Assembly (NCBI RefSeq): GCF_000427665.1
Contig: NZ_KE386572.1
Span: 2,380,196-2,444,195 of the forward strand
DNA: 64,000 nt
Origin: Geminicoccus roseus DSM 18922
GTDB taxonomy: Bacteria; Pseudomonadota; Alphaproteobacteria; Geminicoccales; Geminicoccaceae
Direction: 5' to 3'
Under the pieces are notes generated by a model. That model was not told the DNA's origin, ran no database searches, and saw nothing but the letters and a program-made list of their open reading frames with translations. Position numbers and translations under genes: made by a program. Positions 1 through 64,000 of the stretch are shown here, piece by piece (position 1 is the first letter of the stretch; every line of letters starts with the position of its first letter).

Positions 1-46
1 TTGCAAGCCCTTTCCCGGATGAAGCGATTCAGGGCGGAATGATCGG

Positions 47-1735
47 ATGCGAACGTACCTAGGACGGCTCCCGGCACGAGTGTGGGTCGGCTTGCTGACG
101 ACCACGGCGCTCGTCCTGGTCGCCGGTTCGGGCGAGGCCGCGACGATCGCCGACACCGTCCGTGCAACCATCACCAGCAATCCGGAGATCGGGGTGGTCC
201 GCAACGACCGCCTCGCCGTTGACCAGGAGCTGCAGCAGGCGCGCGCGCTGGGGCTGCCGACCATCGATCTGCGGGTGGCCGGAGGACCGGAATACACCAA
301 CTCGGTCGGAACCCGGGCGCGTGACGACAGCAATGGCCGGTTCCGCAGCGATGCGTCCCTGACCCTGACCCAGCGCGTCTTCGACGGCGGCGCCACCCGC
401 AGCGAGATCGACCGCCAGCTCGCGCGGGTCGACAGTGCCGCCCACCGGGTCCGGGAAGCGGCCGAGTTCATCGCCCTGGACGGAATCCAGAGCCATCTCG
501 ACATCCTGCGCAATCAGGAGCTGATCGCGCTTGCCGACACCAACGTGGCGGACCATCGGCGGATCCTGGGCGAGGTGCGCGACCTCGAATCGGGCGGCAC
601 CACCGGCATTGCCGACGTCCGCCAGGCCGAAGCCCGTCTCGCGGCGGCGGTCGACAGCCTGGAGCAGATCCGCGGTGATCTTGCCAATGCCGGGGCCACC
701 TACCTGCAGGTGGTCGGCATGCCGCCGGTCGATCTGGAACTGGAGATCCCGCCGGTCGAGGCGCTGCCGTCCGGCATGGAAGCGGCGGCCCTGCGTGCCT
801 CGACGTCCAATCCGACCGTGCTGATCGCGGCTTCCGACGTGGACGTGGCCGCCGCCGAGGTCCGGGCCGCCAAGGCCGGCTACTTCCCGCGCCTGAACGT
901 CGAGGCCGGCGCCACCACGGCCGACAACGTGAACGGCCTGGACGGCAGCGACGTGAACGGCCAGGTGCTCCTGGTCATGCGCTACAACCTGTTCCGGGGC
1001 GGGGCGGATATCGCGCAGGAACGCGAGGCGTTCCACCGCCTGAACGAGGCCCGTTCGTCCCTGGCGCGGGTGCGGCGTCAGGCGGAGGAGGACGCGCGCA
1101 ACGCCTACATCACCCTGGCTACCGCCAGGGCCCGGGTGGCGACGCTGCGCGATCAGGTCGAGGCTAACCGCCGGACGCGCGACGCCTACGCAGATCAGTT
1201 CATCGTCGGTCAGCGCACGCTCCTGGACCTGCTCGACGCGGAGAACGAGCTGTTCGTTTCCCGGGTCAATCTGACCACCACGGAATACCAGGAACGGTTC
1301 GCGGTGTACCGCGCCATCACGGTGACTGGTGCGCTCCTGGATACGCTGGGAGTCGACCGGCCGCGCGAGGACATCAACATCGAGCGCACGCCGGAGATCG
1401 TCCACACGCCGGAACGGATCGCCGCAAAGACCCAGCAGCTCTACAGCCCGAGCGCTGAAGCGCGGCCCCTGCGCGGAGCAGAAGCCGGTGAGCCGTCCCC
1501 GCTGCCCGACAATCCCGGGCTGGCCGGCGCCATCGCTCCGGTGGAGGAGGCGACGGCCGATGCGGTGGTCGAGCCGGCGGCTCCTCCGGTCACGGCGGTC
1601 GACACGGGCGATCTGGCGGCGGTGGAGCCGACCGCCGGGCCTGTCACCCCTGCTGCCCCGGCCCCCGCGCCTGCCCAGGGCGGTGCGTCCTACGACGACT
1701 TTGGAAGCTTCTGGAGCGCGATCACCGGAGACTGA
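47..1735 (+). CDS. tolC: TolC family outer membrane efflux protein
   Basis: Outer-membrane channel of a type I secretion or RND efflux system (family knowledge). The 562-residue product opens with a basic, then hydrophobic signal peptide ending near residue 32 (GSGEA/A). Two outer-membrane-efflux repeats of long Ala/Arg/Glu-rich helices follow, roughly residues 35-230 and 240-440. The YNLFRGG motif near residue 320 and GQRTLLDLLDAENEL near 390 are typical of TolC. A Pro/Ala-rich tail (about 465-545) follows the channel and probably has little structure; it makes the protein longer than E. coli TolC. Only 46 bases precede the start, so its upstream partner genes are not visible. The ATG at 47 is chosen because it gives a complete signal peptide. 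Confidence 0.92.
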   Translation: MRTYLGRLPARVWVGLLTTTALVLVAGSGEAATIADTVRATITSNPEIGVVRNDRLAVDQELQQARALGLPTIDLRVAGGPEYTNSVGTRARDDSNGRFRSDASLTLTQRVFDGGATRSEIDRQLARVDSAAHRVREAAEFIALDGIQSHLDILRNQELIALADTNVADHRRILGEVRDLESGGTTGIADVRQAEARLAAAVDSLEQIRGDLANAGATYLQVVGMPPVDLELEIPPVEALPSGMEAAALRASTSNPTVLIAASDVDVAAAEVRAAKAGYFPRLNVEAGATTADNVNGLDGSDVNGQVLLVMRYNLFRGGADIAQEREAFHRLNEARSSLARVRRQAEEDARNAYITLATARARVATLRDQVEANRRTRDAYADQFIVGQRTLLDLLDAENELFVSRVNLTTTEYQERFAVYRAITVTGALLDTLGVDRPREDINIERTPEIVHTPERIAAKTQQLYSPSAEARPLRGAEAGEPSPLPDNPGLAGAIAPVEEATADAVVEPAAPPVTAVDTGDLAAVEPTAGPVTPAAPAPAPAQGGASYDDFGSFWSAITGD

Positions 1736-1934
1736 TGCCGGCCGAGCGAGGAGGAGGCACGCGTCAGCTTTCTCGCTGGGCAAGAAGAGACTCCGGCCAT
1801 CGTCCCGGCTCGGCTCGGGCAGGCTGGACCGTTCCGTCGATCAGGGTTAAGCCGGCTTCCATCCGGGCGTCTGGTCCTTCCCGCACGGCGTGGGCAGGGC
1901 CTCGCCAGCCGACTGCCGAGGGTGAGGGTTCTGC

Positions 1935-3470
1935 ATGGTGATCAGGCCGGTCGCGTTGGTGATCCTCGATGGCTGGGGGGAGCGGGACGACCCGACCGAC
2001 AATGCCGTGAGGCTGGCCAACACCCCGGTCGTCGACCAGATCCGCGCCGCCCATCCGATGACCACCCTGCGTGCCGACGGCAAGGCGGTCGGGCTGCCGC
2101 CCGGCCAGTTCGGCAATTCCGAGGTCGGCCACACCAATCTCGGCGCCGGCCGGATCGTGGTGCAGGACCTGCCGAAGATCACGGAAGCCGCCGAGGACGG
2201 CAGCCTCGCTGCCGACGACCAGCTGCGCGCCGCGGCCGAGGCGGTGAAGGAGGCCGGCGGGCGCTTTCATCTCCTGGGCCTGGTGTCTCCGGGGGGGGTG
2301 CATTCCCACCAGGACCATGCCGTGGCCCTTGCCAAGGCCCTGGCCGGGCAGGGAGTCGAGGTGCTGGTCCACGTCCTGACCGACGGGCGCGACACGCCAC
2401 CATCCTCCGGGAAAGGCTTCGTGGAGAAGCTGGAAGCCGATCTGGGCGAGGCGGCGAAGGTCGCCACCCTGGGTGGCCGCTATTTCGGCATGGACCGGGA
2501 CAACCGCTGGGACAGGGTCCAGAAGGCCTGGCACGCGATCGTGGATGCCGAGGCGCCCCGGGTCGCGAGCGCGGCGAAGGCGCTCGAGGAAGCCTACGGC
2601 ACCGGCAAGACCGACGAGTTCGTCGAGCCGGTGGTCGTCGGGGACTATGACGGCATGCGCGACGGCGATGGCCTTCTGTGCTTCAACTTCCGCTCCGATC
2701 GGGTCCGCCAGATCATGGACGCCTTCGTGGCCCCGGATTTCTCAGGCTTCGAGCAGGAGCGCCGCCCGAAGCTGTCCGCCGCGATCGGGATGACCAGCTA
2801 TTCGAGCAGCCTGGACCAGCAGCTGACCACGCTGTTCCCCCCCGAAACGATGTCCGACCTGATGGGCGAGGTGGTCGCCAAAGCCGGGCTGAAGCAGCTC
2901 AGGGCGGCCGAGACCGAGAAATACCCGCACGTGACGTTCTTCTTTGACGGCGGGGAAGAAAGGAAGCTGCCAGGGGCCCAGTACATCCTCGAACCATCGC
3001 CCAAGGTGGCGACCTATGACCTCCAGCCCGAGATGTCGGCCCCGGGCCTGACCGATCGGGTGGTCGAGGCGATCGGCCACGACCAGCCGGACTTCATCCT
3101 GCTGAACTTCGCCAACCCCGACATGGTCGGGCACAGCGGCAATCTGGAAGCTGCCGTGAAGGCAGTCGAAACCGTGGATGCCTGCCTCGGCCGGGTGCTC
3201 GCCGCGGTCCGGGCGCGCGATGGCGCCATCCTGGTGACTGCCGACCACGGCAATTGCGACGTGATGCGCGATCCGGAAACCGGCAACCCGCATACGGCCC
3301 ACACCACCAACCCGGTGCCGCTGATCCTGGTGGGCGGACCGCCCGGGATCGGCCTGCGCGAGGGCGGTGTCCTTGCCGACGTGGCGCCCACCGTTTTGGA
3401 CCTGCTCGGGGTCCCCAGGCCCGATGCCATGACCGGCAGGTCGCTTCTTTGCCCGTCCAAGGATCCTTGA
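1935..3470 (+). CDS. gpmI: 2,3-bisphosphoglycerate-independent phosphoglycerate mutase
   Basis: Cytosolic glycolytic enzyme interconverting 3- and 2-phosphoglycerate with two Mn ions and a phosphoserine intermediate. Its 511 residues match the family length. The catalytic Ser62 lies in GNSEVGH. Metal and substrate motifs are LDGWGERDD at the N-terminus, TDGRDTPP (about 147), FNFRSDRVRQ (about 250), TADHGNCD and HTAHTTNPVP near the C-terminus. It is the first gene of a gpmI-envC-ctpA run; envC begins four bases after its stop. This order is common in alphaproteobacteria and probably reflects co-transcription rather than shared chemistry. Confidence 0.97.
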   Translation: MVIRPVALVILDGWGERDDPTDNAVRLANTPVVDQIRAAHPMTTLRADGKAVGLPPGQFGNSEVGHTNLGAGRIVVQDLPKITEAAEDGSLAADDQLRAAAEAVKEAGGRFHLLGLVSPGGVHSHQDHAVALAKALAGQGVEVLVHVLTDGRDTPPSSGKGFVEKLEADLGEAAKVATLGGRYFGMDRDNRWDRVQKAWHAIVDAEAPRVASAAKALEEAYGTGKTDEFVEPVVVGDYDGMRDGDGLLCFNFRSDRVRQIMDAFVAPDFSGFEQERRPKLSAAIGMTSYSSSLDQQLTTLFPPETMSDLMGEVVAKAGLKQLRAAETEKYPHVTFFFDGGEERKLPGAQYILEPSPKVATYDLQPEMSAPGLTDRVVEAIGHDQPDFILLNFANPDMVGHSGNLEAAVKAVETVDACLGRVLAAVRARDGAILVTADHGNCDVMRDPETGNPHTAHTTNPVPLILVGGPPGIGLREGGVLADVAPTVLDLLGVPRPDAMTGRSLLCPSKDP

Positions 3471-3474
3471 GCGG

Positions 3475-4680
3475 ATGAACCGGTTGGGCAGCCTCGTTCT
3501 TCTGGCGCTGGGCGTCCTGCTCGCCGGGTTCGTGGCCGCCTCGGCGGCCACGCTGTCGCCGGAAGTCGCCGCCGGGCCGCAAGCGGCGCCGGATTCAGCC
3601 GATCTTGAGGCGGTCGCCCAGCGGATGCGGCGCCTGCATCTTGCCACCATCGGGCTGGATGCGGCCGATGGTCACGCGCGCATGGCGATGGACCGCATGA
3701 CCGCCCTGGAAGATGCCGCCGCCGCCGCGCGTGACGTGCAGGCTGCGCAGGTGCGGCAGGTGCGGCTGGCCGCGGCCGGGGGAGTGGCAGCGGTGATGGC
3801 CGCGCTGCGGGCCGAGGCGGATCCGCGGGCGCGCGCGGCGCGGCGCGCGGCGCTCTCGGTCCGCCGGTTCGCCTGGACGGCGACCGAGCGGGATTGGCGT
3901 GGCGCGCAGGCTTCGGTGGCGCAGCTGGCTGCCACGCGGTTCCGCAACGAGCTCCTGGTGCGCGATCTGGATGAGCGCGCGCTTCAGGTCGCCCGCCAGC
4001 GGGATGCCGTCGACGATCTGCCGCTCGCCGCCGTGGCGATGGCCGCCCGGAACCGCCCCTCCATGCAGGACAGCTTCGCCGTGCAACTGGCCGACATCCC
4101 GTTCGATCAAGTGCCGGTCGGGCTGGGCGAGCCGCAGCTGACCTCCGCGGCCCTGCGCTCCCAGCGTGGGATGGTGATGGGCCCGATGCCGATGCCCTCC
4201 CGAGGTCAGGGACTGCCCTGGCCTCCCCTGGGAGACGTGGCCGCTCAGGGTAGCAACGAAGGCGGGATGGACCAGCTGGACGGCAGCCTGACCGCCTGGA
4301 GCGGGCTGTTGGCCTCGATCCCGGCCACGGGCGATGCGCTCGACCTGGACCGGATGACCGATCGTGGCCTGGTCCTCCAGGCGCCTGCCGGCGGCGCCAT
4401 CGCGGCGCCCGATGCCGGCACCGTGGTGTTCGCAGGATCGTTCCGGAGCTACGGGCAAATCTTGATCATCGACCACGGCAATGACTACCATACGTTGATG
4501 GCTGGATTTTCGCACCTCGACGTTGCCGAGGGTGCGCATGTCCAGGCCGGCGAGCGGATCGGCGGGATGGACCCTGGGTCCAGCGTGCCGGGACGCCTAT
4601 ATGTCGAAGTCCGGCGTCGTGGTGTGCCGGTTGATCCGATGCCGTGGCTTGCGGCTCGCGAAGACAAGGTCCGGGGTTGA
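3475..4680 (+). CDS. envC: EnvC-like murein hydrolase activator (degenerate M23 domain)
   Basis: Periplasmic protein of 401 residues with an N-terminal signal sequence (hydrophobic to about residue 25, ASAA). A long Ala/Arg-rich helical region (about 40-190) and a C-terminal LytM/M23 fold (about 305-395) follow. The M23 part keeps fold markers (GTVVFAGSFRSYG, IIDHGNDYHTL, LYVEVRRRGVPVDP) but lacks the HxH and HxxxD zinc ligands of active peptidases. It should therefore act, like E. coli EnvC, as an activator of cell-division amidases rather than as a hydrolase. Its TGA shares a base with the ATG of ctpA, indicating translational coupling. The central region is less coiled-coil-like than E. 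coli EnvC, so orthology is at family level. Confidence 0.8.
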   Translation: MNRLGSLVLLALGVLLAGFVAASAATLSPEVAAGPQAAPDSADLEAVAQRMRRLHLATIGLDAADGHARMAMDRMTALEDAAAAARDVQAAQVRQVRLAAAGGVAAVMAALRAEADPRARAARRAALSVRRFAWTATERDWRGAQASVAQLAATRFRNELLVRDLDERALQVARQRDAVDDLPLAAVAMAARNRPSMQDSFAVQLADIPFDQVPVGLGEPQLTSAALRSQRGMVMGPMPMPSRGQGLPWPPLGDVAAQGSNEGGMDQLDGSLTAWSGLLASIPATGDALDLDRMTDRGLVLQAPAGGAIAAPDAGTVVFAGSFRSYGQILIIDHGNDYHTLMAGFSHLDVAEGAHVQAGERIGGMDPGSSVPGRLYVEVRRRGVPVDPMPWLAAREDKVRG

Positions 4681-5993
4681 TGACGGCGAGATATCTACGC
4701 TCTGGGCTCCTGATCGGCGGCTCCGTCGCCGTCGGTGTCCTGCTCGGTCAGGTGACGCCTCTGTCCGCGCAGTCGGGCGGGGAGGTGTACCGGCAACTGA
4801 AGCTGTTCGCCGACGTGTTCGAGCGGGTCCGGGCCGACTATGTCGAGGAGGTGCCGGACCAGAAGCTGATCGAGCATGCCATCAACGGCATGCTGACCAG
4901 CCTGGATCCGCATTCCGGCTACCTGGATACCGAGCGCTACCGCGACATGCAGGTGCAGACCCGCGGTGAGTTCGGCGGGCTGGGGATCGAGGTCACCATG
5001 GAGAATGGCCTGATCAAGGTCGTCTCCCCGATCGACGATACCCCGGCTGCCCGGGCGGGTGTCGAGTCGGGCGACCTGATCACCCATATCGACGACGAGC
5101 CGGTCACCGGCCTGGCGCTCTCGGAAGCGGTCGACAAGATGCGCGGTCCGGTCGACACCTCGATCAGGCTCCGCCTCCTGCGCGAGGGCAGCGAGGAGCC
5201 GATCGACGTCACCCTGGCCCGGGCGATCATCAAGATTTCTCCGGTGCGCGCCCATGCCGAGGGCACCGTCGGCTATGTCCGGCTGACCACGTTCAGCGAG
5301 CAGACCGCCAGCGGGATGCGCGACGCCGTCGACAAGATGCGCGAGGAGATGGGCGGGGAGATGCAGGGGCTGGTGCTGGACCTGCGCAATAATCCGGGCG
5401 GCCTGCTGGACCAGGCTGTCGCGGTGTCCGACGCCTTCCTGGACCAGGGCGAGATCGTCTCGACCAGGGGGCGGGACAACGACAACATCCAGCGCTTCAA
5501 TGCCCGCAAGGGCGACCTGCTCGACGGCGTGCCGATGGTCGTCCTGATCAATGGCGGATCCGCATCCGCCTCGGAGATCGTGGCTGGCGCGCTCCAGGAT
5601 CATCACCGCGCCATCGTCATGGGCACCCAGTCGTTCGGCAAGGGCTCCGTGCAGACGATCATGCCGATCTCCGGCCATGGCGCGATCCGGCTGACCACGG
5701 CGCGCTACTACACGCCGGCTGGCACCTCGATCCAGGCAAAGGGCATCACCCCGGACATCGAGGTGCATGCCGCCAGCATCGAGGAGGCCGACGACACCAG
5801 CGGCCGTCGCGAGGCGGATCTGCGGGGACGGCTGCTCAACGAGCAGGGCGAGGAGATCGAGGGCGTCGAGCCTCCGTCGCCGCCGGAAGCCTCCGCGATC
5901 CCGGTGGAGGGCCAGGAGGACTACCAGCTGTCGCGGGCGGTCGACCTGTTGCGAGGAATTGCCCTCTACAGCGCCCGGGGACCGATCGACTGA
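4680..5993 (+). CDS. ctpA: S41 family C-terminal processing peptidase
   Basis: Periplasmic serine protease that processes envelope proteins. I start it at the ATG of the TGATG overlap with envC, giving 437 residues with an N-terminal membrane/signal segment (about 8-30). A reading frame open further upstream would lose this signal. Domains: N-terminal helical cap (LTSLDPHSGYLD, about 72-84), PDZ domain (GEFGGLGIEV to about 180), then the S41 protease core. The Ser/Lys dyad is Ser296 in GGSASASEI and Lys321 in FGKGSVQ, 25 residues apart as in Prc/CtpA. The tail after about 385 is acidic and Pro-rich. A strong hairpin follows the stop. Confidence 0.96.
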   Translation: MTARYLRSGLLIGGSVAVGVLLGQVTPLSAQSGGEVYRQLKLFADVFERVRADYVEEVPDQKLIEHAINGMLTSLDPHSGYLDTERYRDMQVQTRGEFGGLGIEVTMENGLIKVVSPIDDTPAARAGVESGDLITHIDDEPVTGLALSEAVDKMRGPVDTSIRLRLLREGSEEPIDVTLARAIIKISPVRAHAEGTVGYVRLTTFSEQTASGMRDAVDKMREEMGGEMQGLVLDLRNNPGGLLDQAVAVSDAFLDQGEIVSTRGRDNDNIQRFNARKGDLLDGVPMVVLINGGSASASEIVAGALQDHHRAIVMGTQSFGKGSVQTIMPISGHGAIRLTTARYYTPAGTSIQAKGITPDIEVHAASIEEADDTSGRREADLRGRLLNEQGEEIEGVEPPSPPEASAIPVEGQEDYQLSRAVDLLRGIALYSARGPID

Positions 5994-5997
5994 TCCA

Positions 5998-6033
5998 GGG
6001 CAGGCGGAAGGACCTTGAGCCTTCCGCCTGCCC
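5998..6033 (+). terminator. 14-bp hairpin after ctpA
   Basis: GGGCAGGCGGAAGG at 5998-6011 pairs perfectly with 6020-6033 around an 8-nt loop, starting five bases after the ctpA stop. No strong T-run follows, so it is a GC-rich transcript-end hairpin rather than a canonical intrinsic terminator. It marks the end of the gpmI-envC-ctpA unit. Confidence 0.6.
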
Positions 6034-6193
6034 GGTCCTAGCGCTTCAAATAGTCGATAGATTTTATTGATATTCCTGAACCCGTCGGGTCCGTTAGGTT
6101 CCGCCCGCTCGAGCATGTGCGCCATATCGGCCTTTCGCCGGGCAAGTCCCGGTCGTCCGGCCGGGCAGGAACAAGCAAGACGGGCTGATCAAG

Positions 6194-7045
6194 ATGAAGA
6201 TGGCGGACCTGATGGTCGGCGCCGGGCCGTCCGGGCCGAGGCGCGATGTGCTGAAGGCGGCGGCTCTCGCAGCCTTGGTGGCGGGCTTTTCCTCGTTCGC
6301 GGCCGGGACGGTCCTGGCGCAGGACGGGCCGGTTCGGGTCGGCATCATGGCGGGCGAGGACGAGGAAGTCTGGAAGGTTGTCGTCGACGAAGCGGCCAAG
6401 CGCGGCCTGACGGTCGAGACCGTGGTGTTCTCGGACTACACGCAGCCCAACGAGGCGCTGGCGCAGGGCGAGATCGACGCCAACGCGTTCCAGCACGGCC
6501 CATATCTGGATGCCCAGGTTGAGGCGCAGGGCTATGAAATCACTCCCGCCGGCTTCACCGCGCTGTGGCCGATTGGCCTGTACTCGAGGAAGCATGAGAG
6601 CGTGGCGGACCTGCCCGAGGGCGCGACCATCGGCGTGCCGAACGACCCGTCCAACGAGGGCCGGGCGCTGCGCCTCCTGCAGGACCAGGGGCTGATCGTC
6701 CTGGCGGAGGATGCCGGCATCCTGGCCACGGTCGCCGACATCACCGGGAACCCGAAGAACCTGGAGATCACCGAGCTCGACGCCGGGATCGTCGGGCGCG
6801 CCGTCGATGATTTCGACGCAGCGGTCGTGAATACCGACTGGGCGCTCAAGGCCGGGCTGGATCTGGAACAGGATCGCATCGCCCAGGAGTCGATCGAGGA
6901 CAACCCCTACCGGAACTTCATCGCGGTGCGCACTGCGGATCTGGAGGCGTCCTGGGTGGAGCCGCTGGTCGCCGCCTACCAGAACGAGGTGATCCGCGCC
7001 GCGTTCGACCGTGTCTACCGGGGCGCTGGCGTCCCGGCCTACTGA
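6194..7045 (+). CDS. metQ: MetQ/NlpA family methionine ABC transporter substrate-binding protein
   Basis: Periplasmic D/L-methionine-binding component of a MetNIQ importer. The 283 residues have a Tat-like N-terminus (PRRDVLK followed by a hydrophobic stretch) with cleavage near VLAQ, then the NlpA fold. Family motifs are GIMAGEDEE, GEIDANAFQHGPYLD, LPEGATIGVPNDPSNEGRAL and the C-terminal NPYRNFIAVR. Most MetQ proteins are lipoproteins, but no lipobox cysteine is visible here, so this copy is probably soluble. Seventy-four bases separate it from metN. No SAM-type riboswitch was recognised in the 160 bases between the ctpA hairpin and the start. Confidence 0.92.
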   Translation: MKMADLMVGAGPSGPRRDVLKAAALAALVAGFSSFAAGTVLAQDGPVRVGIMAGEDEEVWKVVVDEAAKRGLTVETVVFSDYTQPNEALAQGEIDANAFQHGPYLDAQVEAQGYEITPAGFTALWPIGLYSRKHESVADLPEGATIGVPNDPSNEGRALRLLQDQGLIVLAEDAGILATVADITGNPKNLEITELDAGIVGRAVDDFDAAVVNTDWALKAGLDLEQDRIAQESIEDNPYRNFIAVRTADLEASWVEPLVAAYQNEVIRAAFDRVYRGAGVPAY

Positions 7046-7119
7046 GCCCTCCACTCCTTGAAACCGCAGCGGCCTGTCCATTCGGCCAGGACCGCTGTCT
7101 TGTCTGGCAGCAACGCCTC

Positions 7120-8199
7120 GTGAGCAGCAGCAATCTTTTCCCGGAGCCGCATCCGGGGCCGGCAACGTCTGGGCCGATCGTCCGACTGATCGATGCCGAG
7201 CGGCGCTTTGGAGCCACCGCGGCCCTGAACGGCGTCTCCCTGACGGTTGCGCGAGGGGAGGTGCTGGGCATCATCGGACGCAGCGGTGCCGGCAAGTCGA
7301 CCCTGATCCGCTGCCTCAACGGCCTGGAGCGCGTGGACAGCGGCGTGGTCGAGATCGAGGGGCGCGACATCACCCGGCTGGACGAGCGGCAGCTGCAGCC
7401 GCTGCGCCGGCGCATCGGCATGGTCTTCCAGCACTTCAACCTCCTCTCGTCGAAGACGGTGGCCGCGAATATCGGGCTGCCGCTCAAGATCGCGGGCCAG
7501 CCGCGTGCCCAGCGCGCGGCCAGGGTCACGGAGCTGCTGGATCTGGTCGGGCTCCAGGGCATGGGCGACCGCTATCCTGCCCAGCTGTCCGGCGGGCAGA
7601 AGCAGCGGGTCGGCATCGCCCGCGCCCTGGCGGCGCGGCCCAGCCTGCTCCTGTGCGACGAGGCGACCTCGGCCCTGGATCCGGAGACGACGCGCTCGGT
7701 CCTGGCGCTGCTCCGCGACATCAACCGCAGCTTGGGTGTCACCATCGTCCTGATCACCCACGAGATGGAGGTGATCCGGCGGGTTGCCGACCGGGTGGTG
7801 GTGCTCGATCAAGGGCAGATCGCCGAGCAGGGGCCGGTGGCGGACGTGTTCGCCGACCCGCAGGCCGACACGACCCGCAGCCTGCTGCAGGTCCTGCGCC
7901 CGCAGCTGCCGGCTGACCTGCGGCAGAAGCTGCATCCCACCGCCGGCGCGGAGGCGCTGCTGCATGTCGAGGTCGCGGGCGCGGCTGCGCGCCAGCCGCT
8001 GATCGGCGATATCGGCCGGGAACTCGGCTGGTCGGTGCGTCTGGTCCATGGCGGCATCGACCACGTCCAGGACCATCCGGTCGGCAGCCTGTACCTCGGC
8101 GTGCCCAATGTCGCCGGTGCCGTCGAGAGCGTCACCCGCTGGTTGCAGTCGCGCGCCGCGCGGATCGAGGTGTTGGGATATGTCCCTGCAGATGCTTGA
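7120..8199 (+). CDS. metN: Methionine ABC transporter ATP-binding protein
   Basis: ATPase of the methionine importer, 359 residues from a GTG start. It shows Walker A GRSGAGKST, the Q-loop VFQHFN, signature LSGGQKQRVGIARAL, Walker B LLLCDEATSAL and the H-loop LITHEME. After about residue 275 comes the C-terminal NIL regulatory domain, which binds methionine and inhibits transport in MetN of E. coli (family knowledge). About 25 N-terminal residues precede the nucleotide-binding domain, slightly more than usual. The end overlaps metI by 20 bases, so the two are translationally coupled. Confidence 0.95.
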   Translation: MSSSNLFPEPHPGPATSGPIVRLIDAERRFGATAALNGVSLTVARGEVLGIIGRSGAGKSTLIRCLNGLERVDSGVVEIEGRDITRLDERQLQPLRRRIGMVFQHFNLLSSKTVAANIGLPLKIAGQPRAQRAARVTELLDLVGLQGMGDRYPAQLSGGQKQRVGIARALAARPSLLLCDEATSALDPETTRSVLALLRDINRSLGVTIVLITHEMEVIRRVADRVVVLDQGQIAEQGPVADVFADPQADTTRSLLQVLRPQLPADLRQKLHPTAGAEALLHVEVAGAAARQPLIGDIGRELGWSVRLVHGGIDHVQDHPVGSLYLGVPNVAGAVESVTRWLQSRAARIEVLGYVPADA

Positions 8200-8836
8200 A
8201 CTTTTCCTGCGCGCCCTGTGGGAGACGATCCTCATGACCGGGCTGTCCGGCGTGATCTCCCTGGTGGCTGGCCTGCCGCTGGGCCTGCTCCTGGTGGCGA
8301 CCGCCCGCGGCGGCATTGCGGAGAACCTCTGGCTCAACCGGATCGTCGGGACCCTGGTGAACGGCTTCCGCTCGGTGCCGTTCATCATCCTGCTGGTGGC
8401 GCTGATCCCGGTCACCCGGTTGATCGTCGGCACGTCGATCGGCACCTGGGCCGCCATCGTCCCGCTCTCGATCGCGGCCACACCCTACTATGCGCGCATT
8501 GCCGAGGTGTCCCTGCGCGAGGTCGATCGCGGCCTGATCGAGGCGGCGCGTGCCATGGGCGGCAACCGCTGGACGATCGTGCGCGAGATCCTGGTGCCGG
8601 AGGCGCTGCCGGGCCTGCTGGCCGGCTTCACCGTCACGCTGGTGACGCTGGTGGGCGCATCGGCGATGGCGGGCGCCATCGGTGCTGGCGGGCTGGGCGA
8701 CCTCGCGATCCGCTACGGCTACCAGCGTTTCGAGACCGAGGTGATGGTCGCGGTCGTGGCGATCCTGGTCGTGCTGGTCTGCGGGCTGCAGTGGATCGGG
8801 GACCGGCTGGTCGTGCGCCTGGACCATCGGGCCTGA
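8180..8836 (+). CDS. metI: Methionine ABC transporter permease
   Basis: Inner-membrane permease of the MetNIQ importer, 218 residues with about five transmembrane helices. The start is the ATG at 8180 (MSLQMLELF), inside the end of metN, because upstream sequence in this frame is out-of-frame metN. The EAA loop that docks MetN is visible as EAARAMGGNRWTIVREILVPEALPG (about 115-139). The motif GAIGAGGLGDLAIRYGYQRF is characteristic of MetI. It ends the metQNI operon, and an unrelated acetyltransferase starts 76 bases later. Confidence 0.94.
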   Translation: MSLQMLELFLRALWETILMTGLSGVISLVAGLPLGLLLVATARGGIAENLWLNRIVGTLVNGFRSVPFIILLVALIPVTRLIVGTSIGTWAAIVPLSIAATPYYARIAEVSLREVDRGLIEAARAMGGNRWTIVREILVPEALPGLLAGFTVTLVTLVGASAMAGAIGAGGLGDLAIRYGYQRFETEVMVAVVAILVVLVCGLQWIGDRLVVRLDHRA

Positions 8837-8912
8837 TCGACGTCGGGGACTCCTGTCGGCTCATCCTCGCCGCCGCTATGGTCGCCCCACCATCGAGAGG
8901 GAACGACAGCGG

Positions 8913-9485
8913 ATGATGCGGCGACCTGGAGCCGAGAGCCTCGTGACCCAGCGGCTGATCCTGCGCCCCTGGCGGGAGAGCGACCGCCTGCCGTTTCGCG
9001 AGCTGAACGGCGATCCCGACGTCATGCGTCACTTCCCGCACCCGCTGTCCGCCGAGCGCAGCGATGCGATCATGGATGCCTGGCAGGATCATATCGAGCG
9101 GCACGGCTGGGGCTTCTGGGCGGTGGAGCGCATCCGCGACGGCGCTTTCGTCGGCGCGGTCGGCATCGCCTATGCCAACTTCGCCGCCCCGTTCACGCCG
9201 GCGGTGGAGATCGGCTGGAGGATGGCGAAGGCCTACTGGCGCAAGGGCTACACGCTGGAAGCCGCCAGCCGCGCCCTGGACCATGGCTTCGGCACGCTGC
9301 GGCTGGAGGAGATCGTGGCCTTCACCCTCCCGGCCAACCTGCCGTCGCGGGGGGTGATGGAGCGTCTCGGCATGACCCATTCCCCTGCCGACGATTTCGA
9401 GCATCCCTCGGTCGAGGAGGGGCATCCCATGCGCCACCACGTGCTCTATCGCCTGCGGCGCAAAGACTGGCATCCGCCGGCCTGA
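8913..9485 (+). CDS. GNAT family N-acetyltransferase (RimJ/RimL type)
   Basis: A 190-residue cytosolic acetyl-CoA-dependent acetyltransferase. It begins with the strand typical of the RimJ/RimL subgroup (LVTQRLILRPWRESD) and carries VGAVGIAY, VEIGWRMAKAYWRKGY (acetyl-CoA-binding region, about 97-112) and LPANLPSRGVMERLGM near the C-terminus. A Shine-Dalgarno-like GAGAGGG lies upstream of the ATG at 8913. The substrate cannot be inferred; related proteins acetylate protein N-termini, small amines or antibiotics. It stands alone, with a GC-rich hairpin after the stop. Confidence 0.88.
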   Translation: MMRRPGAESLVTQRLILRPWRESDRLPFRELNGDPDVMRHFPHPLSAERSDAIMDAWQDHIERHGWGFWAVERIRDGAFVGAVGIAYANFAAPFTPAVEIGWRMAKAYWRKGYTLEAASRALDHGFGTLRLEEIVAFTLPANLPSRGVMERLGMTHSPADDFEHPSVEEGHPMRHHVLYRLRRKDWHPPA

Positions 9486-9491
9486 CGAGCA

Positions 9492-9514
9492 GACGGGCGC
9501 CGGTGGCGCCCGTC
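9492..9514. terminator. Hairpin between convergent genes
   Basis: GACGGGCGCC at 9492-9501 pairs with 9505-9514 around a 3-nt loop, between the GNAT gene (+) and the small Lys-rich gene (-). It lacks a T-run on either side but sits where a bidirectional transcript-end hairpin is expected. Confidence 0.45.
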
Positions 9515-9542
9515 GATCGACACCGGTTCGTAGCCCGTCGCG

Positions 9543-9677
9543 CTACTTCTTCGCGGAGGACGACGCTTCGGCCTTCGCCTTGGGCGAAGGGCTCGGGGTG
9601 TTGCCGGAGGCTGGCTTGTTCTTGTCAGCCTTGGGCTTCTTCGCCTCCCGATTTCCCTTCTGCTGTCCTTTGGCCAT
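9543..9677 (-). CDS. Small Lys-rich hypothetical protein (44 aa)
   Basis: A 44-residue protein starting MAKGQQKGNREAKKPK, with a Ser/Pro/Lys/Ala low-complexity tail ending SSAKK. Short basic proteins with this opening recur as conserved hypotheticals in alphaproteobacteria (from memory, not checked). It is shorter than most gene finders report. The ATG at 9677 is the natural start; the frame stays open upstream but the composition there changes completely. The charge suggests nucleic-acid or ribosome contact, but no function is assigned. It converges on the GNAT gene. Confidence 0.65.
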   Translation of the reverse strand: MAKGQQKGNREAKKPKADKNKPASGNTPSPSPKAKAEASSSAKK

Positions 9678-9876
9678 GACTGCATTCTCCAGCCGCGACC
9701 TGTGCGGCATTGCAGAATAGGAGCCGTTCCCGGGCCGGCGCAACTGGCGCGGTGGCGCTGTCGGTATTTGTCGGGAACTTGAGGACTGTCGTGGAAATTT
9801 CTCCTCACGAAGCCATCTGGTAGGGCTGGCGAAGCGCGGCGACACCAAAGCCCAAGGTGATGAGGAGCATGGAGCG

Positions 9877-10806
9877 ATGCAGGAACTGACCGCCGAAGGT
9901 CGCCGTGTGGTCGGCGAGGTCGCGGACCGCCACGACTTTTCCACCGAGGCCGTCATGACCCTGCTGCACGCCCTGTCCGCCGGGAACGGCACGATGGCGC
10001 AGTTCGATCATCCGGAACTGGGTGGCATGGGCCAGTGGTCGCAGGGCGGCATGGTCATGATCGGCGACATGTTCAACAACGCGCTGAAGCACCGTGTCGA
10101 CGCCGCGTGCGTCGACCTTGCCCGGGAGTTGGAGGAACGGCCGCTGTTCGCGCCGAAGGAAGCGCCGTCGCCGGGGCCGACCCAGACCCAGACGCAGGCG
10201 CAGGGTGGGACCCACCGGGCCCAGGCGGCCGGCTATGGCCATGGCGGATCCGGCGCCAGCATGGTGATGTCCTCGGGCGGCAAACCGTCGGGGAACTGGT
10301 GGCCGACCGACCTCGGCAGCCCATCCTCGACCGGTTCCCAGAACCATCTCCGCTATGCCTATTTTCCGCAGTCGCGTCGCCTGGCCCTCGACGTCGACGG
10401 GCGGATCACGGTCTACGATACCGAGGATCACCAGATCTCCGGCTTTTCCCAGCAGCAGGGCGGCGACGCGTCGATCATGTTGACCAGCCAGCATGGCTTG
10501 GTGCGGGTGGCTGATCTGACCATCGTGTCGCCGGTCCACGTGCCGGGCCCGGCGCATGTGCCCGCGCCCGACCACGGCAGCGCGCCTGTGTTCCGGCCAA
10601 CTCCGATCGGAGGAACGCAGGATGCGCCACCTCCCCGCACCGGCCAGTATGTCGATCCGCCCACGCTTGCCCAGCCTGCCGCCTCGAAGGCCAAGGAAGA
10701 CGAGATCTTCGCGACCATCGAGCGGCTGGCCGGGCTGAAGCAGAAGGGCATCCTCAGCGACGAGGAGTTCGCCGCGAAGAAGGCCGAGCTGCTCGCCCGG
10801 CTTTAA
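9877..10806 (+). CDS. SHOCT domain-containing hypothetical protein
   Basis: A 309-residue cytosolic protein of unknown function. Residues 1-90 form a helical region (MQELTAEGRRVV, then a Gly/Met-rich GMGQWSQGGMVMIGDMFNNAL). A low-complexity Thr/Gln/Gly linker follows (about 100-135), then a middle domain with the SSTGSQNHLRYAYFPQSRRLALDVDG region (about 148-180) resembling a small beta domain. The last 30 residues are a SHOCT motif (ERLAGLKQKGILSDEEFAAKKAELL), a short C-terminal oligomerisation or contact module. An AGGTGATGAGG stretch precedes the start. No operon partner is apparent. Confidence 0.8.
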   Translation: MQELTAEGRRVVGEVADRHDFSTEAVMTLLHALSAGNGTMAQFDHPELGGMGQWSQGGMVMIGDMFNNALKHRVDAACVDLARELEERPLFAPKEAPSPGPTQTQTQAQGGTHRAQAAGYGHGGSGASMVMSSGGKPSGNWWPTDLGSPSSTGSQNHLRYAYFPQSRRLALDVDGRITVYDTEDHQISGFSQQQGGDASIMLTSQHGLVRVADLTIVSPVHVPGPAHVPAPDHGSAPVFRPTPIGGTQDAPPPRTGQYVDPPTLAQPAASKAKEDEIFATIERLAGLKQKGILSDEEFAAKKAELLARL

Positions 10807-10812
10807 AGCAGG

Positions 10813-12000
10813 CTACTTCACGAACAGCTTGCGCTCGAACGAGCAGAAGGTCTCCACGCCCGTCTCGGTGATCCGGATCGGCTCGGAGATCGCGATGCCC
10901 CAGTCGTCCAGCCAGATGCCGGGCATGAAGTGGATGGTCATGTTCGGCTGGAGGATGGTGTCGTCGGTGGCGCGCAGCGAGATGGTGCGCTCGCCCCAGT
11001 CCGGCGGGAAGTTCAGCCCGATCGAGTAGCCGCAGCGGGAATCCTTCACCAGGCCCTGGCGTGCGATGGTGCGCGTCCAGGCGGAATGGACCTCCCGCGA
11101 GCCGGCGCCAGGCTTCGCGACCTCCAGGGCGGCCTCGATCCCCTCGGCCACGACCTTGGCGGCATCCGCCATCTTCTGCGGTGGCTGGCCGAGATAGACG
11201 GTCCGGGTCAGCGGCACGTGGTAGCGGTGCCGCACGCCGGCCACCTCGATCGTGGTGCCGGTCTGCGCCTGGAAAGGCGCGTCGGACCAGGTGAGATGTG
11301 GGCAGGACGTGCCGATGCCGGTCGGCATCAGGGGCACGATCGCGGGATAGTCGCCCCCATAGGCGTCCAGGCCCCGCGTGCCCACCGCCTGGATCTCGGC
11401 GGCGACGTCGCACTGGCGGGTCCCCACCGCCATGTGGTCGATCGCGGTGGTCATCATCTTCTCGGTGATCCGGGCCGCCTGCTGCATCAGCTCGATCTCG
11501 GCGGGCGACTTCACCGCGCGCACCCAGTTCACCAGCAGGTCGGCGTCGACGATCCGGGCGTCGGGAAGCTCGGCGCGCAGGATGTCGAGCGCCCGGCCGG
11601 TGAAATAGAAGCTGTCGGCCTCCACCCCGATCCGGCCGGTGGTCATGCCGCGCGCCTTCAGGTTGCGCGCCACGTCCTGCATGGGATGACTCGTGGTCGA
11701 CTGCACGAAGTCGTCGGAATAGTAGAGGATGTTCTCGTCCGGCAGGATCGTGGTGATCCGGGCGCCGTTGGCGTCCTGGCCGCGGCCGAACCAGAGCGGC
11801 TGCTCCAGGTCCTGCAGCACGATCACCGCCTGGTGCACGTAGAACGACCAGCCATTGTAGCCGGTCAGGTAGTTCATGTTGGCGGGATCGCTGCAGATCA
11901 GGGCGTCCAGGCCGGCCTCGGCCATGCGCTGCTTGGTCTTGGCGACCCGCTCGGCGAATTCGTGCTCGCTGAACGGGGTGTTGTTCTTTCCGAATTCCAT
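10813..12000 (-). CDS. doeA: DoeA-like ectoine hydrolase, M24 metallopeptidase family
   Basis: A 395-residue cytosolic protein with a creatinase-type N-domain (about 1-160) and a pita-bread M24 domain (about 165-385). The stretch ANMNYLTGYNGWSFYVHQ and the C-terminal GLNFPPDWGERTISLR resemble DoeA/EutD, which opens the ectoine ring to N-acetyl-diaminobutyrate (family knowledge). Canonical M24 metal ligands (D-D-H-E-E) are largely replaced, as in DoeA and creatinase, which need no metal. It lies nine bases after a second M24 gene, and both diverge from the ehu transporter genes, which supports an ectoine-related role. The specific substrate is inferred. Confidence 0.75.
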   Translation of the reverse strand: MEFGKNNTPFSEHEFAERVAKTKQRMAEAGLDALICSDPANMNYLTGYNGWSFYVHQAVIVLQDLEQPLWFGRGQDANGARITTILPDENILYYSDDFVQSTTSHPMQDVARNLKARGMTTGRIGVEADSFYFTGRALDILRAELPDARIVDADLLVNWVRAVKSPAEIELMQQAARITEKMMTTAIDHMAVGTRQCDVAAEIQAVGTRGLDAYGGDYPAIVPLMPTGIGTSCPHLTWSDAPFQAQTGTTIEVAGVRHRYHVPLTRTVYLGQPPQKMADAAKVVAEGIEAALEVAKPGAGSREVHSAWTRTIARQGLVKDSRCGYSIGLNFPPDWGERTISLRATDDTILQPNMTIHFMPGIWLDDWGIAISEPIRITETGVETFCSFERKLFVK

Positions 12001-12009
12001 GGAGATGCC

Positions 12010-13215
12010 CTAGCGGATCGTCATGTCGGTGGGGGTCCTGGTCAGCACTTCCGGTCCCGCCTCGCCGAGGAGGACGGTGTCGGAGACGAAGTAGTCGCCA
12101 CGCCCGGTTCCCATCAGCCAGGACAGGACATGGAAGCTCATGCCGGTGCGGAGCACCAGCTCGCTGTCGTGGCGCAGCCCGAGCACGCCGTTGCCGCCGG
12201 TCCAGCTCGGCGGCACGCCGAGGCCGACCAGGTAGCCGCAATGGTGGCGCCGGTAGTGGGCGAGGCCGGCCGCGTCGACCACGCTCTGCCAGGCCTCGTA
12301 GACGTCGCGGGCCAGCGCCCCGTCCTTCATGGCACCCAGCACGGCGGCGAAGGCATCCCTTGCCACCGAAGCCATGGCCGCGGTGCCCGGCGGCGCGCGG
12401 CCGACATGGACGAGCCGGCCGAGCGGGGCGTGGTAGCGGGCGACGCAGCCGGACAGTTCCAGGAACAGGGCGCTTCCGTCGCGCAGCTGGGCGGAACTCC
12501 AGCTGGTGTGTTCCTCGCCCAGGCGTTCGGTCGAGCGGATGAACGGGCCGAAGCCCGGATAGGTCCCCTGCTCGGTCATCGCCTTCAGGCAGGCGGCGGC
12601 TACCTCCGCTTCGCTGGCGCCGTCATGGAGGGCGGCGATGCCGGCCGCCGCGGCCGCATCGCTCACCTTGGCGGCGGCACGCAGGGCGGCCTGTTCCCCC
12701 GGGCTCTTGATCATCCGGACCGTGTCGACCAGGCCGGTGACGTCCTCCCACGCGACCTGCGGGAAGGCGTGCTGCAGCATCTGGCCCAGCCCGAGCGACA
12801 GCCCGGCGCTCCACATCTCCAGGCCGATCCGGTCGGGCAGGCGCTGTTCCAGCAGCTCGCGGAGCACCGCGTCGCCGACGTTCTCGGCATCATGGTGGCC
12901 GACGAACCGGGCCTGGTGGACCTGGGCTGCCACCGTCACCCGCTCCATTGCCCGGGTGATCAGCACGAGGTCGCCGCTCTCCGGCACCACCAGCAGGTGC
13001 GGGGCAAAGTAGCCCCAGTGATCCAGCCCGGTGAGGTAGCAGATGTTCTCCGGCGAGGAGATCAGCAGAAGCTCCAGCCCGCGCCCGGCCATGACATGCC
13101 GCACCTTGCTCAGGCGCCCGGCATGCTCCTCCGCCGAAAATGCCCCGCTCACGGCAGGATGCGGCTCCAGACCGCCTTCCCGATACCCGCACCGCCCGTT
13201 CGACCGTCCGACCAT
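12010..13215 (-). CDS. Second M24 family (Xaa-Pro aminopeptidase/creatinase-like) hydrolase
   Basis: About 401 residues with the creatinase/aminopeptidase-P architecture: N-domain with SSPENICYLTGLDHWGYF, then an M24 domain with GYLVGLGVPPSWTGGNG. Metal ligands are mostly absent, as in the neighbouring DoeA-like protein, so it is probably a non-metal hydrolase of a small amidine or amide. I use the ATG at 13215. An ATG at 13248 sits inside a palindrome and is less likely, and a GTG at 13152 just before FSAEEHAGRL is a credible shorter start. It is co-directional with doeA and divergent from ehuB. The substrate is unknown. Confidence 0.75.
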   Translation of the reverse strand: MVGRSNGRCGYREGGLEPHPAVSGAFSAEEHAGRLSKVRHVMAGRGLELLLISSPENICYLTGLDHWGYFAPHLLVVPESGDLVLITRAMERVTVAAQVHQARFVGHHDAENVGDAVLRELLEQRLPDRIGLEMWSAGLSLGLGQMLQHAFPQVAWEDVTGLVDTVRMIKSPGEQAALRAAAKVSDAAAAAGIAALHDGASEAEVAAACLKAMTEQGTYPGFGPFIRSTERLGEEHTSWSSAQLRDGSALFLELSGCVARYHAPLGRLVHVGRAPPGTAAMASVARDAFAAVLGAMKDGALARDVYEAWQSVVDAAGLAHYRRHHCGYLVGLGVPPSWTGGNGVLGLRHDSELVLRTGMSFHVLSWLMGTGRGDYFVSDTVLLGEAGPEVLTRTPTDMTIR

Positions 13216-13243
13216 CTGATCAAGGCTGCTGCTCCAGAGCTCG

Positions 13244-13259
13244 CGCATGTGTACATGCG
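13244..13259. promoter_or_regulatory. Palindrome with TGTACA core, divergent ehu/doe region
   Basis: CGCATGT at 13244-13250 and ACATGCG at 13253-13259 form perfect 7-bp arms around GT. The contained GTGTACAT (13249-13256) recurs inverted as ATGTACAC at 13321-13328. The pair lies in the divergent region between the M24 genes and ehuB, where an operator for the operon's own GntR regulator would be expected. Binding is inferred, not shown. Confidence 0.5.
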
Positions 13260-13320
13260 AGATCTATCTGCTGATGAGTTGAGCCACATTTCAAGCTTGT
13301 TCATGAGCATCATGACCTAG

Positions 13321-13328
13321 ATGTACAC
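13321..13328. promoter_or_regulatory. Second TGTACA-type site upstream of ehuB
   Basis: ATGTACAC is the reverse complement of GTGTACAT inside the palindrome 72 bases away. The two together look like paired half-operators controlling both divergent transcripts. A short motif could recur by chance, so confidence is low. Confidence 0.35.
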
Positions 13329-13451
13329 AACTCTTGAAACGAACGTGGCCTTGGTGCACGTTGGGGATCGTTTTGCAGCCAATCACGCAGCGATGAACCT
13401 GCCGGCGGGCGTTCTGCCGGTCTGCTTCGACGTGCAACGGAGGACGACATC

Positions 13452-14309
13452 ATGCTGAAGACGATCCTGTCGCGACGCGCCCTGATGGCCGTGGCCGCCA
13501 CGGCGACGCTGCTCTCGGCGGGCGCCGCTCATGCGCAGTCGACGCTCGAGGAGGCGCGCGAGGCCGGCTACATCCGGGTGGGCTTCGCCAATGAGGCGCC
13601 GTTCGGCTTCGCGACGCCGGACGGCAAGCTCACCGGCGAGTCCCCCGAGGTGGTGCGGGCGGTCATGAAGAAGCTCGGCATCAACGAGATCGACGGCGTC
13701 CTCACCGAGTTCGGCTCGCTGATCCCGGGGCTTCAGGCCGGGCGCTTCGACATCGTCGCCGCCGGCATGTTCGTGAACCCGGCGCGCTGCGGCCAGGTGC
13801 TGTTCTCCGAGCCGACCTACGGGATCGGCCAGGCGATGCTGGTCCAGGAAGGCAACCCGAAGTCGATCGCCGACTATGCGACCTTTGCGGAGAATTCCGA
13901 CCTGAAGCTCGCCGTGATGGCCGGTGCGGTCGAGGCAGGCTATGCCGCCGACGCCGGGGTCGACCAGTCGCAGCTCGTCCTCCTGCCCGACCAGTCCAGT
14001 CTGGTTGCCGCCGTGAAGTCCGGCCGCGCCGACGCGGCCGCGCTGACCGCCCTCTCGATCGCGGAGATGGCCGAGAAGAACGACGGCCTGGAGTCCACCA
14101 AGCCGTTCGGCGAGGTCGCCGGCACCTCCGTGACCGGACATGGCGCGGTGGCGTTCCGCAAGGACGATGCGGACCTGCAGCAGGCGTTCAACGCCGAGCT
14201 GAAGAACTTCCTGGGCTCCGAGGAGCATCTGGCCCTGGTCGAGCCGTTCGGCTTCGGCGCGGACTTCCTGCCGACCAAGACCACCGCCGAGCTGTGCGCC
14301 GCGGAGTGA
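13452..14309 (+). CDS. ehuB: Ectoine/hydroxyectoine ABC transporter substrate-binding protein
   Basis: Periplasmic binding protein, 285 residues, with a signal peptide ending at AAHAQ (about residue 29) and a class-3 (amino-acid type) solute-binding fold. Several stretches match the EhuB subgroup as I recall it: GFANEAPFGFATPDGKLTGE, DGVLTEFGSLIPGLQAGRFD, a Cys followed by VLFSEPTYGIGQA, and EEHLALVEPFGFG at the C-terminus. A GGAGGACG ribosome-binding site precedes the ATG. It is the first gene of ehuB-C-D-A. Ligand assignment rests on subgroup resemblance and the adjacent DoeA-like gene. Confidence 0.88.
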   Translation: MLKTILSRRALMAVAATATLLSAGAAHAQSTLEEAREAGYIRVGFANEAPFGFATPDGKLTGESPEVVRAVMKKLGINEIDGVLTEFGSLIPGLQAGRFDIVAAGMFVNPARCGQVLFSEPTYGIGQAMLVQEGNPKSIADYATFAENSDLKLAVMAGAVEAGYAADAGVDQSQLVLLPDQSSLVAAVKSGRADAAALTALSIAEMAEKNDGLESTKPFGEVAGTSVTGHGAVAFRKDDADLQQAFNAELKNFLGSEEHLALVEPFGFGADFLPTKTTAELCAAE

Positions 14310-14349
14310 GCTTGACCCCGATGGAACGCCGGGCCTGCGGAGACACGTC

Positions 14350-15078
14350 ATGGTGATGAAGTCGATCACCGTCGCCAGCGTTGTCAGCTTCGCCGCGGGC
14401 CTGGCGGTCGCCTCCTTCGCGGGGTTCCGGGAGTTCATCCCGGGGCTCCTCGAAGGCGCGCTGGTGACGATCCAGATCGCGGTGGCCGGCGCGCTGGTCG
14501 CGGTGGTCTGCGGCCTGCTCGCCGCCATGGGCAAGATGTACGGCCCCCGGCCGGTGCGCTGGCTGGCGGTCGGCTACATCGAGCTGTTCCGCGGGACCTC
14601 CGCCCTGGTCCAGCTGTTCTGGCTGTTCTTCGTGCTTCCCCATTTCGGGGTCACGCTGGCGCCGATGACCGTGGCGATCGTGGCGCTCGGCCTGAACGTG
14701 GGGGCCTATGGCGCGGAAGTCGTGCGCGGTGCGGTGGGATCGGTCCCCCGGGGACAATGGGAAGCCACCGTCGCGCTCAACATGACCCGCTGGGAGGCGT
14801 TGCGGCGGATCATCCTGCCGCAGGCCTTCGTCGCGATGATCCCGCCCTGGGGCAACCTGTTCATCGAGCTGCTCAAGTCCACAGCCCTGGTCTCGCTGAT
14901 CACCATCGGTGACCTGGCCTTCCGTGCCCAGCAGATGAACCAGACCACCTTCCGGACCGTGGAGATCTTCACGATCGTGCTCGTCATCTACCTGGCGATC
15001 GCCTCGGTGATCACGGTGGGAATGAAGACGCTCGAGGCCAGGGCCGCCGGCGCCATGGCCCGCGGCCGCAGCCGGTAG
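14350..15078 (+). CDS. ehuC: Ectoine/hydroxyectoine ABC transporter permease EhuC
   Basis: Inner-membrane permease of 242 residues in the HisM/GlnP amino-acid permease family. About five helices surround the EAA loop VPRGQWEATVALNMTRWEAL (about 134-153) and IILPQAFVAMIPPWGN. It would pair with EhuD and the ATPase EhuA. The LFRGTSALVQLFWLFFVLP segment is typical of this family. Forty bases separate it from ehuB, and 17 bases plus a GGGGAA-type ribosome-binding site precede ehuD. Confidence 0.88.
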   Translation: MVMKSITVASVVSFAAGLAVASFAGFREFIPGLLEGALVTIQIAVAGALVAVVCGLLAAMGKMYGPRPVRWLAVGYIELFRGTSALVQLFWLFFVLPHFGVTLAPMTVAIVALGLNVGAYGAEVVRGAVGSVPRGQWEATVALNMTRWEALRRIILPQAFVAMIPPWGNLFIELLKSTALVSLITIGDLAFRAQQMNQTTFRTVEIFTIVLVIYLAIASVITVGMKTLEARAAGAMARGRSR

Positions 15079-15095
15079 AACAGGGGAATCGAACC

Positions 15096-15758
15096 ATGGA
15101 CTGGGACTGGAGCTATGCCTTCGAGATCCTGCCGGTGCTGGCCAAGGCCTCGCTGGTCACCATCCAGGCGACGATCCTGGGCTTCATCCTGGCGCTGACC
15201 CTGGGGCTCGTCTTCGCGATCCTCCGGATGGCGCGCTCGCCCTACGTGTCGGTGCCGGTATCGGCGTTCGTCGAGTTCATCCGCTCGACGCCGCTCCTGA
15301 TCCAGATCTTTTTCCTCTACTTCGTCTTCCCGGAGTTCGGGCTGAACCTGGATGCGCTCACCGCCGGCATCATCGCGCTGGGCCTGCACTACGGCACCTA
15401 TTGCGCCGAGGTGTACCGGGCCGGCCTGGACAACGTGCCGCGCGGCCAGTGGGAAGCGTCGACCGCGCTGAACCTGACGCCCTACCACACCTTCCGCGAC
15501 ATCATCGTCCCCCAGGCGATTCCGCCGATCGTGCCGGCCCTGGGCAACTATTTCGTGGCGCTGTTCAAGGAGACGCCGCTGCTCTCCGCGATCGCTGTCC
15601 TTGAACTGATGCAGCAGGCCAAGATCCTGGGCTCGACCACGTTCCGCTACATCGAGCCGATCACGCTGGTAGGACTGTTCTTCCTGGTCTTCAGCCTGGT
15701 TGCCGCCGCGCTGATCCGAGGCCTGGAGCGCCGCCTCAATCGAATCGGAGCACGCTGA
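15096..15758 (+). CDS. ehuD: Ectoine/hydroxyectoine ABC transporter permease EhuD
   Basis: Second permease of the importer, 220 residues, about five transmembrane helices, same family as EhuC. The conserved loop is VPRGQWEASTALNLTPYHTF followed by DIIVPQAIPPIVPALGNYF. The region FIRSTPLLIQIFFLYFVFP precedes it. Its TGA overlaps the ATG of ehuA (TGATG), so the subunits are translationally coupled. The C-terminal RGLERRLNRI is a normal cytosolic end for the family. Confidence 0.88.
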   Translation: MDWDWSYAFEILPVLAKASLVTIQATILGFILALTLGLVFAILRMARSPYVSVPVSAFVEFIRSTPLLIQIFFLYFVFPEFGLNLDALTAGIIALGLHYGTYCAEVYRAGLDNVPRGQWEASTALNLTPYHTFRDIIVPQAIPPIVPALGNYFVALFKETPLLSAIAVLELMQQAKILGSTTFRYIEPITLVGLFFLVFSLVAAALIRGLERRLNRIGAR

Positions 15759-16537
15759 TGACCGTCCAGCCCATGGTAAAGTTCGACGGGGTGACCAAGA
15801 GCTATGGCGCGCTGACCGTCCTGGACAATCTGGACCTCGAAGTCGGCGCTGGGGAAAAGGTCGCCATCATCGGGCCATCCGGCTCGGGCAAGACCACCGT
15901 CCTGCGCATGCTGATGACCCTCGAGGCGATCAACGGCGGCGTGATCTATGTCGACGGTGAGCCGCTGACCCACACCCGCAAGAATGGCGCGCTCGTGCCG
16001 GCCGATGCCGCCCACCTGCGCCGGATGCGGGGCAAGATCGGCATGGTGTTCCAGCACTTCAACCTGTTCCCGCACATGAGCGCGCTCAAGAACTGCATGG
16101 AGGCGCCGGTCACGGTGCTGAAGATGCCCAAGCAGGAGGCGCGCGCGCGGGCGGCGGAACTGCTGGAGATGGTGGGACTGGGCGACAAGCTCGACCACTA
16201 CCCGTCCCAGCTCTCTGGCGGGCAGCAGCAGCGCGTCGCGATCGCGCGCGCCCTGGCGATGCGGCCCAAGGTGATGCTGTTCGACGAGGTGACGTCCGCC
16301 CTCGACCCGGAGCTGGTCGGCGACGTCCTGAACGTGATCCGGCGGCTCGGCTCCGAGTTGGACCTGACCATGCTGATGGTCACCCACCAGATGGGGTTCG
16401 CCAAGGAGTTCGCCGACCGGGTCTGCTTCTTCTACGCGGGCAGGATCCATGAGCAGGGGCCGCCCGAGCAGCTGTTCGGCGCCCCGCAGAGCGAGCGGAC
16501 CCAGCAGTTCCTGAGCGCCTGCCTGGAGGCGACATGA
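15758..16537 (+). CDS. ehuA: Ectoine/hydroxyectoine ABC transporter ATP-binding protein
   Basis: ATPase of 259 residues driving the EhuCD permease. It shows Walker A GPSGSGKTT (about 39-47), Q-loop VFQHFNLFPH, signature LSGGQQQRVAIARAL, Walker B VMLFDEVTSALDPE and H-loop VTHQMGF. The insert carrying HTRKNGALVPADAAHLRRMR is typical of EhuA-type ATPases. The end overlaps the following GntR gene by an ATGA, placing the regulator in the same transcript. Confidence 0.9.
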   Translation: MTVQPMVKFDGVTKSYGALTVLDNLDLEVGAGEKVAIIGPSGSGKTTVLRMLMTLEAINGGVIYVDGEPLTHTRKNGALVPADAAHLRRMRGKIGMVFQHFNLFPHMSALKNCMEAPVTVLKMPKQEARARAAELLEMVGLGDKLDHYPSQLSGGQQQRVAIARALAMRPKVMLFDEVTSALDPELVGDVLNVIRRLGSELDLTMLMVTHQMGFAKEFADRVCFFYAGRIHEQGPPEQLFGAPQSERTQQFLSACLEAT

Positions 16538-17250
16538 ATCCGCGTCTGGACGGACCGGACGGTGTCGATCCGCCGGCCAGTGCGCGGGAACGTTCCGACC
16601 GCCTGTACGGCATCCTGCGCGACCGGATCTGCACGCTCGCCTACCCGCCGGGAATGCGGCTGTCCGAGGAGGAGCTGGCCGAGGAGTTCCATGTCAGCCG
16701 CACGCCGGTGCGGCGTGTCCTGACCCGGCTGGAGAACGAGGGGCTGGTGACCATCGTCCATGGCGTGGGCACCCTGGTCACCGACGTGGAGCTCGACCAG
16801 CTGATCCAGGTCTACCATCTGCGCCTGGAACTTGCCGTCCTCCTGGGCAAGCTGTCGCCGGTCCCGCGCGAGCCTGCCGATCTGGACCGGATCCGCCGGC
16901 TGATCGAGGACTGCGGCGACCTTTCCGCCGACGCCGACCACATGGCCTTCGCCCGCCTGAACATGGCGTTCTTCGCCGAGATCAGCGCCATGACCGGCAA
17001 CGCGACCCTGCGCGAGATCTCCGAGCGGCTCTATTACCAGACGACGCGGATCGTCCTGAAGATGCTGCCGATCCTCAATCTCACGGAGGAGGTCGCGGCA
17101 TTCCGCCAGGAGATGACCGAGATCCTGGCGGCGTTGCAGGTGGGCGACCTGGAGGCGGTGGGGCATCTGCGCCGGGCGCATATCTCGATGAGCCTGAACC
17201 GGATGCTGCGCTATGCGGCCAGCACCGGCGCGGAACCGGTGCCGGCCTGA
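16534..17250 (+). CDS. GntR family regulator, FCD (FadR-like) subgroup
   Basis: A 238-residue transcription factor with an N-terminal winged helix (LSEEELAEEFHVSRTPVRRV, about 44-63) and a C-terminal all-helical FCD ligand domain (about 90-225). It overlaps ehuA by ATGA and is therefore made with the transporter, suggesting control of the ehu/M24/hydA locus by a substrate or intermediate. The known ectoine regulator EnuR is a MocR-type protein, so this would be a different control design. The TGTACA-core sites upstream of ehuB are candidate targets (inference). Confidence 0.87.
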   Translation: MNPRLDGPDGVDPPASARERSDRLYGILRDRICTLAYPPGMRLSEEELAEEFHVSRTPVRRVLTRLENEGLVTIVHGVGTLVTDVELDQLIQVYHLRLELAVLLGKLSPVPREPADLDRIRRLIEDCGDLSADADHMAFARLNMAFFAEISAMTGNATLREISERLYYQTTRIVLKMLPILNLTEEVAAFRQEMTEILAALQVGDLEAVGHLRRAHISMSLNRMLRYAASTGAEPVPA

Positions 17251-17349
17251 TCGGGCCCGTCTGCGGCGTGGACAGATCAGGCGTCCGGGTCGATCATCCG
17301 CCATCGCCCGTCGGTGCGGGCAGGTGGAACCCTTGGGGGAGATCGTCCG

Positions 17350-18810
17350 ATGGCGCTGTTGATCCGTGGCGGCACGGTGGTGAACGCCGATCGCAGCTTT
17401 CGTGCAGACGTGCTGGTCGATGGCGGGACGATCCAGGCGGTCGGCGAGAACCTGGACGCGCCGGCTGGCGCCGAGGTTGTCGATGCCGGTGGCGCCTATG
17501 TGATGCCCGGCGGGATCGACCCGCACACCCATCTGGAAATGCCCTTCATGGGCACTGTCGCGGTCGAGGACTTCTTTTCCGGCACGTCGTCGGCGCTGGC
17601 CGGCGGCACCACCATGATCATCGACTTCTGCATCCCGGGGCCTGGGCGCAGCCTGACCGACGGGCTCGACGACTGGCAGTCCTGGGCGCAGAAGGCCTGC
17701 GCCGACTACTCCTTCCACGTCGCCATCACCGAATGGACCGAGCGCACCTCCCAGCAGATGGCCGAGGTGGTCGACCGCGGCGTGACCAGCTTCAAGCACT
17801 TCATGGCGTACAAGGGCGCCTTGATGGTCGACGACGAGATCCTGTTCCACAGCTTCTCGCGCTGCCGGGACCTGGGCGCCCTGCCGATGGTCCATGCCGA
17901 GAACGGCGATGCGGTGTTCCTGCTCCAGCAGCAGCTGCTCGACCGCGGCATCACCGGCCCCGAAGGCCACGCCCTGTCGCGCCCGCCCCACGTCGAGGCC
18001 GAGGCTGCCAACCGGGCCATCATGATCGCCCAGACGGTCGGCTCGCCGCTCTACGTGGTCCACACCTCCTGCCGGGAGGCCCACGAGGCGATCGCGCGTG
18101 CCCGGGCGTCCGGCCTGCGGGTCTACGGCGAGCCCTTGATCCAGCACCTGGTCCTGGACGAGAGCGTCTACTGGTCGCCCGACTGGGAGTTCGCGGCCTC
18201 CCGGGTGATGAGCCCGCCGTTCCGCTCCAAGGAGCACCAGAAGTCCTTGTGGGACGGCCTGCTTGCCGGCTCGCTGCAGGTGGTCGCCACCGACCACTGC
18301 GCCTTCACCATCCAGCAGAAGAAGGGCGGCCTGGACAACTTCACCAAGATCCCGAACGGCACCGGCGGGCTGGAGGAGCGCCTGAAATGCCTGTGGCATT
18401 TCGGGGTGAACACCGGCCGGCTGACCCCCAACGAGTTCGTCGCGGCGAGCTCGGCCAACTGTGCGCAGATCTTCGGGCTCTATCCGAGGAAGGGTGTGGT
18501 CCAGGCGGGCTCGGATGCGGACCTGGTGGTGTGGGACCCCAAGGCCAGCGGGACGATCTCGGTCAAGACCCATCACTCCAAGATGGACACCAACGTGTTC
18601 GAGGGCATCCGCGTCGAAGGGATGCCGGCGGTCACCGTCGCCAACGGCAAGGTGGTCTGGCGGAACGGACAGCTGGACGTGCAGCGGGGTGCCGGCCGGA
18701 TGATCCAGCGCAAGCCGGGCAGTTCGGCCACCGAGGCCCAGGCCAAGGTCAACGAGCGGACGCGGCCGGAAGGCGTGCGCCGGATGGTCAGCACCCAGCA
18801 GACGCCGTGA
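17350..18810 (+). CDS. hydA: Dihydropyrimidinase (cyclic amidohydrolase)
   Basis: A 486-residue cytosolic TIM-barrel amidohydrolase that hydrolyses dihydropyrimidines or hydantoins. All binuclear-zinc residues are visible: His59/His61 in DPHTHLE, the carboxylated Lys in FKHFMAYKG (about 155-163), His in VHAENGD, His in YVVHTSCREA and Asp in VATDHCAF. The start at 17350 has a GGGGGAGA ribosome-binding site about 9 bases upstream. It follows the GntR gene by 99 bases and probably belongs to the ehu operon. No other pyrimidine-degradation gene is nearby, so the true substrate may be another cyclic amide or amidine. Confidence 0.9.
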   Translation: MALLIRGGTVVNADRSFRADVLVDGGTIQAVGENLDAPAGAEVVDAGGAYVMPGGIDPHTHLEMPFMGTVAVEDFFSGTSSALAGGTTMIIDFCIPGPGRSLTDGLDDWQSWAQKACADYSFHVAITEWTERTSQQMAEVVDRGVTSFKHFMAYKGALMVDDEILFHSFSRCRDLGALPMVHAENGDAVFLLQQQLLDRGITGPEGHALSRPPHVEAEAANRAIMIAQTVGSPLYVVHTSCREAHEAIARARASGLRVYGEPLIQHLVLDESVYWSPDWEFAASRVMSPPFRSKEHQKSLWDGLLAGSLQVVATDHCAFTIQQKKGGLDNFTKIPNGTGGLEERLKCLWHFGVNTGRLTPNEFVAASSANCAQIFGLYPRKGVVQAGSDADLVVWDPKASGTISVKTHHSKMDTNVFEGIRVEGMPAVTVANGKVVWRNGQLDVQRGAGRMIQRKPGSSATEAQAKVNERTRPEGVRRMVSTQQTP

Positions 18811-18815
18811 GCTGA

Positions 18816-18855
18816 CGGGAAAGGATGGGGAAGGGGCGGCCGCGCCGCTTTCCCG
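18816..18855. terminator. Hairpin between convergent hydA and lipoprotein gene
   Basis: CGGGAAAG (18816-18823) pairs with CTTTCCCG (18848-18855), with further GC-rich pairing inside. It fills the 51 bases between the two convergent stops and could end transcripts from both sides. Confidence 0.4.
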
Positions 18856-18861
18856 CCGGGC

Positions 18862-19344
18862 TCAGTGCGCCTGAGGGTCTTTGGGCGGTGCGGCGGCCCG
18901 CTGGACGTCCTGGAGCTTGGCCTGCAGGGTCGCGCAGGACGAGAAGTCCGCCCCGTCGGTCGCGTCGGACGTGCGGTGGATCCGCACGTGGCTGACCTCC
19001 TGGCGCTCGCGTCCACGGTCGCTTGTCTTGATCAGGAACACTTCGACGACGCAGTCGCCGAAGGGATAGCGCCACCATTGCGCCGGACCGGCGTTCATCA
19101 CCAGTTCCGGCTGGCCGAGCATGCGGTCGAGCTGATCGACTTCCAGGCCGACCAGGGCCAGCCCGCCGGACGGCCTCCCCGCCACGTCCGCGGCCATCTG
19201 GGCCGGGTTGGTGGTAGGGGAGGGGCCGTCCGGAGGCATGGCGGCTGCTGGCTCGGGCGCGATGCCGTCGGCCGAGCAACCCGGTAGGGCGAGAAGCGGG
19301 CCCGCCAGAACCAGCAAGGCTTGGATGGTGCGCCCGCGGCTCAT
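18862..19344 (-). CDS. Putative lipoprotein, unknown function
   Basis: A 160-residue protein with a lipoprotein signal peptide: hydrophobic core LLVLAGPLLAL and lipobox LPGC with Cys23. A Pro-rich linker is followed by a small domain (about 60-140) that includes VDQLDRMLGQPELV, WWRYPFGDCVVEVFL and FSSCATLQAKL. The pattern of an LG.P-type helix followed by a W-x-Y strand resembles small beta-barrel/helix envelope lipoproteins, but I do not recognise the family. Its ATG overlaps the stop of the upstream bactofilin gene (ATGA), so the two are coupled and may act together at the envelope. Confidence 0.8.
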   Translation of the reverse strand: MSRGRTIQALLVLAGPLLALPGCSADGIAPEPAAAMPPDGPSPTTNPAQMAADVAGRPSGGLALVGLEVDQLDRMLGQPELVMNAGPAQWWRYPFGDCVVEVFLIKTSDRGRERQEVSHVRIHRTSDATDGADFSSCATLQAKLQDVQRAAAPPKDPQAH

Positions 19345-19877
19345 CAGTTGCCGGCGATTTCCATCGGGGCCGCCGGCTGCTCGGTGCGGCCCTCGATCAT
19401 GCTGACCGATCCCGACAGGATGCCGCCGCGCTCGATCTCGATCTCGCCATAGCGGATGTTGCCCTTCACCTTGCCGGAGGCACGGATCAGCAGGCGCTTG
19501 CGTACCGTCAGCTCGCCTTCGTAGACGCCGCTGATCTCGGCCTCCTCGACCTCGCAGCCGCCGATGAACCGGCCGCTGGCGGTGATCTCGAGGGCCCGGG
19601 TCTCGTTCAGGGTGACCTCGCAGAAACCCTCGACGACCAGGCGGTCGCAGGCCGTGATCTCGCCCGCCAGGCGGATGCCCTGGCCGACGATCAGGCGCTT
19701 GCCGGCCATGTCGTCGGCGCCGCCCTTGGGGGCCATCACGCTCGCCATGGTGGGAGCCGGCGGCTCCTCCCGCTTCGGGATGGAGGGCATGATCGGCGTC
19801 TTCTGGTCCAGGGACGGCCGGGCGGGGGGCTCGTTCTGCTCGGGACGGGGCGGCTCGTTGTCTTTCCTGCGGAACAT
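19344..19877 (-). CDS. Bactofilin family cytoskeletal protein
   Basis: A 177-residue bactofilin. The ATG at 19877 (MFRRKDNE) has a clear GGTGAGAG ribosome-binding site; the longer open frame upstream is not bactofilin-like. A Pro-rich disordered N-terminus (1-60) precedes the right-handed beta-helix (about 65-165), with successive rungs such as VGQGIRLAGEITACDRLVVEG, ITASGRFIGGCEVEE and ASGKVKGNIRYGEIEIERGG. Bactofilins polymerise without nucleotide and scaffold envelope enzymes. It is coupled to the downstream lipoprotein gene. Confidence 0.9.
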   Translation of the reverse strand: MFRRKDNEPPRPEQNEPPARPSLDQKTPIMPSIPKREEPPAPTMASVMAPKGGADDMAGKRLIVGQGIRLAGEITACDRLVVEGFCEVTLNETRALEITASGRFIGGCEVEEAEISGVYEGELTVRKRLLIRASGKVKGNIRYGEIEIERGGILSGSVSMIEGRTEQPAAPMEIAGN

Positions 19878-20192
19878 GCTCTCACCGTCGATCTTGGGTT
19901 CGTCGGGATCTTCCGACCTTGACAGAAGAACCGAACGACACCCGGTCGTCCGATCTCCATCTGGCTCTAGCACCGGCAAATGGTCGGTTGAACCCCTGCC
20001 CGCTCTGCATCGCGGCCACGGCCGGCACCTTGCCACCGCCAGCGGGAAGAGCAAGGAAGCCGTTGAGCGCGACAAGAAATTTTCAACTTTTGGTTGCCGA
20101 ATTGGCGCAGGGTCGTGAGCGGGCCGGCGTTGCCCGCCGCGTGGACATCGCTATGGTCCGCCGGGCCTCTCAATCTCCCTGGAGCAGCAGAC
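19878..20192. other. Divergent intergenic region, bactofilin / PfkB kinase
   Basis: These 315 bases separate two divergent genes and should hold both promoters. The segment around 20060-20095 is visibly AT-richer (an AAATTTTCAACTTTTGG run), fitting a promoter for the rightward gene, but I could not assign -35/-10 boxes. I see no gene, repeat or RNA here. Confidence 0.4.
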
Positions 20193-21200
20193 ATGCCGGC
20201 AGCCGGCCATTTTCCCGAACAGCTCGACGTGGTCGGCCTGGGCAACGCCATCGTCGACGTCGTGGCCGATGCGGATGACGCGCTGCTGGCGGAACTGGAT
20301 CTCGTCAAGGGCGCGATGACCCTGATCGACGCCGAGCGTTCCGAGGCACTCTACGCCCGCATGGGGCAGGGGATCGAGCAGTCGGGCGGCTCCTGCGCCA
20401 ACAGCATGGCGGCCCTGGCGGCGCTGGGGGCGAGTGCGGGCTATGTCGGCCGGGTCAAGCAGGACCAGCTGGGCGCGATCTTCGCCCACGACATCCGCGC
20501 CACCGGCGTCGCCTTCCTCAACACGCCCGTCGCCGATGGCCCGCCCACCGCGCGCTGCCTGGTCTTCGTGACCCCGGACGCCCAGCGCACCATGCAGACC
20601 TATCTGGGCGCGTGCGTGATGCTCGACGAGGAGGACGTCGACGAGGCGCTGGTCGCCCGTGCCAAGGTCACCTACCTCGAAGGCTATCTTTGGGACCGCG
20701 ACGGCGCCAAGGCCGCCTGCCTGAAGGCCGCCCGGATCGCCCAGGCGAACAACCGCAAGCTGGCCCTCACCCTGTCCGACAGCTTCTGCGTCGGCCGCTG
20801 GCGCAGCGAGTTCCGCGACCTGGTGAAGAGCCGGGTCGACATCCTGTTCGCCAACGAGAGCGAGATCACCAGCCTCTACGAGACCGAGGATTTCGACGAG
20901 GCGATGGAGGCGGTCCGCCGGGAGGTGGGTCTGGCCGTGCTCACGCGCGGCCCGTCGGGCTCGGTGGTGGTGGCCGGCGACCAGAGCCATCCGATCGAGC
21001 CGGTCCCGCCGGCGCAGGTGCTGGATACCACCGGAGCGGGCGACCTCTACGCCGCGGGCTTCCTCTACGGCTACACCCACGACCTGTCGCTCGCCGCCTC
21101 GGGCCGGCTCGGCAGCGCCTGCGCCTCGGCGGTGATCGAGCAGTATGGCGCGCGGGTGCACAAGCCGCTCCGGGCGCTGATCGCCGGCGCGCAAAGCTGA
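20193..21200 (+). CDS. PfkB family kinase, adenosine-kinase-like
   Basis: A 335-residue cytosolic ribokinase-fold sugar/nucleoside kinase. The start at 20193 (MPAAGHFPEQ) has a GGAG site; the open frame upstream lacks kinase features. N-terminal DVVGLGNAIVDVVA and GGSCANSMAALAALG form the substrate side. The C-terminal signature DTTGAGDLYAAGF carries the catalytic base Asp284. The overall pattern matches the alphaproteobacterial adenosine kinase family that salvages adenosine to AMP, but ribokinase-family specificity is hard to tell from sequence. A DMT transporter gene begins 17 bases later. Confidence 0.85.
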   Translation: MPAAGHFPEQLDVVGLGNAIVDVVADADDALLAELDLVKGAMTLIDAERSEALYARMGQGIEQSGGSCANSMAALAALGASAGYVGRVKQDQLGAIFAHDIRATGVAFLNTPVADGPPTARCLVFVTPDAQRTMQTYLGACVMLDEEDVDEALVARAKVTYLEGYLWDRDGAKAACLKAARIAQANNRKLALTLSDSFCVGRWRSEFRDLVKSRVDILFANESEITSLYETEDFDEAMEAVRREVGLAVLTRGPSGSVVVAGDQSHPIEPVPPAQVLDTTGAGDLYAAGFLYGYTHDLSLAASGRLGSACASAVIEQYGARVHKPLRALIAGAQS

Positions 21201-21217
21201 ACCAAGCCGGCAGATTG

Positions 21218-22078
21218 GTGGACGCGGTCCCGGGACGCATCGCCGGCATCGGCTTCGCGCTTTGCGGGATCCTGATCTTCACCGTGGTCTTCGCCGCCGG
21301 CAAGCTGACCGGCGGCGAGGTGCCGCTCCCGCAGCTGGTGACCCTGCGCCTGCTGGGCGCGCTCCCGGTCCTGCTGGTCTGGCGGCTGCTGGTCCGCGGC
21401 CGCGTGCCGCTGCTCACCCGCGCCCCCGGCTGGAGCATCGCCCGGGTCGTCTGCGGCTATGGCGGGCTGATGTGCGCGCTGGAGGCGGGGGTGCGCCTGC
21501 CGCTGGCCCAGGCCAGCACGCTCGGCCTCCTCGAGGGAGTGCTGGCCGTGCTGCTGGCGGGTCTGTTCCTGCACGAGCGCATCGGCAGGCGCCATGCCCT
21601 GGCCGCCGTCATCGGCCTGGGCGGCGCGATCGTCGCGGCCCAGCCCTGGCGGATCGACTGGCAGGTCTCGCTGGGCGTGCCGATCGCCCTGCTCAGCGCC
21701 CTTATGTTCGCGCTGGAGGCCGTGGTCATCAAGAAGCTGGTCGAGGTCGACGAGGCCTGGACGGTGATCTTCACCGTGCATGTGCTGGGTCTTCTGGTCC
21801 TGGCGGTGCCGGCCCTGATGGTCTGGCAGCCGCTTGAGTCCGGGACCGCCCTGTTCATCCTGGCGCTGGGGCCATTGGGCATTGTCGGCCAGTTCGTGAA
21901 TGTGCGCGCCTGGCGGGCTCTTCCGGTTTCCGTGATCGGGCCCCTGACCTACTCCTGGGTGCTGTTCGCCAGCCTCCTGGGGTTCGTGGCCTTTGGGGAA
22001 CTGCCGGGTATCTGGACGATCGTGGGAGCGGCCTTCATTCTTCTGGGAGGTGTCCTGCTCGCGCGCGACGAGCGATGA
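21218..22078 (+). CDS. DMT superfamily (EamA) transporter
   Basis: An inner-membrane protein of about 286 residues with ten predicted transmembrane helices in two EamA repeats (about 10-140 and 150-282), the drug/metabolite exporter fold. Motifs include LRLLGALPVLLVWR, VCGYGGLMCALEAG, AQASTLGLLEGVLAVLLAGLFLHERI and ALMFALEAVVIKKL. I start it at GTG 21218, shortly after the kinase stop; TTG 21215 is an alternative. The frame is open further upstream only as antisense-like shadow of the kinase. The substrate is unknown. Confidence 0.85.
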   Translation: MDAVPGRIAGIGFALCGILIFTVVFAAGKLTGGEVPLPQLVTLRLLGALPVLLVWRLLVRGRVPLLTRAPGWSIARVVCGYGGLMCALEAGVRLPLAQASTLGLLEGVLAVLLAGLFLHERIGRRHALAAVIGLGGAIVAAQPWRIDWQVSLGVPIALLSALMFALEAVVIKKLVEVDEAWTVIFTVHVLGLLVLAVPALMVWQPLESGTALFILALGPLGIVGQFVNVRAWRALPVSVIGPLTYSWVLFASLLGFVAFGELPGIWTIVGAAFILLGGVLLARDER

Positions 22079-22115
22079 ACCGGCTGTTCCATCCTCGCAC
22101 CGCGCGTGCGGCAGC

Positions 22116-23648
22116 ATGTTCAGGAGGTCGATCATCGCGCACATCCTAGATCACCCGGCGCGGGCCGGGCAGGGCGCACTCCGGCGCTTTGCCGAGACTG
22201 GCGAGGCGTCTGCCCTGGTTGAGGCGGTCTGCGACGTGATCGAGGGCCGGCGGGCGGTCACGCCGGTCACCGCGGCCCTGGCGGCCTGGCCGGGCGACCT
22301 GCTGCTGGGCACGAGCGACCCGGACACGCTGCTGATCCGGCTCCTGCTGGAGGAACTGGAAGACGAGGAAGCCCTGCCCGTGCCGCCGGCGGAGCCAGGC
22401 GAGCAGGGGCGCTTCGCCCCGTTCGAGCCGGCTTATCTTGCCGACGAGCTGTTCCAGGGGCTGCCGGACGACGAGCATCCGGCCGTCTGGATCGCGAGCT
22501 GGCTGTCGGTGATCTTCCCTGAGGAAGAAGCCGACCGGCGCTGGACCCATCGGCTGAAGGACATTCCCGACCATGCCCGGGAATTGGTCCTGGCGGTGGT
22601 GGAGAAGATCTGCGCAGCACCGGGAGGCGGTGGCGGCGAGGTCGCCGACCTGGTCGCGATCGCGGCGGAACTGGTCCTGCCCTCGCGGGCGGAAGGGCGG
22701 CCGCGGGCACCGGAGGCCGTGGCGCAGCTCTCCAACATCTGGCGCGAGGAGCTTCCCCAGGCGGTGGACGCCTGGAAGTGGAGCGACGACGCTTTCGCCG
22801 GGTTCCTGCCGGTCCTGCAGGCCTTGCTGGCCCTGCCGCTGCAGGGGGAAGGCGACGTCGATACCGATATCGACCATGCCAGGCCGACGCTGCTCGTCGA
22901 GATCGCCGAGACGATGACCCGCTACAATGCCGAGCGCCGCGAGCGGGTGATCGAGACTTGGCCCGAGGACAAGCCGCGGCCCCGGCACTGGCTGTCGGAG
23001 AGCTATCCCTCCGGCGAGATGGACTACATTTTCGTCGAGCTGACCGAGGAGGAGACAGCGGCGCGGGCGCCGATCCTGGCGATGGCCAGGCGCTTCTCCG
23101 ACCTGGTCGCCGGGGTCTACGACATGGTGTGCCCGCTGCCGCGCGACCTGATGTGGGGGCTCGCCGCCGACATGCGCCGCCTGGACGCCAGCTCCAAGGA
23201 TGTCGGCTGGCTGATCGTGCTGGCCGACCAGATGGTGCCGGACTGGTCGTTCAACTGGCTGGGCGACACCGACGACTGGCCGGACGCGTTGCGGCCGCGC
23301 CATCCGGCTACCGTTCGGGCCGGACAGATCGCGTCGCTGTGCGACGAGATCCGTTCGTTTGGCCTGGATGCGCTGGCCGACGCGCTGGCGGTCTGGCTGC
23401 TGGGCACCCAGGTGCTGTTCTGGGAGGGCGATCTCGGATTGCCGCCGGTCCGGCTCAAGGCGCTGGTCGGCTCGATCCAGACGCGCGACAGCTCGATGCG
23501 GGCCGCCCTGGTCCGGGTCCAGGCGGCCTGCCGGGAAGCGGCCGGTCGTGGCTCCGCTTACGGTGCCTTCTATGCCCAGCTTCTGCAGACGCTGGTGCCG
23601 CCGCCCAGGCGTCCGAACCTCGTGATGCTGGACGACCATCCCCGCTGA
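22116..23648 (+). CDS. Hypothetical protein (about 510 aa), unknown function
   Basis: A mostly helical, acidic cytosolic protein without signal peptide, transmembrane helix or motif I recognise. Features: an acidic stretch LLLEELEDEEALPVPPAE (about 75-92), a Trp-rich middle (WIASWLSVIFPEEEADRRW), RHWLSESYPSGEMDYIFVEL (about 290-309) and DQMVPDWSFNWLGDTDDWPDAL near 380. Codon use matches its neighbours, so it is a real gene. The start is uncertain: the ATG at 22116 has no good ribosome-binding site, while a perfect AGGAGG lies inside the frame at 22122-22127 with no ATG, GTG or TTG at the right distance. Confidence 0.7.
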   Translation: MFRRSIIAHILDHPARAGQGALRRFAETGEASALVEAVCDVIEGRRAVTPVTAALAAWPGDLLLGTSDPDTLLIRLLLEELEDEEALPVPPAEPGEQGRFAPFEPAYLADELFQGLPDDEHPAVWIASWLSVIFPEEEADRRWTHRLKDIPDHARELVLAVVEKICAAPGGGGGEVADLVAIAAELVLPSRAEGRPRAPEAVAQLSNIWREELPQAVDAWKWSDDAFAGFLPVLQALLALPLQGEGDVDTDIDHARPTLLVEIAETMTRYNAERRERVIETWPEDKPRPRHWLSESYPSGEMDYIFVELTEEETAARAPILAMARRFSDLVAGVYDMVCPLPRDLMWGLAADMRRLDASSKDVGWLIVLADQMVPDWSFNWLGDTDDWPDALRPRHPATVRAGQIASLCDEIRSFGLDALADALAVWLLGTQVLFWEGDLGLPPVRLKALVGSIQTRDSSMRAALVRVQAACREAAGRGSAYGAFYAQLLQTLVPPPRRPNLVMLDDHPR

Positions 23649-23685
23649 CGGCGCCCTCGCCGCCAGCGGGTCGTCTCGTGCGGCG

Positions 23686-24975
23686 TCAGCGCGACGCCTG
23701 CTTCAGGGCCTGGTCCAGGTCCGCGATGATGTCGGAGGCCGTCTCGATGCCGATCGAGAGCCGCACCACATCCGGCCCGGCCCCGGCGGCCACCTGCTTC
23801 TCCGGGGTGAGCTGGCGGTGCGTGGTCGAGGCCGGGTGGATGATCAGCGAGCGGGTGTCGCCGATGTTGGCGACGTGGCTGAGCAGCTCGCAGCTGTCCA
23901 CCACCTTCACCCCCGCCTCGTAGCCGCCCTTCACGCCGAAGGTGAAGACCGAGCCGACGCCGTTCGGGCAGTACTTGTCGAGCAGGGGCGTGCGGTTCTT
24001 CTCCAGCCGGGCATAGGATACCCAGGCCACCGCCGGGTGGGTCTCCAGGAAGGCCGCGACCTTGTCGGCGTTCTCGGCGTGACGCTGCATCCGCAGCGGC
24101 AGGGTCTCGATCCCGTTCAGGATCAGGAACGCGTTGAACGGCGACATCGCCGGACCCATGTCGCGCAGCCCGATCGCCTTGTTGCGCACGGTCAGCGCGA
24201 AGTTCCCGAAGGTCTCGTAGAACGAGAGGCCATGATAGGCCGAGGTCGGCTTGGTCATCAGCGGGAACTTGTCGTTCTGCGCCCAGTCGAACCGGCCGCC
24301 TTCGACGATGCCGCCGCCCACCGAGTTGCCCTGGCCGCCCAGGTACTTGGTCAGCGAATGCACGACGATGTCGGCGCCCCATTTCAGCGGGTTGCAGAAG
24401 TAGGGGCTGGGCAGGGTGTTGTCGACGATCAGCGGCACGCCGGCCTCATGGGCGATGGCGGCCAGCGCCTCCAGGTCGGCGACGATCCCGTCCGGATTCG
24501 ACACGCTCTCGACGAACAGCGCCTTGGTCCTGGGCGTGATGGCCTGCTTGAAGTTATTGGGCTCGCGCGGGTCGACGAAGCTGACATGCCAGTCGAACTG
24601 CGGGAAGGTCCCGCTCATCTGCGCGATCGAGCCGCCATAGAGGCGGTTGGACGAGACCACGTGGTCGCCGGGCGAGAGCAGGTTCAGGAAGGTCAGGAAC
24701 TGCGCGGAGTGGCCGGATGCGGTGGCGCATGCGGCGGTGCCGCCTTCCAGGGCCGCCAGACGCTCTTCCAGGACGGAGACCGTCGGGTTGGTCAGGCGCG
24801 AGTAGATGTTGCCGAACTTCTGCAGGTTGAACAGCGCCGCGGCGTGGTCGACGTCGTCGAACACGAACGAGGTCGTCTGGTAGATCGGCACCGCCCGGGC
24901 ACCGGTGGTCGGATCCGGCGCTGCACCCGCATGGACCGCCAGCGTCTCGAATCCGTAACCCGTCTCTTCCGCCAT
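23686..24975 (-). CDS. metY: O-acetylhomoserine aminocarboxypropyltransferase
   Basis: PLP enzyme of 429 residues that forms homocysteine or methionine from O-acetylhomoserine and sulfide or methanethiol. The PLP lysine is Lys210 in HSLTKYLGG. Family motifs are LAVHAGAAPDPTTGARAVPI at the N-terminus, SRLTNPTVSVLEERLAALEGG, the ASGHSAQ phosphate-binding loop and ESVSNPDG. A GGGAGA site precedes the ATG. The length and the long NIGDTRSLIIHPASTTH C-terminal region are typical of MetY rather than the shorter MetB/MetC. It is divergent from the lipoprotein gene at 25063 and needs no operon partner. Confidence 0.94.
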   Translation of the reverse strand: MAEETGYGFETLAVHAGAAPDPTTGARAVPIYQTTSFVFDDVDHAAALFNLQKFGNIYSRLTNPTVSVLEERLAALEGGTAACATASGHSAQFLTFLNLLSPGDHVVSSNRLYGGSIAQMSGTFPQFDWHVSFVDPREPNNFKQAITPRTKALFVESVSNPDGIVADLEALAAIAHEAGVPLIVDNTLPSPYFCNPLKWGADIVVHSLTKYLGGQGNSVGGGIVEGGRFDWAQNDKFPLMTKPTSAYHGLSFYETFGNFALTVRNKAIGLRDMGPAMSPFNAFLILNGIETLPLRMQRHAENADKVAAFLETHPAVAWVSYARLEKNRTPLLDKYCPNGVGSVFTFGVKGGYEAGVKVVDSCELLSHVANIGDTRSLIIHPASTTHRQLTPEKQVAAGAGPDVVRLSIGIETASDIIADLDQALKQASR

Positions 24976-25062
24976 CGAATGTCTCCCGATCGGACCGTGC
25001 CGTGGTGCTGCATGAGTCGCCGGTAACTTTCAAGCTCCGCCGGTTTCCGGCATGGTCCGCCC

Positions 25063-26112
25063 ATGAAGCTCGCCCGCCGCACTTTTCTGGCCGCTCTGCC
25101 GGGTCTGCTGTCCGCCTGCGCCTCGATCGGCCCGTCCACGATCGTCCGGGACCAGCGCGACTACACCGACGCGATCGCCGATGCGGCCAAGCGGCAGGTG
25201 CTGGGGGCGGTCGTGCGGCTGCGCTACGCCGACCATGTGGCCTTCCTCGACATCGGCCAGGTGGTGGCCGGCTACCAGGTCGAGGGATCGGTCGGCACCG
25301 GCACCACGTTCACCAGCGGGCTGGACCTGGGCGAGGATCTTCGTCTGTCCGGCGAGGGCCGCTATATCGATCGGCCGACCATCACCTGGCAGCCGGTGAC
25401 CGGCGCCGCCCTGTCGGAGCGCCTCCTGCAGCCGCTGCCGCCAGGCGTCCTGGCGGTGCTGGGGCTGACCGGCTTCCCGCCGGACATGGTGTTCGGCCTG
25501 ACCGTGGCTTCCATCAACGGCTTGTCGAACGGCTCGACCCGGCCGGGGGAATCGATCCCCGCCCATCCGCGCTGGGAGATCGTGATCGAGCGCTTTCGCG
25601 CGGTCCGCACCACCGGCGTGCTGGGCGTCCGTACCGATCGCGACGGGCTCGGCCGCCCGCGCTTCGTGCTGGTCGACGAGAGCCGCGGCACCGACCGTCG
25701 CGTCAAGGACATCCGGATCCTTCTGGGCCTGGATCCCGACGTCAACGAGTTCCCGATGATCTATGGGTCGGGGGCGGGCAACGGCCGCGAGATCCGGATG
25801 ATCACCCGCCCGCTCCTGGACGTGCTGCTGGAGGTCGCCGGGCGGATCCAGGTGCCGCCGCCCGACGTGCAGTCCGGCCGCACGCCCGCGACGGTCGCCG
25901 ACATTCCCGAGCAGCCGGTCCTGCGCATCCAGGCCGGCCTGGACCGCCCCGACGACCCTTATGTCGAGATCGACCATGGCGATGGCTGGTTCTGGATCGA
26001 CGACACCGACTATGCCAGCAAGCGCACCTTCACCTTCCTGATGCTGCTGGTGTCCATGGTCCAGACCGACCCGGCCAGGCCGCAGCCGCTGCTGACCATC
26101 CCCACCGGCTAG
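25063..26112 (+). CDS. Putative lipoprotein, unknown function
   Basis: A 349-residue secreted protein with an RR-containing signal (ARRTFLAAL) and lipobox LSAC at Cys19. The rest is predicted alpha/beta with no motif I can assign. Conserved-looking segments are the N-terminal RDQRDYTDAIADAAKRQVLGAVVRLRYADHVAF region, GSVGTGTTF, TGFPPDMVFGLTVASINGLSNGS (about 140-162) and the C-terminal DHGDGWFWIDDTDYASKRTFTFLMLL. I believe similar conserved hypotheticals occur in other proteobacteria, but cannot verify this here. It stands alone between metY and an orphan binding protein. Confidence 0.8.
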   Translation: MKLARRTFLAALPGLLSACASIGPSTIVRDQRDYTDAIADAAKRQVLGAVVRLRYADHVAFLDIGQVVAGYQVEGSVGTGTTFTSGLDLGEDLRLSGEGRYIDRPTITWQPVTGAALSERLLQPLPPGVLAVLGLTGFPPDMVFGLTVASINGLSNGSTRPGESIPAHPRWEIVIERFRAVRTTGVLGVRTDRDGLGRPRFVLVDESRGTDRRVKDIRILLGLDPDVNEFPMIYGSGAGNGREIRMITRPLLDVLLEVAGRIQVPPPDVQSGRTPATVADIPEQPVLRIQAGLDRPDDPYVEIDHGDGWFWIDDTDYASKRTFTFLMLLVSMVQTDPARPQPLLTIPTG

Positions 26113-26366
26113 CACGCCGGCGGAAGGGCGGCCTTCCTGCAACTCGGCGCGGAAAGGCTATCCGGCTGCGGGTAGCCAGGTACGGGCATGACCCCTCGTC
26201 GAACACCGGCCAAGGCATCTCCGGGATGCGGCCATGGGCTATGCGCCGGGCAATCAATTCCCTGGACAAGGCCCGGTTTTCCCAGCCATCGAGCGCAAGC
26301 ACGACCATCATTGTCCCCTGGCCGATCCGGGGGGCGCGTGCCGGATCAGCGGAGGACAAGCAAATC

Positions 26367-27335
26367 ATGAAACTCACCAAGCGGCAGGCCGTGCTCGGCG
26401 CTGCGTCGACCGTCCTGGCCACCCCGCTGCTGGGGCGGCCGGTGCTCGCGGCGGACAAGCCGCTCATCGCGTTCGTGGTCAACGTGCCGGCGGACTTCTG
26501 GGTGATCGCCCGGCGCGGCCTGGAAAAGGCCGCCGCCGAGCTGCCGAACTACGACGTGCGGATGTTCATCCCCGGCGAGATGTCCGCGGCGGCCCAGAAG
26601 CAGATCCTGGAAGACCTGCTCGCCCTGAACGTCGCCGGGGTGACGATCAGCCCGGTGAACCCGGACAACTCCACCGACATCCTCAACCGGATCGCCGAAA
26701 AGGCCGCGCTGTTCACGGTGGACGGCGACGCGCCCAACTCCAACCGGATCATGTATATCGGCACCGACAATGTCGATGCCGGCCGCGAGCACGGCAAGCT
26801 GATCCTCAAAGCGCTGCCCGAGGGCGGCAAGATCATGCTGTTCGTGGGCACCATGGAGGCGGCCAACGCGCAAGAGCGCGTCCAGGGCATCAAGGAGGCG
26901 CTGGAAGGCAGCAAGGTCGAGATCGTCGACATCCGCACCGATGGCGGCGACCAGGCCAAGGCGCGCGCCAATGCCGAGGACACGCTGACCAAGTACGGCG
27001 ACGAGATCCAGCTGCTCTCGGGCCTGTGGGCCTACAACACCCCGCAGATCTACAATGCGGTCAAGGCGGCGGGCAAGGAAGGCGCGGTCAAGATCGTCGG
27101 CTTCGACGAGGACCAGCTGACGCTGCGCGGCATCTCGGAAGGGGTGATCGAGGCGACGGTCGTCCAGCAGCCCTACGAGTTCGGCTACCAGTCGGTGATG
27201 GCGCTGGCCCGCTACATCGAGGGCGACCGCTCGATGGTCCCGGACAACAAGATGCAGATCATCCCGACCAAGATCATCGACCAGTCCAACGTCCAGGAAT
27301 TCGCGGATTCGGTCCGCGAGATGCTCAAGAGCTGA
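26367..27335 (+). CDS. Sugar (ribose-type) ABC transporter substrate-binding protein
   Basis: A 322-residue periplasmic protein with a signal peptide cleaved near VLAAD (residues 1-29) and a type-1 periplasmic binding fold like RbsB. Motifs include FVVNVPADFWVIARRGLEKAA, GVTISPVNPD, YIGTDNVDAGREHGKLI and VGFDEDQLTLRGISEG. The start is the ATG at 26367 with GGAGG 11 bases upstream; the much longer open frame upstream is not coding-like. No permease or ATPase gene is adjacent, so it is an orphan that either shares a transporter elsewhere or works as a sensor. A perfect hairpin follows. Confidence 0.9.
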   Translation: MKLTKRQAVLGAASTVLATPLLGRPVLAADKPLIAFVVNVPADFWVIARRGLEKAAAELPNYDVRMFIPGEMSAAAQKQILEDLLALNVAGVTISPVNPDNSTDILNRIAEKAALFTVDGDAPNSNRIMYIGTDNVDAGREHGKLILKALPEGGKIMLFVGTMEAANAQERVQGIKEALEGSKVEIVDIRTDGGDQAKARANAEDTLTKYGDEIQLLSGLWAYNTPQIYNAVKAAGKEGAVKIVGFDEDQLTLRGISEGVIEATVVQQPYEFGYQSVMALARYIEGDRSMVPDNKMQIIPTKIIDQSNVQEFADSVREMLKS

Positions 27336-27346
27336 GGCCCGGGCCC

Positions 27347-27377
27347 CGCCAGCCGCCGCTCCTGCCGGCGGCTGGCG
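27347..27377 (+). terminator. 12-bp hairpin after the binding-protein gene
   Basis: CGCCAGCCGCCG at 27347-27358 pairs perfectly with 27366-27377 around a 7-nt loop, beginning 12 bases after the stop. There is no T-run. It lies between convergent genes and could act in both directions. Confidence 0.5.
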
Positions 27378-27452
27378 GCACGGCCGCTTGAGGGCGACGC
27401 GCGACCCCGGGCGACGATGCCGACCAAGCGCTTGCCTGCGCCGTGGCCATGG

Positions 27453-27974
27453 TCACGGCCGCGCGCGGAACTTCGAAAGCTGCATGGCCTGGCCCCGCTT
27501 GGACGAGATCGTGCCGCGGTTGACGCCCAGCCAGCCGATCTCGCCGAACAGCCGCGCATACTCGATCTTCGGGCAGCGGTTCATCACCACCTCCAGGCCG
27601 GCCGCCTCCGCCTTGGCCGCCGCCTCGTCATGGCGCACGCCCAGCTGCATCCAGACCACCTTGGCGCCGATCCGGATCGCCTCGTCGACGATCGGGGGCA
27701 CGTCCTGGGAGCGGCGGAAGATGTCGACCATCACCGGGACCTCGGGTAGCGAGGCTAGGTCGGGATACACCGTCTCGCCCAGCAAGGTCTGCCCGGCATA
27801 GCGCGGGTTGACCGGCATCACCCGGAAGCCCTTGCCCTGCAGATAGAGCATCGCGAAGTAGGACGGCCGCATCTCGTTCATGGAGGCGCCGACCATCGCG
27901 ATGGTCTTGGCTTCCTTGAGGATGCGCCGGAGGTCAGCATCGTTGTACCGGAGGTCGGCGAGTTCGGCGCTCAT
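27453..27974 (-). CDS. CoA-binding domain protein (YccU-like)
   Basis: A 173-residue single-domain Rossmann protein of the CoA-binding family (succinyl-CoA synthetase alpha N-domain type). The start at 27974 gives MSAELADLRYNDADLRRIL; sequence before it is not family-like. Motifs: IAMVGASMNEMRPSYFAM (about 25-42, nucleotide/CoA loop), GFRVMPVNPRYAGQTLLGE, VDIFRRSQDVPPIVDEAI and VVWMQLGVRHDEAAAKAEAAG. The exact role is unknown in the family. It lies downstream of the crotonase-like gene and probably shares its transcript. Confidence 0.9.
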   Translation of the reverse strand: MSAELADLRYNDADLRRILKEAKTIAMVGASMNEMRPSYFAMLYLQGKGFRVMPVNPRYAGQTLLGETVYPDLASLPEVPVMVDIFRRSQDVPPIVDEAIRIGAKVVWMQLGVRHDEAAAKAEAAGLEVVMNRCPKIEYARLFGEIGWLGVNRGTISSKRGQAMQLSKFRARP

Positions 27975-28032
27975 GGCAAGTTCCGGCGGATGCGCATCCG
28001 CATGAAGTGAGGGAAGGGGGCAGGCGGGCGGA

Positions 28033-28830
28033 TCAGTTGTTTGGCCAGGCGGGCTTGCGCTTCTCGGCGAACGCGGCGACGCCCTCGGCAAAGTCGGCCC
28101 CCAGCGCGTTTTCCACGATCACGCCGGTGGCATGGCGGTAGGATTCCTCCAGGCCCATGCCGGCCTCGTCGTAGAAGGCCCGCTTGCCCAGCGCGATCAC
28201 GTCGAACGGCTTCTCCGCGATCCGGGCGGCGAGGTCGACGACCGCATCGTCCAGCGCCTCCTTCGCCACCACCCGCCCGACCAGACCCAGCCGCAGCGCT
28301 TCCGCGGCGTCGATGAAGTCCCCGGTGAACAGCATCTCCAGGGCGGCCTTCTGCGGCACCGCCCGGCGCAGCGCCACCGCCGGGGTCGCGCAGAACAGGC
28401 CGTACTTGACGCCCGAGGTGGCAAAGCGGCTGTCCTCGGTGCAGACTGCCAGGTCGCAGGCCGCCACCAGCTGGCAACCGGCCGCGGCCGCGATCCCGTC
28501 GACCCGCGCCACCACCGGCTGGGGCAGTCTCGTCAGCTTCACCATCACCCGCGAGCAATGGCTGAACAGGTCGGTCAGGGCCGCCTCGCTGCGATCGGAC
28601 GCCATCTCCTTCATGTCGTGGCCGGCGGAGAACGCGGCGCCATGGCCGGTCAGCACCACCACCCGCACCGAGCGGTCCTGGGCGATGGCATCGACCAGCC
28701 GCTCCAGTTCGGTGAGCACCGCCTTGGACAGGGCGTTGAACGCCTTGGGGCGGTTCAGGGTGAGGGTCGCGACCCCGTTCCGGTCGTCCCGGAGGATCAC
28801 GGGCTCGTTCTGCATGGTGCTGGCCGACAT
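28033..28830 (-). CDS. Enoyl-CoA hydratase/isomerase-like protein (ECHDC3 type)
   Basis: A 265-residue crotonase-fold protein. LNRPKAFNALSKAVL, GAAFSAGHDMKEM (oxyanion hole), GIAAAAGCQLVAACDLAVC and FATSGVKYGLFCATPAVAL are clear. The two glutamates that catalyse hydration in true enoyl-CoA hydratases are replaced: Gln in AAGCQ and Gly in TSGVKYG. The pattern closely resembles the ECHDC3 subgroup, whose chemistry is not settled, so ordinary beta-oxidation hydratase activity should not be assumed. The ATG at 28830 is used. It is divergent from the PaaI thioesterase gene and upstream of the CoA-binding protein gene. Confidence 0.88.
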   Translation of the reverse strand: MSASTMQNEPVILRDDRNGVATLTLNRPKAFNALSKAVLTELERLVDAIAQDRSVRVVVLTGHGAAFSAGHDMKEMASDRSEAALTDLFSHCSRVMVKLTRLPQPVVARVDGIAAAAGCQLVAACDLAVCTEDSRFATSGVKYGLFCATPAVALRRAVPQKAALEMLFTGDFIDAAEALRLGLVGRVVAKEALDDAVVDLAARIAEKPFDVIALGKRAFYDEAGMGLEESYRHATGVIVENALGADFAEGVAAFAEKRKPAWPNN

Positions 28831-28935
28831 GAAGGCTGGGTCCCGAGAATGGCTTTGTGCGGCAACGCGCGGCTTGCGGCGGCGACGGCGCATCGCCACA
28901 GACCGCCGGTCACCTGCAGCTGGAACCCTGATATA

Positions 28936-29376
28936 GTGTCGGACGATCCTCTCCCACCCCTGGATGCGGCCGGGTTCGAGGCGATGGCCTGCGACACCGT
29001 GCCCCTGGCCGGGCTGCTCGGGCTGAGGCTGGAGCGGTTCGACGGCGAGGCGGCGGTCGTGCGGCTGCCGTGGCGGGAGATCGCGCTGCGTCCGGGCGGC
29101 TCGGTCTCCGGGCCTGCGATGATGACGCTGGTCGACATCGCGCTCTGGGGCGCGATCCTGGCCCGGATCGGCAACGAGCCGCTCTGCGTGACCACCGACC
29201 TGACCTTCCATTTCCTGGCCAAGCCGCGCCATGCGGACGTGCTGGCCGAGGCCAGGGTCATCCGCCTCGGCCGGACGCTCGCGATCGCCGAGGCCCGGCT
29301 TTTCTCCGAAGGAAACGTCGAGCCGGTGGCCCATGCGGTCGGCACCTACGCGATTCCACCGCGGTCGCGTTCTTGA
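28936..29376 (+). CDS. PaaI family hotdog thioesterase
   Basis: A 146-residue hotdog-fold acyl-CoA thioesterase. I choose GTG 28936 (VSDDPLPPLDAAGFEAM) over the internal ATG at 28984 because hotdog proteins normally have an N-terminal helix before the LLGLRLERFDGEAAVVRLPW strands. The HGG-like motif is RPGGSVSGPAMMTLVDIALWG. LTFHFLAKPRHADVLAEARVI forms the central strands. In alphaproteobacteria a PaaI-like gene commonly sits just before rplM, as here; the rplM start is 112 bases away. The substrate is unknown. Confidence 0.85.
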   Translation: MSDDPLPPLDAAGFEAMACDTVPLAGLLGLRLERFDGEAAVVRLPWREIALRPGGSVSGPAMMTLVDIALWGAILARIGNEPLCVTTDLTFHFLAKPRHADVLAEARVIRLGRTLAIAEARLFSEGNVEPVAHAVGTYAIPPRSRS

Positions 29377-29488
29377 CTCCGGACCCGTGTGACGGCTAGA
29401 CGACCGTCCACCGCTGGGAGCACCTGCTACCGGCGACAAATCTCTTGTGGCTGCCGTCAGGTAGCGATGGCAGAAGTGAGTTGATCTG

Positions 29489-29956
29489 ATGGGCACCTAT
29501 TCCGCCAAGCCGGCCGACATCCAGCAGGACTGGCTGTTGATCGATGCCGAAGGCCTCGTCTTGGGCCGGCTCGCGAGCTACGTGGCGAACCGTCTGCGCG
29601 GCAAGCACAAGGCGATGTTCACGCCGAACATGGACACCGGCGATCACGTGGTGATCGTCAACGCCGAGAAGGTGGTGCTCACCGGCAACAAGCGGACCCA
29701 GAAGGTCTACTATCGCCACACCGGGCATCCCGGTGGCATCAAGGGTGTGCACGCCGACAAGATCCTGGACGGCCGCTTCCCGGAGCGCGTCATCGAGAAG
29801 GCGGTGGAGCGGATGATCACCCGCGGGCCGCTTGGCCGCGACGTGATGCGCAAGCTGCACGTCTACAAGGGTGCGGAGCATCCGCATCAGGCGCAGAAGC
29901 CGGCTTCGGTCGACTTCGCCGCGCTGAATTCCAAGAACGCCCGCACCGCAGCCTGA
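29489..29956 (+). CDS. rplM: 50S ribosomal protein L13
   Basis: A 155-residue large-subunit protein that binds 23S rRNA early in assembly. It shows the family hallmarks [51 protein letters not shown] and the signature [21 protein letters not shown]. It is followed after 8 bases by rpsI, the universal L13-S9 operon. In E. coli L13 autoregulates this operon; no leader structure was assigned in the 112-base upstream region. Confidence 0.98.
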
Positions 29957-29964
29957 GCAGATCC

Positions 29965-30450
29965 ATGGCCGAGACCACCAGTTCCTTTTCCGACCTCGCC
30001 CGCCTGCGCCCGGCGTCCGCCGCCGAGCCCGTCGCCGCTCCGGCCCAGCCGAAGATCGACGCCCAGGGCCGTTCCTATGCCACCGGCCGCCGCAAGGAAG
30101 CCGTGGCCCGCGTCTGGGTGAAGCCCGGCAGCGGCAAGTTCACGGTCAACGGCAAGGAGATGCCCGCCTACTTCGCGCGGCCGACCCTGCAGATGATCGT
30201 CAACCAGCCCTTCCAGCAGCTGGAAGCGCTTGGCCATTACGACATCGTCGCGACCGTCGTCGGCGGCGGCCTGTCCGGCCAGGCCGGTGCGGTCCGGCAC
30301 GGCATCAGCCACGCGCTGGTGGCCTACGACCCGACCAACCGTCCGGCGCTCAAGATCCGCGGCTTCCTGACCCGCGATTCGCGCATGGTCGAGCGTAAGA
30401 AGTACGGCAAGGCCAAGGCCCGCCGCAGCTTCCAGTTCAGCAAGCGCTGA
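29965..30450 (+). CDS. rpsI: 30S ribosomal protein S9
   Basis: A 161-residue small-subunit protein whose C-terminal tail reaches the P-site tRNA. An Ala/Pro-rich N-terminal extension (1-40), usual in alphaproteobacteria, precedes [39 protein letters not shown] and [20 protein letters not shown]. It ends in the canonical FQFSKR. It is co-transcribed with rplM and closed by a strong intrinsic terminator. Confidence 0.98.
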
Positions 30451-30479
30451 TCCCTCGGCGTTCATCGAACGATCATGGA

Positions 30480-30516
30480 GAAGGCCGGGCGGCGACGCCC
30501 GGCCTTCTTTGTTTTC
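30480..30516 (+). terminator. Intrinsic terminator of rplM-rpsI
   Basis: A 12-bp perfect stem (GAAGGCCGGGCG at 30480-30491 with 30496-30507) and a GCGA tetraloop are followed by TTTGTTTTC. This is one of the two best Rho-independent terminators in the window, 29 bases after the rpsI stop. Confidence 0.9.
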
Positions 30517-30591
30517 AGCTGCAGGCGGGCGCGGCGCCAGCCAGGCAAGGGCGATGCCGGGCATCGCCTGGCTTCAGACCATGGTGGCGGG

Positions 30592-30635
30592 CCACGACAT
30601 GCTCGCCCGGCACAGGCTCGGCGAGCATGTCGTGG
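30592..30635. repeat. 16-bp perfect inverted repeat, intergenic
   Basis: CCACGACATGCTCGCC (30592-30607) is exactly inverted at 30620-30635 around a 12-nt spacer. A second, imperfect inverted repeat (about 30538-30573) lies just before it. The surrounding 30517-30842 region has no credible gene. The DNA could form a large hairpin or cruciform and may be a dispersed palindromic element; other copies cannot be sought in this window alone. Confidence 0.7.
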
Positions 30636-30842
30636 TCGGCATCGGCTGCAACACGGAGATCAGGGCTGCGGTGCCCTGCGGGACGCCCAGGGCGTCGCAC
30701 TGACGCCCAAGCGCCAAGGGGGGGCCGGCGGCGAGGACGCGCTGCTCCAGGAAGTCCTGGGGGGCTGCTGATCGCCAGGCGCCGCTGGCTGAAGCGCTGG
30801 CCCCTTTCTTCCAGAAGCTTCCAGGATCAACGTTGCGCCGGG

Positions 30843-31055
30843 TCAGGCGGCAGCCCCTGCCACCACCTCGTCCTGGCGTCGGGACTTCCGGTAGAAGGTG
30901 CCGAGCGCCCCGCCGGCGCGGGCCATGGGCCGGTCAATGCCGGTCCGGCCGAAGCCGTCCCGGCAGAACAGCCGTCCGGTCGTGGCCAGGATGTCCTGGC
31001 GCTTGCGGCCATGCTGCCCCGAGCGGAACGACCGTTCCGCTCGGGGGCAGTTCAT
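30843..31055 (-). pseudogene. Truncated TetR-type HTH fragment
   Basis: The frame encodes KRQDILATTGRLFCRDGFGR then TGIDRPMARAGGALGTFYRK before a stop. This matches the TetR N-terminal helix-turn-helix pattern (R-x-x-I-L-x-x-x-x-x-L-F, G, G-x-G-x-F-Y). The whole ligand-binding domain is missing. Several usual positions are substituted (DRPMARAGGALG for the recognition helix), and the first 15 codons run through a palindrome. It appears to be a decayed regulator gene, left between rpsI and the DapA-like operon. Expression is unlikely. Confidence 0.6.
31014..31050 (-). terminator. 15-bp inverted repeat after the DapA-like gene
   Basis: CTGCCCCGAGCGGAA (31014-31028) pairs with 31035-31050 with one bulged G and a 6-nt loop. 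It begins 14 bases beyond the stop of the leftward DapA-like gene, where a transcript end is expected, but no T-run follows. It could instead be an operator linked to the TetR remnant. Confidence 0.5.
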
Positions 31056-31063
31056 GCGTCGGT

Positions 31064-31963
31064 TCAGCCGAACGCCGGCCGCTCGGCCTGCGCCTTCTTG
31101 ACCATCGCCTCCACCCGTGCCCGGTCCTCGCCCGCGATGGTCAGGCGGGGTGCCCGCACCGTCTCGCTGCCGCGGCCGACCAGGTGCTGGACCAGCTTGA
31201 TGTACTGGACCAGCTTGGGGCTGGTATCGAGGTGGAACATCGGCGTCGCCCATCGATAGAGCGGCAGCGCCTCATTCCAGCGGCCCTCCTCCATCAGCTC
31301 CCACATCTTCACGGTCTCGGCCGGGAAGGCGTTGGCGATGCCGTGGACGCAGCCGACCGCACCCAGCAGCGCGCTCTCCATCATCAGGTCGTCGACGCCG
31401 CAGAACAGGGTGAAGCGGTCGCCGGTGGCGTTGATGATGTCGGTGAGCCGGCGGACGTCATCCGAGCTTTCCTTGATCGCCACCAGGGTCTTCTGGTCGG
31501 CCAGTTCCACGAAGGTCTCGGGCTTCAGGTCGACCCCGTAGACCATCGGGTTGTTGTAGGCGAGCACCGGCAGGTCGGTGGCGTTCAGCACGGTGCGGAA
31601 ATGCGCGACGTTCTCGCGGGCGTCCGCCTTGTAGATCATGCCCGGCAGCACCATCAGCCCGTCCAGGCCCATGGCGGCGCAGTCCTCGGCATAGCGGCAG
31701 GCATCGGCGGTGCGGTTCTCGGCCACGCCCGCGATGATCGGCACCCGGCCACCCACCAGCTCCTTGGTGGCCTTGAGCACGTCGCGCTTCTCCCCGGCGG
31801 ACAGGGAGCCGTTCTCGCCGACCGTGCCGAGCATGATCAGCCCGTGCACGCCGCTCTCCAGCAGCCACTCGACATGCTTGCCGTTGGCCGCGAAGTCGAT
31901 GCGCTCGTCGTCGTGGAACTGGGTGGTGACGGCCGGAAAGACGCCGCGCCAGTTGATGCCCAT
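31064..31963 (-). CDS. Dihydrodipicolinate synthase family lyase
   Basis: A 299-residue class I aldolase-fold enzyme. The Schiff-base Lys164 is in VAIKESSDD and the partner Tyr136 in LAYNNP, spaced as in DapA. The substrate loop is GTVGENGSLS. True DapA would be a lysine-pathway enzyme, but here the gene is third in a GntR-enolase-DapA-like catabolic set. It more likely acts on a sugar acid or a hydroxyproline-derived keto acid (for example pyrroline-hydroxycarboxylate deaminase or a ketodeoxy-acid aldolase/dehydratase). Specificity is not determined by sequence. Confidence 0.85.
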   Translation of the reverse strand: MGINWRGVFPAVTTQFHDDERIDFAANGKHVEWLLESGVHGLIMLGTVGENGSLSAGEKRDVLKATKELVGGRVPIIAGVAENRTADACRYAEDCAAMGLDGLMVLPGMIYKADARENVAHFRTVLNATDLPVLAYNNPMVYGVDLKPETFVELADQKTLVAIKESSDDVRRLTDIINATGDRFTLFCGVDDLMMESALLGAVGCVHGIANAFPAETVKMWELMEEGRWNEALPLYRWATPMFHLDTSPKLVQYIKLVQHLVGRGSETVRAPRLTIAGEDRARVEAMVKKAQAERPAFG

Positions 31964-32003
31964 GGAAGTCGTCCTCTTGCTTGAAGGTGGCAGACGGTCG
32001 GGT

Positions 32004-33107
32004 TCAGTCGATGGTGAAGACCGGTTCGCCCAGCTCGGCCAGGCGAGGGGTGACGCCCAGGCCGGGGCCGGGCGGCAGCCGCATGATCCCGCCGTCGCGC
32101 CGGGGGGCGCCGTCGGCGAAGGAGCGGGTCACGTAGCCGTTGAAGTCGGTGGCGGCGAACAGGTTGCGGGAAGGCGTGCTGGCAGCCGCGTGGGCGATCG
32201 CCGCGGTGGTGACGTCACCGCCCCAGCTGTCCTCGACGATCATCAAAAGGCCCAGCCGGGCGCACAACTCGCGGATCAGGCGGGCCTGGGTGAGGCCGCC
32301 GAGCTTGCTGAGCTTGATGTTGACCATGTCCATCGCCCGGTCGCGGGACGCCCGCAGGAGCGGCTCCAGCCCGTCGATGTTCTCGTCGAGCACGAAGGGC
32401 AGGGTGGTCCGCTCGCGCACCGACAGGCTCTCCTCGTAGGTGAGGCAGGGCTGCTCGATGAACAGGTCGAGATCCCGGACCGCGTTGACGACCCGCATCG
32501 CGTCCGCCGCCAGCCAGCCGGTGTTGGCGTCGGCCACCAGCCTGTCGGAAGGCTCCAGGATGGCGCGGCAGGCCCGGATCCGGGCGATGTCCTCGTCGGC
32601 GTCGCCGCCGACCTTGAGCTGGAAGCGCCGGTAGCCGGCGTCGCGATGGCTGCGCAGGTTGGCCGCCATCTCCTTGGCCGGGCGTTGGCTGATCGCGCGG
32701 TAGAGCGGGATCTCCGGGGTGACGATCCCGCCCAGGAGCGTCGCCACCGGCAGGTCGGCAGCCTTGCCCAGAAGGTCCCAGGCTGCCATGTCGAGGCCGG
32801 ACTTCACGAACGGGTGGCCCTTGAGCTGGCCGTCCATCGCCTGCCAGAGCCGGCCGTGCTCGCAAGGGTCCAGGCCGAGCAGGTGGGGGCCGAGCTCGCG
32901 GATCCCGCCGCGCACGCCTTCGGCGTAGGCCGGCAGGTAGACCGGTCCCAGCGGGCAGACTTCGCCCCAGCCGGTGAGGCCGGCATCGGTGTCGAGCGCG
33001 ACCAGCGTGGTGTCGAACACCTGCACGGACTTGCCGCCCGCCCACTGGTAGCTGCCCTCGGCGAGCGGCAGATCGATCTGCCAGACCCTGATCCCGGTGA
33101 TTCTCAT
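32004..33107 (-). CDS. Enolase-superfamily (mandelate racemase/muconate lactonizing) enzyme
   Basis: A 367-residue protein with the capping domain (1-125) and a TIM-barrel. Lys165 (FQLKVGG), metal ligands Asp193 (VADANTG), Glu218 (FIEQPC), Asp241 (VLDENIDG) and the second catalytic lysine segment NIKLSKLGG (265-271) are visible. The opening (IDLPLAEGSYQWAGGKSV) and EVCPLGPVYLPAYAEGVR resemble cis-3-hydroxy-L-proline dehydratase/hydroxyproline-betaine epimerase-like members as I recall them. This is a tentative assignment. The next gene upstream, GntR, overlaps its start by four bases. Confidence 0.85.
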   Translation of the reverse strand: MRITGIRVWQIDLPLAEGSYQWAGGKSVQVFDTTLVALDTDAGLTGWGEVCPLGPVYLPAYAEGVRGGIRELGPHLLGLDPCEHGRLWQAMDGQLKGHPFVKSGLDMAAWDLLGKAADLPVATLLGGIVTPEIPLYRAISQRPAKEMAANLRSHRDAGYRRFQLKVGGDADEDIARIRACRAILEPSDRLVADANTGWLAADAMRVVNAVRDLDLFIEQPCLTYEESLSVRERTTLPFVLDENIDGLEPLLRASRDRAMDMVNIKLSKLGGLTQARLIRELCARLGLLMIVEDSWGGDVTTAAIAHAAASTPSRNLFAATDFNGYVTRSFADGAPRRDGGIMRLPPGPGLGVTPRLAELGEPVFTID

Positions 33108-33766
33108 GCCGCCTTCTCCCGCTTATCGATCCAGCCGGTAAGCTCGTCCCGGGTCCGCTCCAGATGGTCGCGCAAGACCGTGACCGCCCGGGCGGCATCG
33201 GCCGCCTCGACCGCCGCCACCAGCTGGCGGTGCTCGGCGATCGCCCGGGGGGCGATGCCTTCCAGCGCCAGATGGGCGCCGACATAGGCCTCGACCCGCT
33301 CGTCGAATCCCTGCGCCAGGGAAGCGATCCGGGGCCGGCCCGCCGGCGCGTAGAGCTGCCGGTGGAAGGCCCGGTTCGCCGCTCCCCAGCCGCGACGGTC
33401 GTCGCCGGAAAGCTCGCGCTCGAACAGCGCCGCCGCCTCGCGCAGGGAACTCAGGCTGGCCGGCCCGAAGCGGGGCACTGCCCGTTCCAGCAGATGCGGT
33501 TCCAGCAGAAGGCGCAGCTCGAACAGCTCGGCGACCTCCTCGCTGGACAGGCCCGACACGAAGGCCCCCCGGTGCGGCGCGAACCGCACCCAGCCCTCGG
33601 CATCCAGCCGCTGCAGCGCCTCGCGCACCGGTATCCGGCTTAGCCCGAACATCTCCGCCACCGCCTCCTGGCGCAGATGCGCCCCCGCCGGCAGCTCCCC
33701 GGTCAGGATCCGCTGCCGGAGCTCCTGGACGACCTGATCGGCGGCGGTGCGATGGAGGCGCTGCAT
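33104..33766 (-). CDS. GntR family regulator, FCD subgroup
   Basis: About 220 residues from ATG 33766 (MQRLHRTAADQVVQEL): winged helix with LRQEAVAEMFGLSRIPVREA (about 32-51), then a helical FCD domain. A TTG at 33808 would extend it but lies inside a perfect palindrome, so the ATG is preferred. It ends overlapping the enolase-superfamily gene, making a regulator-enzyme-enzyme operon. Autoregulation through the palindrome just upstream is the simplest model (inference). Confidence 0.88.
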   Translation of the reverse strand: MQRLHRTAADQVVQELRQRILTGELPAGAHLRQEAVAEMFGLSRIPVREALQRLDAEGWVRFAPHRGAFVSGLSSEEVAELFELRLLLEPHLLERAVPRFGPASLSSLREAAALFERELSGDDRRGWGAANRAFHRQLYAPAGRPRIASLAQGFDERVEAYVGAHLALEGIAPRAIAEHRQLVAAVEAADAARAVTVLRDHLERTRDELTGWIDKREKAA

Positions 33767-33789
33767 GAGGATCCCGTTCTGCTTGCCAT

Positions 33790-33810
33790 GATTGGATACA
33801 ATATCCAATC
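33790..33810. promoter_or_regulatory. Operator-like palindrome upstream of the GntR operon
   Basis: GATTGGATA (33790-33798) and TATCCAATC (33802-33810) are perfect 9-bp inverted arms around CAA, in an AT-rich patch within GC-rich DNA. The site ends 24 bases before the GntR start codon. FadR-type GntR proteins bind short AT-rich palindromes of this kind, so this is a likely autoregulatory operator. The next 274 bases (to 34084) show no gene or other signal. Confidence 0.7.
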
Positions 33811-34084
33811 GCGATGTCCACCCCTCGCGGGAGGGTGCCTGCGCTCAGGCGGCCCGCGGACGCGGAACCAGCCGGCGATCCAGGCGGGCAGGCCGGAGGC
33901 TCAGGTCCAACCGGCGGCCCTGGTCCTGCGCGATCGCCAAGAAAAGGAGTTCAGCAGTCCACTTGGGACCGCGTCGGACCGCTGCGCCCGTTCTTCCCGA
34001 TGGAACCACCCGAGGGGCGGTTGCGGAGCGCGCTTTATCGAGCGAGGGCGGGCTCGCGAGGAGCCAGTCCGGGTCGCTGTTCCT

Positions 34085-34717
34085 TCAGGGCAGGAGCCCG
34101 CCGCCCTTGACCAAGGCCACCAGCCCAACCCCCAGTGCTATCAGGAAGCCGCTGGCTAGCCCGGACGTCACCGCCGACCAGAATCTTGAGCGGGCATTCT
34201 CATAGGCGCGGGCCAGCCGGATTGCGGTCTTCACGCCGTCCTCGTCGTCCAGCCCCAGCCGCGCCATCAGCCGTTCGATCGCCTGGCTGACCGCCTGGTC
34301 GGCCGCCCGGCGGGCCACGATGTCGATCTCGCCCAGGATCTCGCGGCGCTCATCGGCCAGATGCCGGGGAAGGCAGGGGAGGGCAGGCGATGCCAGCACC
34401 GCGTCGAGCTGGCGGCGTGCCTGGGCGCAATCGCCGGTCGAGAACAGCACCGGCGTGCCCGGAAAGGCCCGGCCCAGCGCGTCGACGATCTCGGCGCCCT
34501 CGCCGTCCGGCAGGGTCAGTTCGGACAGGATGGCCTGCGGCTGCCAGCCCGGCCGTTCCCGCAGCAGCATCGCCTCGGCGAGGCTGGCGGTGCCGCGCAA
34601 ATCCAGCCGCTCCCCGGGTTCCCGCTGGAGACCGGCGGCGAGGCGGGAGGTCGATTCCAGGATCAGCACGCGCACCTTGCCGCTCCGTGGCATGGGACAG
34701 GAGGCGTGTTCTACCAC
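34085..34717 (-). CDS. Degenerate receiver-like protein with C-terminal membrane helix
   Basis: A 210-residue protein. Residues 15-125 look like a response-regulator receiver domain (VRVLILES start, SELTLPDGEG loop, PVLFSTGD strand), but the phosphoacceptor Asp is Glu67. A helical stretch follows (about 130-180, AVSQAIERLMARLGLDDEDG), then one hydrophobic helix near the C-terminus (SGLASGFLIALGVGLVALV, about 185-203). No effector domain is present. It may be a constitutively 'on' or phosphorylation-independent scaffold at the membrane. The start (GTG 34717 or ATG 34693) is uncertain. I do not recognise the family. Confidence 0.65.
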   Translation of the reverse strand: MVEHASCPMPRSGKVRVLILESTSRLAAGLQREPGERLDLRGTASLAEAMLLRERPGWQPQAILSELTLPDGEGAEIVDALGRAFPGTPVLFSTGDCAQARRQLDAVLASPALPCLPRHLADERREILGEIDIVARRAADQAVSQAIERLMARLGLDDEDGVKTAIRLARAYENARSRFWSAVTSGLASGFLIALGVGLVALVKGGGLLP

Positions 34718-34756
34718 AAGTTGAAGAGAGCTTAAAGACTTTAGTCCTAGAATGGG

Positions 34757-35986
34757 CTAAAGCCCGCCGGCGGACGGCGCCTCGTCCAGGCCCCGCACCG
34801 CGTAGCCTTCGGCGGCCAGGGTGTTGCGGATCTGTGCGGCATGGGCGGCGTTGCGGGTCTCAATCGTCACGTCGACATCGGTCTGCATCACCGAGATCCG
34901 CGCGAACGCGCGCTGGTGCGCCACGTCGACCACGTTGCCGCCGCATTTCGCGATCAGCCCCGTCACCTTGGTCAGGCTGCCCGGCCGGTCGGGCAGGCTG
35001 ACCCGGAAGCGCACCATCCGCTCGGTGCGCACCAGGCCGCGCAGGATCACGGCGGACAGAAGCCGGCTGTCGATGTTGCCGCCGCACAAGGTCAGCCCGA
35101 CCTTGCGCCCGCGGAACCGGTCGCCATTGGCGAGCAGGGCGGCCAGGCCGGCGGCTCCGGCGCCCTCCACCACGGTCTTCTCGATCTCGAGCAGCATCAG
35201 GACCGCGGTCTCCAGCGCCGCCTCGTCCACCAGCACGACATCGTCGACCAGTTCCTCGATGATCGGCAGGGTGAGGGCGCCCGGATGCTTGACCGCGATG
35301 CCCTCGGCGATGGTGGGGCCGCCCGCCTCGATCGGCAGGCCGCGCCGCAGCCGCCACACCGTCGGATAGAGCGCCGCCTCCACCCCCACGATCTCGATGC
35401 CTGGCCGGATCGCCTTGGCTGCGGTGGCCATGCCCGAGATCAGCCCACCGCCGCCGATCGGCACCACCAGCACGTCCAGGTCCGGGTGGTCCTCCAGCAT
35501 CTCCAGGGCGATGGTGCCCTGCCCGGCGATCACCGCCGGGTCGTCGAACGGGTGGACGAACAGCAGGTTCTCGTCGGCAGCGATGGCGCGGGCGTGGCTG
35601 CCCGCCTCCTCGACGCTCTCACCGAACAGTTCCACCCGGGCACCGAGCTTGCGGGTGTTCTCGACCTTCACGATCGGGGTGAAGGCCGGCATCACGATCA
35701 CCGAAGGAATGCCCAGCCGGCTGGCATGATAGGCCACCCCCTGGGCATGGTTGCCGGCCGACATGGCGATCACGCCCCGCGCGCGCTCTTCTGGGCTTGC
35801 CTGGAGCAGGCGGTTGAGCGCCCCGCGCTCCTTGAACGAGGCGGTGTACTGGAAGTTCTCGAACTTCAGCCGGACATCCGCGCCGGTGATCTCCGAGAGG
35901 GTGCGCGACGGCAGGCAGGGCGGGCGCGCCACTGCACCGGCGATATGCCGGTGCGCCGCCTGCACGTCGGCCAGGGTCACGGTCAC
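34757..35986 (-). CDS. ilvA: Threonine ammonia-lyase (biosynthetic/catabolic IlvA type)
   Basis: PLP enzyme of 409 residues deaminating threonine to 2-oxobutanoate, the first step toward isoleucine. The PLP lysine is Lys52 in SFKERGA. SAGNHAQGVAYHA, the phosphate-binding VPIGGGGLISG and TLCGGNIDSRLL are clear. A single C-terminal ACT-like domain (about 325-400, VRFRVSLPDRPGSLTKV) suggests allosteric control; the length fits the single-ACT form. The GTG start at 35986 overlaps the argC stop (GTGA), so it is translated after argC. The upstream open frame is argC shadow. Confidence 0.93.
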   Translation of the reverse strand: MTVTLADVQAAHRHIAGAVARPPCLPSRTLSEITGADVRLKFENFQYTASFKERGALNRLLQASPEERARGVIAMSAGNHAQGVAYHASRLGIPSVIVMPAFTPIVKVENTRKLGARVELFGESVEEAGSHARAIAADENLLFVHPFDDPAVIAGQGTIALEMLEDHPDLDVLVVPIGGGGLISGMATAAKAIRPGIEIVGVEAALYPTVWRLRRGLPIEAGGPTIAEGIAVKHPGALTLPIIEELVDDVVLVDEAALETAVLMLLEIEKTVVEGAGAAGLAALLANGDRFRGRKVGLTLCGGNIDSRLLSAVILRGLVRTERMVRFRVSLPDRPGSLTKVTGLIAKCGGNVVDVAHQRAFARISVMQTDVDVTIETRNAAHAAQIRNTLAAEGYAVRGLDEAPSAGGL

Positions 35987-37029
35987 GGGTAGAGGGGGCC
36001 GATGGTCAGGCCGCTGGTCTCCGGCAGGCCGGTCATCACGTTCATGTTCTGCAGGGCCTGGCCGGACGCACCCTTGATGAGGTTGTCGGTCACCGAGAGG
36101 AGGATCGCCCGGCCCTTGATCCGGTCGGGATGCACCGCGATCAGGCAGTGGTTCGAGCCGCGCACCTGCTTGGTCGAGGGCAGGGACTTGGGGGGAAGGA
36201 CATGCACGAACGGCTCGTCGGCATAGGCCTCCTCCAGCCGCTCCTGCAGGTCCTGGACCTCCACGCCGTCCTTCATCCGCACATAGCTGGTGGCGAAGAT
36301 CCCGCGCAGCATCGGCACCAAATGCGGGGTGAAGCTCACCTCGACCTTCCCGCCGCCGAACTCGCTCAGGCACTGGTCGATCTCGGGCGCATGCCGGTGG
36401 TTGCCGACGCCATAGGCGGAAAATCCGTCGGCCGCCTCGGCGAACAGCAGGTTCTCCCGCAGCGAGCGCCCGGCCCCGGACACGCCGGACTTGCCGTCGA
36501 TCACGATCGGGTCGCGCTCGATCAGTTCCTCGGCCAGCAGCGGCACCAGCGGCAGTTCGGCGGTGGTCGTGTAGCAGCCGGGATTGGCCACCAGCCGGGT
36601 CGCCTTCACCTTGTCCCGGTAGTGCTCGGTCAGGCCGTAGACCGCTTCCTTCTGCAGTTCCACCGCCGCGTGCGGATGGCCGTAGACCTGGTGGTAGAGC
36701 TTCGGGTCGTAGAGGCGGAAGTCGGCGGACAGGTCGACGATCTTCACGTTGTGCGGCAGGTCGCGCAGCACTTCCTGGGTGGTGCCGTGCGGCAGGCAGC
36801 AGAACACCACGTCCAGCGCGGCGAAGTCGACATCCTCGATCTTCACCAGCTTCGGCAGCTTCTGCATCGCCAGATGCGGGAAGACCTCGCCGATCTGCTT
36901 GCCGGCCATGCGATCGCCGGTCAGGACCTCGACCTGGACCCGGTCGTGCTGCTCCAGCAGGCGCAGCAGTTCCGCGCCCGTGTAGCCCGACGCACCCAGC
37001 ACACCCACCGCGAGTTTCGACGCTGCCAT
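35983..37029 (-). CDS. argC: N-acetyl-gamma-glutamyl-phosphate reductase
   Basis: Third enzyme of arginine synthesis, NADPH-dependent, 348 residues. The nucleotide-binding GASGYTGAELLRLL (12-25) and the catalytic Cys152 in ANPGCYTT are present. HTIxFTPHLVPM-type features appear as VSFTPHLVPMLRGI, and the C-terminus RAILLSVTDNLIKGASGQAL is typical. A GAGTGAGGAAC site precedes the ATG at 37029; the open frame beyond it is not ArgC-like. In related genomes argC usually follows rpsI directly; here about 5.5 kb separates them. Confidence 0.95.
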   Translation of the reverse strand: MAASKLAVGVLGASGYTGAELLRLLEQHDRVQVEVLTGDRMAGKQIGEVFPHLAMQKLPKLVKIEDVDFAALDVVFCCLPHGTTQEVLRDLPHNVKIVDLSADFRLYDPKLYHQVYGHPHAAVELQKEAVYGLTEHYRDKVKATRLVANPGCYTTTAELPLVPLLAEELIERDPIVIDGKSGVSGAGRSLRENLLFAEAADGFSAYGVGNHRHAPEIDQCLSEFGGGKVEVSFTPHLVPMLRGIFATSYVRMKDGVEVQDLQERLEEAYADEPFVHVLPPKSLPSTKQVRGSNHCLIAVHPDRIKGRAILLSVTDNLIKGASGQALQNMNVMTGLPETSGLTIGPLYP

Positions 37030-37222
37030 GTTCCTCACTCCAGTCGCGCCGAGCAGATAGAGCCGGACGGGGTCCTTGTGCAACGCGCGGGATTGGGTGC
37101 CGCCGTTACTGCAGCCATGAGAGTCGACCCCGCCCGGCTGCCCAGTCCGGCATCCGTGCACGCATGTCTTGCGGCATTCGACCGGACGGTCCAACACGTT
37201 CCCGCTGAGCGGAGAGACGTCC

Positions 37223-38497
37223 TTGAAAACCCTCGTCATCGGCAGCGGCGGCCGGGAGCATGCGCTCTGCTGGTCGCTGGCCGCCTCCCCCATGGTCAGC
37301 GAAGTCCTGTGCGCGCCGGGCAATGCCGGCATCGCCGCGGTCGCCCGGTGCGTTGCCGTCGCCGTGGACGATATCGACGGCCTGGTCCGCCTGGCGCTGG
37401 CCGAAGCCGTCGGGCTGGTCGTGGTGGGGCCGGAGCTGCCGCTGACCCTGGGCCTGGTCGACCGGCTGGCGGAAGCCGGCATCCGCGCCTTTGGGCCCTC
37501 GGCCAGCGCTGCCCAGCTGGAGAGTTCCAAGGCATTCACCAAGGATTTCTGCACCCGCCACCATATTCCCACCGCCCGCTACCGCACCTTCACCAAGGAC
37601 AGGGCCGCCGAGGCCAGGGCCTATGTGGAGGCCGAAGGTGCGCCGATCGTGATCAAGGCCGACGGCCTGGCCGCGGGCAAGGGCGTGGTCGTCGCGCTGA
37701 CCCTGGACGAGGCGCTGGCGGCGGTGGACGACGCGTTCGCCGGCGGCTTCGGCGAGGCCGGCGCCACCCTGGTGGTCGAGGAGTGCCTGGTCGGCGAGGA
37801 GGCGTCCATGTTCGCCTTGTGCGACGGCACCCACGCCTTGGAGATCGGCACCGCCCAGGACCACAAGCGCGCGTTCGACGGCGATCAGGGGCCCAACACC
37901 GGCGGGATGGGCGCCTATTCGCCCGCTCCGATCCTGACCGACGCCCTGGTCGAGCAGGTGATGGCGACCATCATCCGGCCCACGCTGAAAGGCATGGCGG
38001 AGGAGGGCAATCCGTTCCAGGGCTTCCTCTATGCCGGGCTGATGCTGACGGCCGAGGGGCCGAAGCTGATCGAGTACAATGTCCGCTTCGGCGATCCGGA
38101 GTGCCAGGTCGTCCTGCCGCGCCTGATGACCGATCTGTGCCAGCTCCTGCAGGGTGCCATCGACGGCCAGCTCGCCCATATGAGCCTGCGCTGGTTTCCT
38201 GCCCATGCGCTGAGCGTTGTGATGGCCGCGAACGGCTATCCCGGCGCCTATGCCAGGAACACCGAGATCCGCATCCCGGCCGACCTGGAGGGCGACGACC
38301 TGCTCCTGTTCCATGCCGGCACCCGCGCGGAAGGCGGGCGCCTGCTCGCCAGCGGCGGCCGGGTCCTGAACGTCACCGGCATCGGCGCCGACCTCCAGCA
38401 GGCCCGCGACCGCGCCTATGCCGCGGTCGAGCGGATCGACTGGCCGGACGGCTTCTGCCGCAAGGATATCGGCTGGCGGGCGCTCGCCCGCTCCTGA
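37223..38497 (+). CDS. purD: Phosphoribosylamine-glycine ligase
   Basis: ATP-grasp enzyme of purine synthesis joining glycine to phosphoribosylamine, 424 residues. I use the TTG at 37223, preceded by GGAGAG, because it places KTLVIGSGGREHALCW at the very N-terminus as in the family. Other motifs: VVGPELPLTLGLVDRL, VIKADGLAAGKGVV (ATP-grasp lysine), DHKRAFDGDQGPNTGGMGAY and IEYNVRFGDPECQ. It is divergent from argC and followed 61 bases later by bioY. Confidence 0.95.
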   Translation: MKTLVIGSGGREHALCWSLAASPMVSEVLCAPGNAGIAAVARCVAVAVDDIDGLVRLALAEAVGLVVVGPELPLTLGLVDRLAEAGIRAFGPSASAAQLESSKAFTKDFCTRHHIPTARYRTFTKDRAAEARAYVEAEGAPIVIKADGLAAGKGVVVALTLDEALAAVDDAFAGGFGEAGATLVVEECLVGEEASMFALCDGTHALEIGTAQDHKRAFDGDQGPNTGGMGAYSPAPILTDALVEQVMATIIRPTLKGMAEEGNPFQGFLYAGLMLTAEGPKLIEYNVRFGDPECQVVLPRLMTDLCQLLQGAIDGQLAHMSLRWFPAHALSVVMAANGYPGAYARNTEIRIPADLEGDDLLLFHAGTRAEGGRLLASGGRVLNVTGIGADLQQARDRAYAAVERIDWPDGFCRKDIGWRALARS

Positions 38498-38558
38498 CGC
38501 TTGCGCTCGGCATCCGCCGACTTAATCTGCACCCCGCCTCCAGCCTGCAGGAACCGCC

Positions 38559-39131
38559 ATGTCCACGACCACCGCATCCCCGATCGACCAGCTGTGGCCG
38601 ACTGACCGGCCGGCCCTGCGCAACCTGGCGCTGGTGCTGTTCGGCACGCTGCTCCTGGCCGCCTCGGCCAAGATCCAGGTGCCGTTCTGGCCGGTCCCGA
38701 TGACCATGCAGACCGCCATCGTCGTGCTGATCGGCATGGCCTATGGCTGGCGCCTGGGTGCCGCCACCGTGGTCGCCTATCTGGCGGAGGGCGCCATGGG
38801 CCTGCCGGTGTTCACCGGCACGCCGGAGCGTGGCCTTGGCCTCGCCTACATGGTCGGCCCGACCGGCGGCTACCTGCTGGGCTTCGTTGCCGCTGCCGCC
38901 ATCGCTGGGTGGCTGGTGCGCTCGGGCCAGGGCCTGGCCCGCATCTCCGCCGCTGTCGTCGCTGGCATCGCGACCATCTTCGTGCTGGGCGTGGCCTGGC
39001 TGTCGGTCCTGGTGGGCTTCGAGAACGCCGTCACCCATGGCGTCCTGCCGTTCCTGCCGAGCGAGATCGCCAAGATCCTGCTGGCGATCGCGGCCGGCGT
39101 CGCCATGTTCCGGGTCCGCGCCAAGGCGTGA
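38559..39131 (+). CDS. bioY: BioY biotin transporter (ECF S component)
   Basis: An inner-membrane protein of 190 residues with about six transmembrane helices that binds biotin. Family motifs are SAKIQVPFWPVPMTMQTAIV (S-component biotin site), GLPVFTG and VGPTGGYLLGF. No bioM/bioN ATPase-permease genes are adjacent, so it either works alone (reported for some BioY proteins) or uses an energising module elsewhere. Its stop overlaps the GTG of the tsaC-like gene (GTGA), coupling the two. No BirA-type operator was recognised in the 61-base upstream gap. Confidence 0.94.
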   Translation: MSTTTASPIDQLWPTDRPALRNLALVLFGTLLLAASAKIQVPFWPVPMTMQTAIVVLIGMAYGWRLGAATVVAYLAEGAMGLPVFTGTPERGLGLAYMVGPTGGYLLGFVAAAAIAGWLVRSGQGLARISAAVVAGIATIFVLGVAWLSVLVGFENAVTHGVLPFLPSEIAKILLAIAAGVAMFRVRAKA

Positions 39132-40087
39132 GCCCGATCGTCCCACCCGATCCTCCGTCGATCCGGGAGGCGGCCGAGCATCTGTGCTCCGGCCGCCTCG
39201 TCGCTTTTCCGACCGAGACCGTCTACGGGCTGGGCGCGGACGCCACCGACGACGCGGCCGTGCAGAGCGTCTACCGGGCCAAGGGCAGGCCGGCCCACAA
39301 CCCGCTGATCGTCCATGTCGCCGACATCAAGGCGGCCGGGCGCCTGGTCGATCTGGACGAGCGGTCCCTGCTCCTGGCAAAGGCATTCTGGCCGGGGCCG
39401 CTCACCCTGGTGCTGCCTGCCCGGTCCGGCAATCCGGTCTCCCGCCATGCCACGGCCGGCCTCGCCACCCTCGCGATCCGGGTCCCCGCCCATCCGGTGG
39501 CGCAGGCGCTGCTGCGCCAGGCAGGACGCCCGGTCGTGGCGCCCTCCGCCAACCCTTCCGGGCGGATCAGCCCGACCACGGCCCGGCACGTGGCCGAGGA
39601 TCTGGGCCATGCGGTGGCGATGGTGCTGGATGGGGGTGTCTGCCAGGTAGGACTTGAGAGCACGGTGATCGGGCTGGCGGAGCCCGGCCGCGCCACGCTG
39701 CTGCGCCCGGGCGGCCTGCCCCGCCAGGAGATCGAGGCGATCCTGGGTCCCCTGGCGGCACCCGGCGACGACCCGGATCGCCCGGCTTCGCCCGGCATGC
39801 TCGCCTCGCACTATGCGCCGGCCGCCCCGGTCCGCCTGGACGCCTCCTCCGTGGCTCCCGATGAGGCGCTGCTGGCCTTCGGGCCGAATGTTCCGCCAGG
39901 CGCCCGTTCGACTTTCAACCTCAGTCCGACCGGCAACCTCGCCGAAGCCGCCGCCAACCTGTTCGCCATGCTCCGCCTGGCCGACCGGTCCGGCGCCGCC
40001 CGGATCGCCGTCATGCCGATCGAGGGGCAGGGCCTAGCCGAAGCGATCCGCGACCGCCTCCGCCGGGCCGCCGCGCCGAGACACTGA
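39128..40087 (+). CDS. tsaC: L-threonylcarbamoyladenylate synthase (Sua5/YwlC type)
   Basis: Makes threonylcarbamoyl-AMP for the t6A37 modification of ANN-decoding tRNAs. The 319 residues contain a YrdC domain (about 10-200: LVAFPTETVYGLGADATDD, KGRPAHNPLIVHV, FWPGPLTLVL, APSANPSGRISPTTA) plus the C-terminal Sua5 domain (about 230-315). It is therefore the two-domain Sua5 form rather than the short E. coli TsaC. SPGMLASHYAP is the typical inter-domain motif. The GTG start at 39128 overlaps the bioY stop. Confidence 0.94.
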   Translation: MSPIVPPDPPSIREAAEHLCSGRLVAFPTETVYGLGADATDDAAVQSVYRAKGRPAHNPLIVHVADIKAAGRLVDLDERSLLLAKAFWPGPLTLVLPARSGNPVSRHATAGLATLAIRVPAHPVAQALLRQAGRPVVAPSANPSGRISPTTARHVAEDLGHAVAMVLDGGVCQVGLESTVIGLAEPGRATLLRPGGLPRQEIEAILGPLAAPGDDPDRPASPGMLASHYAPAAPVRLDASSVAPDEALLAFGPNVPPGARSTFNLSPTGNLAEAAANLFAMLRLADRSGAARIAVMPIEGQGLAEAIRDRLRRAAAPRH

Positions 40088-40532
40088 CCCGGGCGCTCCC
40101 ACCGGCGGCGGACCCAAGTGCGGCCAGGGTCCAGCCGGGTCTGCCGCAAGCCGGCACGTGGAGGCAGGGCGATCCACAAGGCACGCGCCCACGCCGGCCT
40201 GGCAGGGGCTGCGCCTCCTCCACCTCGCCGAGGGAGCAAGGCAGCAGCCAGCCTGCACAAATCGTGAGGCCTCTTTCGTGAGGCTCCGTTCCGGGGAGCA
40301 CGATGCCGGCCGGGTCAAAGGCCGAAGGAGATGCCGGGAACGCCAGCAAGGGCCTGCGATAGCCGCCGACCTTGGGCAGCCGGGTGCTCCCGCTCGCCCG
40401 CATTTGCGAATGCACTGCCATCGGGTCCACCGCCAAGTAGCCCGCTGCCTACCGGGCTGGCCAGCTACGGCCTGCACCCTCCAGCAAAACCCGCACGCAC
40501 GCGAACCTCAAACGCTCAGGAGCATTTCAAGT
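40088..40532. other. Gene-free region before the IS630 remnant
   Basis: These 445 bases follow tsaC and hold no frame with protein-like composition. The last part (about 40500-40532) is AT-richer and includes TTCAAGTTCAGTTGAACGCAT, reminiscent of an IS630-type element end. A nearby imperfect direct repeat (GTGAGGC at 40265 and 40279) is short and possibly random. The segment is likely decayed DNA linked to the transposase remnant. Confidence 0.45.
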
Positions 40533-40984
40533 TCAGTTGAACGCATATTGTGCGTCCTGGAGGTGGTTGGCTACTCGGCTGGGCTGAAGGCATCGAGCAG
40601 CCGACCGATGGTGTTCCAAACGGTCTCGCGGCTTCGGACCGCCGCCTGACGCCGGAGCGTCTTGAGCTTGGCAAAGACCTGCCCGCCTCCCGGTCCTCCT
40701 GGACCGCTCCCTGCAAAGGATGCGTGCAGGAGCACGCGGCGGCGCCACACCTCGTCCGGTGCGAGGGGCGGCGCCAGGAACTGCTGGACCTGGGCATGGA
40801 AGGTCGAACCGGTCATCGGCCCGTCCAGGAAGAGCGGAACGGCGATGCCGCTGCTGCGTCGCCCGGCGAGATAGGTGGTGACCTGCCAAGTGGCCGGCGG
40901 CGGCATCATGCCCAGGACGAGATGCGAGGAGCCCGCGCCGAACGGCTTGCCATCGGCGTCGGCCCGCCTAGGCTCATCCCATGC
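40533..40984 (-). pseudogene. IS630-family transposase remnant (internal deletion and frameshift)
   Basis: Read leftward, one frame gives AWDEP, WQVTTYLAGRRSSGIAVPLF and LDGPMTGSTFHAQVQQFLAP. This aligns by eye with the IS630 pattern HWKTTTFVAGLR..I.AP...DGP..G..F..YVEQ.L.P. The following catalytic section (DNLGSHK to SPDLNPIEQ) is deleted. The frame resumes with QVFAKLKTLRRQAA and WNTIGRLLDAFSPAE, and a frameshift leads to ANHLQDAQYAF, matching the C-terminal ANYF..AGYA. It is a dead fragment sitting directly in front of the nucleoside ABC operon. Confidence 0.72.
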
Positions 40985-41017
40985 CAGCGGCGGCGTGCCG
41001 CCAGTCTTGGGGAGACG

Positions 41018-42010
41018 ATGATGATCCGCCGTTCGGCCCTTCTCGCCGCAGCCAGCCTCCTGGCCTTCTCGGTTGCCGCCCAGGCCCAGGAGGACTTCCA
41101 GCCGGCCCTGATCTTCGACATGGGCGGCAAGTTCGACAAATCCTTCAACGAGGCTGCCTACAACGGCGCGGAGAAGTTCAAGGCCGAGACCGGCATCGGC
41201 TATCTCGAGTTCGAGGTCACCAACGAGAGCCAGCGCGACCAGGCCCTGGAGCGCATGGCCAGGCGCGCCGACATCGTGGTGGTGGTCGGCTTCGCGTTCG
41301 GCACCTCGCTGGAGACGCTCTCCGAGCGCTATCCCGACGCCAAGTTCACCATCATCGACGCCAGCGTCGACAAGCCCAACGTCCAGTCGATCCTCTTCAA
41401 GGAGCACGAAGGCAGCTATCTGGTCGGGATGGCCGCGGCCCTGAAAAGCCAGACCGGCAAGATCGGCTTCGTGGGCGGCATGGACATCCCGCTGATCCAC
41501 AATTTCGAGTATGGCTACGAGCAGGGCGCCAAGGCGGCCAACCCCGACATCAAGCTGACCTCCAACTATGTCGGCACCACCCCGGCCGCCTGGAGCGATT
41601 CCACCCGGGCGAAGGAACTGGCCTTCAGCCACTACGACAGCGGCGCGGACGTGGTCTATGCCGCCGCCGGCGCCGCTGGCCTGGGCGTGCTGGAAGCGTC
41701 CAAGGACAAGGACGAGTTCTCGATCGGCGTCGACAGCAACCAGAACCATCTCTACCCGGGCCATGTGCTGACCTCGATGCTCAAGCGCGTCGACGTCGCG
41801 GTCTACGAGGCCTTCAAGGCCGCGCAGGACAACAGCTGGCAGCCGGGCATGCTCAATCTGGGTCTGAAGGAAGACGGCGTGGACTACGCGCTGGACGAGA
41901 ACAACCGGGAGGTCCTCACGCCGGAGATCGTCGCGAAGCTCGACGAGGCCAAGGCCAAGATCATCGCCGGCGAGATCGAGGTCCAGGACTACTACTCGAC
42001 GCAGCAGTGA
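41018..42010 (+). CDS. BMP family ABC transporter substrate-binding protein
   Basis: A 330-residue periplasmic protein of the basic membrane protein (BmpA/Med) family, whose characterised members bind nucleosides. The signal peptide ends at AAQAQ (about 24). Motifs: LIFDMGGKFDKSFNEAAYNG, VVGFAFGTSLE, FKEHEGSYLVGMAAAL and VGGMDIPLIHNFEYGYEQG. No lipobox cysteine is present, unlike many BMP proteins. Two adjacent ATGs (41018, 41021) follow a GGGGAGA site. It leads a complete importer (ATPase, two permeases), and nucleoside-degradation genes follow, supporting nucleoside uptake. Confidence 0.92.
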   Translation: MMIRRSALLAAASLLAFSVAAQAQEDFQPALIFDMGGKFDKSFNEAAYNGAEKFKAETGIGYLEFEVTNESQRDQALERMARRADIVVVVGFAFGTSLETLSERYPDAKFTIIDASVDKPNVQSILFKEHEGSYLVGMAAALKSQTGKIGFVGGMDIPLIHNFEYGYEQGAKAANPDIKLTSNYVGTTPAAWSDSTRAKELAFSHYDSGADVVYAAAGAAGLGVLEASKDKDEFSIGVDSNQNHLYPGHVLTSMLKRVDVAVYEAFKAAQDNSWQPGMLNLGLKEDGVDYALDENNREVLTPEIVAKLDEAKAKIIAGEIEVQDYYSTQQ

Positions 42011-42034
42011 CCCCTGGCCGGTAGCGGGGTCCGG

Positions 42035-43569
<1,535 letters not shown>

Positions 43570-43570
<1 letters not shown>

Positions 43571-44679
43571 TGGCGGCCGGGCCTTCCAGGAAGCTGCCCG
43601 CCTGGGCCGACTATGGCCTCCTGCCGCTCCTCAACCTGGTGGTCGCGTTCCTGATCGCCAGCCTAGTGGTGCTGGCGCTGGGCGAGAACCCGCTGGAAGC
43701 ATCCGGCTATCTGGTGCGCGGCGCGTTCGGCAACGCCGAGCTGTTCAGCTGGACCCTGTTCTACGCGACCAATTTCGTCTTCACTGGCCTGGCAGTCGCG
43801 ATCGCCTTCCATGCCGGCCTGTTCAATATCGGCGCCGAGGGCCAAGCCTATATAGGCGGCCTCGGCCTCACCCTGGTCTGCCTTTATCTGGGCGACCTGC
43901 CGTTCCTGGTGGTCCTGCCGCTGGCCACCCTCGCAGCCGCCGCCTTCGGCGCCGCCTGGGGCTTCATCCCGGGATGGCTGCAGGCCAGGCGCGGCAGCCA
44001 CATCGTCATCACGACGATCATGTTCAATTTTATTGCCGCGTCGATCATGACCTACCTCCTGGTCTACGTCCTGATCCGACCTGGCAGCTCCTCGCCCGAA
44101 TCCGCCACCTTCCCGCCAAATGCTTGGCTGCCGCAGCTCTGGGAGATTGCGGGCGCCCTCGGCCTGGACCTGCCGCGCAGCCCGCTCAACCTCGCCTTCT
44201 TCTGGGCGCTGATCTGCGCCTTGCTGGTCTGGCTGTTCCTGACCCGCACCCGCGCCGGGTTCGAGCTGCGGGTGGTCGGCCGCAACGACCAGGCAGCCGT
44301 CTATGCCGGGATCTCGCCGGCGCGCTGGCAGATGATCGCCATGGCGCTCTCCGGGGCTCTCGCGTCCTTCATCGCGCTCAACGAGGTGATGGGCAGCCAT
44401 CACCGCCTGCTCCTGAACTTCACCGGCGGCTACGGCTTCGTCGGCATCGCCGTCGCGCTGATGGGCCGCAACCATCCGGTCGGCATCCTGCTGGCCGCCC
44501 TCCTGTTCGGCGCCCTCTACCAGGGCGGCTCGGAACTCGCCTTCGACATGCCGGCGATCACCAAGGACATGGTGGTGGTCGTCCAGGGCCTGGTGATCCT
44601 GTTCGCCGGGGCGCTGGAACATTTCTTCCGTCCGACCCTGGAGCGCATGTTCCGCCCCCGCCGGGCGGCCCCGGCATGA
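43570..44679 (+). CDS. Nucleoside-type ABC transporter permease 1
   Basis: A 369-residue inner-membrane permease of the branched-chain/BMP transporter permease family, about 8-10 helices. Motifs include FHAGLFNIGAEGQAYIGGLG, GSHIVITTIMFNFIAASIMTYL, FELRVVGRNDQAAVYAGISP and the FTGGYGFVGIAVALMGRNHP conserved segment near the C-terminus. It is coupled to the ATPase gene by TGATG. The second permease gene starts 351 bases later rather than immediately, unusual for this operon type. Confidence 0.93.
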
Positions 44680-45030
44680 GCGTCTTGGCCGCCACTCCCG
44701 CGCCGGACCGGGCCGGCCCATCGGTACGAGGCCAGATCCGCTTCTGGCGAGCGCCCGGCGTTCCGTCGCCCACCCGCCCGGATCGACCTGTCCGCCATCC
44801 GCTGCGGCCGGAAGGAGGCCGGGCCCGCTGCCGGCCGGGGTGGGTGTCCGCCACGCGTGGCCAATCGTCAGCAGCACGAGGCGGAAGTGTTCTCTGTCGT
44901 CCAGCCTGCGGGGCGCGCATGCCGACGGCAGGCCCATGGCCATTTCATTTGCAGGATCCGGCAGCACGGCCCGCCGCTTCCGGGCCCTCCGGCCGGTCTG
45001 GCAGGGCCACCGGCATCGGGAGGCCTGGGC
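44680..45030. other. 351-bp gap between the two permease genes
   Basis: Most BMP-type operons have adjacent or overlapping permease genes. Here 351 bases intervene. Frames exist on both strands (one from an ATGA overlap at 44676 on +, another leftward) but neither has recognisable protein features, and the composition is Arg/Pro/Gly-rich shadow-like. Inserted non-coding DNA is the best description; the downstream gene has its own GGAGG site. Confidence 0.5.
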
Positions 45031-46005
45031 ATGGATGACTACTGGCTTCCGACCCTCCTCCTGCTGGACAGCACGATCCGGCTGGCGACGCCGCTGATCC
45101 TGGCCGCTCTTGCCGGTCTGTTCTGCGAACGGGCCGGGGTCGTCAACATCGCCCTGGAGGGCAAGCTCCTGGGCGGCGCCTTTGCCGCGGCCGCCACCGC
45201 CCAGTTCACCGGCAGCGCCTGGCTGGGGGTCCTGGCCGCGATGGGGTTCGGCTGGATGCTGGCGATGATCCACGGCTTCGCCACCATCACCCACAAGGGC
45301 GACCAGGTCGTCTCCGGCATGGCGCTGAACATCCTGGTGGCGGGGCTGGGGCCGGTTTTGGCCAATGCCTGGTTCCAGCAGGCCGGCCGGATTCCCGTCA
45401 CCGCCGAAGGCGCCCGCTTCCCCTCGATCAGCCTGCCGCTGGCGGAAAGCGCCCGGGCGGTCCCGGTCGTGGGCAGCATCTATGCGGAACTGGTCTCCGG
45501 CCATAACCTCCTGGTGTATTTCTCGCTCCTGGCGGTGCCGGCCACCTTCTGGGTTGTCTGGAAGACGCGGTTCGGCCTTCGGCTGCGCGCGGTCGGCGAG
45601 AACCCCGCCGCCGTGGACACGGCCGGCATCTCGGTGCCCTGGATGCGCTACCGGGCCCTGATGGTATCCGGCGCCCTGTGCGGGATCGGCGGCGCCTATC
45701 TGTCGATCGCCCAGAACGCGGGCTACCTGCGCGACATGAGCGCCGGCAAGGGCTACCTGGCCCTGGCGGCCCTGATCTTCGGCAAATGGCGCCCGGTGCC
45801 GACCCTGCTCGCCTGCCTCCTGTTCGCGTTCACCGATGCCCTGCAGATCCGCCTGCAAGGCGCGCCGCTGCCCCTGATCGGGGAAGTGCCCACCCAGTTC
45901 GTGCAGGCGATCCCCTATGTCGTGACCGTGATCCTCCTGGCCGGCTTCGTCGGTCGCGCCGTGGCGCCCAAGGCGATCGGGGTGCCTTATGAGAAGGACC
46001 GCTGA
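45031..46005 (+). CDS. Nucleoside-type ABC transporter permease 2
   Basis: A 324-residue permease partner. The start at 45031 (MDDYWLPTLLLLDSTIRLATP) follows GGAGG at 45019-45023; this N-terminus is family-typical. Motifs: LILAALAGLFCERAGVVNIA, LEGKLLGGAF, GDQVVSGMALNILVAGLGP, FGLRLRAVGENPAAVDTAGI and SAGKGYLALAALIFGKWRP. It ends with a short GC-rich inverted repeat (GGCGCC at 46009-46014 and 46024-46029) after the stop. Confidence 0.93.
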   Translation: MDDYWLPTLLLLDSTIRLATPLILAALAGLFCERAGVVNIALEGKLLGGAFAAAATAQFTGSAWLGVLAAMGFGWMLAMIHGFATITHKGDQVVSGMALNILVAGLGPVLANAWFQQAGRIPVTAEGARFPSISLPLAESARAVPVVGSIYAELVSGHNLLVYFSLLAVPATFWVVWKTRFGLRLRAVGENPAAVDTAGISVPWMRYRALMVSGALCGIGGAYLSIAQNAGYLRDMSAGKGYLALAALIFGKWRPVPTLLACLLFAFTDALQIRLQGAPLPLIGEVPTQFVQAIPYVVTVILLAGFVGRAVAPKAIGVPYEKDR

Positions 46006-46440
46006 GGTGGCGCCGGCCAGACTGGCGCCGCGTTGATCGGGCGGCTCCACCGGACATGCCGGACCCTGCCGGCGGCGCGCGATCAACCGCAGGAGCAGCA
46101 CGACGAGCGGATGCATGATAGTGTGAAGGCGGATGGTCCTCATCGCCCGTCCTGGTCCAGCGATCCGCGGCATGCCCGCGCGCGCCGCTCGAAGCCATCC
46201 TATCCGCCATGGGTTAACGGGCCGTTACCCGATGACGATTCGTACTGAGGCAATTCCCCATCCTGCCGATCCTCGCGCTGGCCCGTCCCGGCGGCCGGTG
46301 TATGCTCGGCCCATGATCGCGATCACCCTTACGGCGCTGCCGGTCCCCGCCTGGTTCCACATGCCGCCACCAGCCTGGGCGGCCTGCATCATGTCGGGCC
46401 ATCCCCGCTGCATGCGGCGAGGCCTGTGGATCGGCCGCCG
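46006..46440. other. Intergenic region before the nucleoside salvage operon
   Basis: These 435 bases carry no convincing gene. They hold the small GGCGCC repeat just after the permease stop and a dyad GGGTTAACGG/GCCGTTACCC at 46211-46230 (arms match except one extra T), in the only AT-richer patch. The dyad could be an operator for the cdd-pnp/deoC/deoA operon; this is a weak inference. Confidence 0.4.
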
Positions 46441-47652
46441 ATGAGTGTTCCTGCCGACCTCTTGGCCGCGGCCAAGGCAGTGCGGGAGCGCGCCTTCGTG
46501 CCCTATTCGCACTTTCCGGTGGCGGCCGTGCTGCGGACCGCCTCCGGTCGGATCCATGCCGGCGTCAACGTCGAGAACGTCGCCTACCCCCAGAGCCAAT
46601 GCGCCGAGGCATCCGCGATCGGCGTCATGGTCGCGGCGGGCGAGACGCGCATCGCCGAGGTGCTGGTGCTGGCCGGGGGCGAGCGGCTGATCGCGCCCTG
46701 CGGCGGCTGCCGCCAGCGTCTGGCGGAATTCGCCGCGCCCGAGGTGCCCGTCCATCTCTGCCACCCGGACGGCCGGCACCTGCGCACCGACATGGCCGAG
46801 CTGCTGCCCCATGCGTTCGGCCCAGGCCATCTGTCCGCCGGCACGCCCTCGGCGGCGGCCCCGGACGCCGCCGCTCGCATCCGTACGCGCCTTCCGCAGG
46901 CGGCGCCTGCCGTGGCGATCGTGCTGGGATCCGGCCTGGGCGGGCTGGTCGACGAGCTGGAGCAGCCGGAAGCCTTCGACTATGCCGATCTACCCGGCTT
47001 CCCGACGTCGGGCGTTCCGGGCCATGCCGGCCGGCTGGTGCTGGGCCGGCTCTCGGATGTCCCGGTCATGTGCTTCCAGGGCCGGGTCCATCTCTACGAG
47101 GGCCGGCCGGCCGCCGCGATCCTGCCGATGATCCGCCTGGTCCACGAGCTGGGCTGCCGGCGGCTGGTCCTCACCAACGCGGCCGGCTCCCTCAGGCCGG
47201 ACGTGCCTGAAGGTGCCGTCAGCCTGATCGCCGACCACATCAACCTGCAGGGCAGCAGCCCGCTGGTCGGTGGCCCGAACTTCGTGGGGCTGACCAGCGT
47301 GTACGACCCGTCGCTGCGAAGCGTCCTCGGCAAAGCGGCGGCGCGCCTGGGGATGGAGCTGCCGGAGGGCGTCTATCTCGCCGTGCTCGGTCCGCAGTTC
47401 GAGACCCCTGCGGAAATCAGGGCATTCCGCACGCTCGGCGCGGACCTGGTCGGCATGAGCACCGTCGCGGAGGCGATCGCCGCCCGCCACTTGGGCATTC
47501 GCGTCGCCGGCCTGTCCGCCGTCACCAACCTTGCCGCCGGCATGACCCCCGCCGAGCTCAGCCACAACCATACCCTGGCCGCCGCCAAGGTCGCCGGAGA
47601 CAAGCTCCGCCGCCTCCTGGCCGCCGCCCTCCCGGATCTCGCCCGAGCATGA
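46441..47652 (+). CDS. Cytidine deaminase - purine nucleoside phosphorylase fusion
   Basis: A 403-residue fusion of two salvage enzymes. Residues 1-135 are a complete cytidine deaminase: FVPYSHFPVAAVL, Cys54-Ala-Glu56 (catalytic) and PCGGC with Cys87 and Cys90 (zinc). A short Ala/Pro linker (about 135-145) leads to a trimeric-type purine nucleoside phosphorylase: VLGSGLGGLVDEL, GVPGHAGRLVLG, FQGRVHLYEG, LTNAAGSL, FETPAEIRAFR, GMSTVAEAIAARH and TNLAAGM. Both active sites look intact. It overlaps deoC by ATGA and lies downstream of a nucleoside-type importer. ATG 46441 is preferred to GTG 46426. Confidence 0.92.
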   Translation: MSVPADLLAAAKAVRERAFVPYSHFPVAAVLRTASGRIHAGVNVENVAYPQSQCAEASAIGVMVAAGETRIAEVLVLAGGERLIAPCGGCRQRLAEFAAPEVPVHLCHPDGRHLRTDMAELLPHAFGPGHLSAGTPSAAAPDAAARIRTRLPQAAPAVAIVLGSGLGGLVDELEQPEAFDYADLPGFPTSGVPGHAGRLVLGRLSDVPVMCFQGRVHLYEGRPAAAILPMIRLVHELGCRRLVLTNAAGSLRPDVPEGAVSLIADHINLQGSSPLVGGPNFVGLTSVYDPSLRSVLGKAAARLGMELPEGVYLAVLGPQFETPAEIRAFRTLGADLVGMSTVAEAIAARHLGIRVAGLSAVTNLAAGMTPAELSHNHTLAAAKVAGDKLRRLLAAALPDLARA

Positions 47653-48452
47653 TCGACAAGAACACCAGCGACCTCCTGGCCAAGGCCTCCCTTGCCACCG
47701 CTTCCCCGGCCCTGGCGAAGCGCGCCATCCCCCTGGTCGACCTGACCTCCCTGTCGGGCAGCGAGACCGAGGCGGAGATCGCTGCCCTGTGCACCCGGGC
47801 CCTGGAGCATGGCGTCGCGGCCGTCTGCATCTACCCAGCCTTCCTGCCCCAGGCACGCCCGCTCCTGCAGGGCAGCGCGGTGCGCCTGGCGGCGGTGGCC
47901 AACTTCCCGGACGGCTCCGACGACATCGCCCGGGCCGCCGACGAGGCCGCCGCGGCGGTGGCGGACGGCGCCGACGAGGTCGACGTGGTGGCGCCGGTCC
48001 AGGCGATCATGGAAGGCGATGTCGGGATTGTCGGGGAACTGGTCGAGGCGGTCCGGCTGGCGGCCGGGCCACAGACCACGCTGAAGCTGATCCTGGAGAC
48101 CGGCATCCTGGCCGATCCCGATCGGATCACCGCGGCTGCCCGGGCCGCGGTGATGGCAGGGGTCGACTTCCTGAAGACCTCCACCGGCAAGGTGCCGGTG
48201 GGCGCCACGCCGGAGGCGGCGGCCGTGATGATGCGGGTGTGCGAGGAAGCCGGCCTGCGGGTCGGGTTCAAGGCTTCAGGCGGGATCCGCACCGCCGACG
48301 ATGCGGCCCGCTACCTGCACCTGGGCGATGCGCTCCTGGGAGCGGAGCGGATCTCGGCGCGCACTTTCCGCTTCGGCGCGTCCTCGCTGCTCGACGACCT
48401 GGTTCGGGTTGCGGCGGGTGGTGCGTCGTCCGGCACGGCCAGCGGCTACTGA
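47649..48452 (+). CDS. deoC: Deoxyribose-phosphate aldolase
   Basis: Cleaves 2-deoxyribose 5-phosphate to glyceraldehyde 3-phosphate and acetaldehyde, 267 residues, TIM-barrel. The Schiff-base Lys176 is in DFLKTSTGK and the second catalytic Lys208 in GFKASGGIR. DLTSLSGSETEAEI and VAAVCIYPAFLPQA match the longer DeoC subgroup. It overlaps the upstream fusion gene by ATGA, and deoA starts directly after its stop. Thus nucleoside cleavage, sugar catabolism and thymidine cleavage are one transcript. Confidence 0.95.
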   Translation: MIDKNTSDLLAKASLATASPALAKRAIPLVDLTSLSGSETEAEIAALCTRALEHGVAAVCIYPAFLPQARPLLQGSAVRLAAVANFPDGSDDIARAADEAAAAVADGADEVDVVAPVQAIMEGDVGIVGELVEAVRLAAGPQTTLKLILETGILADPDRITAAARAAVMAGVDFLKTSTGKVPVGATPEAAAVMMRVCEEAGLRVGFKASGGIRTADDAARYLHLGDALLGAERISARTFRFGASSLLDDLVRVAAGGASSGTASGY

Positions 48453-49769
48453 ATGCTCGCCCAGGAGATCATCCGCACCAAGCGCGACGGGGGGCAGCTT
48501 TCGGAGGCCGCCATCCGGGCCTTCGTCCAAGGCCTTTGCGACGGCAGCTGGAGCGAAGGGCAGGTGGCGGCCCTGGCCATGGCGATCCTGCTGCGCGGCA
48601 TGGAGCCCGCCGAAACGGTCGCCCTGACCAGGGCAATGGCCGCAAGCGGCGAGCGCCTTGACTGGGACGGCCTGCCGGGACCGGTGGTCGACAAGCATTC
48701 CACCGGCGGCATCGGCGACAAGGTCAGCCTGATCCTCGCACCGCTCCTTGCGGCGTGCGGTTGCTTTGTCCCGATGCTGTCCGGGCGCGGCCTGGGCCAT
48801 ACCGGCGGCACCCTCGACAAGCTGGATTCGATCGAGGGCTACCGGACAAGCGTTCCGCCCGAGCAGTTCCGGCATGCCGTCCGGGCCGCCGGATGCGCCA
48901 TCGTCGGCCAGACCGAGGACCTCGCTCCGGCCGACCGGCGCCTCTACGCGATCCGCGACGTCACCGCGACCGTCGAGAGCGTGCCGCTGATCACCGCCTC
49001 GATCCTGTCCAAGAAGCTGGCGGCCGGACCGCATGGCCTCGTCATGGACGTGAAGTACGGCTCCGGCGCCTTCCTGCCCGACCAGGCGGACGCCAGGGCC
49101 CTCGCGCTTTCGCTGGTCGAGGTGGCGACCGGGGCAGGGCTGCCTTGCCGGGCGCTGCTCACCGACATGAGCATGTGCCTGGGCACGGCCGCCGGCAACG
49201 CGGTCGAGGTGCGGGAGGCGATCGACGTCCTGACCGGGCAGGTCGCTACCGGACGGCTGCTCGACCTCACCCTTGGGCTTGCGGCCGAACTGCTCGATCT
49301 CGCCGGCATCGACGATGGCCGCCAGCGCGCCGAAACGATGCTGTCCAACGGCCAGGCCGCCGAGCGCTTCGCCCGGATGGTGACGCTGCTGGGGGGACCG
49401 CCCGATCTCCTGGAGCGACCCGACCTGCGCCTGCCTTCGGCCCCGGTCCAGCGGCCCGCCTTTTCCGCCTGCGAGGGCTTTGTCGCCGGGATCGATGCCC
49501 GGGGGCTGGGCATCGCCATCATCGAGCTTGGTGGCGGCCGCCGCCGCCCGCAGGACCGGGTCGACCATGCGGTGGGCCTGACCGGCGTGCTGGAGGTCGG
49601 CAGCCCCGTCGGCCGAAACACGCCCCTGGCGATGATCCATGCCCGCGACGACGAAGGTGCCACCGCCGCCGAAGCGGCCCTGCGCCAGGCCTTCCGGATC
49701 GAGCGTGGGCGTCCGTCGCCGCGTCCGCTCATCGCCGAGCGCCTGGGGGCGAGGACAAAATTCTCTTAA
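48453..49769 (+). CDS. deoA: Thymidine phosphorylase
   Basis: Cleaves thymidine or deoxyuridine with phosphate, 438 residues. Motifs: IIRTKRDGGQLS, VDKHSTGGIGDKVSL (phosphate loop), MLSGRGLGHTGGTLDKLDSI, the VPLITASILSKKLAAG helix and MDVKYGSGAF. The C-terminal pyrimidine-nucleoside phosphorylase domain (about 340-430) is present. It begins at the base after the deoC stop and is the last gene of the operon. Together with the CDA-PNP fusion and DeoC it covers purine and pyrimidine deoxynucleosides. Confidence 0.95.
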   Translation: MLAQEIIRTKRDGGQLSEAAIRAFVQGLCDGSWSEGQVAALAMAILLRGMEPAETVALTRAMAASGERLDWDGLPGPVVDKHSTGGIGDKVSLILAPLLAACGCFVPMLSGRGLGHTGGTLDKLDSIEGYRTSVPPEQFRHAVRAAGCAIVGQTEDLAPADRRLYAIRDVTATVESVPLITASILSKKLAAGPHGLVMDVKYGSGAFLPDQADARALALSLVEVATGAGLPCRALLTDMSMCLGTAAGNAVEVREAIDVLTGQVATGRLLDLTLGLAAELLDLAGIDDGRQRAETMLSNGQAAERFARMVTLLGGPPDLLERPDLRLPSAPVQRPAFSACEGFVAGIDARGLGIAIIELGGGRRRPQDRVDHAVGLTGVLEVGSPVGRNTPLAMIHARDDEGATAAEAALRQAFRIERGRPSPRPLIAERLGARTKFS

Positions 49770-49827
49770 TGTTCGTCTCGAATGCCTGGCGCATCTCGGG
49801 CTGATGACCGGAAACCAGCCTCCCAGA

Positions 49828-49846
49828 TTACACAAACGAACCCGAG
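49828..49846 (+). repeat. 19-bp direct repeat, copy 1
   Basis: TTACACAAACGAACCCGAG occurs here and identically at 49912-49930, 84 bases apart, in the gap after deoA. Too long for chance at this spacing. No coding function is apparent. Confidence 0.85.
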
Positions 49847-49911
49847 CGTTCCCCTGTCCCACCTTGAGGCGAGCCCGCATTTACCGGCTCCTCGTATGTT
49901 CAGGGCGCCGT

Positions 49912-49930
49912 TTACACAAACGAACCCGAG
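49912..49930 (+). repeat. 19-bp direct repeat, copy 2
   Basis: Second exact copy of the repeat starting at 49828, same orientation. The pair lies between the converging deoA and PhnD-like genes, so it is unlikely to be a promoter operator for either; a dispersed repeat or tandem remnant is possible. Confidence 0.85.
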
Positions 49931-49991
49931 GGGGCGGGTTGCACCTCGCGGGGTTCGTCATGTTCCGGGGGTAGGAAGCGCCTCCAGCCGG

Positions 49992-50786
49992 TCAGGCTGG
50001 CGGGTCGAGCTCGATCAGGCCCAGGGCCTCGGCGCGGCGGCGCATGCCGGGGATGACCGCATAGGCGGAGACGTCCAGCACCGCGATGCCGTGGATCAGC
50101 AGCCGGCGCCGCGCGGCTGCCAGCCTCGGGTCGCTCGCCGCGGTGCGCAGGCCACGCAGCAGAGCCCGATGCTCCGCGTCCGGGAGGTCCTTGCGGGTGA
50201 CATAGGGCAGGCCCGGCGCCTTGGGCGACCAGGCCAGTACCCGAAGTCCTCTGGTCGCCCCGGGCCGCACCGAACGCAGCAATCCCAGCGTTACGCAGTC
50301 GACGGCGGCCAGATCGGCGCTGCCGTCCTGAACGGCAGCCACGCTTGAGACATGCGACCCGGTCCGGCGGATCTCGCCGAAGAACGGACGGACGTCGCTC
50401 GCCTCGGCGGCCATCACCCGGAGCACGTTGCAGCCGGACTGGCTGTCATGGCCATTGATGGCAAGGCAGGCGCCCTGTGCTTCGGCGAAGTCCTGGATCC
50501 CGCTCTCCGCGCGGACCAGGACGGCGGAGCGGTAGAAGGGGCCGGCGCAGCCTTCCGCGGCATAACAGGGGGTGGCCAGATAGCGGACCTGGCCTTCCAG
50601 GGCATGGGTGAGCGGATAGCCGCAGGTCTGCGTGAACAGCAGGTCCGGCGAGCGCCAGTGCTCCAGGAGGTCGTCCGGCTGCACCAACGGTGCCGCCATG
50701 CCGGCATGGCGCGCGATCCCGTCCCACCAGGCAGCCGTGGCGTCGGCCAGCTCCGGCAGGTCGTACATCGGGAGGGAGGCCTGCAT
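49992..50786 (-). CDS. PhnD-like (phosphate/phosphonate-type) binding protein without signal peptide
   Basis: A 264-residue periplasmic-binding-fold protein of the PhnD/SsuA group: VQPDDLLEHWRSPDLLFTQTCGYPL (about 35-59), LVRAESGIQDFAEAQGACLAINGHDSQSGCN (loop typical of PhnD), SVAAVQDGSADLAAVDCVT and LRVLAWSPKAPGLPYVT. No signal peptide precedes the fold (it starts [17 protein letters not shown]), so it is probably cytosolic. Its ATG overlaps the mtnN stop (ATGA), so it is translated with the nucleosidase. No transporter genes are adjacent. The function is unknown. Confidence 0.85.
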   Translation of the reverse strand: MQASLPMYDLPELADATAAWWDGIARHAGMAAPLVQPDDLLEHWRSPDLLFTQTCGYPLTHALEGQVRYLATPCYAAEGCAGPFYRSAVLVRAESGIQDFAEAQGACLAINGHDSQSGCNVLRVMAAEASDVRPFFGEIRRTGSHVSSVAAVQDGSADLAAVDCVTLGLLRSVRPGATRGLRVLAWSPKAPGLPYVTRKDLPDAEHRALLRGLRTAASDPRLAAARRRLLIHGIAVLDVSAYAVIPGMRRRAEALGLIELDPPA

Positions 50787-51532
50787 CACAGGCTGGGCAG
50801 CAGCCGGCGCAGGATCCTGGCCGAACTGGCGGCGACCTCGTCGACGAAGCGGGCGAAGTCGAACCGCGAATCGGTGCCGGCGAGATCGGACAAGGCGCGG
50901 ATGTCGAGATAGGGCACGCCGAAGGCCTGGCAGACCTGCCCCAGCGCGCCGCCTTCCATCTCGATCGCCCGCCCGCCCAGTGCCTGGAACAGCCGCTCCC
51001 GGGTCGCCTCGCAATGGAGGTACTGGTCTCCGGACAGGATGGTGCCGTAGGTGATCCTGGCGGGCCGGCTGCTGCCCGACGCCGTGACCACCCCGAGCTC
51101 GACGTCCGCAAGCGCCGCCTTCACCCGGGCCAGCAGGTCGGGATCGACCGGATAGCCCAGCTGGTCGGTGGGGTTGAAGAACGGCACGTGGCCGGCCTGG
51201 TAGGTCTGCACCTTGCCGTCCTCGATCACCCCGGCGTCATGCTGGACGGTATGGTCGGCAATCACCACATCCCCGATATGCAATTCGGGATCGAGGCCGC
51301 CTGCCACGCCGGTGAACACGATCAGGCGGCAGGCGAACCGGTCGCAGAGGAGGGTAGCCGTGAGCGCGGCATTGACCTTGCCGATCCCTGCACCCACCAG
51401 GATGACGTCGTGGCCGTCCAGCTGGCCGTGGTCGAAGCGCAGGCCGGCTACCTCGACGACGTCGCGGGCTTCCAGCACATCACGCAGATGGGCCAGTTCC
51501 TGGGGGATCGCGCAGATCAGTCCGATCGTCAC
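50786..51532 (-). CDS. mtnN: 5'-methylthioadenosine/S-adenosylhomocysteine nucleosidase
   Basis: Hydrolyses MTA and SAH to adenine and a ribose derivative, 248 residues. I start at GTG 51532 ([13 protein letters not shown]), nine bases after an AGGAG site; a TTG nine bases further upstream abuts that site. [24 protein letters not shown] and [13 protein letters not shown] are present. The catalytic Glu lies in [12 protein letters not shown] and the Asp in ALSDLAG. It recycles products of methylation and polyamine synthesis. It is divergent from the VOC gene. Confidence 0.93.
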
Positions 51533-51595
51533 GGGGGGCAACTCCTGCTAGTCCAGCGTCGCGAAGCTCTAGAGCAGTGTCCACAGGAGGCAAGA

Positions 51596-52453
51596 GTGCG
51601 TGCAGGGCATCTGGACGGGATCGACCACCTGATCGTGGGTGCGCGCGACCTGGAGGCAGCCCGCGCAGCCTACGCGCGGCTCGGCTTCAACCTGACGCCG
51701 CGCGGCCGCCATGTCGGCTGGGGCACCGCCAACTACTGCATCATGTTCGAGAACGACTATCTCGAACTGCTGGGAATCGTGGATCCGGCCGCGTTCACGA
51801 ACGGGCTGGACCGGATGCTCGAGGAGCGCGAGGGCCTGCTCGGCATCGTGTTCCGTTCCACGGATCCCGCGGGCACCGCCCGGGCCTGGAAGGATGCCGG
51901 ACTGCGCCCCGAAGGGCCGAAGGAACTGGGGCGCCTCCTGGAACACGGTGGCCCGGGTGGGCAAATGCTGCGCTTCTCCAATGTCTATCCGGCCCGGGAC
52001 GAAGCCGCGGGCCTGTCCTTCTTCGCCTGCCACCACCTCACGCCGGAACTCCTGCGGAAGGAGGCCTGGCTGGCGCACCCGAATGGCGCCCGCGCCATCC
52101 GATCGGTGACCTTCCTGGTCCCCGAGGCCGGCTCGGTGGTCCAGGTCCTGGCGAAGCTGTTCGGGACGGCGTCGGTCACCTGGACCGACGAGGTCGCGGC
52201 GGTCCATGTCGGCGGAGCGACGCTTTTGGTCGCACGCGCTCAGGATGTCGGCATGCTCCACCCGGAACTGGCGCTGCTGGACGAGCCCGAGGCTCCGGTC
52301 GCCGTGGCGATGACCCTGACGGTGGCTGATCCGGCCCGCACCAGGGCCTTCCTGGATCTGCACAAGGTGCCCTACAAGACGGATCCGGTCGGCGGCATCG
52401 CAGTCTCGGCAGGGCATGCCTGTGGGGTCCACCTGGAGTTCGTTCCAGGGTGA
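51596..52453 (+). CDS. VOC superfamily (glyoxalase-like) protein
   Basis: A 285-residue protein with tandem vicinal-oxygen-chelate modules: N-terminal GIDHLIVGARDLEAARAAY with NYCIMFENDYLELLGIV, and a C-terminal half from AVAMTLTVADPARTRAFLD. It resembles the Glyoxalase_3-type conserved hypotheticals. GTG 51596 has a perfect AGGAGG five bases upstream; the long upstream open frame is mtnN shadow. Metal ligands are plausible (HLI, ELLG) but the reaction is unknown. ispH follows 60 bases later. Confidence 0.85.
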   Translation: MRAGHLDGIDHLIVGARDLEAARAAYARLGFNLTPRGRHVGWGTANYCIMFENDYLELLGIVDPAAFTNGLDRMLEEREGLLGIVFRSTDPAGTARAWKDAGLRPEGPKELGRLLEHGGPGGQMLRFSNVYPARDEAAGLSFFACHHLTPELLRKEAWLAHPNGARAIRSVTFLVPEAGSVVQVLAKLFGTASVTWTDEVAAVHVGGATLLVARAQDVGMLHPELALLDEPEAPVAVAMTLTVADPARTRAFLDLHKVPYKTDPVGGIAVSAGHACGVHLEFVPG

Positions 52454-52513
52454 ACCTCGTCTTTTGCCGCCCTACATGCTATTGCGCCCCCGTCCTTCGC
52501 CATAGAGCTTGCC

Positions 52514-53482
52514 ATGACCTCGTCGAAACAGAAGCTCACGATCGTCCTCGCCAGCCCGCGCGGCTTTTGCGCAGGCGTTGATCGCGCGATCCAGATCGTG
52601 AAGCAGGCGATCGCCGAGAACGGGCCGCCCGTCTATGTCCGCCACGAAATCGTCCACAACCGCTACGTGGTCGAGGAACTGGAATCGATGGGGGCGGTGT
52701 TTGTGGAGGAACTGGACCAGGTGCCCGATGACGGCATCGTGGTGTTCTCCGCGCACGGGGTGCCGAAGTCGGTTCCTGGCGAGGCAAAGCGCCGCCGCCT
52801 CCTGTTCGCGGATGCCACCTGTCCCCTGGTGAGCAAGGTCCATCGCGAGGTCGAGCGCCATCACAAGGCCGGCCTGACCGTGATCCTGATCGGGCATGCC
52901 GGGCATCCGGAAGTGATCGGCACCATGGGGCAGGTCCCCGAAGGGTCCGTCCTGCTGGTCGAGACGGTGGAGGACGTGGCGAACCTGGTGGTTCCGGATC
53001 AGGCGCGGCTGGCCTTCTCGACCCAGACGACGCTCTCGGTCCTCGATACGGCCGGAGTCGTCGCCGCGCTGAAGGAGCGCTTCCCGGCGATCGAGGGGCC
53101 GCGCAACGAGGACATCTGCTATGCCACGACCAACCGCCAGCAGGCGGTGGCGGCGATCGCTCCTGGCTCCGACGTGACCCTGATCGTCGGCGCGACCAAC
53201 AGCTCGAACTCGATGCGCCTGGTGGAGGTCGCCAAGCGGGAGGGCTGCCCGCGGGCGGAACTGATCCGGACGGTGGCCGATGTCGACTGGCCGGGGCTGG
53301 GCGAGGTTCGGCGCCTGGCGCTGAGCGCCGGGGCATCGGCGCCGGAAATCCTGGTCGAGCAGGTGATCAGCGCGGCACGCGAGCGGTTCGACGTGACCGT
53401 CGAAGAGGTGAAGCTGGTCGACGAGAACGTCACTTTCCGTGTACCGCCATTGCCGAAGCGACGTCCTCCCCAGGCCGCCTGA
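52514..53482 (+). CDS. ispH: 4-hydroxy-3-methylbut-2-enyl diphosphate reductase
   Basis: Final enzyme of the MEP isoprenoid pathway, an iron-sulfur protein of 322 residues making IPP and DMAPP. The three cluster cysteines are Cys19 (FCAGVDRAI), Cys103 ([10 protein letters not shown]) and Cys202 (ICYATTNRQ). [40 protein letters not shown] and [12 protein letters not shown] are present. It starts the common alphaproteobacterial ispH-thrB-rnhA block; thrB begins 18 bases later. Confidence 0.97.
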
Positions 53483-53500
53483 TCCACCTTCGGAGCCCTC

Positions 53501-54463
53501 ATGGCGGTCTATACGCCGGTCGATCGAGCTACCCTCGAGACCTTTCTTGCGGACTATCCGCTCGGCCGCCTGATCGACCATCGCGGCATCCAGGCCGGGG
53601 TCGAGAACAGCAATTTCTTCGTCGACACCGAGCAGGGCCGCTTCGTCCTCACCATCTACGAGCGCCGGGTCGATCCGGCGGACCTGCCCTTCTTTCTGGG
53701 CCTGATGGAGCATCTGGCCGAGCGGGGGATCCATTGCCCGCTCCCGATCCACGGGGTGGACGGCAAGGTCCGCCGCGATCTCCTGGGCAAGCCCGCGGCG
53801 ATCGTCACCTTCCTGGACGGCACCTGCACCGAGGAGATCACGCCGGCCCATTGTCATGCCCTGGGTGCGGCCCTGGGCCAGCTTCATCGCGAAGGCCGGG
53901 ATTTCCCGATCCACCGGGCAAACGCGCTGTCGGTCGAGGGCTGGCGTCGTCTGCTCGACCTTTGCGAGCCGGATGCCGACCGGGTGCATTCCGGCCTGGC
54001 CCTGGAACTCGAGCGGGACTTCCAGGACATCGTGGGAGCCTGGCCTGCCGACCTGCCGAGCGGCGTGATCCACGCCGACCTGTTCCCGGACAACATCTTC
54101 TTCCGGGACACCGAGGTGACCGGGATCATCGACTTCTATTTCGGCTGCAACGACCTGCTGGCCTACGATCTGGCGGTCTGCCTGGTCGCCTGGTGCTTTG
54201 ACAGGGACCATGTCTTCGTGGCGGAGCGGGCCGAAGCCCTGGTCGCCGGCTATGTCGGCGAGCGCCGTCTGGAGCCGGGCGAGATCCAGGCCCTGCCACG
54301 CCTTTGCCGCGGCGCCTCCCTGCGCTTCCTGCTCACCCGCCTCTACGACTGGCTGAACCAGGTGGATGGCGCGCTGGTCCAGCCCAAGGATCCGATGGAA
54401 TACCTGACCAAGCTCCGCTTCTTCCGTGACATTACCGACCCGGCGGCCTGCGGTGTCCGCTGA
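53501..54463 (+). CDS. thrB: Homoserine kinase (ThrB2/APH-fold type)
   Basis: Phosphorylates homoserine for threonine synthesis, 320 residues. This is the aminoglycoside-phosphotransferase-fold form rather than the GHMP form of E. coli. [26 protein letters not shown] is the N-lobe, [13 protein letters not shown] the catalytic loop and [19 protein letters not shown] the metal-binding segment. It follows ispH and overlaps the rnhA start by 11 bases. The threonine made here is also the substrate of IlvA. Confidence 0.95.
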
Positions 54464-54935
54464 ATCGCCCGCCACGGGAGTGGTCGTCATCCACACCGAT
54501 GGTGGCTGCAGCGGCAATCCCGGGCCAGGCGGCTGGGGTGCGGTGCTGAACTGGAACGGCACCGAGCGTGAGCTTTCCGGTGGGGAGGACCTCACCACCA
54601 ACAACCGCATGGAACTGATGGCGGCGATCGAAGCGCTCGAGGCGCTCAAGCGCCCCATGAAGGTCGCCCTCTACACCGACAGCGTCTATGTGCGCGACGG
54701 CATTACCCGCTGGATCCATGGCTGGAAGCGCAACGGCTGGAAGACCGCCGCTAAGGGAGCCGTGAAAAACGAGGACCTCTGGCGCCGCCTGGACGCCGCC
54801 TGTCAGCGGCACGACGTTTCCTGGCACTGGCTGAAGGGCCATGCGGGGCATCCGGAGAACGAGCGCTGCGATCAGTTGGCTGGCGCGGAGATCAAGAAGC
54901 GCAAGCAGGCGCTGGCGGGGGCCGGAAAGGGCTGA
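54453..54935 (+). CDS. rnhA: Ribonuclease HI
   Basis: Degrades RNA in RNA-DNA hybrids, 160 residues from GTG 54453 (an earlier GTG at 54426 is possible but adds sequence inside thrB). Catalytic carboxylates: Asp in [11 protein letters not shown], Glu in [10 protein letters not shown], Asp in [12 protein letters not shown] and Asp in NERCDQLA. The basic-protrusion segment [10 protein letters not shown] is present. The last base of its TGA is the first base of the next gene's ATG. Confidence 0.96.
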
Positions 54936-56005
54936 TGATGGACGGGGTCTGCCGCGACTGGCTGGACGATGCGATCCGCAGGATCGAGGCCGACGCCACC
55001 CGCTCCGCCGATACCCACCTGATCCGCATGCCGCTGCCGGCGACGCCAGGCATCGCCCTTTATTTCAAGGACGAGTCGACCCATCCCACCGGCAGCCTGA
55101 AGCACCGTCTGGCCCGCTCCCTGTTCCTCTATGCGCTGTGCAATGGCTGGATCGGTCCTGGCACCACGGTCGTCGAGGCGTCTTCGGGCTCCACCGCGGT
55201 GTCCGAGGCCTACTTTGCGCGCCTGTTGGGCCTGCCGTTCGTCGCGGTGATGCCGGCCAGCACCTCGCCGGCCAAGGTCGCTCTCATTGAGCGGGAGGGC
55301 GGTCGCTGCGAGATGGTCGACGATCCGGGCCAGGTCTATGCGCGCAGCCGCGAACTGGCGGCTGCCTGCAAGGGCCACTTCATGGATTAGTTCACCTTCG
55401 CCGAGCGCGCCACCGACTGGCGCGGCAACAACAACATCGCTGAATCAATTTTTACCCAGCTGGCCCTGGAAGACCATCCGCAGCCCCGCTGGATCGTGTG
55501 CGGCGCCGGCACCGGCGGGACCTCCGCCACGCTTGGACGTTATGTGCGCTATCGGCGCCACCCGACCCGGATCTGCCTGGCCGATCCGGAGCGTTCGGTG
55601 TTCCATCGCCGGCTCGCGGGAGAGGCGGCACCGGTTGCGGCCGGACCGGGCTCCCTGATCGAGGGGATCGGTCGCCCGCGGGTCGAGCCGTCGTTCGTGC
55701 CGGAACTGATCGACCGCTGGCAGGCTGTGCCGGACCCCGCCAGCATTGCCGCGGCCAGGATTGCCAGCCGCGTGCTGGGGCGGCCCTGCGGCGGGTCCAC
55801 CGGCACCAATCTCTGGGTCGCGGCGGAGCTGGCCGCCGAAATGGCCTCGGCTGGGAAAAGCGGATCCATCGTCACGCTGCTGTGCGACAGCGGCCAGCGC
55901 TATGCCGGCACCTATTTCGACGATGGCTGGGTTGCCGGCCAGGGTTGCGACCTTCGACCCTATGTAGAGCGGCTGGAATCCTTCCTGGCGACCGGACGAT
56001 TCTAG
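54935..56005 (+). pseudogene. PLP-dependent cysteine synthase-like gene with in-frame amber codon
   Basis: One continuous frame encodes a cysteine-synthase-family protein (about 356 codons, normal length for the 'PLP-dependent cysteine synthase family'), broken only by TAG at 55388-55390 (codon 152). The N-part has the PLP lysine ([11 protein letters not shown], Lys57) and [19 protein letters not shown]. The C-part resumes at once with [34 protein letters not shown] and [13 protein letters not shown]. Homologs I recall read D-Q-F here, so CAG to TAG is the likely single change. Both halves keep normal codon use, so the mutation is recent, or the amber is read through, or it is a sequencing error. 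Confidence 0.85.
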
Positions 56006-56289
56006 CTTGTTGGCCATGAGCAAAAGACCGGCAAGTCGTGCCGCTAGACCAAGCGTGCTGCATGAATTCTGCACTCGCAGAAATGTCCCGTAGAGATTCT
56101 CTTTTGCTTTCATCAGTTTAGCGGCCATCGCGAAACGTCCTGTTACGCGAAATTGGGACTTGCCGCCTCCTGCGTCCTGGCGGATCCTCTTGTGAAGGGC
56201 CGATTGCGCATGTCGGTCCCATTCGTGTGCGCATACGGCTTCCGGCCGCTGCCAGCGGACGGGCTGGACGAGACCCCTTGGAGAGAATG
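56006..56289. promoter_or_regulatory. Upstream region of the amine oxidase cluster
   Basis: These 284 bases are clearly AT-richer than the genes around them (for example TTCTCTTTTGCTTTCATCAG near 56100) and contain no gene. They should hold the promoter of the first copper amine oxidase. I could not assign boxes; no sigma-54 GG-N10-GC element was found. Confidence 0.5.
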
Positions 56290-58275
56290 ATGGCGTTGCG
56301 CGTCGAAGAGGCGATTCTGGCCAATCCCGTGGTTCGCCCGGAGCATCCGCTGGATCCATTGAGCGCCGACGAGATCCGCAGGGCCGCGTCGGTCATCCGT
56401 GACCATTTCGGGTTCGGCGAGAACCTGCGGGTGGAGACGATCGATATCCAGGAGCCGCCCAAGCAGGTCGTGCGCGACTATGTCCAGGGCGAGCCGTTCG
56501 AGCGGATCGCCCGCTTCAACGCCTATGAGCGGGGTGTCATGGGCGTTTGGGTCGGCCGGGTCGACCTGAACAAGGGCGAGGTGATCTCCAAGGAGTTCCG
56601 CGAGAACGCCCGCGCCATGGTCGCTGTCGAGGAAATCCTCGACATCGAGCGCAAGGTGAAGGATTACCCGGACTTCCGCGCGGCGCTGAAAAAGCGCGGC
56701 CTGCTCGACGAGGTCGAGTACATGGCGGTCGATCCTTGGACGGTCGGCAGCTTCGGCATCGACAAGGAAGCCGGCCGCCGGGTGATGAACTGCTTCATCT
56801 GGATGCGCACCTTCCCGCTCGACAACTACTACGCGCATCCGGTGGAAGGCCTGCATGTGCTGGTCGATCTCGCCACCGCCGAGATCATCGAGGTCACCGA
56901 CCATTTCGCCGAGAGTGGTGACTACATCCCGGTGCCGCGCACGCCGCTGAACTACGACTCCGACATCATCAAGGAGTACCGCAAGCCGTCTTCCCGCCTG
57001 GACGTGGTCCAGCCGGACGGGCCGGGCTTCCTGGTCGAGGGCAACAAGGTCACCTGGGAGAACTGGGACTTCCGCGTCGGCTTCAACGGTCGCGAGGGCC
57101 TGACCCTGCACACGGTCGCCTACAGCCATGCCGGCAAGCGGCGCCCGATCATGTACCGTGGGTCGATCGCCGAGATGGTGGTGCCCTACGGCACGCCCGA
57201 GCGTTCGCACTACCGCAAGAACGTGTTCGACAACGGCGAACTCGGCTTTGGCCGCATGGCCAACTCGCTGGAACTCGGCTGCGACTGCCTGGGCTACATC
57301 CACTACTTCGACGCCGTGGTGCCCACCCTGTTCGGCGAGCCGCGCACGATCAAGAACGCGATCTGCCTGCATGAGGAAGACGCCGGGCTGTCCTGGAAGC
57401 ACTACGACCTGCGCACCGAGCGCACCGAAGTGCGGCGGGCCCGCAAGCTGGTGATCTCGTCGATCTCCACGATCGGCAACTACGAGTACGCGTCCTACTG
57501 GTATCTGCACCAGGACGGCCGCATCGAGTACGAGATGAAGGCCACCGGCATCATCAACACCGCGGCCTGCCACCCGGGTCAGCCCGGCAAGTGGGGTACC
57601 GAGGTGGCGCCGGGCGTGGTCGGGCACATCCACCAGCATGTGTTCTGCGCGCGTCTGGACATGGAGGTCGATGGCCCGAACAACACCGTGGTCGAATGCG
57701 ACACGCTGGTCGACCCGGTCGGCAGCGCAGACAACCCGTACGGCAACGCCTTCTACGTCCAGCAGACCCCGTTGACGTCGGAACTGGAGGGGCGCCGCCA
57801 GGTCGATTTTTCCCGGATGCGCTACTGGAAGGTGGTGAACCCGGAGGCGAAGAACTGGCTCGGCCAGTCGACCGCCTTCAAGCTGGAGCCGATGTCGGCG
57901 GTGCAGCCATTCACCCATCCCGACAGCCCCTCCGGCAGGCGGGGCCGCTTCATCCAGAATCACCTCTGGGTGACGGCGTTCCATCCCGAGGAACGCTATC
58001 CGGCCGGCGAGTTCGTCAATCAGTCCACCGGCGACGACAGCGTCGAGGTCTGGACCGAGCAGAACCGGCCCATCGAGAACGCCGACATCGTCCTGTGGCA
58101 CAGCTTCGGCCTGCACCACCTGCCGCGCCCTGAGGACCATCCCGTCCAGCCCTGCGTGGTCTGCGGCTTCAAGCTGATGCCGTCCGGGTTCTTCGATCAG
58201 AACCCGGTGATCGACCTGCCGCCGGAGAAGAACGCAGCCAGCAAGCTGCACGGCAGCAGATGCTGCCACTCGTGA
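56290..58275 (+). CDS. tynA: Copper-containing primary amine oxidase 1
   Basis: Oxidises primary amines to aldehyde, ammonia and H2O2 using copper and the self-made topaquinone (TPQ). The 661 residues (start MALRVEE at 56290, four bases after GGAGAG) have N2/N3-type domains and the large catalytic beta-sandwich. Tyr398 in IGNYEY is the TPQ precursor, Asp314 in VFDNGE the catalytic base, and His448/His450 in IHQH copper ligands. The third ligand lies in the GLHHLPRPEDHPVQP segment. There is no signal peptide, so it is probably cytosolic like the Arthrobacter enzyme. The C-terminus ends in Cys-Cys (658-659). A terminator follows. Confidence 0.95.
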   Translation: MALRVEEAILANPVVRPEHPLDPLSADEIRRAASVIRDHFGFGENLRVETIDIQEPPKQVVRDYVQGEPFERIARFNAYERGVMGVWVGRVDLNKGEVISKEFRENARAMVAVEEILDIERKVKDYPDFRAALKKRGLLDEVEYMAVDPWTVGSFGIDKEAGRRVMNCFIWMRTFPLDNYYAHPVEGLHVLVDLATAEIIEVTDHFAESGDYIPVPRTPLNYDSDIIKEYRKPSSRLDVVQPDGPGFLVEGNKVTWENWDFRVGFNGREGLTLHTVAYSHAGKRRPIMYRGSIAEMVVPYGTPERSHYRKNVFDNGELGFGRMANSLELGCDCLGYIHYFDAVVPTLFGEPRTIKNAICLHEEDAGLSWKHYDLRTERTEVRRARKLVISSISTIGNYEYASYWYLHQDGRIEYEMKATGIINTAACHPGQPGKWGTEVAPGVVGHIHQHVFCARLDMEVDGPNNTVVECDTLVDPVGSADNPYGNAFYVQQTPLTSELEGRRQVDFSRMRYWKVVNPEAKNWLGQSTAFKLEPMSAVQPFTHPDSPSGRRGRFIQNHLWVTAFHPEERYPAGEFVNQSTGDDSVEVWTEQNRPIENADIVLWHSFGLHHLPRPEDHPVQPCVVCGFKLMPSGFFDQNPVIDLPPEKNAASKLHGSRCCHS

Positions 58276-58313
58276 ACTCCTCTAGACCGGTCTGACCGAG
58301 GCCGGTCCTTCAG

Positions 58314-58358
58314 AAAGACCCACAGCATGGAGACATGCTGTGGGTCTTTTGCTTCTTC
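58314..58358 (+). terminator. Intrinsic terminator between the two amine oxidase genes
   Basis: AAAGACCCACAGCATG (58314-58329) pairs perfectly with 58334-58349 around a GAGA tetraloop, followed by TGCTTCTT. It is the strongest hairpin in the window. It implies that the second oxidase gene and the ABC genes have a separate promoter in the AT-rich 58360-58460 stretch. Confidence 0.88.
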
Positions 58359-58475
58359 AGTGGTCGTTCTTTGCCTAATCCATAGGCGTCATTGCTCAAT
58401 ATTCAGACTTGAAATTATTCGGTTATCGCTGATCCTCCTTGGACTGCCTTTGGCGATCACCAGGAGGTCTGACGG

Positions 58476-60458
58476 ATGGCTTTGCGACTCGAGGAAACCT
58501 TGGCGACCGCCGCGATGGCGTTGCCGGACCATCCGCTGGATCCGCTTTCGGCGGCGGAAATTTCGGCGGCAAGCGCATTGGTCCGCGCCCATTTCGAGCA
58601 GGACCCCAGCCTGCTGTTCGAGACGATTGATCTGGAGGAGCCGGCGAAGGAGGTCGTGCGCAGCCATGTCGCCGGGGCGCCGCTGCCGCGGGTCGCCCGC
58701 TTCAACGCTTATCGCAAGGGCGAGACCGGCGTCTTCAAGGGACTGGTCGACTTGGTCGCGGGTGTCGTCAGCAAGGTCGAGTTCCTGCCCGGCGTCCGGC
58801 CGATGATCTCGCCGGAAGAGTTCATGATGATCGAGGAGGCCGCCAAGGCGGATCCACGCTTCATCGCCGCCCTGGAGCGGCGGGGCCTCGGCGACAAGCT
58901 CGACCTGATCTGCGTCGATCCGTGGAGTGCCGGGAACTTCGGGGTGCCGGGCGAAGAAGGAAAGCGGCTCGCGCATACCTTCGTGTGGATGCGCATGTTC
59001 CCCCTCGACAACTACTACGCCCATCCCGTCGAGGGCATCAACGTCGTGGTCGACGTCGACAAGATGGTCGTCCTGCGCGTCGACGACTACTTCGCGGATG
59101 CCGAGCCCATCCCGGTGCCGGAGACGCCGGTCAACTACGACAGCGCCATCGTCACGAGCTACCAGCCGGCTGGCAAGCCGCTGGATGTCGTCCAGCCGGA
59201 TGGCCCGAGCTTCGTCGTCGAGGGCAACAAGGTCAGCTGGCTTGGCTGGGACCTGCGCGTCGGCTTCAACGGCCGCGAGGGTTTGGTCCTGCACCAGATC
59301 GGCCACAGCAGGGACGGCCGGCGGCGCCCCATTGTCTACCGCGCATCGATTGCGGAAATGGTGGTGCCTTATGGGTCCAATGAGCGGGCCCACCATCGCA
59401 AGAACGTGTTCGACAGCGGTGAGTACGGGTTCGGCCGCCTGGCCAATTCCCTGGAACTCGGCTGTGACTGCCTGGGCCATATCCACTATTTTGATGTCCA
59501 GCTCTCGGACCTTCAGGGCAACCCGCGCACCATCAAGAACGGGATCTGCCTGCACGAGGAGGACGCGGGCCTTGCCTGGAAGCATTTCGACTTCCGTACC
59601 GAACGGACCGAGACCCGCCGGATGCGACGACTGGTGATTTCGTCGATCACGACGGTCGGCAACTACGAATACGGGTCCTACTGGTATCTCTACCAGGACG
59701 GGAACATCGAGTTCGAGATGAAGGCCACCGGGGTGATCAACACCGCTGCCTGCATTCCGGGCAATCCGGGCAAATATGCCACCGAAGTGGCACCTGGCGT
59801 CGTCGGCCAGATCCATCAGCACCTGTTCTCGGCGCGCCTGGACATGGAGGTCGACGGCCCCGCCAACACGGTGGTCGAGTGCAACACCGTGGCGCCGCCC
59901 ATGGGGCCGGAGAACCCCTATGGCAACGTCTTCTACGTGGAGGAAACGCCGCTCACCACGGAACTCGCGGCGCGCCGCAACGCCGACTTCGACCAGCAGC
60001 GCTACTGGAAGATCACCAATCCGGACGTCCGCAACTGGGTCGGCAAGCCCACCGCCTACAAGCTGCTGCCGACCTCGGTGGTAAAGGCCTACACCCATCC
60101 GGAAGGGCCTTCGGGCAAGCGTGCCGGCTTCATCTACAACCATCTCTGGGTGACGCCGTTCTCGGCCGACGAACGCTATCCGGCGGGGGAGTTCATGAAC
60201 CATTCCCCGGGCGGGGAGGGGCTGCCGGACTGGACGGCGCGCAACCGTCCGATCGAGAACACGGACATCGTTCTCTGGCACAGTTTTGGCTTGCACCATC
60301 TGCCGAGGGTCGAGGACCACCCGGTTCAGCCATGCGTGCGCTGTGGCTTCATGCTGATGCCGACCGGGTTCTTCGACCGCAATCCCGTCATCGACCTGCC
60401 GCCTGGCAAGAACGAGGCGAGCCGGTCGAATGGCAAGGCCAGCTGCTGTTCCGCATGA
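58476..60458 (+). CDS. Copper-containing primary amine oxidase 2 (tandem paralog)
   Basis: A 660-residue paralog of the preceding enzyme, very similar from MALRLEE onward. Active-site residues are conserved: Tyr397 (VGNYEY, TPQ precursor), Asp313 (VFDSGE), His447/His449 (IHQH). It also lacks a signal peptide and ends in a Cys-Cys tail (657-658). AGGAGG lies 9 bases before the ATG. The binding-protein gene begins 25 bases after its stop, so it is the oxidase directly linked to amine import. Differences from copy 1 spread through the N-terminal domains suggest divergence in substrate. Confidence 0.95.
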   Translation: MALRLEETLATAAMALPDHPLDPLSAAEISAASALVRAHFEQDPSLLFETIDLEEPAKEVVRSHVAGAPLPRVARFNAYRKGETGVFKGLVDLVAGVVSKVEFLPGVRPMISPEEFMMIEEAAKADPRFIAALERRGLGDKLDLICVDPWSAGNFGVPGEEGKRLAHTFVWMRMFPLDNYYAHPVEGINVVVDVDKMVVLRVDDYFADAEPIPVPETPVNYDSAIVTSYQPAGKPLDVVQPDGPSFVVEGNKVSWLGWDLRVGFNGREGLVLHQIGHSRDGRRRPIVYRASIAEMVVPYGSNERAHHRKNVFDSGEYGFGRLANSLELGCDCLGHIHYFDVQLSDLQGNPRTIKNGICLHEEDAGLAWKHFDFRTERTETRRMRRLVISSITTVGNYEYGSYWYLYQDGNIEFEMKATGVINTAACIPGNPGKYATEVAPGVVGQIHQHLFSARLDMEVDGPANTVVECNTVAPPMGPENPYGNVFYVEETPLTTELAARRNADFDQQRYWKITNPDVRNWVGKPTAYKLLPTSVVKAYTHPEGPSGKRAGFIYNHLWVTPFSADERYPAGEFMNHSPGGEGLPDWTARNRPIENTDIVLWHSFGLHHLPRVEDHPVQPCVRCGFMLMPTGFFDRNPVIDLPPGKNEASRSNGKASCCSA

Positions 60459-60483
60459 AGCCAACCGACAGAGGATGCCCCGC

Positions 60484-61665
60484 ATGAAGCCGAAGAATTT
60501 CCTGCAGTCCTTCAGCGCTTCCCGGCGGGACTTCCTCAGGCAGTCATCCATGTTGGCCGGCGGCATCGCCGCCGCTTCCGCGCTTCCCCGGGCGGCGTTT
60601 GCCGCCCGGGAAAACGAAATGAACATCTACTGCTGGGAAGGCTACAACTCGGACAAGGTGCTGGACCCGTTCCGGACCGAGTTCAACTGCACGGTCAAGG
60701 CGCAGGGCCTGATCTCGGATCCCGACGCGGTCAACCAGCTCCGCGCAGGCGACACCAAGATCTGGGACGTCATCAACCTGAACAACAGCTGGGGACGCCG
60801 GCAGCTCTATCCCGAAAACCTGATCGTGCCCCTGGACCAGGAGCGGTTCCGCCCGCATTGGGAGATGATGCTGCCCGAGTTCAAGTACCCCTATAAGTGG
60901 GCGATGTCGGAGGACGGCAAGGAACTGCTCGGCATGATCCAGCGGTTCGGCCCCTCCGGCATGCTGATCAACACCGACGACGTGTCCCAGGCGACCCTGG
61001 AGGACGAGGGCTACGACCTGATGCTGTCGGACGACTTCAAGGGCAAGTATGCTGTCCTGATGTACGACGACTGGGTGATCATGCATGCGGTGATCGCCGC
61101 GGGCTTCAGCCCGTTCCGCCCGCTGACCGACGACGAGATCGCCATCTACGAGACGACGATCCGCAAGATCATCAACAATGCCTCGTTCCTGTCCGACGAC
61201 ATGAACGCGATCGCGCTGGGCATCATCAACGGCTCGATCTCCGGCAGCTTCCCCGGCAGCGTCTATACCGTCTCCACGGCCCGCTACGACGGCAACCCGA
61301 ACCTGCGCTGCGTGGTGCCGACCAAGGGGCCGGAGGAACTGGAAGGCAAGGCGGGGGTCTGCTGGATGGAACTGACCTCGCTGGTCAACAACCCGCAGCT
61401 CTCGCCGCGCGGCGCGGACTTCCTGGAGTACTGCTACCGCCCGGAAACCTGCAAGGCGGTGTCCTTCGCCGAGGGCACCTTCAACCCGGTCGGGCAGATG
61501 GGCGACCCGCGGGTCATGGAGCTGTTCGACGGGGAGGAGCTGGATGCCTTCCAGTGGGACGAGATGTCGGCGCTGATGTCCCGCTGCGCCGACTTCGACA
61601 CCATCCCCTCCTACCCGAAGCTGCACGAGATCTTCTCGGCCGCCGTGCGCGAACGCCAGGCGTGA
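60484..61665 (+). CDS. Polyamine-type ABC transporter substrate-binding protein (Tat-exported)
   Basis: A 393-residue PotD/PotF-like extracellular binding protein. The N-terminus has a twin-arginine motif (SASRRDFLRQ, Arg14/Arg15) and cleavage near AAFAARE. ENEMNIYCWEGYNSDKVLDP is the family opening. WDVINLNNSWGRR, IQRFGPSGMLINTDDVS and SISGSFPGSVYTVSTARYDG follow. PotD-type proteins are usually Sec-exported, so Tat export is less common. It precedes the ATPase and permeases, consistent with supplying amines to the oxidases. The ATG at 60484 is preferred to one at 60475 crowded by the ribosome-binding site. Confidence 0.88.
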   Translation: MKPKNFLQSFSASRRDFLRQSSMLAGGIAAASALPRAAFAARENEMNIYCWEGYNSDKVLDPFRTEFNCTVKAQGLISDPDAVNQLRAGDTKIWDVINLNNSWGRRQLYPENLIVPLDQERFRPHWEMMLPEFKYPYKWAMSEDGKELLGMIQRFGPSGMLINTDDVSQATLEDEGYDLMLSDDFKGKYAVLMYDDWVIMHAVIAAGFSPFRPLTDDEIAIYETTIRKIINNASFLSDDMNAIALGIINGSISGSFPGSVYTVSTARYDGNPNLRCVVPTKGPEELEGKAGVCWMELTSLVNNPQLSPRGADFLEYCYRPETCKAVSFAEGTFNPVGQMGDPRVMELFDGEELDAFQWDEMSALMSRCADFDTIPSYPKLHEIFSAAVRERQA

Positions 61666-61739
61666 TCTACCCGGCATCGGCCCGTTCCGGCCGGTGCCTT
61701 TTCTCCGTTCGGGCCCGATAATCCGGAGATCCAGCCGCG

Positions 61740-62846
61740 ATGGCGATGACGTCACCTGCCGCAAGCCCGGCCAAGCCGATTCTCGAACTCCGTGGCATCG
61801 ACCGGATCTTCGGCGACTTCGCCGCCGTGGACCGCATCAATCTCGATATTCGGGAAGGCGAGTTCTTCACCATCGTCGGGCCGTCCGGCAGCGGTAAGAC
61901 CACGATGGTGCGCATGCTGGTCGGGATGGACAAGCCGACCCACGGCGACATCCTGCTCAAGGGCCGGCGCATCAACGACATGCCCGCCAACAAGCGCCCG
62001 ACCTGCATGGTGTTCCAGTCGCTCGCCTTGTTTCCGCACCGCACGGTTGGCCAGAACATCGAATTCCCGCTCAAGATCAGGGGCGTCGATCCGGCTGCCA
62101 GGAAGAAGCGGGCGTTGGAACTGATGGCGCAGCTTCGCCTGCCCGAAAACTACTACGGCAAAGCGGTCACCCAGTGCTCGGGCGGCGAGCGGCAGCGCGT
62201 GGCGCTCGCCCGTGCTCTGGCGTTCGATCCGGAGATCCTGTTCTTCGACGAGCCGCTGTCCGCGCTGGACTACAAGCTGCGCAAGATCCTGGAAAAGGAA
62301 CTCAAGGACATCCACCGCGAGACCGGCAAGACCTTCGTCTACATCACCCACTCGCTGGAGGAGGCGATGGTGATGTCCGACCGGATCGGGGTGATGAACC
62401 GCGGCCGGTTCGTGCAGGTCGGCACGCCGCACGAGATCTACGCCACGCCTTCCGACCGGTTCGTGTCCGAGTTCATGGGCGAGGTGAACATCATCGACGT
62501 GTGCCGGGGCGACGAGGGAAAGGTCGTGGACACCGCGTCCGGCCGGGCGCTCGCGGTGCCGTTCCTGCCGCAGGGGTTCGAGACCGGCACGGTCGTGGTG
62601 CGCCCGGAATCGATCCGGTTCTGCGAGAACGGCGCCACAGCGGACAACCTGCTGCAGGGAACCGTCTTCAACGAGTACCTGCTGGGCTCGCGGGTCCAGT
62701 ACCAGGTCCGGGTCGAAGGGGGCGGCACCTTCCTGGTCGAGAAGCTGCGCGAGCAGCGCCTGGAAGGCGGGCTGGACCGCCCGATCACCATCGGCTTCGA
62801 CACCTCCGACATGATGATCTTCGCGACCAACCGCCTGCAGCAGTGA
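61740..62846 (+). CDS. Polyamine-type ABC transporter ATP-binding protein
   Basis: A 368-residue PotA-like ATPase. Walker A GPSGSGKTTM, Q-loop VFQSLALFPH, signature CSGGERQRVALARAL (Cys in place of the usual Leu), Walker B ILFFDEPLSALDYKLR and H-loop YITHSLEEAMVMSDR. A C-terminal TOBE domain (about 285-365) has VVVRPESIRFCENG. The unusual Cys in the signature is a minor variation. It lies 74 bases after the binding-protein gene and 48 before the first permease. Confidence 0.92.
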   Translation: MAMTSPAASPAKPILELRGIDRIFGDFAAVDRINLDIREGEFFTIVGPSGSGKTTMVRMLVGMDKPTHGDILLKGRRINDMPANKRPTCMVFQSLALFPHRTVGQNIEFPLKIRGVDPAARKKRALELMAQLRLPENYYGKAVTQCSGGERQRVALARALAFDPEILFFDEPLSALDYKLRKILEKELKDIHRETGKTFVYITHSLEEAMVMSDRIGVMNRGRFVQVGTPHEIYATPSDRFVSEFMGEVNIIDVCRGDEGKVVDTASGRALAVPFLPQGFETGTVVVRPESIRFCENGATADNLLQGTVFNEYLLGSRVQYQVRVEGGGTFLVEKLREQRLEGGLDRPITIGFDTSDMMIFATNRLQQ

Positions 62847-62894
62847 TGCCGGGCAGCCCCGGATCCGTCGGCATCTGAAACAAGGACCGAATTC

Positions 62895-63824
62895 ATGGCG
62901 AGTGCCGGGAGTGCGATCGGGATCGAGGCGGTGGCAGCGCCAGCGGCCCGTCCCATAGCACGCAGACCTCATGTACTTGACTGGCTCAGGCAGCCAGGAG
63001 TCCTGACCGCGGTGCCGATGACGGTGCTGCTGCTCGCGGGCTTTGTCGGGCCGCTGCTGCTGGTGACGATCTTCGCCTTCATGCCGGCGCAGAGCTTTTC
63101 GGTCCTCCAAACGCCGACGCTCGCCAACTTCGAGGAGATCCTCGCGACCTCCTACTATATCTCCTTCCTTTCCTCGGTCTGGCTGGCGGCCCTCACGGTC
63201 CTGATCCTGTTCGTGATCTGCTATCCGGTCGCCTACGCGATGGTCCGGGTGTTCGGCCATCGCGGCAGCATTCTGGCGGTGCTGATCACTGCCCCCTTGT
63301 TCGTGGCGGAGAACCTGCGCCTGCTGGGCTGGGTCCTGTTCCTGGTCAAAGGGGGGGTGGTTTCGGGCAGCCTCGAGACCTTCTTGGGCATCCAGGTTGA
63401 CTCGATGCTCTATACCTCGGCCGCAACCCTGTTCGGCCTGGTCTATGTCTATCTGCCGTTCATGCTGTTCCCGATGACGCTCGGCATCTCCATGGTGCCG
63501 ATGCAGATGCGCGAGGCTGCCTTCGACCTCGGCGCCAGCCGCTGGCAGGTCCTGAAGGAGGTCGACATCCCGCTGGCGATGCCCGGCATCCTGATCGGCG
63601 CCCTCATGACCTTCATCCTGGCCGCGGGCGCCATCTCGGAAGCGAAGATCCTGGGAGGCACCGCCGTGGTCATGATCGCCCAGGACATCCAGAAGGAATT
63701 CACCTTCGCGCAGAACTGGCCCAAGGGCTCGGCGCTGTCGGTCCTGATGATCCTCCTGGCCGGAGGGCTGGCGCTGACGCTGCTCAAGCGGATCGACCTC
63801 GACGGCATTTTCGGGCGGAGATGA
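62895..63824 (+). CDS. Polyamine-type ABC transporter permease 1 (PotB-like)
   Basis: A 309-residue inner-membrane permease with about six helices after a 30-residue N-terminal extension. The docking EAA loop is EAAFDLGASRWQVLKEVDIP (about 206-225). Helices near 35-60, 95-120, 135-160, 180-200, 235-260 and 280-300 fit PotB/PotH. Its stop is separated by three bases from the second permease start. Confidence 0.92.
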   Translation: MASAGSAIGIEAVAAPAARPIARRPHVLDWLRQPGVLTAVPMTVLLLAGFVGPLLLVTIFAFMPAQSFSVLQTPTLANFEEILATSYYISFLSSVWLAALTVLILFVICYPVAYAMVRVFGHRGSILAVLITAPLFVAENLRLLGWVLFLVKGGVVSGSLETFLGIQVDSMLYTSAATLFGLVYVYLPFMLFPMTLGISMVPMQMREAAFDLGASRWQVLKEVDIPLAMPGILIGALMTFILAAGAISEAKILGGTAVVMIAQDIQKEFTFAQNWPKGSALSVLMILLAGGLALTLLKRIDLDGIFGRR

Positions 63825-63827
63825 GTG

Positions 63828-64000
63828 ATGCAGGAGATCAGCCGCAGGGCGAAGTTCCTCTATGGGTCGGCAATCGCCCTCCTGATACTGTTCATGTACC
63901 TGCCGATGGCGACGCTGGTGCTCGCCTCCTTCTCGCGCTCCAAGTTCTTCCGCTTTCCGATCCCGGCCTACAGCGTGAAGCACTATGGCGACGTGCTGGA
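63828..64000 (+). CDS. Polyamine-type ABC transporter permease 2 (PotC-like), partial
   Basis: The first 57 codons of the partner permease, cut by the window end. The start at 63828 reads MQEISRRAKFLYGSAIALLI with a first hydrophobic helix to about residue 35, then SFSRSKFFRFPIPAYSVKHYG, the usual PotC/PotI beginning before the transmembrane domain. A GTG three bases upstream is also possible. Translation is almost contiguous with the preceding permease. Confidence 0.85.
   Translation, partial: MQEISRRAKFLYGSAIALLILFMYLPMATLVLASFSRSKFFRFPIPAYSVKHYGDVL

Follow-up and report, generated by a model that had tools for sequence, protein, structure and literature searches.

A GntR-FCD-linked ehu locus with two M24 hydrolase genes in Geminicoccus roseus, probably for the uptake and ring opening of ectoine or a closely related tetrahydropyrimidine

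The locus and its genes

An importer of the ectoine type encoded next to two M24 hydrolases and a dihydropyrimidinase raises the question of which of these proteins act together and on what compound. We addressed this in a 64,000-nt stretch of Geminicoccus roseus DSM 18922 (contig NZ_KE386572.1), called the window below, in which the named genes of the locus are long open frames on inspection of the ORFs. The initial annotation had listed a complete ehuBCDA set, a coupled GntR-FCD regulator gene, a hydA gene with its metal motifs and two DoeA-like M24 genes, all of which we confirmed. It was also correct that the locus itself contains no doeB, doeC or doeD. The features are as follows.

10813..12000, minus strand: M24a, probable ectoine hydrolase (DoeA/EutD relative, divergent subtype); TIGR02993, 524.5 bits
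12010..13248, minus strand: M24b, second EutD-like M24 hydrolase; EutD 6twj, 5e-41
13247..13256, no strand: predicted GntR operator 1 (ATGTGTACAT); WTGTRYACAW match
13321..13330, no strand: predicted GntR operator 2 (ATGTACACAA); WTGTRYACAW match
13452..14309, plus strand: ehuB, binding protein; TIGR02995, 307.5 bits, cut-off 190.9
14350..15078, plus strand: ehuC, permease; TIGR03004, 277.1 bits, cut-off 196.95
15096..15758, plus strand: ehuD, permease; TIGR03003, 325.1 bits, cut-off 205.2
15758..16537, plus strand: ehuA, ATPase; TIGR03005, 428.7 bits, cut-off 345.4
16534..17250, plus strand: GntR-FCD regulator gene; Pfam GntR and FCD
17350..18810, plus strand: hydA, dihydropyrimidinase; TIGR02033, 603 bits, cut-off 393.25

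The start of gntR overlaps the stop of ehuA by 4 bases, and 17350 is the more likely start of HydA. The annotated start of M24b at 13248 is probably too early, with the true start lying later, because predicted operator 1 (13247-13256) overlaps it and because the frames of most relatives are shorter: 50 of 80 (window included; best 80 of 126 relatives) were called at 379-383 aa, versus 412 in the window. The next ATG is at about 13215.

The importer, its relatives and its predicted control

All four subunits of the importer (4/4) scored above their NCBIfam equivalog cut-offs. The closest structure to EhuB was that of S. meliloti EhuB (2q88, 1.4e-51), and we took the pocket positions (Glu, aromatic cage, Arg) to be those of the EhuB structure paper. 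At the first-lobe positions the window has E, F, F, F and R, the third of these being Tyr in S. meliloti, and second-lobe positions 132-133 are Ala-Val versus Gly-Thr in S. meliloti. Across the 59 EhuB loci found among the best 80 of 126 M24b relatives, the pocket Glu and Arg were kept in 59 of 59, and aromatic residues were kept at the three cage positions with the exception of one Asn.

These related loci came from one scan in which M24b was the query, of which the best 80 of 126 relatives were used. Because M24b was the query, the sample is uninformative about ehu clusters without it. A few genera, chiefly Mesorhizobium, contribute many of the loci, and some of the contigs are short. Genes were called with a simple codon-usage caller and labelled by comparing ten representatives with NCBIfam, in which the EutA-like protein had no match, and by further scans, with AsnC assigned by eye. 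Results from this showed that the set of ehuBCDA, GntR, M24a and M24b recurs across Alphaproteobacteria. Among the 59 EhuB loci (best 80 of 126 M24b relatives), M24a was present in 52, the operator in 55, and gntR in the same locus in 45; in 37 loci gntR was the gene called immediately beside ehuA. EutE (9 loci) and an M20 deacetylase (19 loci) were mutually exclusive in this sample, with 0 loci having both, although the clusters are otherwise alike.

In Pfam the regulator matches GntR and FCD but no aminotransferase domain, and so is not of the EnuR type; no AsnC gene was found in the locus. The pattern WTGTRYACAW occurs at 2 sites in the window versus 0.09 expected, and over 81 loci (best 80 of 126 M24b relatives) 84 of 85 sites were at the divergent ehu promoter. 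Genome-wide there were 7 sites, 2 of them at the locus, versus 4 for the reversed control pattern. The other 5 comprise 2 sites within genes and 3 intergenic ones. A wider GntR regulon was considered and rejected, as the intergenic sites had no visible ectoine link by eye and the control count was 4 against 7.

M24a is probably an ectoine hydrolase

M24a scored below the equivalog cut-off of the DoeA model TIGR02993 (524.5 bits, cut-off 613), and its top match in the PDB was EutD (6twj, 1.7e-124). In a tree it fell in a clade of 8 rows from Geminicoccus, Devosia, Xanthobacteraceae and Mesorhizobium. The EutD core residues His245, Glu262, Arg276, Arg349 and His368 (6twj numbering) were invariant in 60 M24a-type rows, EutD included. 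We also looked for DoeA-like genes in 42 genomes, namely G000, G004 and 40 of the 45 genomes searched for EutE. Two of these, from Devosia (G031) and from a Xanthobacteraceae MAG that may be incomplete (G032), have true EutE, EutB/C, AsnC, Ssd and Atf. The M24a subtype was the sole strong DoeA-like gene in both, at 524-525 bits, with the next genes at 154 and 202 bits. Because it is the sole strong DoeA-like gene in genomes with a complete eut cluster, M24a is probably an ectoine hydrolase. Together with the Ehu scores and the EhuB pocket, this replacement of DoeA beside complete eut genes supports the earlier idea of ectoine-type uptake coupled to a DoeA-type hydrolase.

M24b and the later steps of the pathway

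M24b is far more distant from the DoeA models than M24a and missed the cut-offs of both TIGR02993 (154.4 bits, cut-off 613) and NF038259 (178.9 bits, cut-off 575). It belongs to a clade of 80 rows that is separate from M24a with a support of 92 (tree; best 80 of 126 relatives). Its match to EutD (6twj) was 5e-41 and that to creatinase 1.3e-16. The EutD-type His, Glu, Tyr and Arg are kept, in a pocket that is invariant and M24b's own, and an invariant Arg and a Glu-Glu pair adjoin the EutD-type His. Of the creatinase-type residues, the catalytic His is common to M24b and creatinase, but at the EutD Glu262 column M24b has Glu and creatinase has Asn. This column and the closer sequence to EutD disfavour the identification of M24b as a creatinase.

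The initial annotation had proposed that the second M24 protein replaces a missing step. M24b occurs together with EutE in 9 of 59 and with the M20 deacetylase in 19 of 59 EhuB loci, 28 of 59 taken together (best 80 of 126 M24b relatives), and it is therefore not simply a substitute for either. We rejected a general role as EutE substitute on these grounds; M24b may fill the step locally in Geminicoccus.

A whole-genome search for DoeB (TIGR02994) gave a single match, of 289.6 bits versus a cut-off of 402.7, at C5:3036k. Other genomes that have a true EutE contain further matches of 268-285 bits as well (EutE was searched for in 45 genomes of related loci, L006 left out). The gene at C5:3036k is a weak candidate for the missing DoeB because it scores close to paralogues; next to it are genes for a family-3 binding protein and an IclR-type regulator, together with permease- and ATPase-like genes that were assigned by eye. 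For Devosia Ssd and Atf, the best homologues in the genome share 53% and 46% identity and map outside the locus. By profile and homologue searches, neither a true EutE nor a dedicated Ssd and Atf was identifiable in the genome, and EutA, EutB, EutC, EutE, Ssd and Atf are absent from the locus. The genome-wide check for doeB, doeC and doeD outlined in the initial annotation found no complete set elsewhere.

These data bear on the idea that M24b deacetylates N-acetyl-diaminobutyrate in lineages without EutE and M20, such as Geminicoccus. The window's genome has no EutE over the cut-off; the same holds for the genomes of two further loci with M24a and M24b (L030 and L048), and neither locus contains M20. 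The kept EutD His and Glu are consistent with this, and the Arg and Glu-Glu pair would suit a free-amine substrate. However, the same enzyme accompanies EutE or M20 in the loci counted above, and a DoeB in the window's genome may have been overlooked because DoeB can diverge strongly, those of M. alcaliphilum and H. elongata being 22% identical (excerpt of PMC7192451); M20 was covered at the locus only. We regard this role as unlikely.

We also considered that the module might serve another zwitterionic amidine or guanidine, for example a compound yielding an N-methyl amino acid. Genes for sarcosine oxidase alpha (soxA family) are present in 28 of 59 EhuB loci (best 80 of 126 M24b relatives). 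In some Mesorhizobium, M24a, M24b and ehu form a second locus besides a canonical DoeA-EutE pair and adjoin sarcosine-oxidase genes, which could mean another substrate. Canonical DoeA over the cut-off and EutE were found in 8 of the 8 Mesorhizobium genomes with a Sox locus that were searched for DoeA (G033, G035, G036, G037, G043, G044, G045 and G047). Against this, M24b aligns far better with EutD than with creatinase and has Glu, not Asn, at Glu262. Moreover, EutB occurs in 30 of 59 and Ssd with Atf in 22 of 59 EhuB loci (best 80 of 126 M24b relatives), and the loci of the window, L006 and L007 have no Sox genes next to the module. Another substrate thus seems quite improbable to us, and ectoine or a close tetrahydropyrimidine is the ligand that we prefer.

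HydA and the reductive pyrimidine pathway

The other half of the earlier interpretation was that HydA might open ectoine as part of a variant route. The motifs HxH, Lys, His, His and Asp, which we take to be the metal-site pattern of the HydA family, are present as read by eye. HydA is the only D-hydantoinase over the cut-off in the genome (TIGR02033). The genome also has PydB (C5:996490, 719 bits, over the cut-off), an adjoining PydA-like gene with dihydropyrimidine dehydrogenase domain II, and a PydC-like amidase (C5:566703). The amidase is over the hydantoinase/carbamoylase cut-off, with a model named allantoate amidohydrolase as its top family match, and it is 72% identical to the amidase next to PydB in G025; its PydC label rests only on kinship to pyd-linked amidases. 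Among 31 family genomes HydA is present in 20 and M24b in 2, and HydA tracks PydB (17/3/2/9; Fisher p = 4.6e-4, shared ancestry ignored). In 10 of the 20 HydA-bearing family genomes no more than about 5 kb separates it from PydB or the PydC-like amidase, and in 2 of 20 it adjoins ehu. In the 7 nearest HydA-bearing family genomes outside the genus (72-79% identity) it stands alone without pyd neighbours. The ehu-GntR-hydA linkage, the conservation of which the initial annotation had put forward as a check, was limited to 3 of 59 EhuB loci (best 80 of 126 M24b relatives), all Geminicoccus-type; L007 and G004 are presumably one genome.

The position of hydA does favour a part in the ectoine route, either in opening the tetrahydropyrimidine ring or in deacetylating in place of EutE. 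It follows gntR on the same strand after 99 bases, an order repeated in L006 and L007, and co-transcription is possible since no terminator was found in this gap; the RNA fold of the gap was not notable (z = -1.03). The slot after gntR seems to attract amidohydrolases, as it holds EutE in L005, L008 and L056, with M20 one gene further in L012. HydA stretches from outside the genus, compared with the window to see whether the ehu block had been inserted next to hydA, had no flank in common with it above 38% identity. However, hydA has no WTGTRYACAW site before it in any of the three genomes (window, L006, L007), HydA occurs in much of the family whereas M24b is rare, and ectoine is a cyclic amidine, not a cyclic imide or ureide of the kind opened by the HydA family. 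A part for HydA in the ectoine route is very unlikely, and we rejected HydA as an ectoine ring-opener on genome content, family-wide distribution and the lack of an operator before the gene. The HydA-based route is thus unsupported, this being the sole D-hydantoinase amid PydB, PydA-like and PydC-like genes, and what stands of the earlier interpretation is the ectoine-type uptake with a DoeA-type hydrolase. HydA is probably the dihydropyrimidinase of the reductive pyrimidine pathway, a positional neighbour outside the ectoine module. In this case, gene adjacency shared by three genomes of a single genus did not amount to functional evidence.

Proposed module

We consider it likely that a GntR-FCD-controlled module imports and ring-opens ectoine or a close tetrahydropyrimidine, with HydA as a resident dihydropyrimidinase and not an ectoine enzyme. 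GntR is predicted to bind both WTGTRYACAW operators, which lie between ehuBCDA-gntR and the divergently oriented M24b-M24a, and its release by ligand would induce the two operons. EhuBCDA would take up the ligand and M24a, judging from its sequence and relatives, would convert it to N-alpha-acetyl-diaminobutyrate via the EutD-type His/Glu core. M24b may carry out a second EutD-like hydrolysis on a related substrate. Deacetylation, transamination and oxidation to aspartate would be left to unlinked or unrecognised enzymes. HydA would complete the reductive pyrimidine pathway, the other genes of which are scattered over the chromosome.

Comparison with known systems

The EhuBCDA importer is common to this locus and S. 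meliloti ehuABCD-eutABCDE, and an M24-type ring-opening hydrolase is common to it and both S. meliloti eut and H. elongata doe. Those systems are under EnuR/AsnC control, whereas here there is a GntR-FCD regulator with its own operator, an extra M24 gene, and no EutA, B, C, E, Ssd or Atf in the locus. HydA is like the dihydropyrimidinase of reductive pyrimidine catabolism in sequence, metal motifs and co-occurrence with PydB in the family, but its gene is unlinked to pyd and follows the gntR gene of the ehu operon. Creatinase has the M24 family and the catalytic His column in common with M24b but Asn in place of EutD's Glu, and no sarcosine oxidase adjoins the genes here.

It is a tentative suggestion, and a doubtful one, that this is a so far unreported alphaproteobacterial ectoine subtype with GntR-FCD and two M24 proteins, in which M24b is a re-specialised second EutD and M24a-M24b alone replaces EutD-EutE in reduced forms such as that of Geminicoccus. 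The subtype offers a predicted operator, a candidate regulator and a conserved enzyme, M24b. In the excerpts of two surveys of ectoine consumers, clusters are defined by adjacent eutD/eutE (PMC8739950) or by a high level of identity with known EutD proteins (PMC13188858), and because of these definitions both would tend to pass over it. Within the excerpted main text of PMC13188858, 'GntR' and 'FCD' have 0 occurrences and an alphaproteobacterial GntR-FCD subtype is not mentioned. That excerpt does describe clusters with two eutD genes and no eutE in Thermodesulfobacteriota and Bacillota, those of Bacillota with a putative amidohydrolase gene, abgB. As here, these clusters combine two EutD homologues with no EutE, but their gene orders and regulators differ from those of the Geminicoccus locus.

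Layout of the locus

The genes that the initial annotation listed at this locus are real, as judged from open frames and profile matches, and EhuB, EhuC, EhuD and EhuA all exceed their curated cut-offs in profile searches. The features are:

10813..12000, minus strand: M24a, DoeA/EutD-like hydrolase
12010..13248, minus strand: M24b, second, more distant M24 hydrolase
13247-13256: predicted operator
13452..16537, plus strand: ehuBCDA
16534..17250, plus strand: gntR, GntR-FCD regulator
17350..18810, plus strand: hydA, D-hydantoinase/dihydropyrimidinase

The order M24a/M24b-ehuBCDA-gntR-hydA, followed by genes for a lipoprotein-like protein, a bactofilin and a PfkB-type kinase, is the same in the window (genome size 5.7 Mb), Geminicoccus harenae (L006) and G. 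flavidas (L007, where the contig stops inside M24a). For M24b the called start at 13248 probably lies too far upstream, because the predicted operator overlaps it and most M24b frames in other loci are called about 30 codons shorter; the next ATG in the window is near 13215.

HydA and pyrimidine catabolism

It had been proposed that HydA opens ectoine or a related ring. This is not supported. HydA is the only D-hydantoinase over cut-off in its genome, which also encodes PydB (contig C5:996490; 719 bits, cut-off 335) beside a gene with a dihydropyrimidine dehydrogenase domain II and a pyridine-nucleotide oxidoreductase domain, as expected of PydA. An amidase at C5:566703 is over the hydantoinase/carbamoylase cut-off (426 bits vs 204) and is 72% identical to the amidase adjoining PydB in a family genome (G025); since the model it fits best carries the name allantoate amidohydrolase, we label it PydC-like by kinship and context. 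The next match to the D-hydantoinase model (225.6 bits) belongs to the dihydroorotases, scoring 702.6 bits with that family's model (cut-off 482); a third reaches 124 bits, and the remaining ones are weaker.

HydA (E<=1e-120) occurs in 20 of the 31 genomes searched in the order, which all belong to a single family, and PydB is over cut-off in 19 of the 31; both are present in 17 (Fisher p = 4.6e-4, ignoring shared ancestry). In half of the HydA genomes (10/20: G002, G009, G013, G014, G015, G016, G017, G018, G027 and G029) the distance from HydA to PydB or a PydC-like gene is about 5 kb or less, and in G009, G015, G016 and G017 HydA is just 42-47% identical to the window HydA. In seven nearer relatives (72-79% identity) HydA stands alone with no pyd genes nearby, and its flanks share nothing with the window above 38% identity. 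M24b is found in two of the 31 genomes, both within the genus. Among the best 80 of 126 relatives plus the window, no locus but those of L006, L007 and the window itself contains hydA. From this distribution and the co-occurrence with PydB, HydA is best read as a family gene accompanying pyrimidine catabolism, and ehu/M24 is probably the newcomer beside it.

Counting against HydA as a bystander, hydA may be co-transcribed with gntR, since the gap between them is 99 bases with no terminator detected. The gap holds a promoter-like match (TGGACA-17-GATCAT, equally spaced in L006 and L007), which weakly favours a separate hydA promoter.

The module and its operator in other genomes

A scan with M24b as query gave 80 loci (the best 80 of 126 relatives). 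Across these and the window (81 loci, 1,581,402 bases) the palindrome WTGTRYACAW occurs 85 times, 84 of them at the divergent ehu-operon promoter; four sites are labelled as within a gene owing to start calls. The window has two sites vs 0.09 expected, both between M24b and ehuB, and the palindrome is absent upstream of hydA in the window, L006 and L007. Because gntR travels with the ehu operon, GntR is the likely binder.

EhuB is present in 59 of these 81 loci. Within the 59, GntR is found in 45 (adjoining ehuA in 37), M24a in 52, EutB in 30, Ssd and Atf together in 22, and SoxA in 28. In these 28 loci (L011, L014 to L017, L022 to L028 and others) the genes for sarcosine oxidase beta and alpha usually come right after the M24 genes; in the searched Mesorhizobium genomes with such loci, a canonical DoeA and a EutE are encoded separately as well.

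The two M24 hydrolases

M24a is a clear relative of EutD (1.7e-124 against 6twj), scores 524.5 bits on the DoeA model (613 required) and groups with EutD (SH-aLRT 98) in a quick tree built from 147 sequences. The best argument about its function comes from Devosia nitrariae (L005, G031) and a Xanthobacteraceae MAG (L008, G032), where EutE, EutB, EutC, AsnC, Ssd and Atf lie beside an M24a of this subtype (79% identity to the window's) and no other DoeA-like match in the genome exceeds 202 bits. Being the sole strong DoeA-like gene there, M24a is probably an ectoine hydrolase.

M24b is far more distant from the DoeA models, and in the tree its sequences make up a clade separate from M24a (SH-aLRT 92, not starred). 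In alignment it keeps EutD His245, Trp248, Glu262, Tyr270, Arg276, Arg354 and His368 (6twj numbering) and lacks Glu348 and Thr350; Arg349 is present in about one-third of M24b sequences and absent from the window's. Glu262 corresponds to Glu255, which is reported to be the nucleophile of EutD. His77, Arg242, Glu245 and Glu246 (window numbering) are invariant and particular to M24b. Given the kept positions and these residues, M24b is probably a hydrolase resembling EutD but with a different pocket.

In Roseovarius (L061, L063, L083) M24b lies away from ehu, divergent from an EutA-like gene of the arylmalonate decarboxylase family (Pfam Amdase in L061; one gene intervenes in L063). Sinorhizobium/Ensifer loci L060, L067, L073 and L075 hold two M24a subtypes, M24b, Sox, EutB/C/E, AsnC, Ssd, Atf and a GntR gene in a single cluster.

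Deacetylation and later steps

Among the 59 EhuB loci, EutE is present in nine, an M20 deacetylase in 19, both in none and neither in 31. The M20 genes, of acetylornithine-deacetylase type, lie in ehu/eut clusters without EutE (L019, L020, L033, L034, L045 and others). Of the 31 loci with neither, 22 are Sox loci, and all 14 genomes searched from these have EutE over cut-off elsewhere. Over 45 searched genomes, EutE is over cut-off in 2/14 with an M20 cluster vs 24/31 without (Fisher p = 1.6e-4, ignoring shared ancestry), a pattern that suggests M20 replaces EutE.

No EutE over cut-off was found in the window's genome by whole-genome profile search, which is not proof of absence because published DoeBs can diverge down to 22% identity (PMC7192451). 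A homologue search found no dedicated Ssd or Atf there; the Ssd homologue is general, occurring in 27 of 31 family genomes at 50-60% identity and in three more at only 40-41%, and is absent (E<=1e-100) from one. Elsewhere in the genome (L002, 8935-9954) is an EutE-like paralogue (290 bits, AstE/AspA catalytic domain), with a family-3 binding protein and an IclR-type regulator nearby.

Relation to described clusters

Among the open-licence papers searched, ectoine and dihydropyrimidinase are co-mentioned only in a metatranscriptome study, and ectoine and 'FCD domain' only in a Rhodococcus genome study; titles and abstract openings of the papers matched gave no description of a GntR-FCD-controlled alphaproteobacterial ectoine cluster. 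With its second M24, this ectoine-uptake subtype is a new, if modest, variant and merits an assay. Its nearest precedent is the clusters of other phyla with two eutD homologues and no eutE, as described in PMC13188858.
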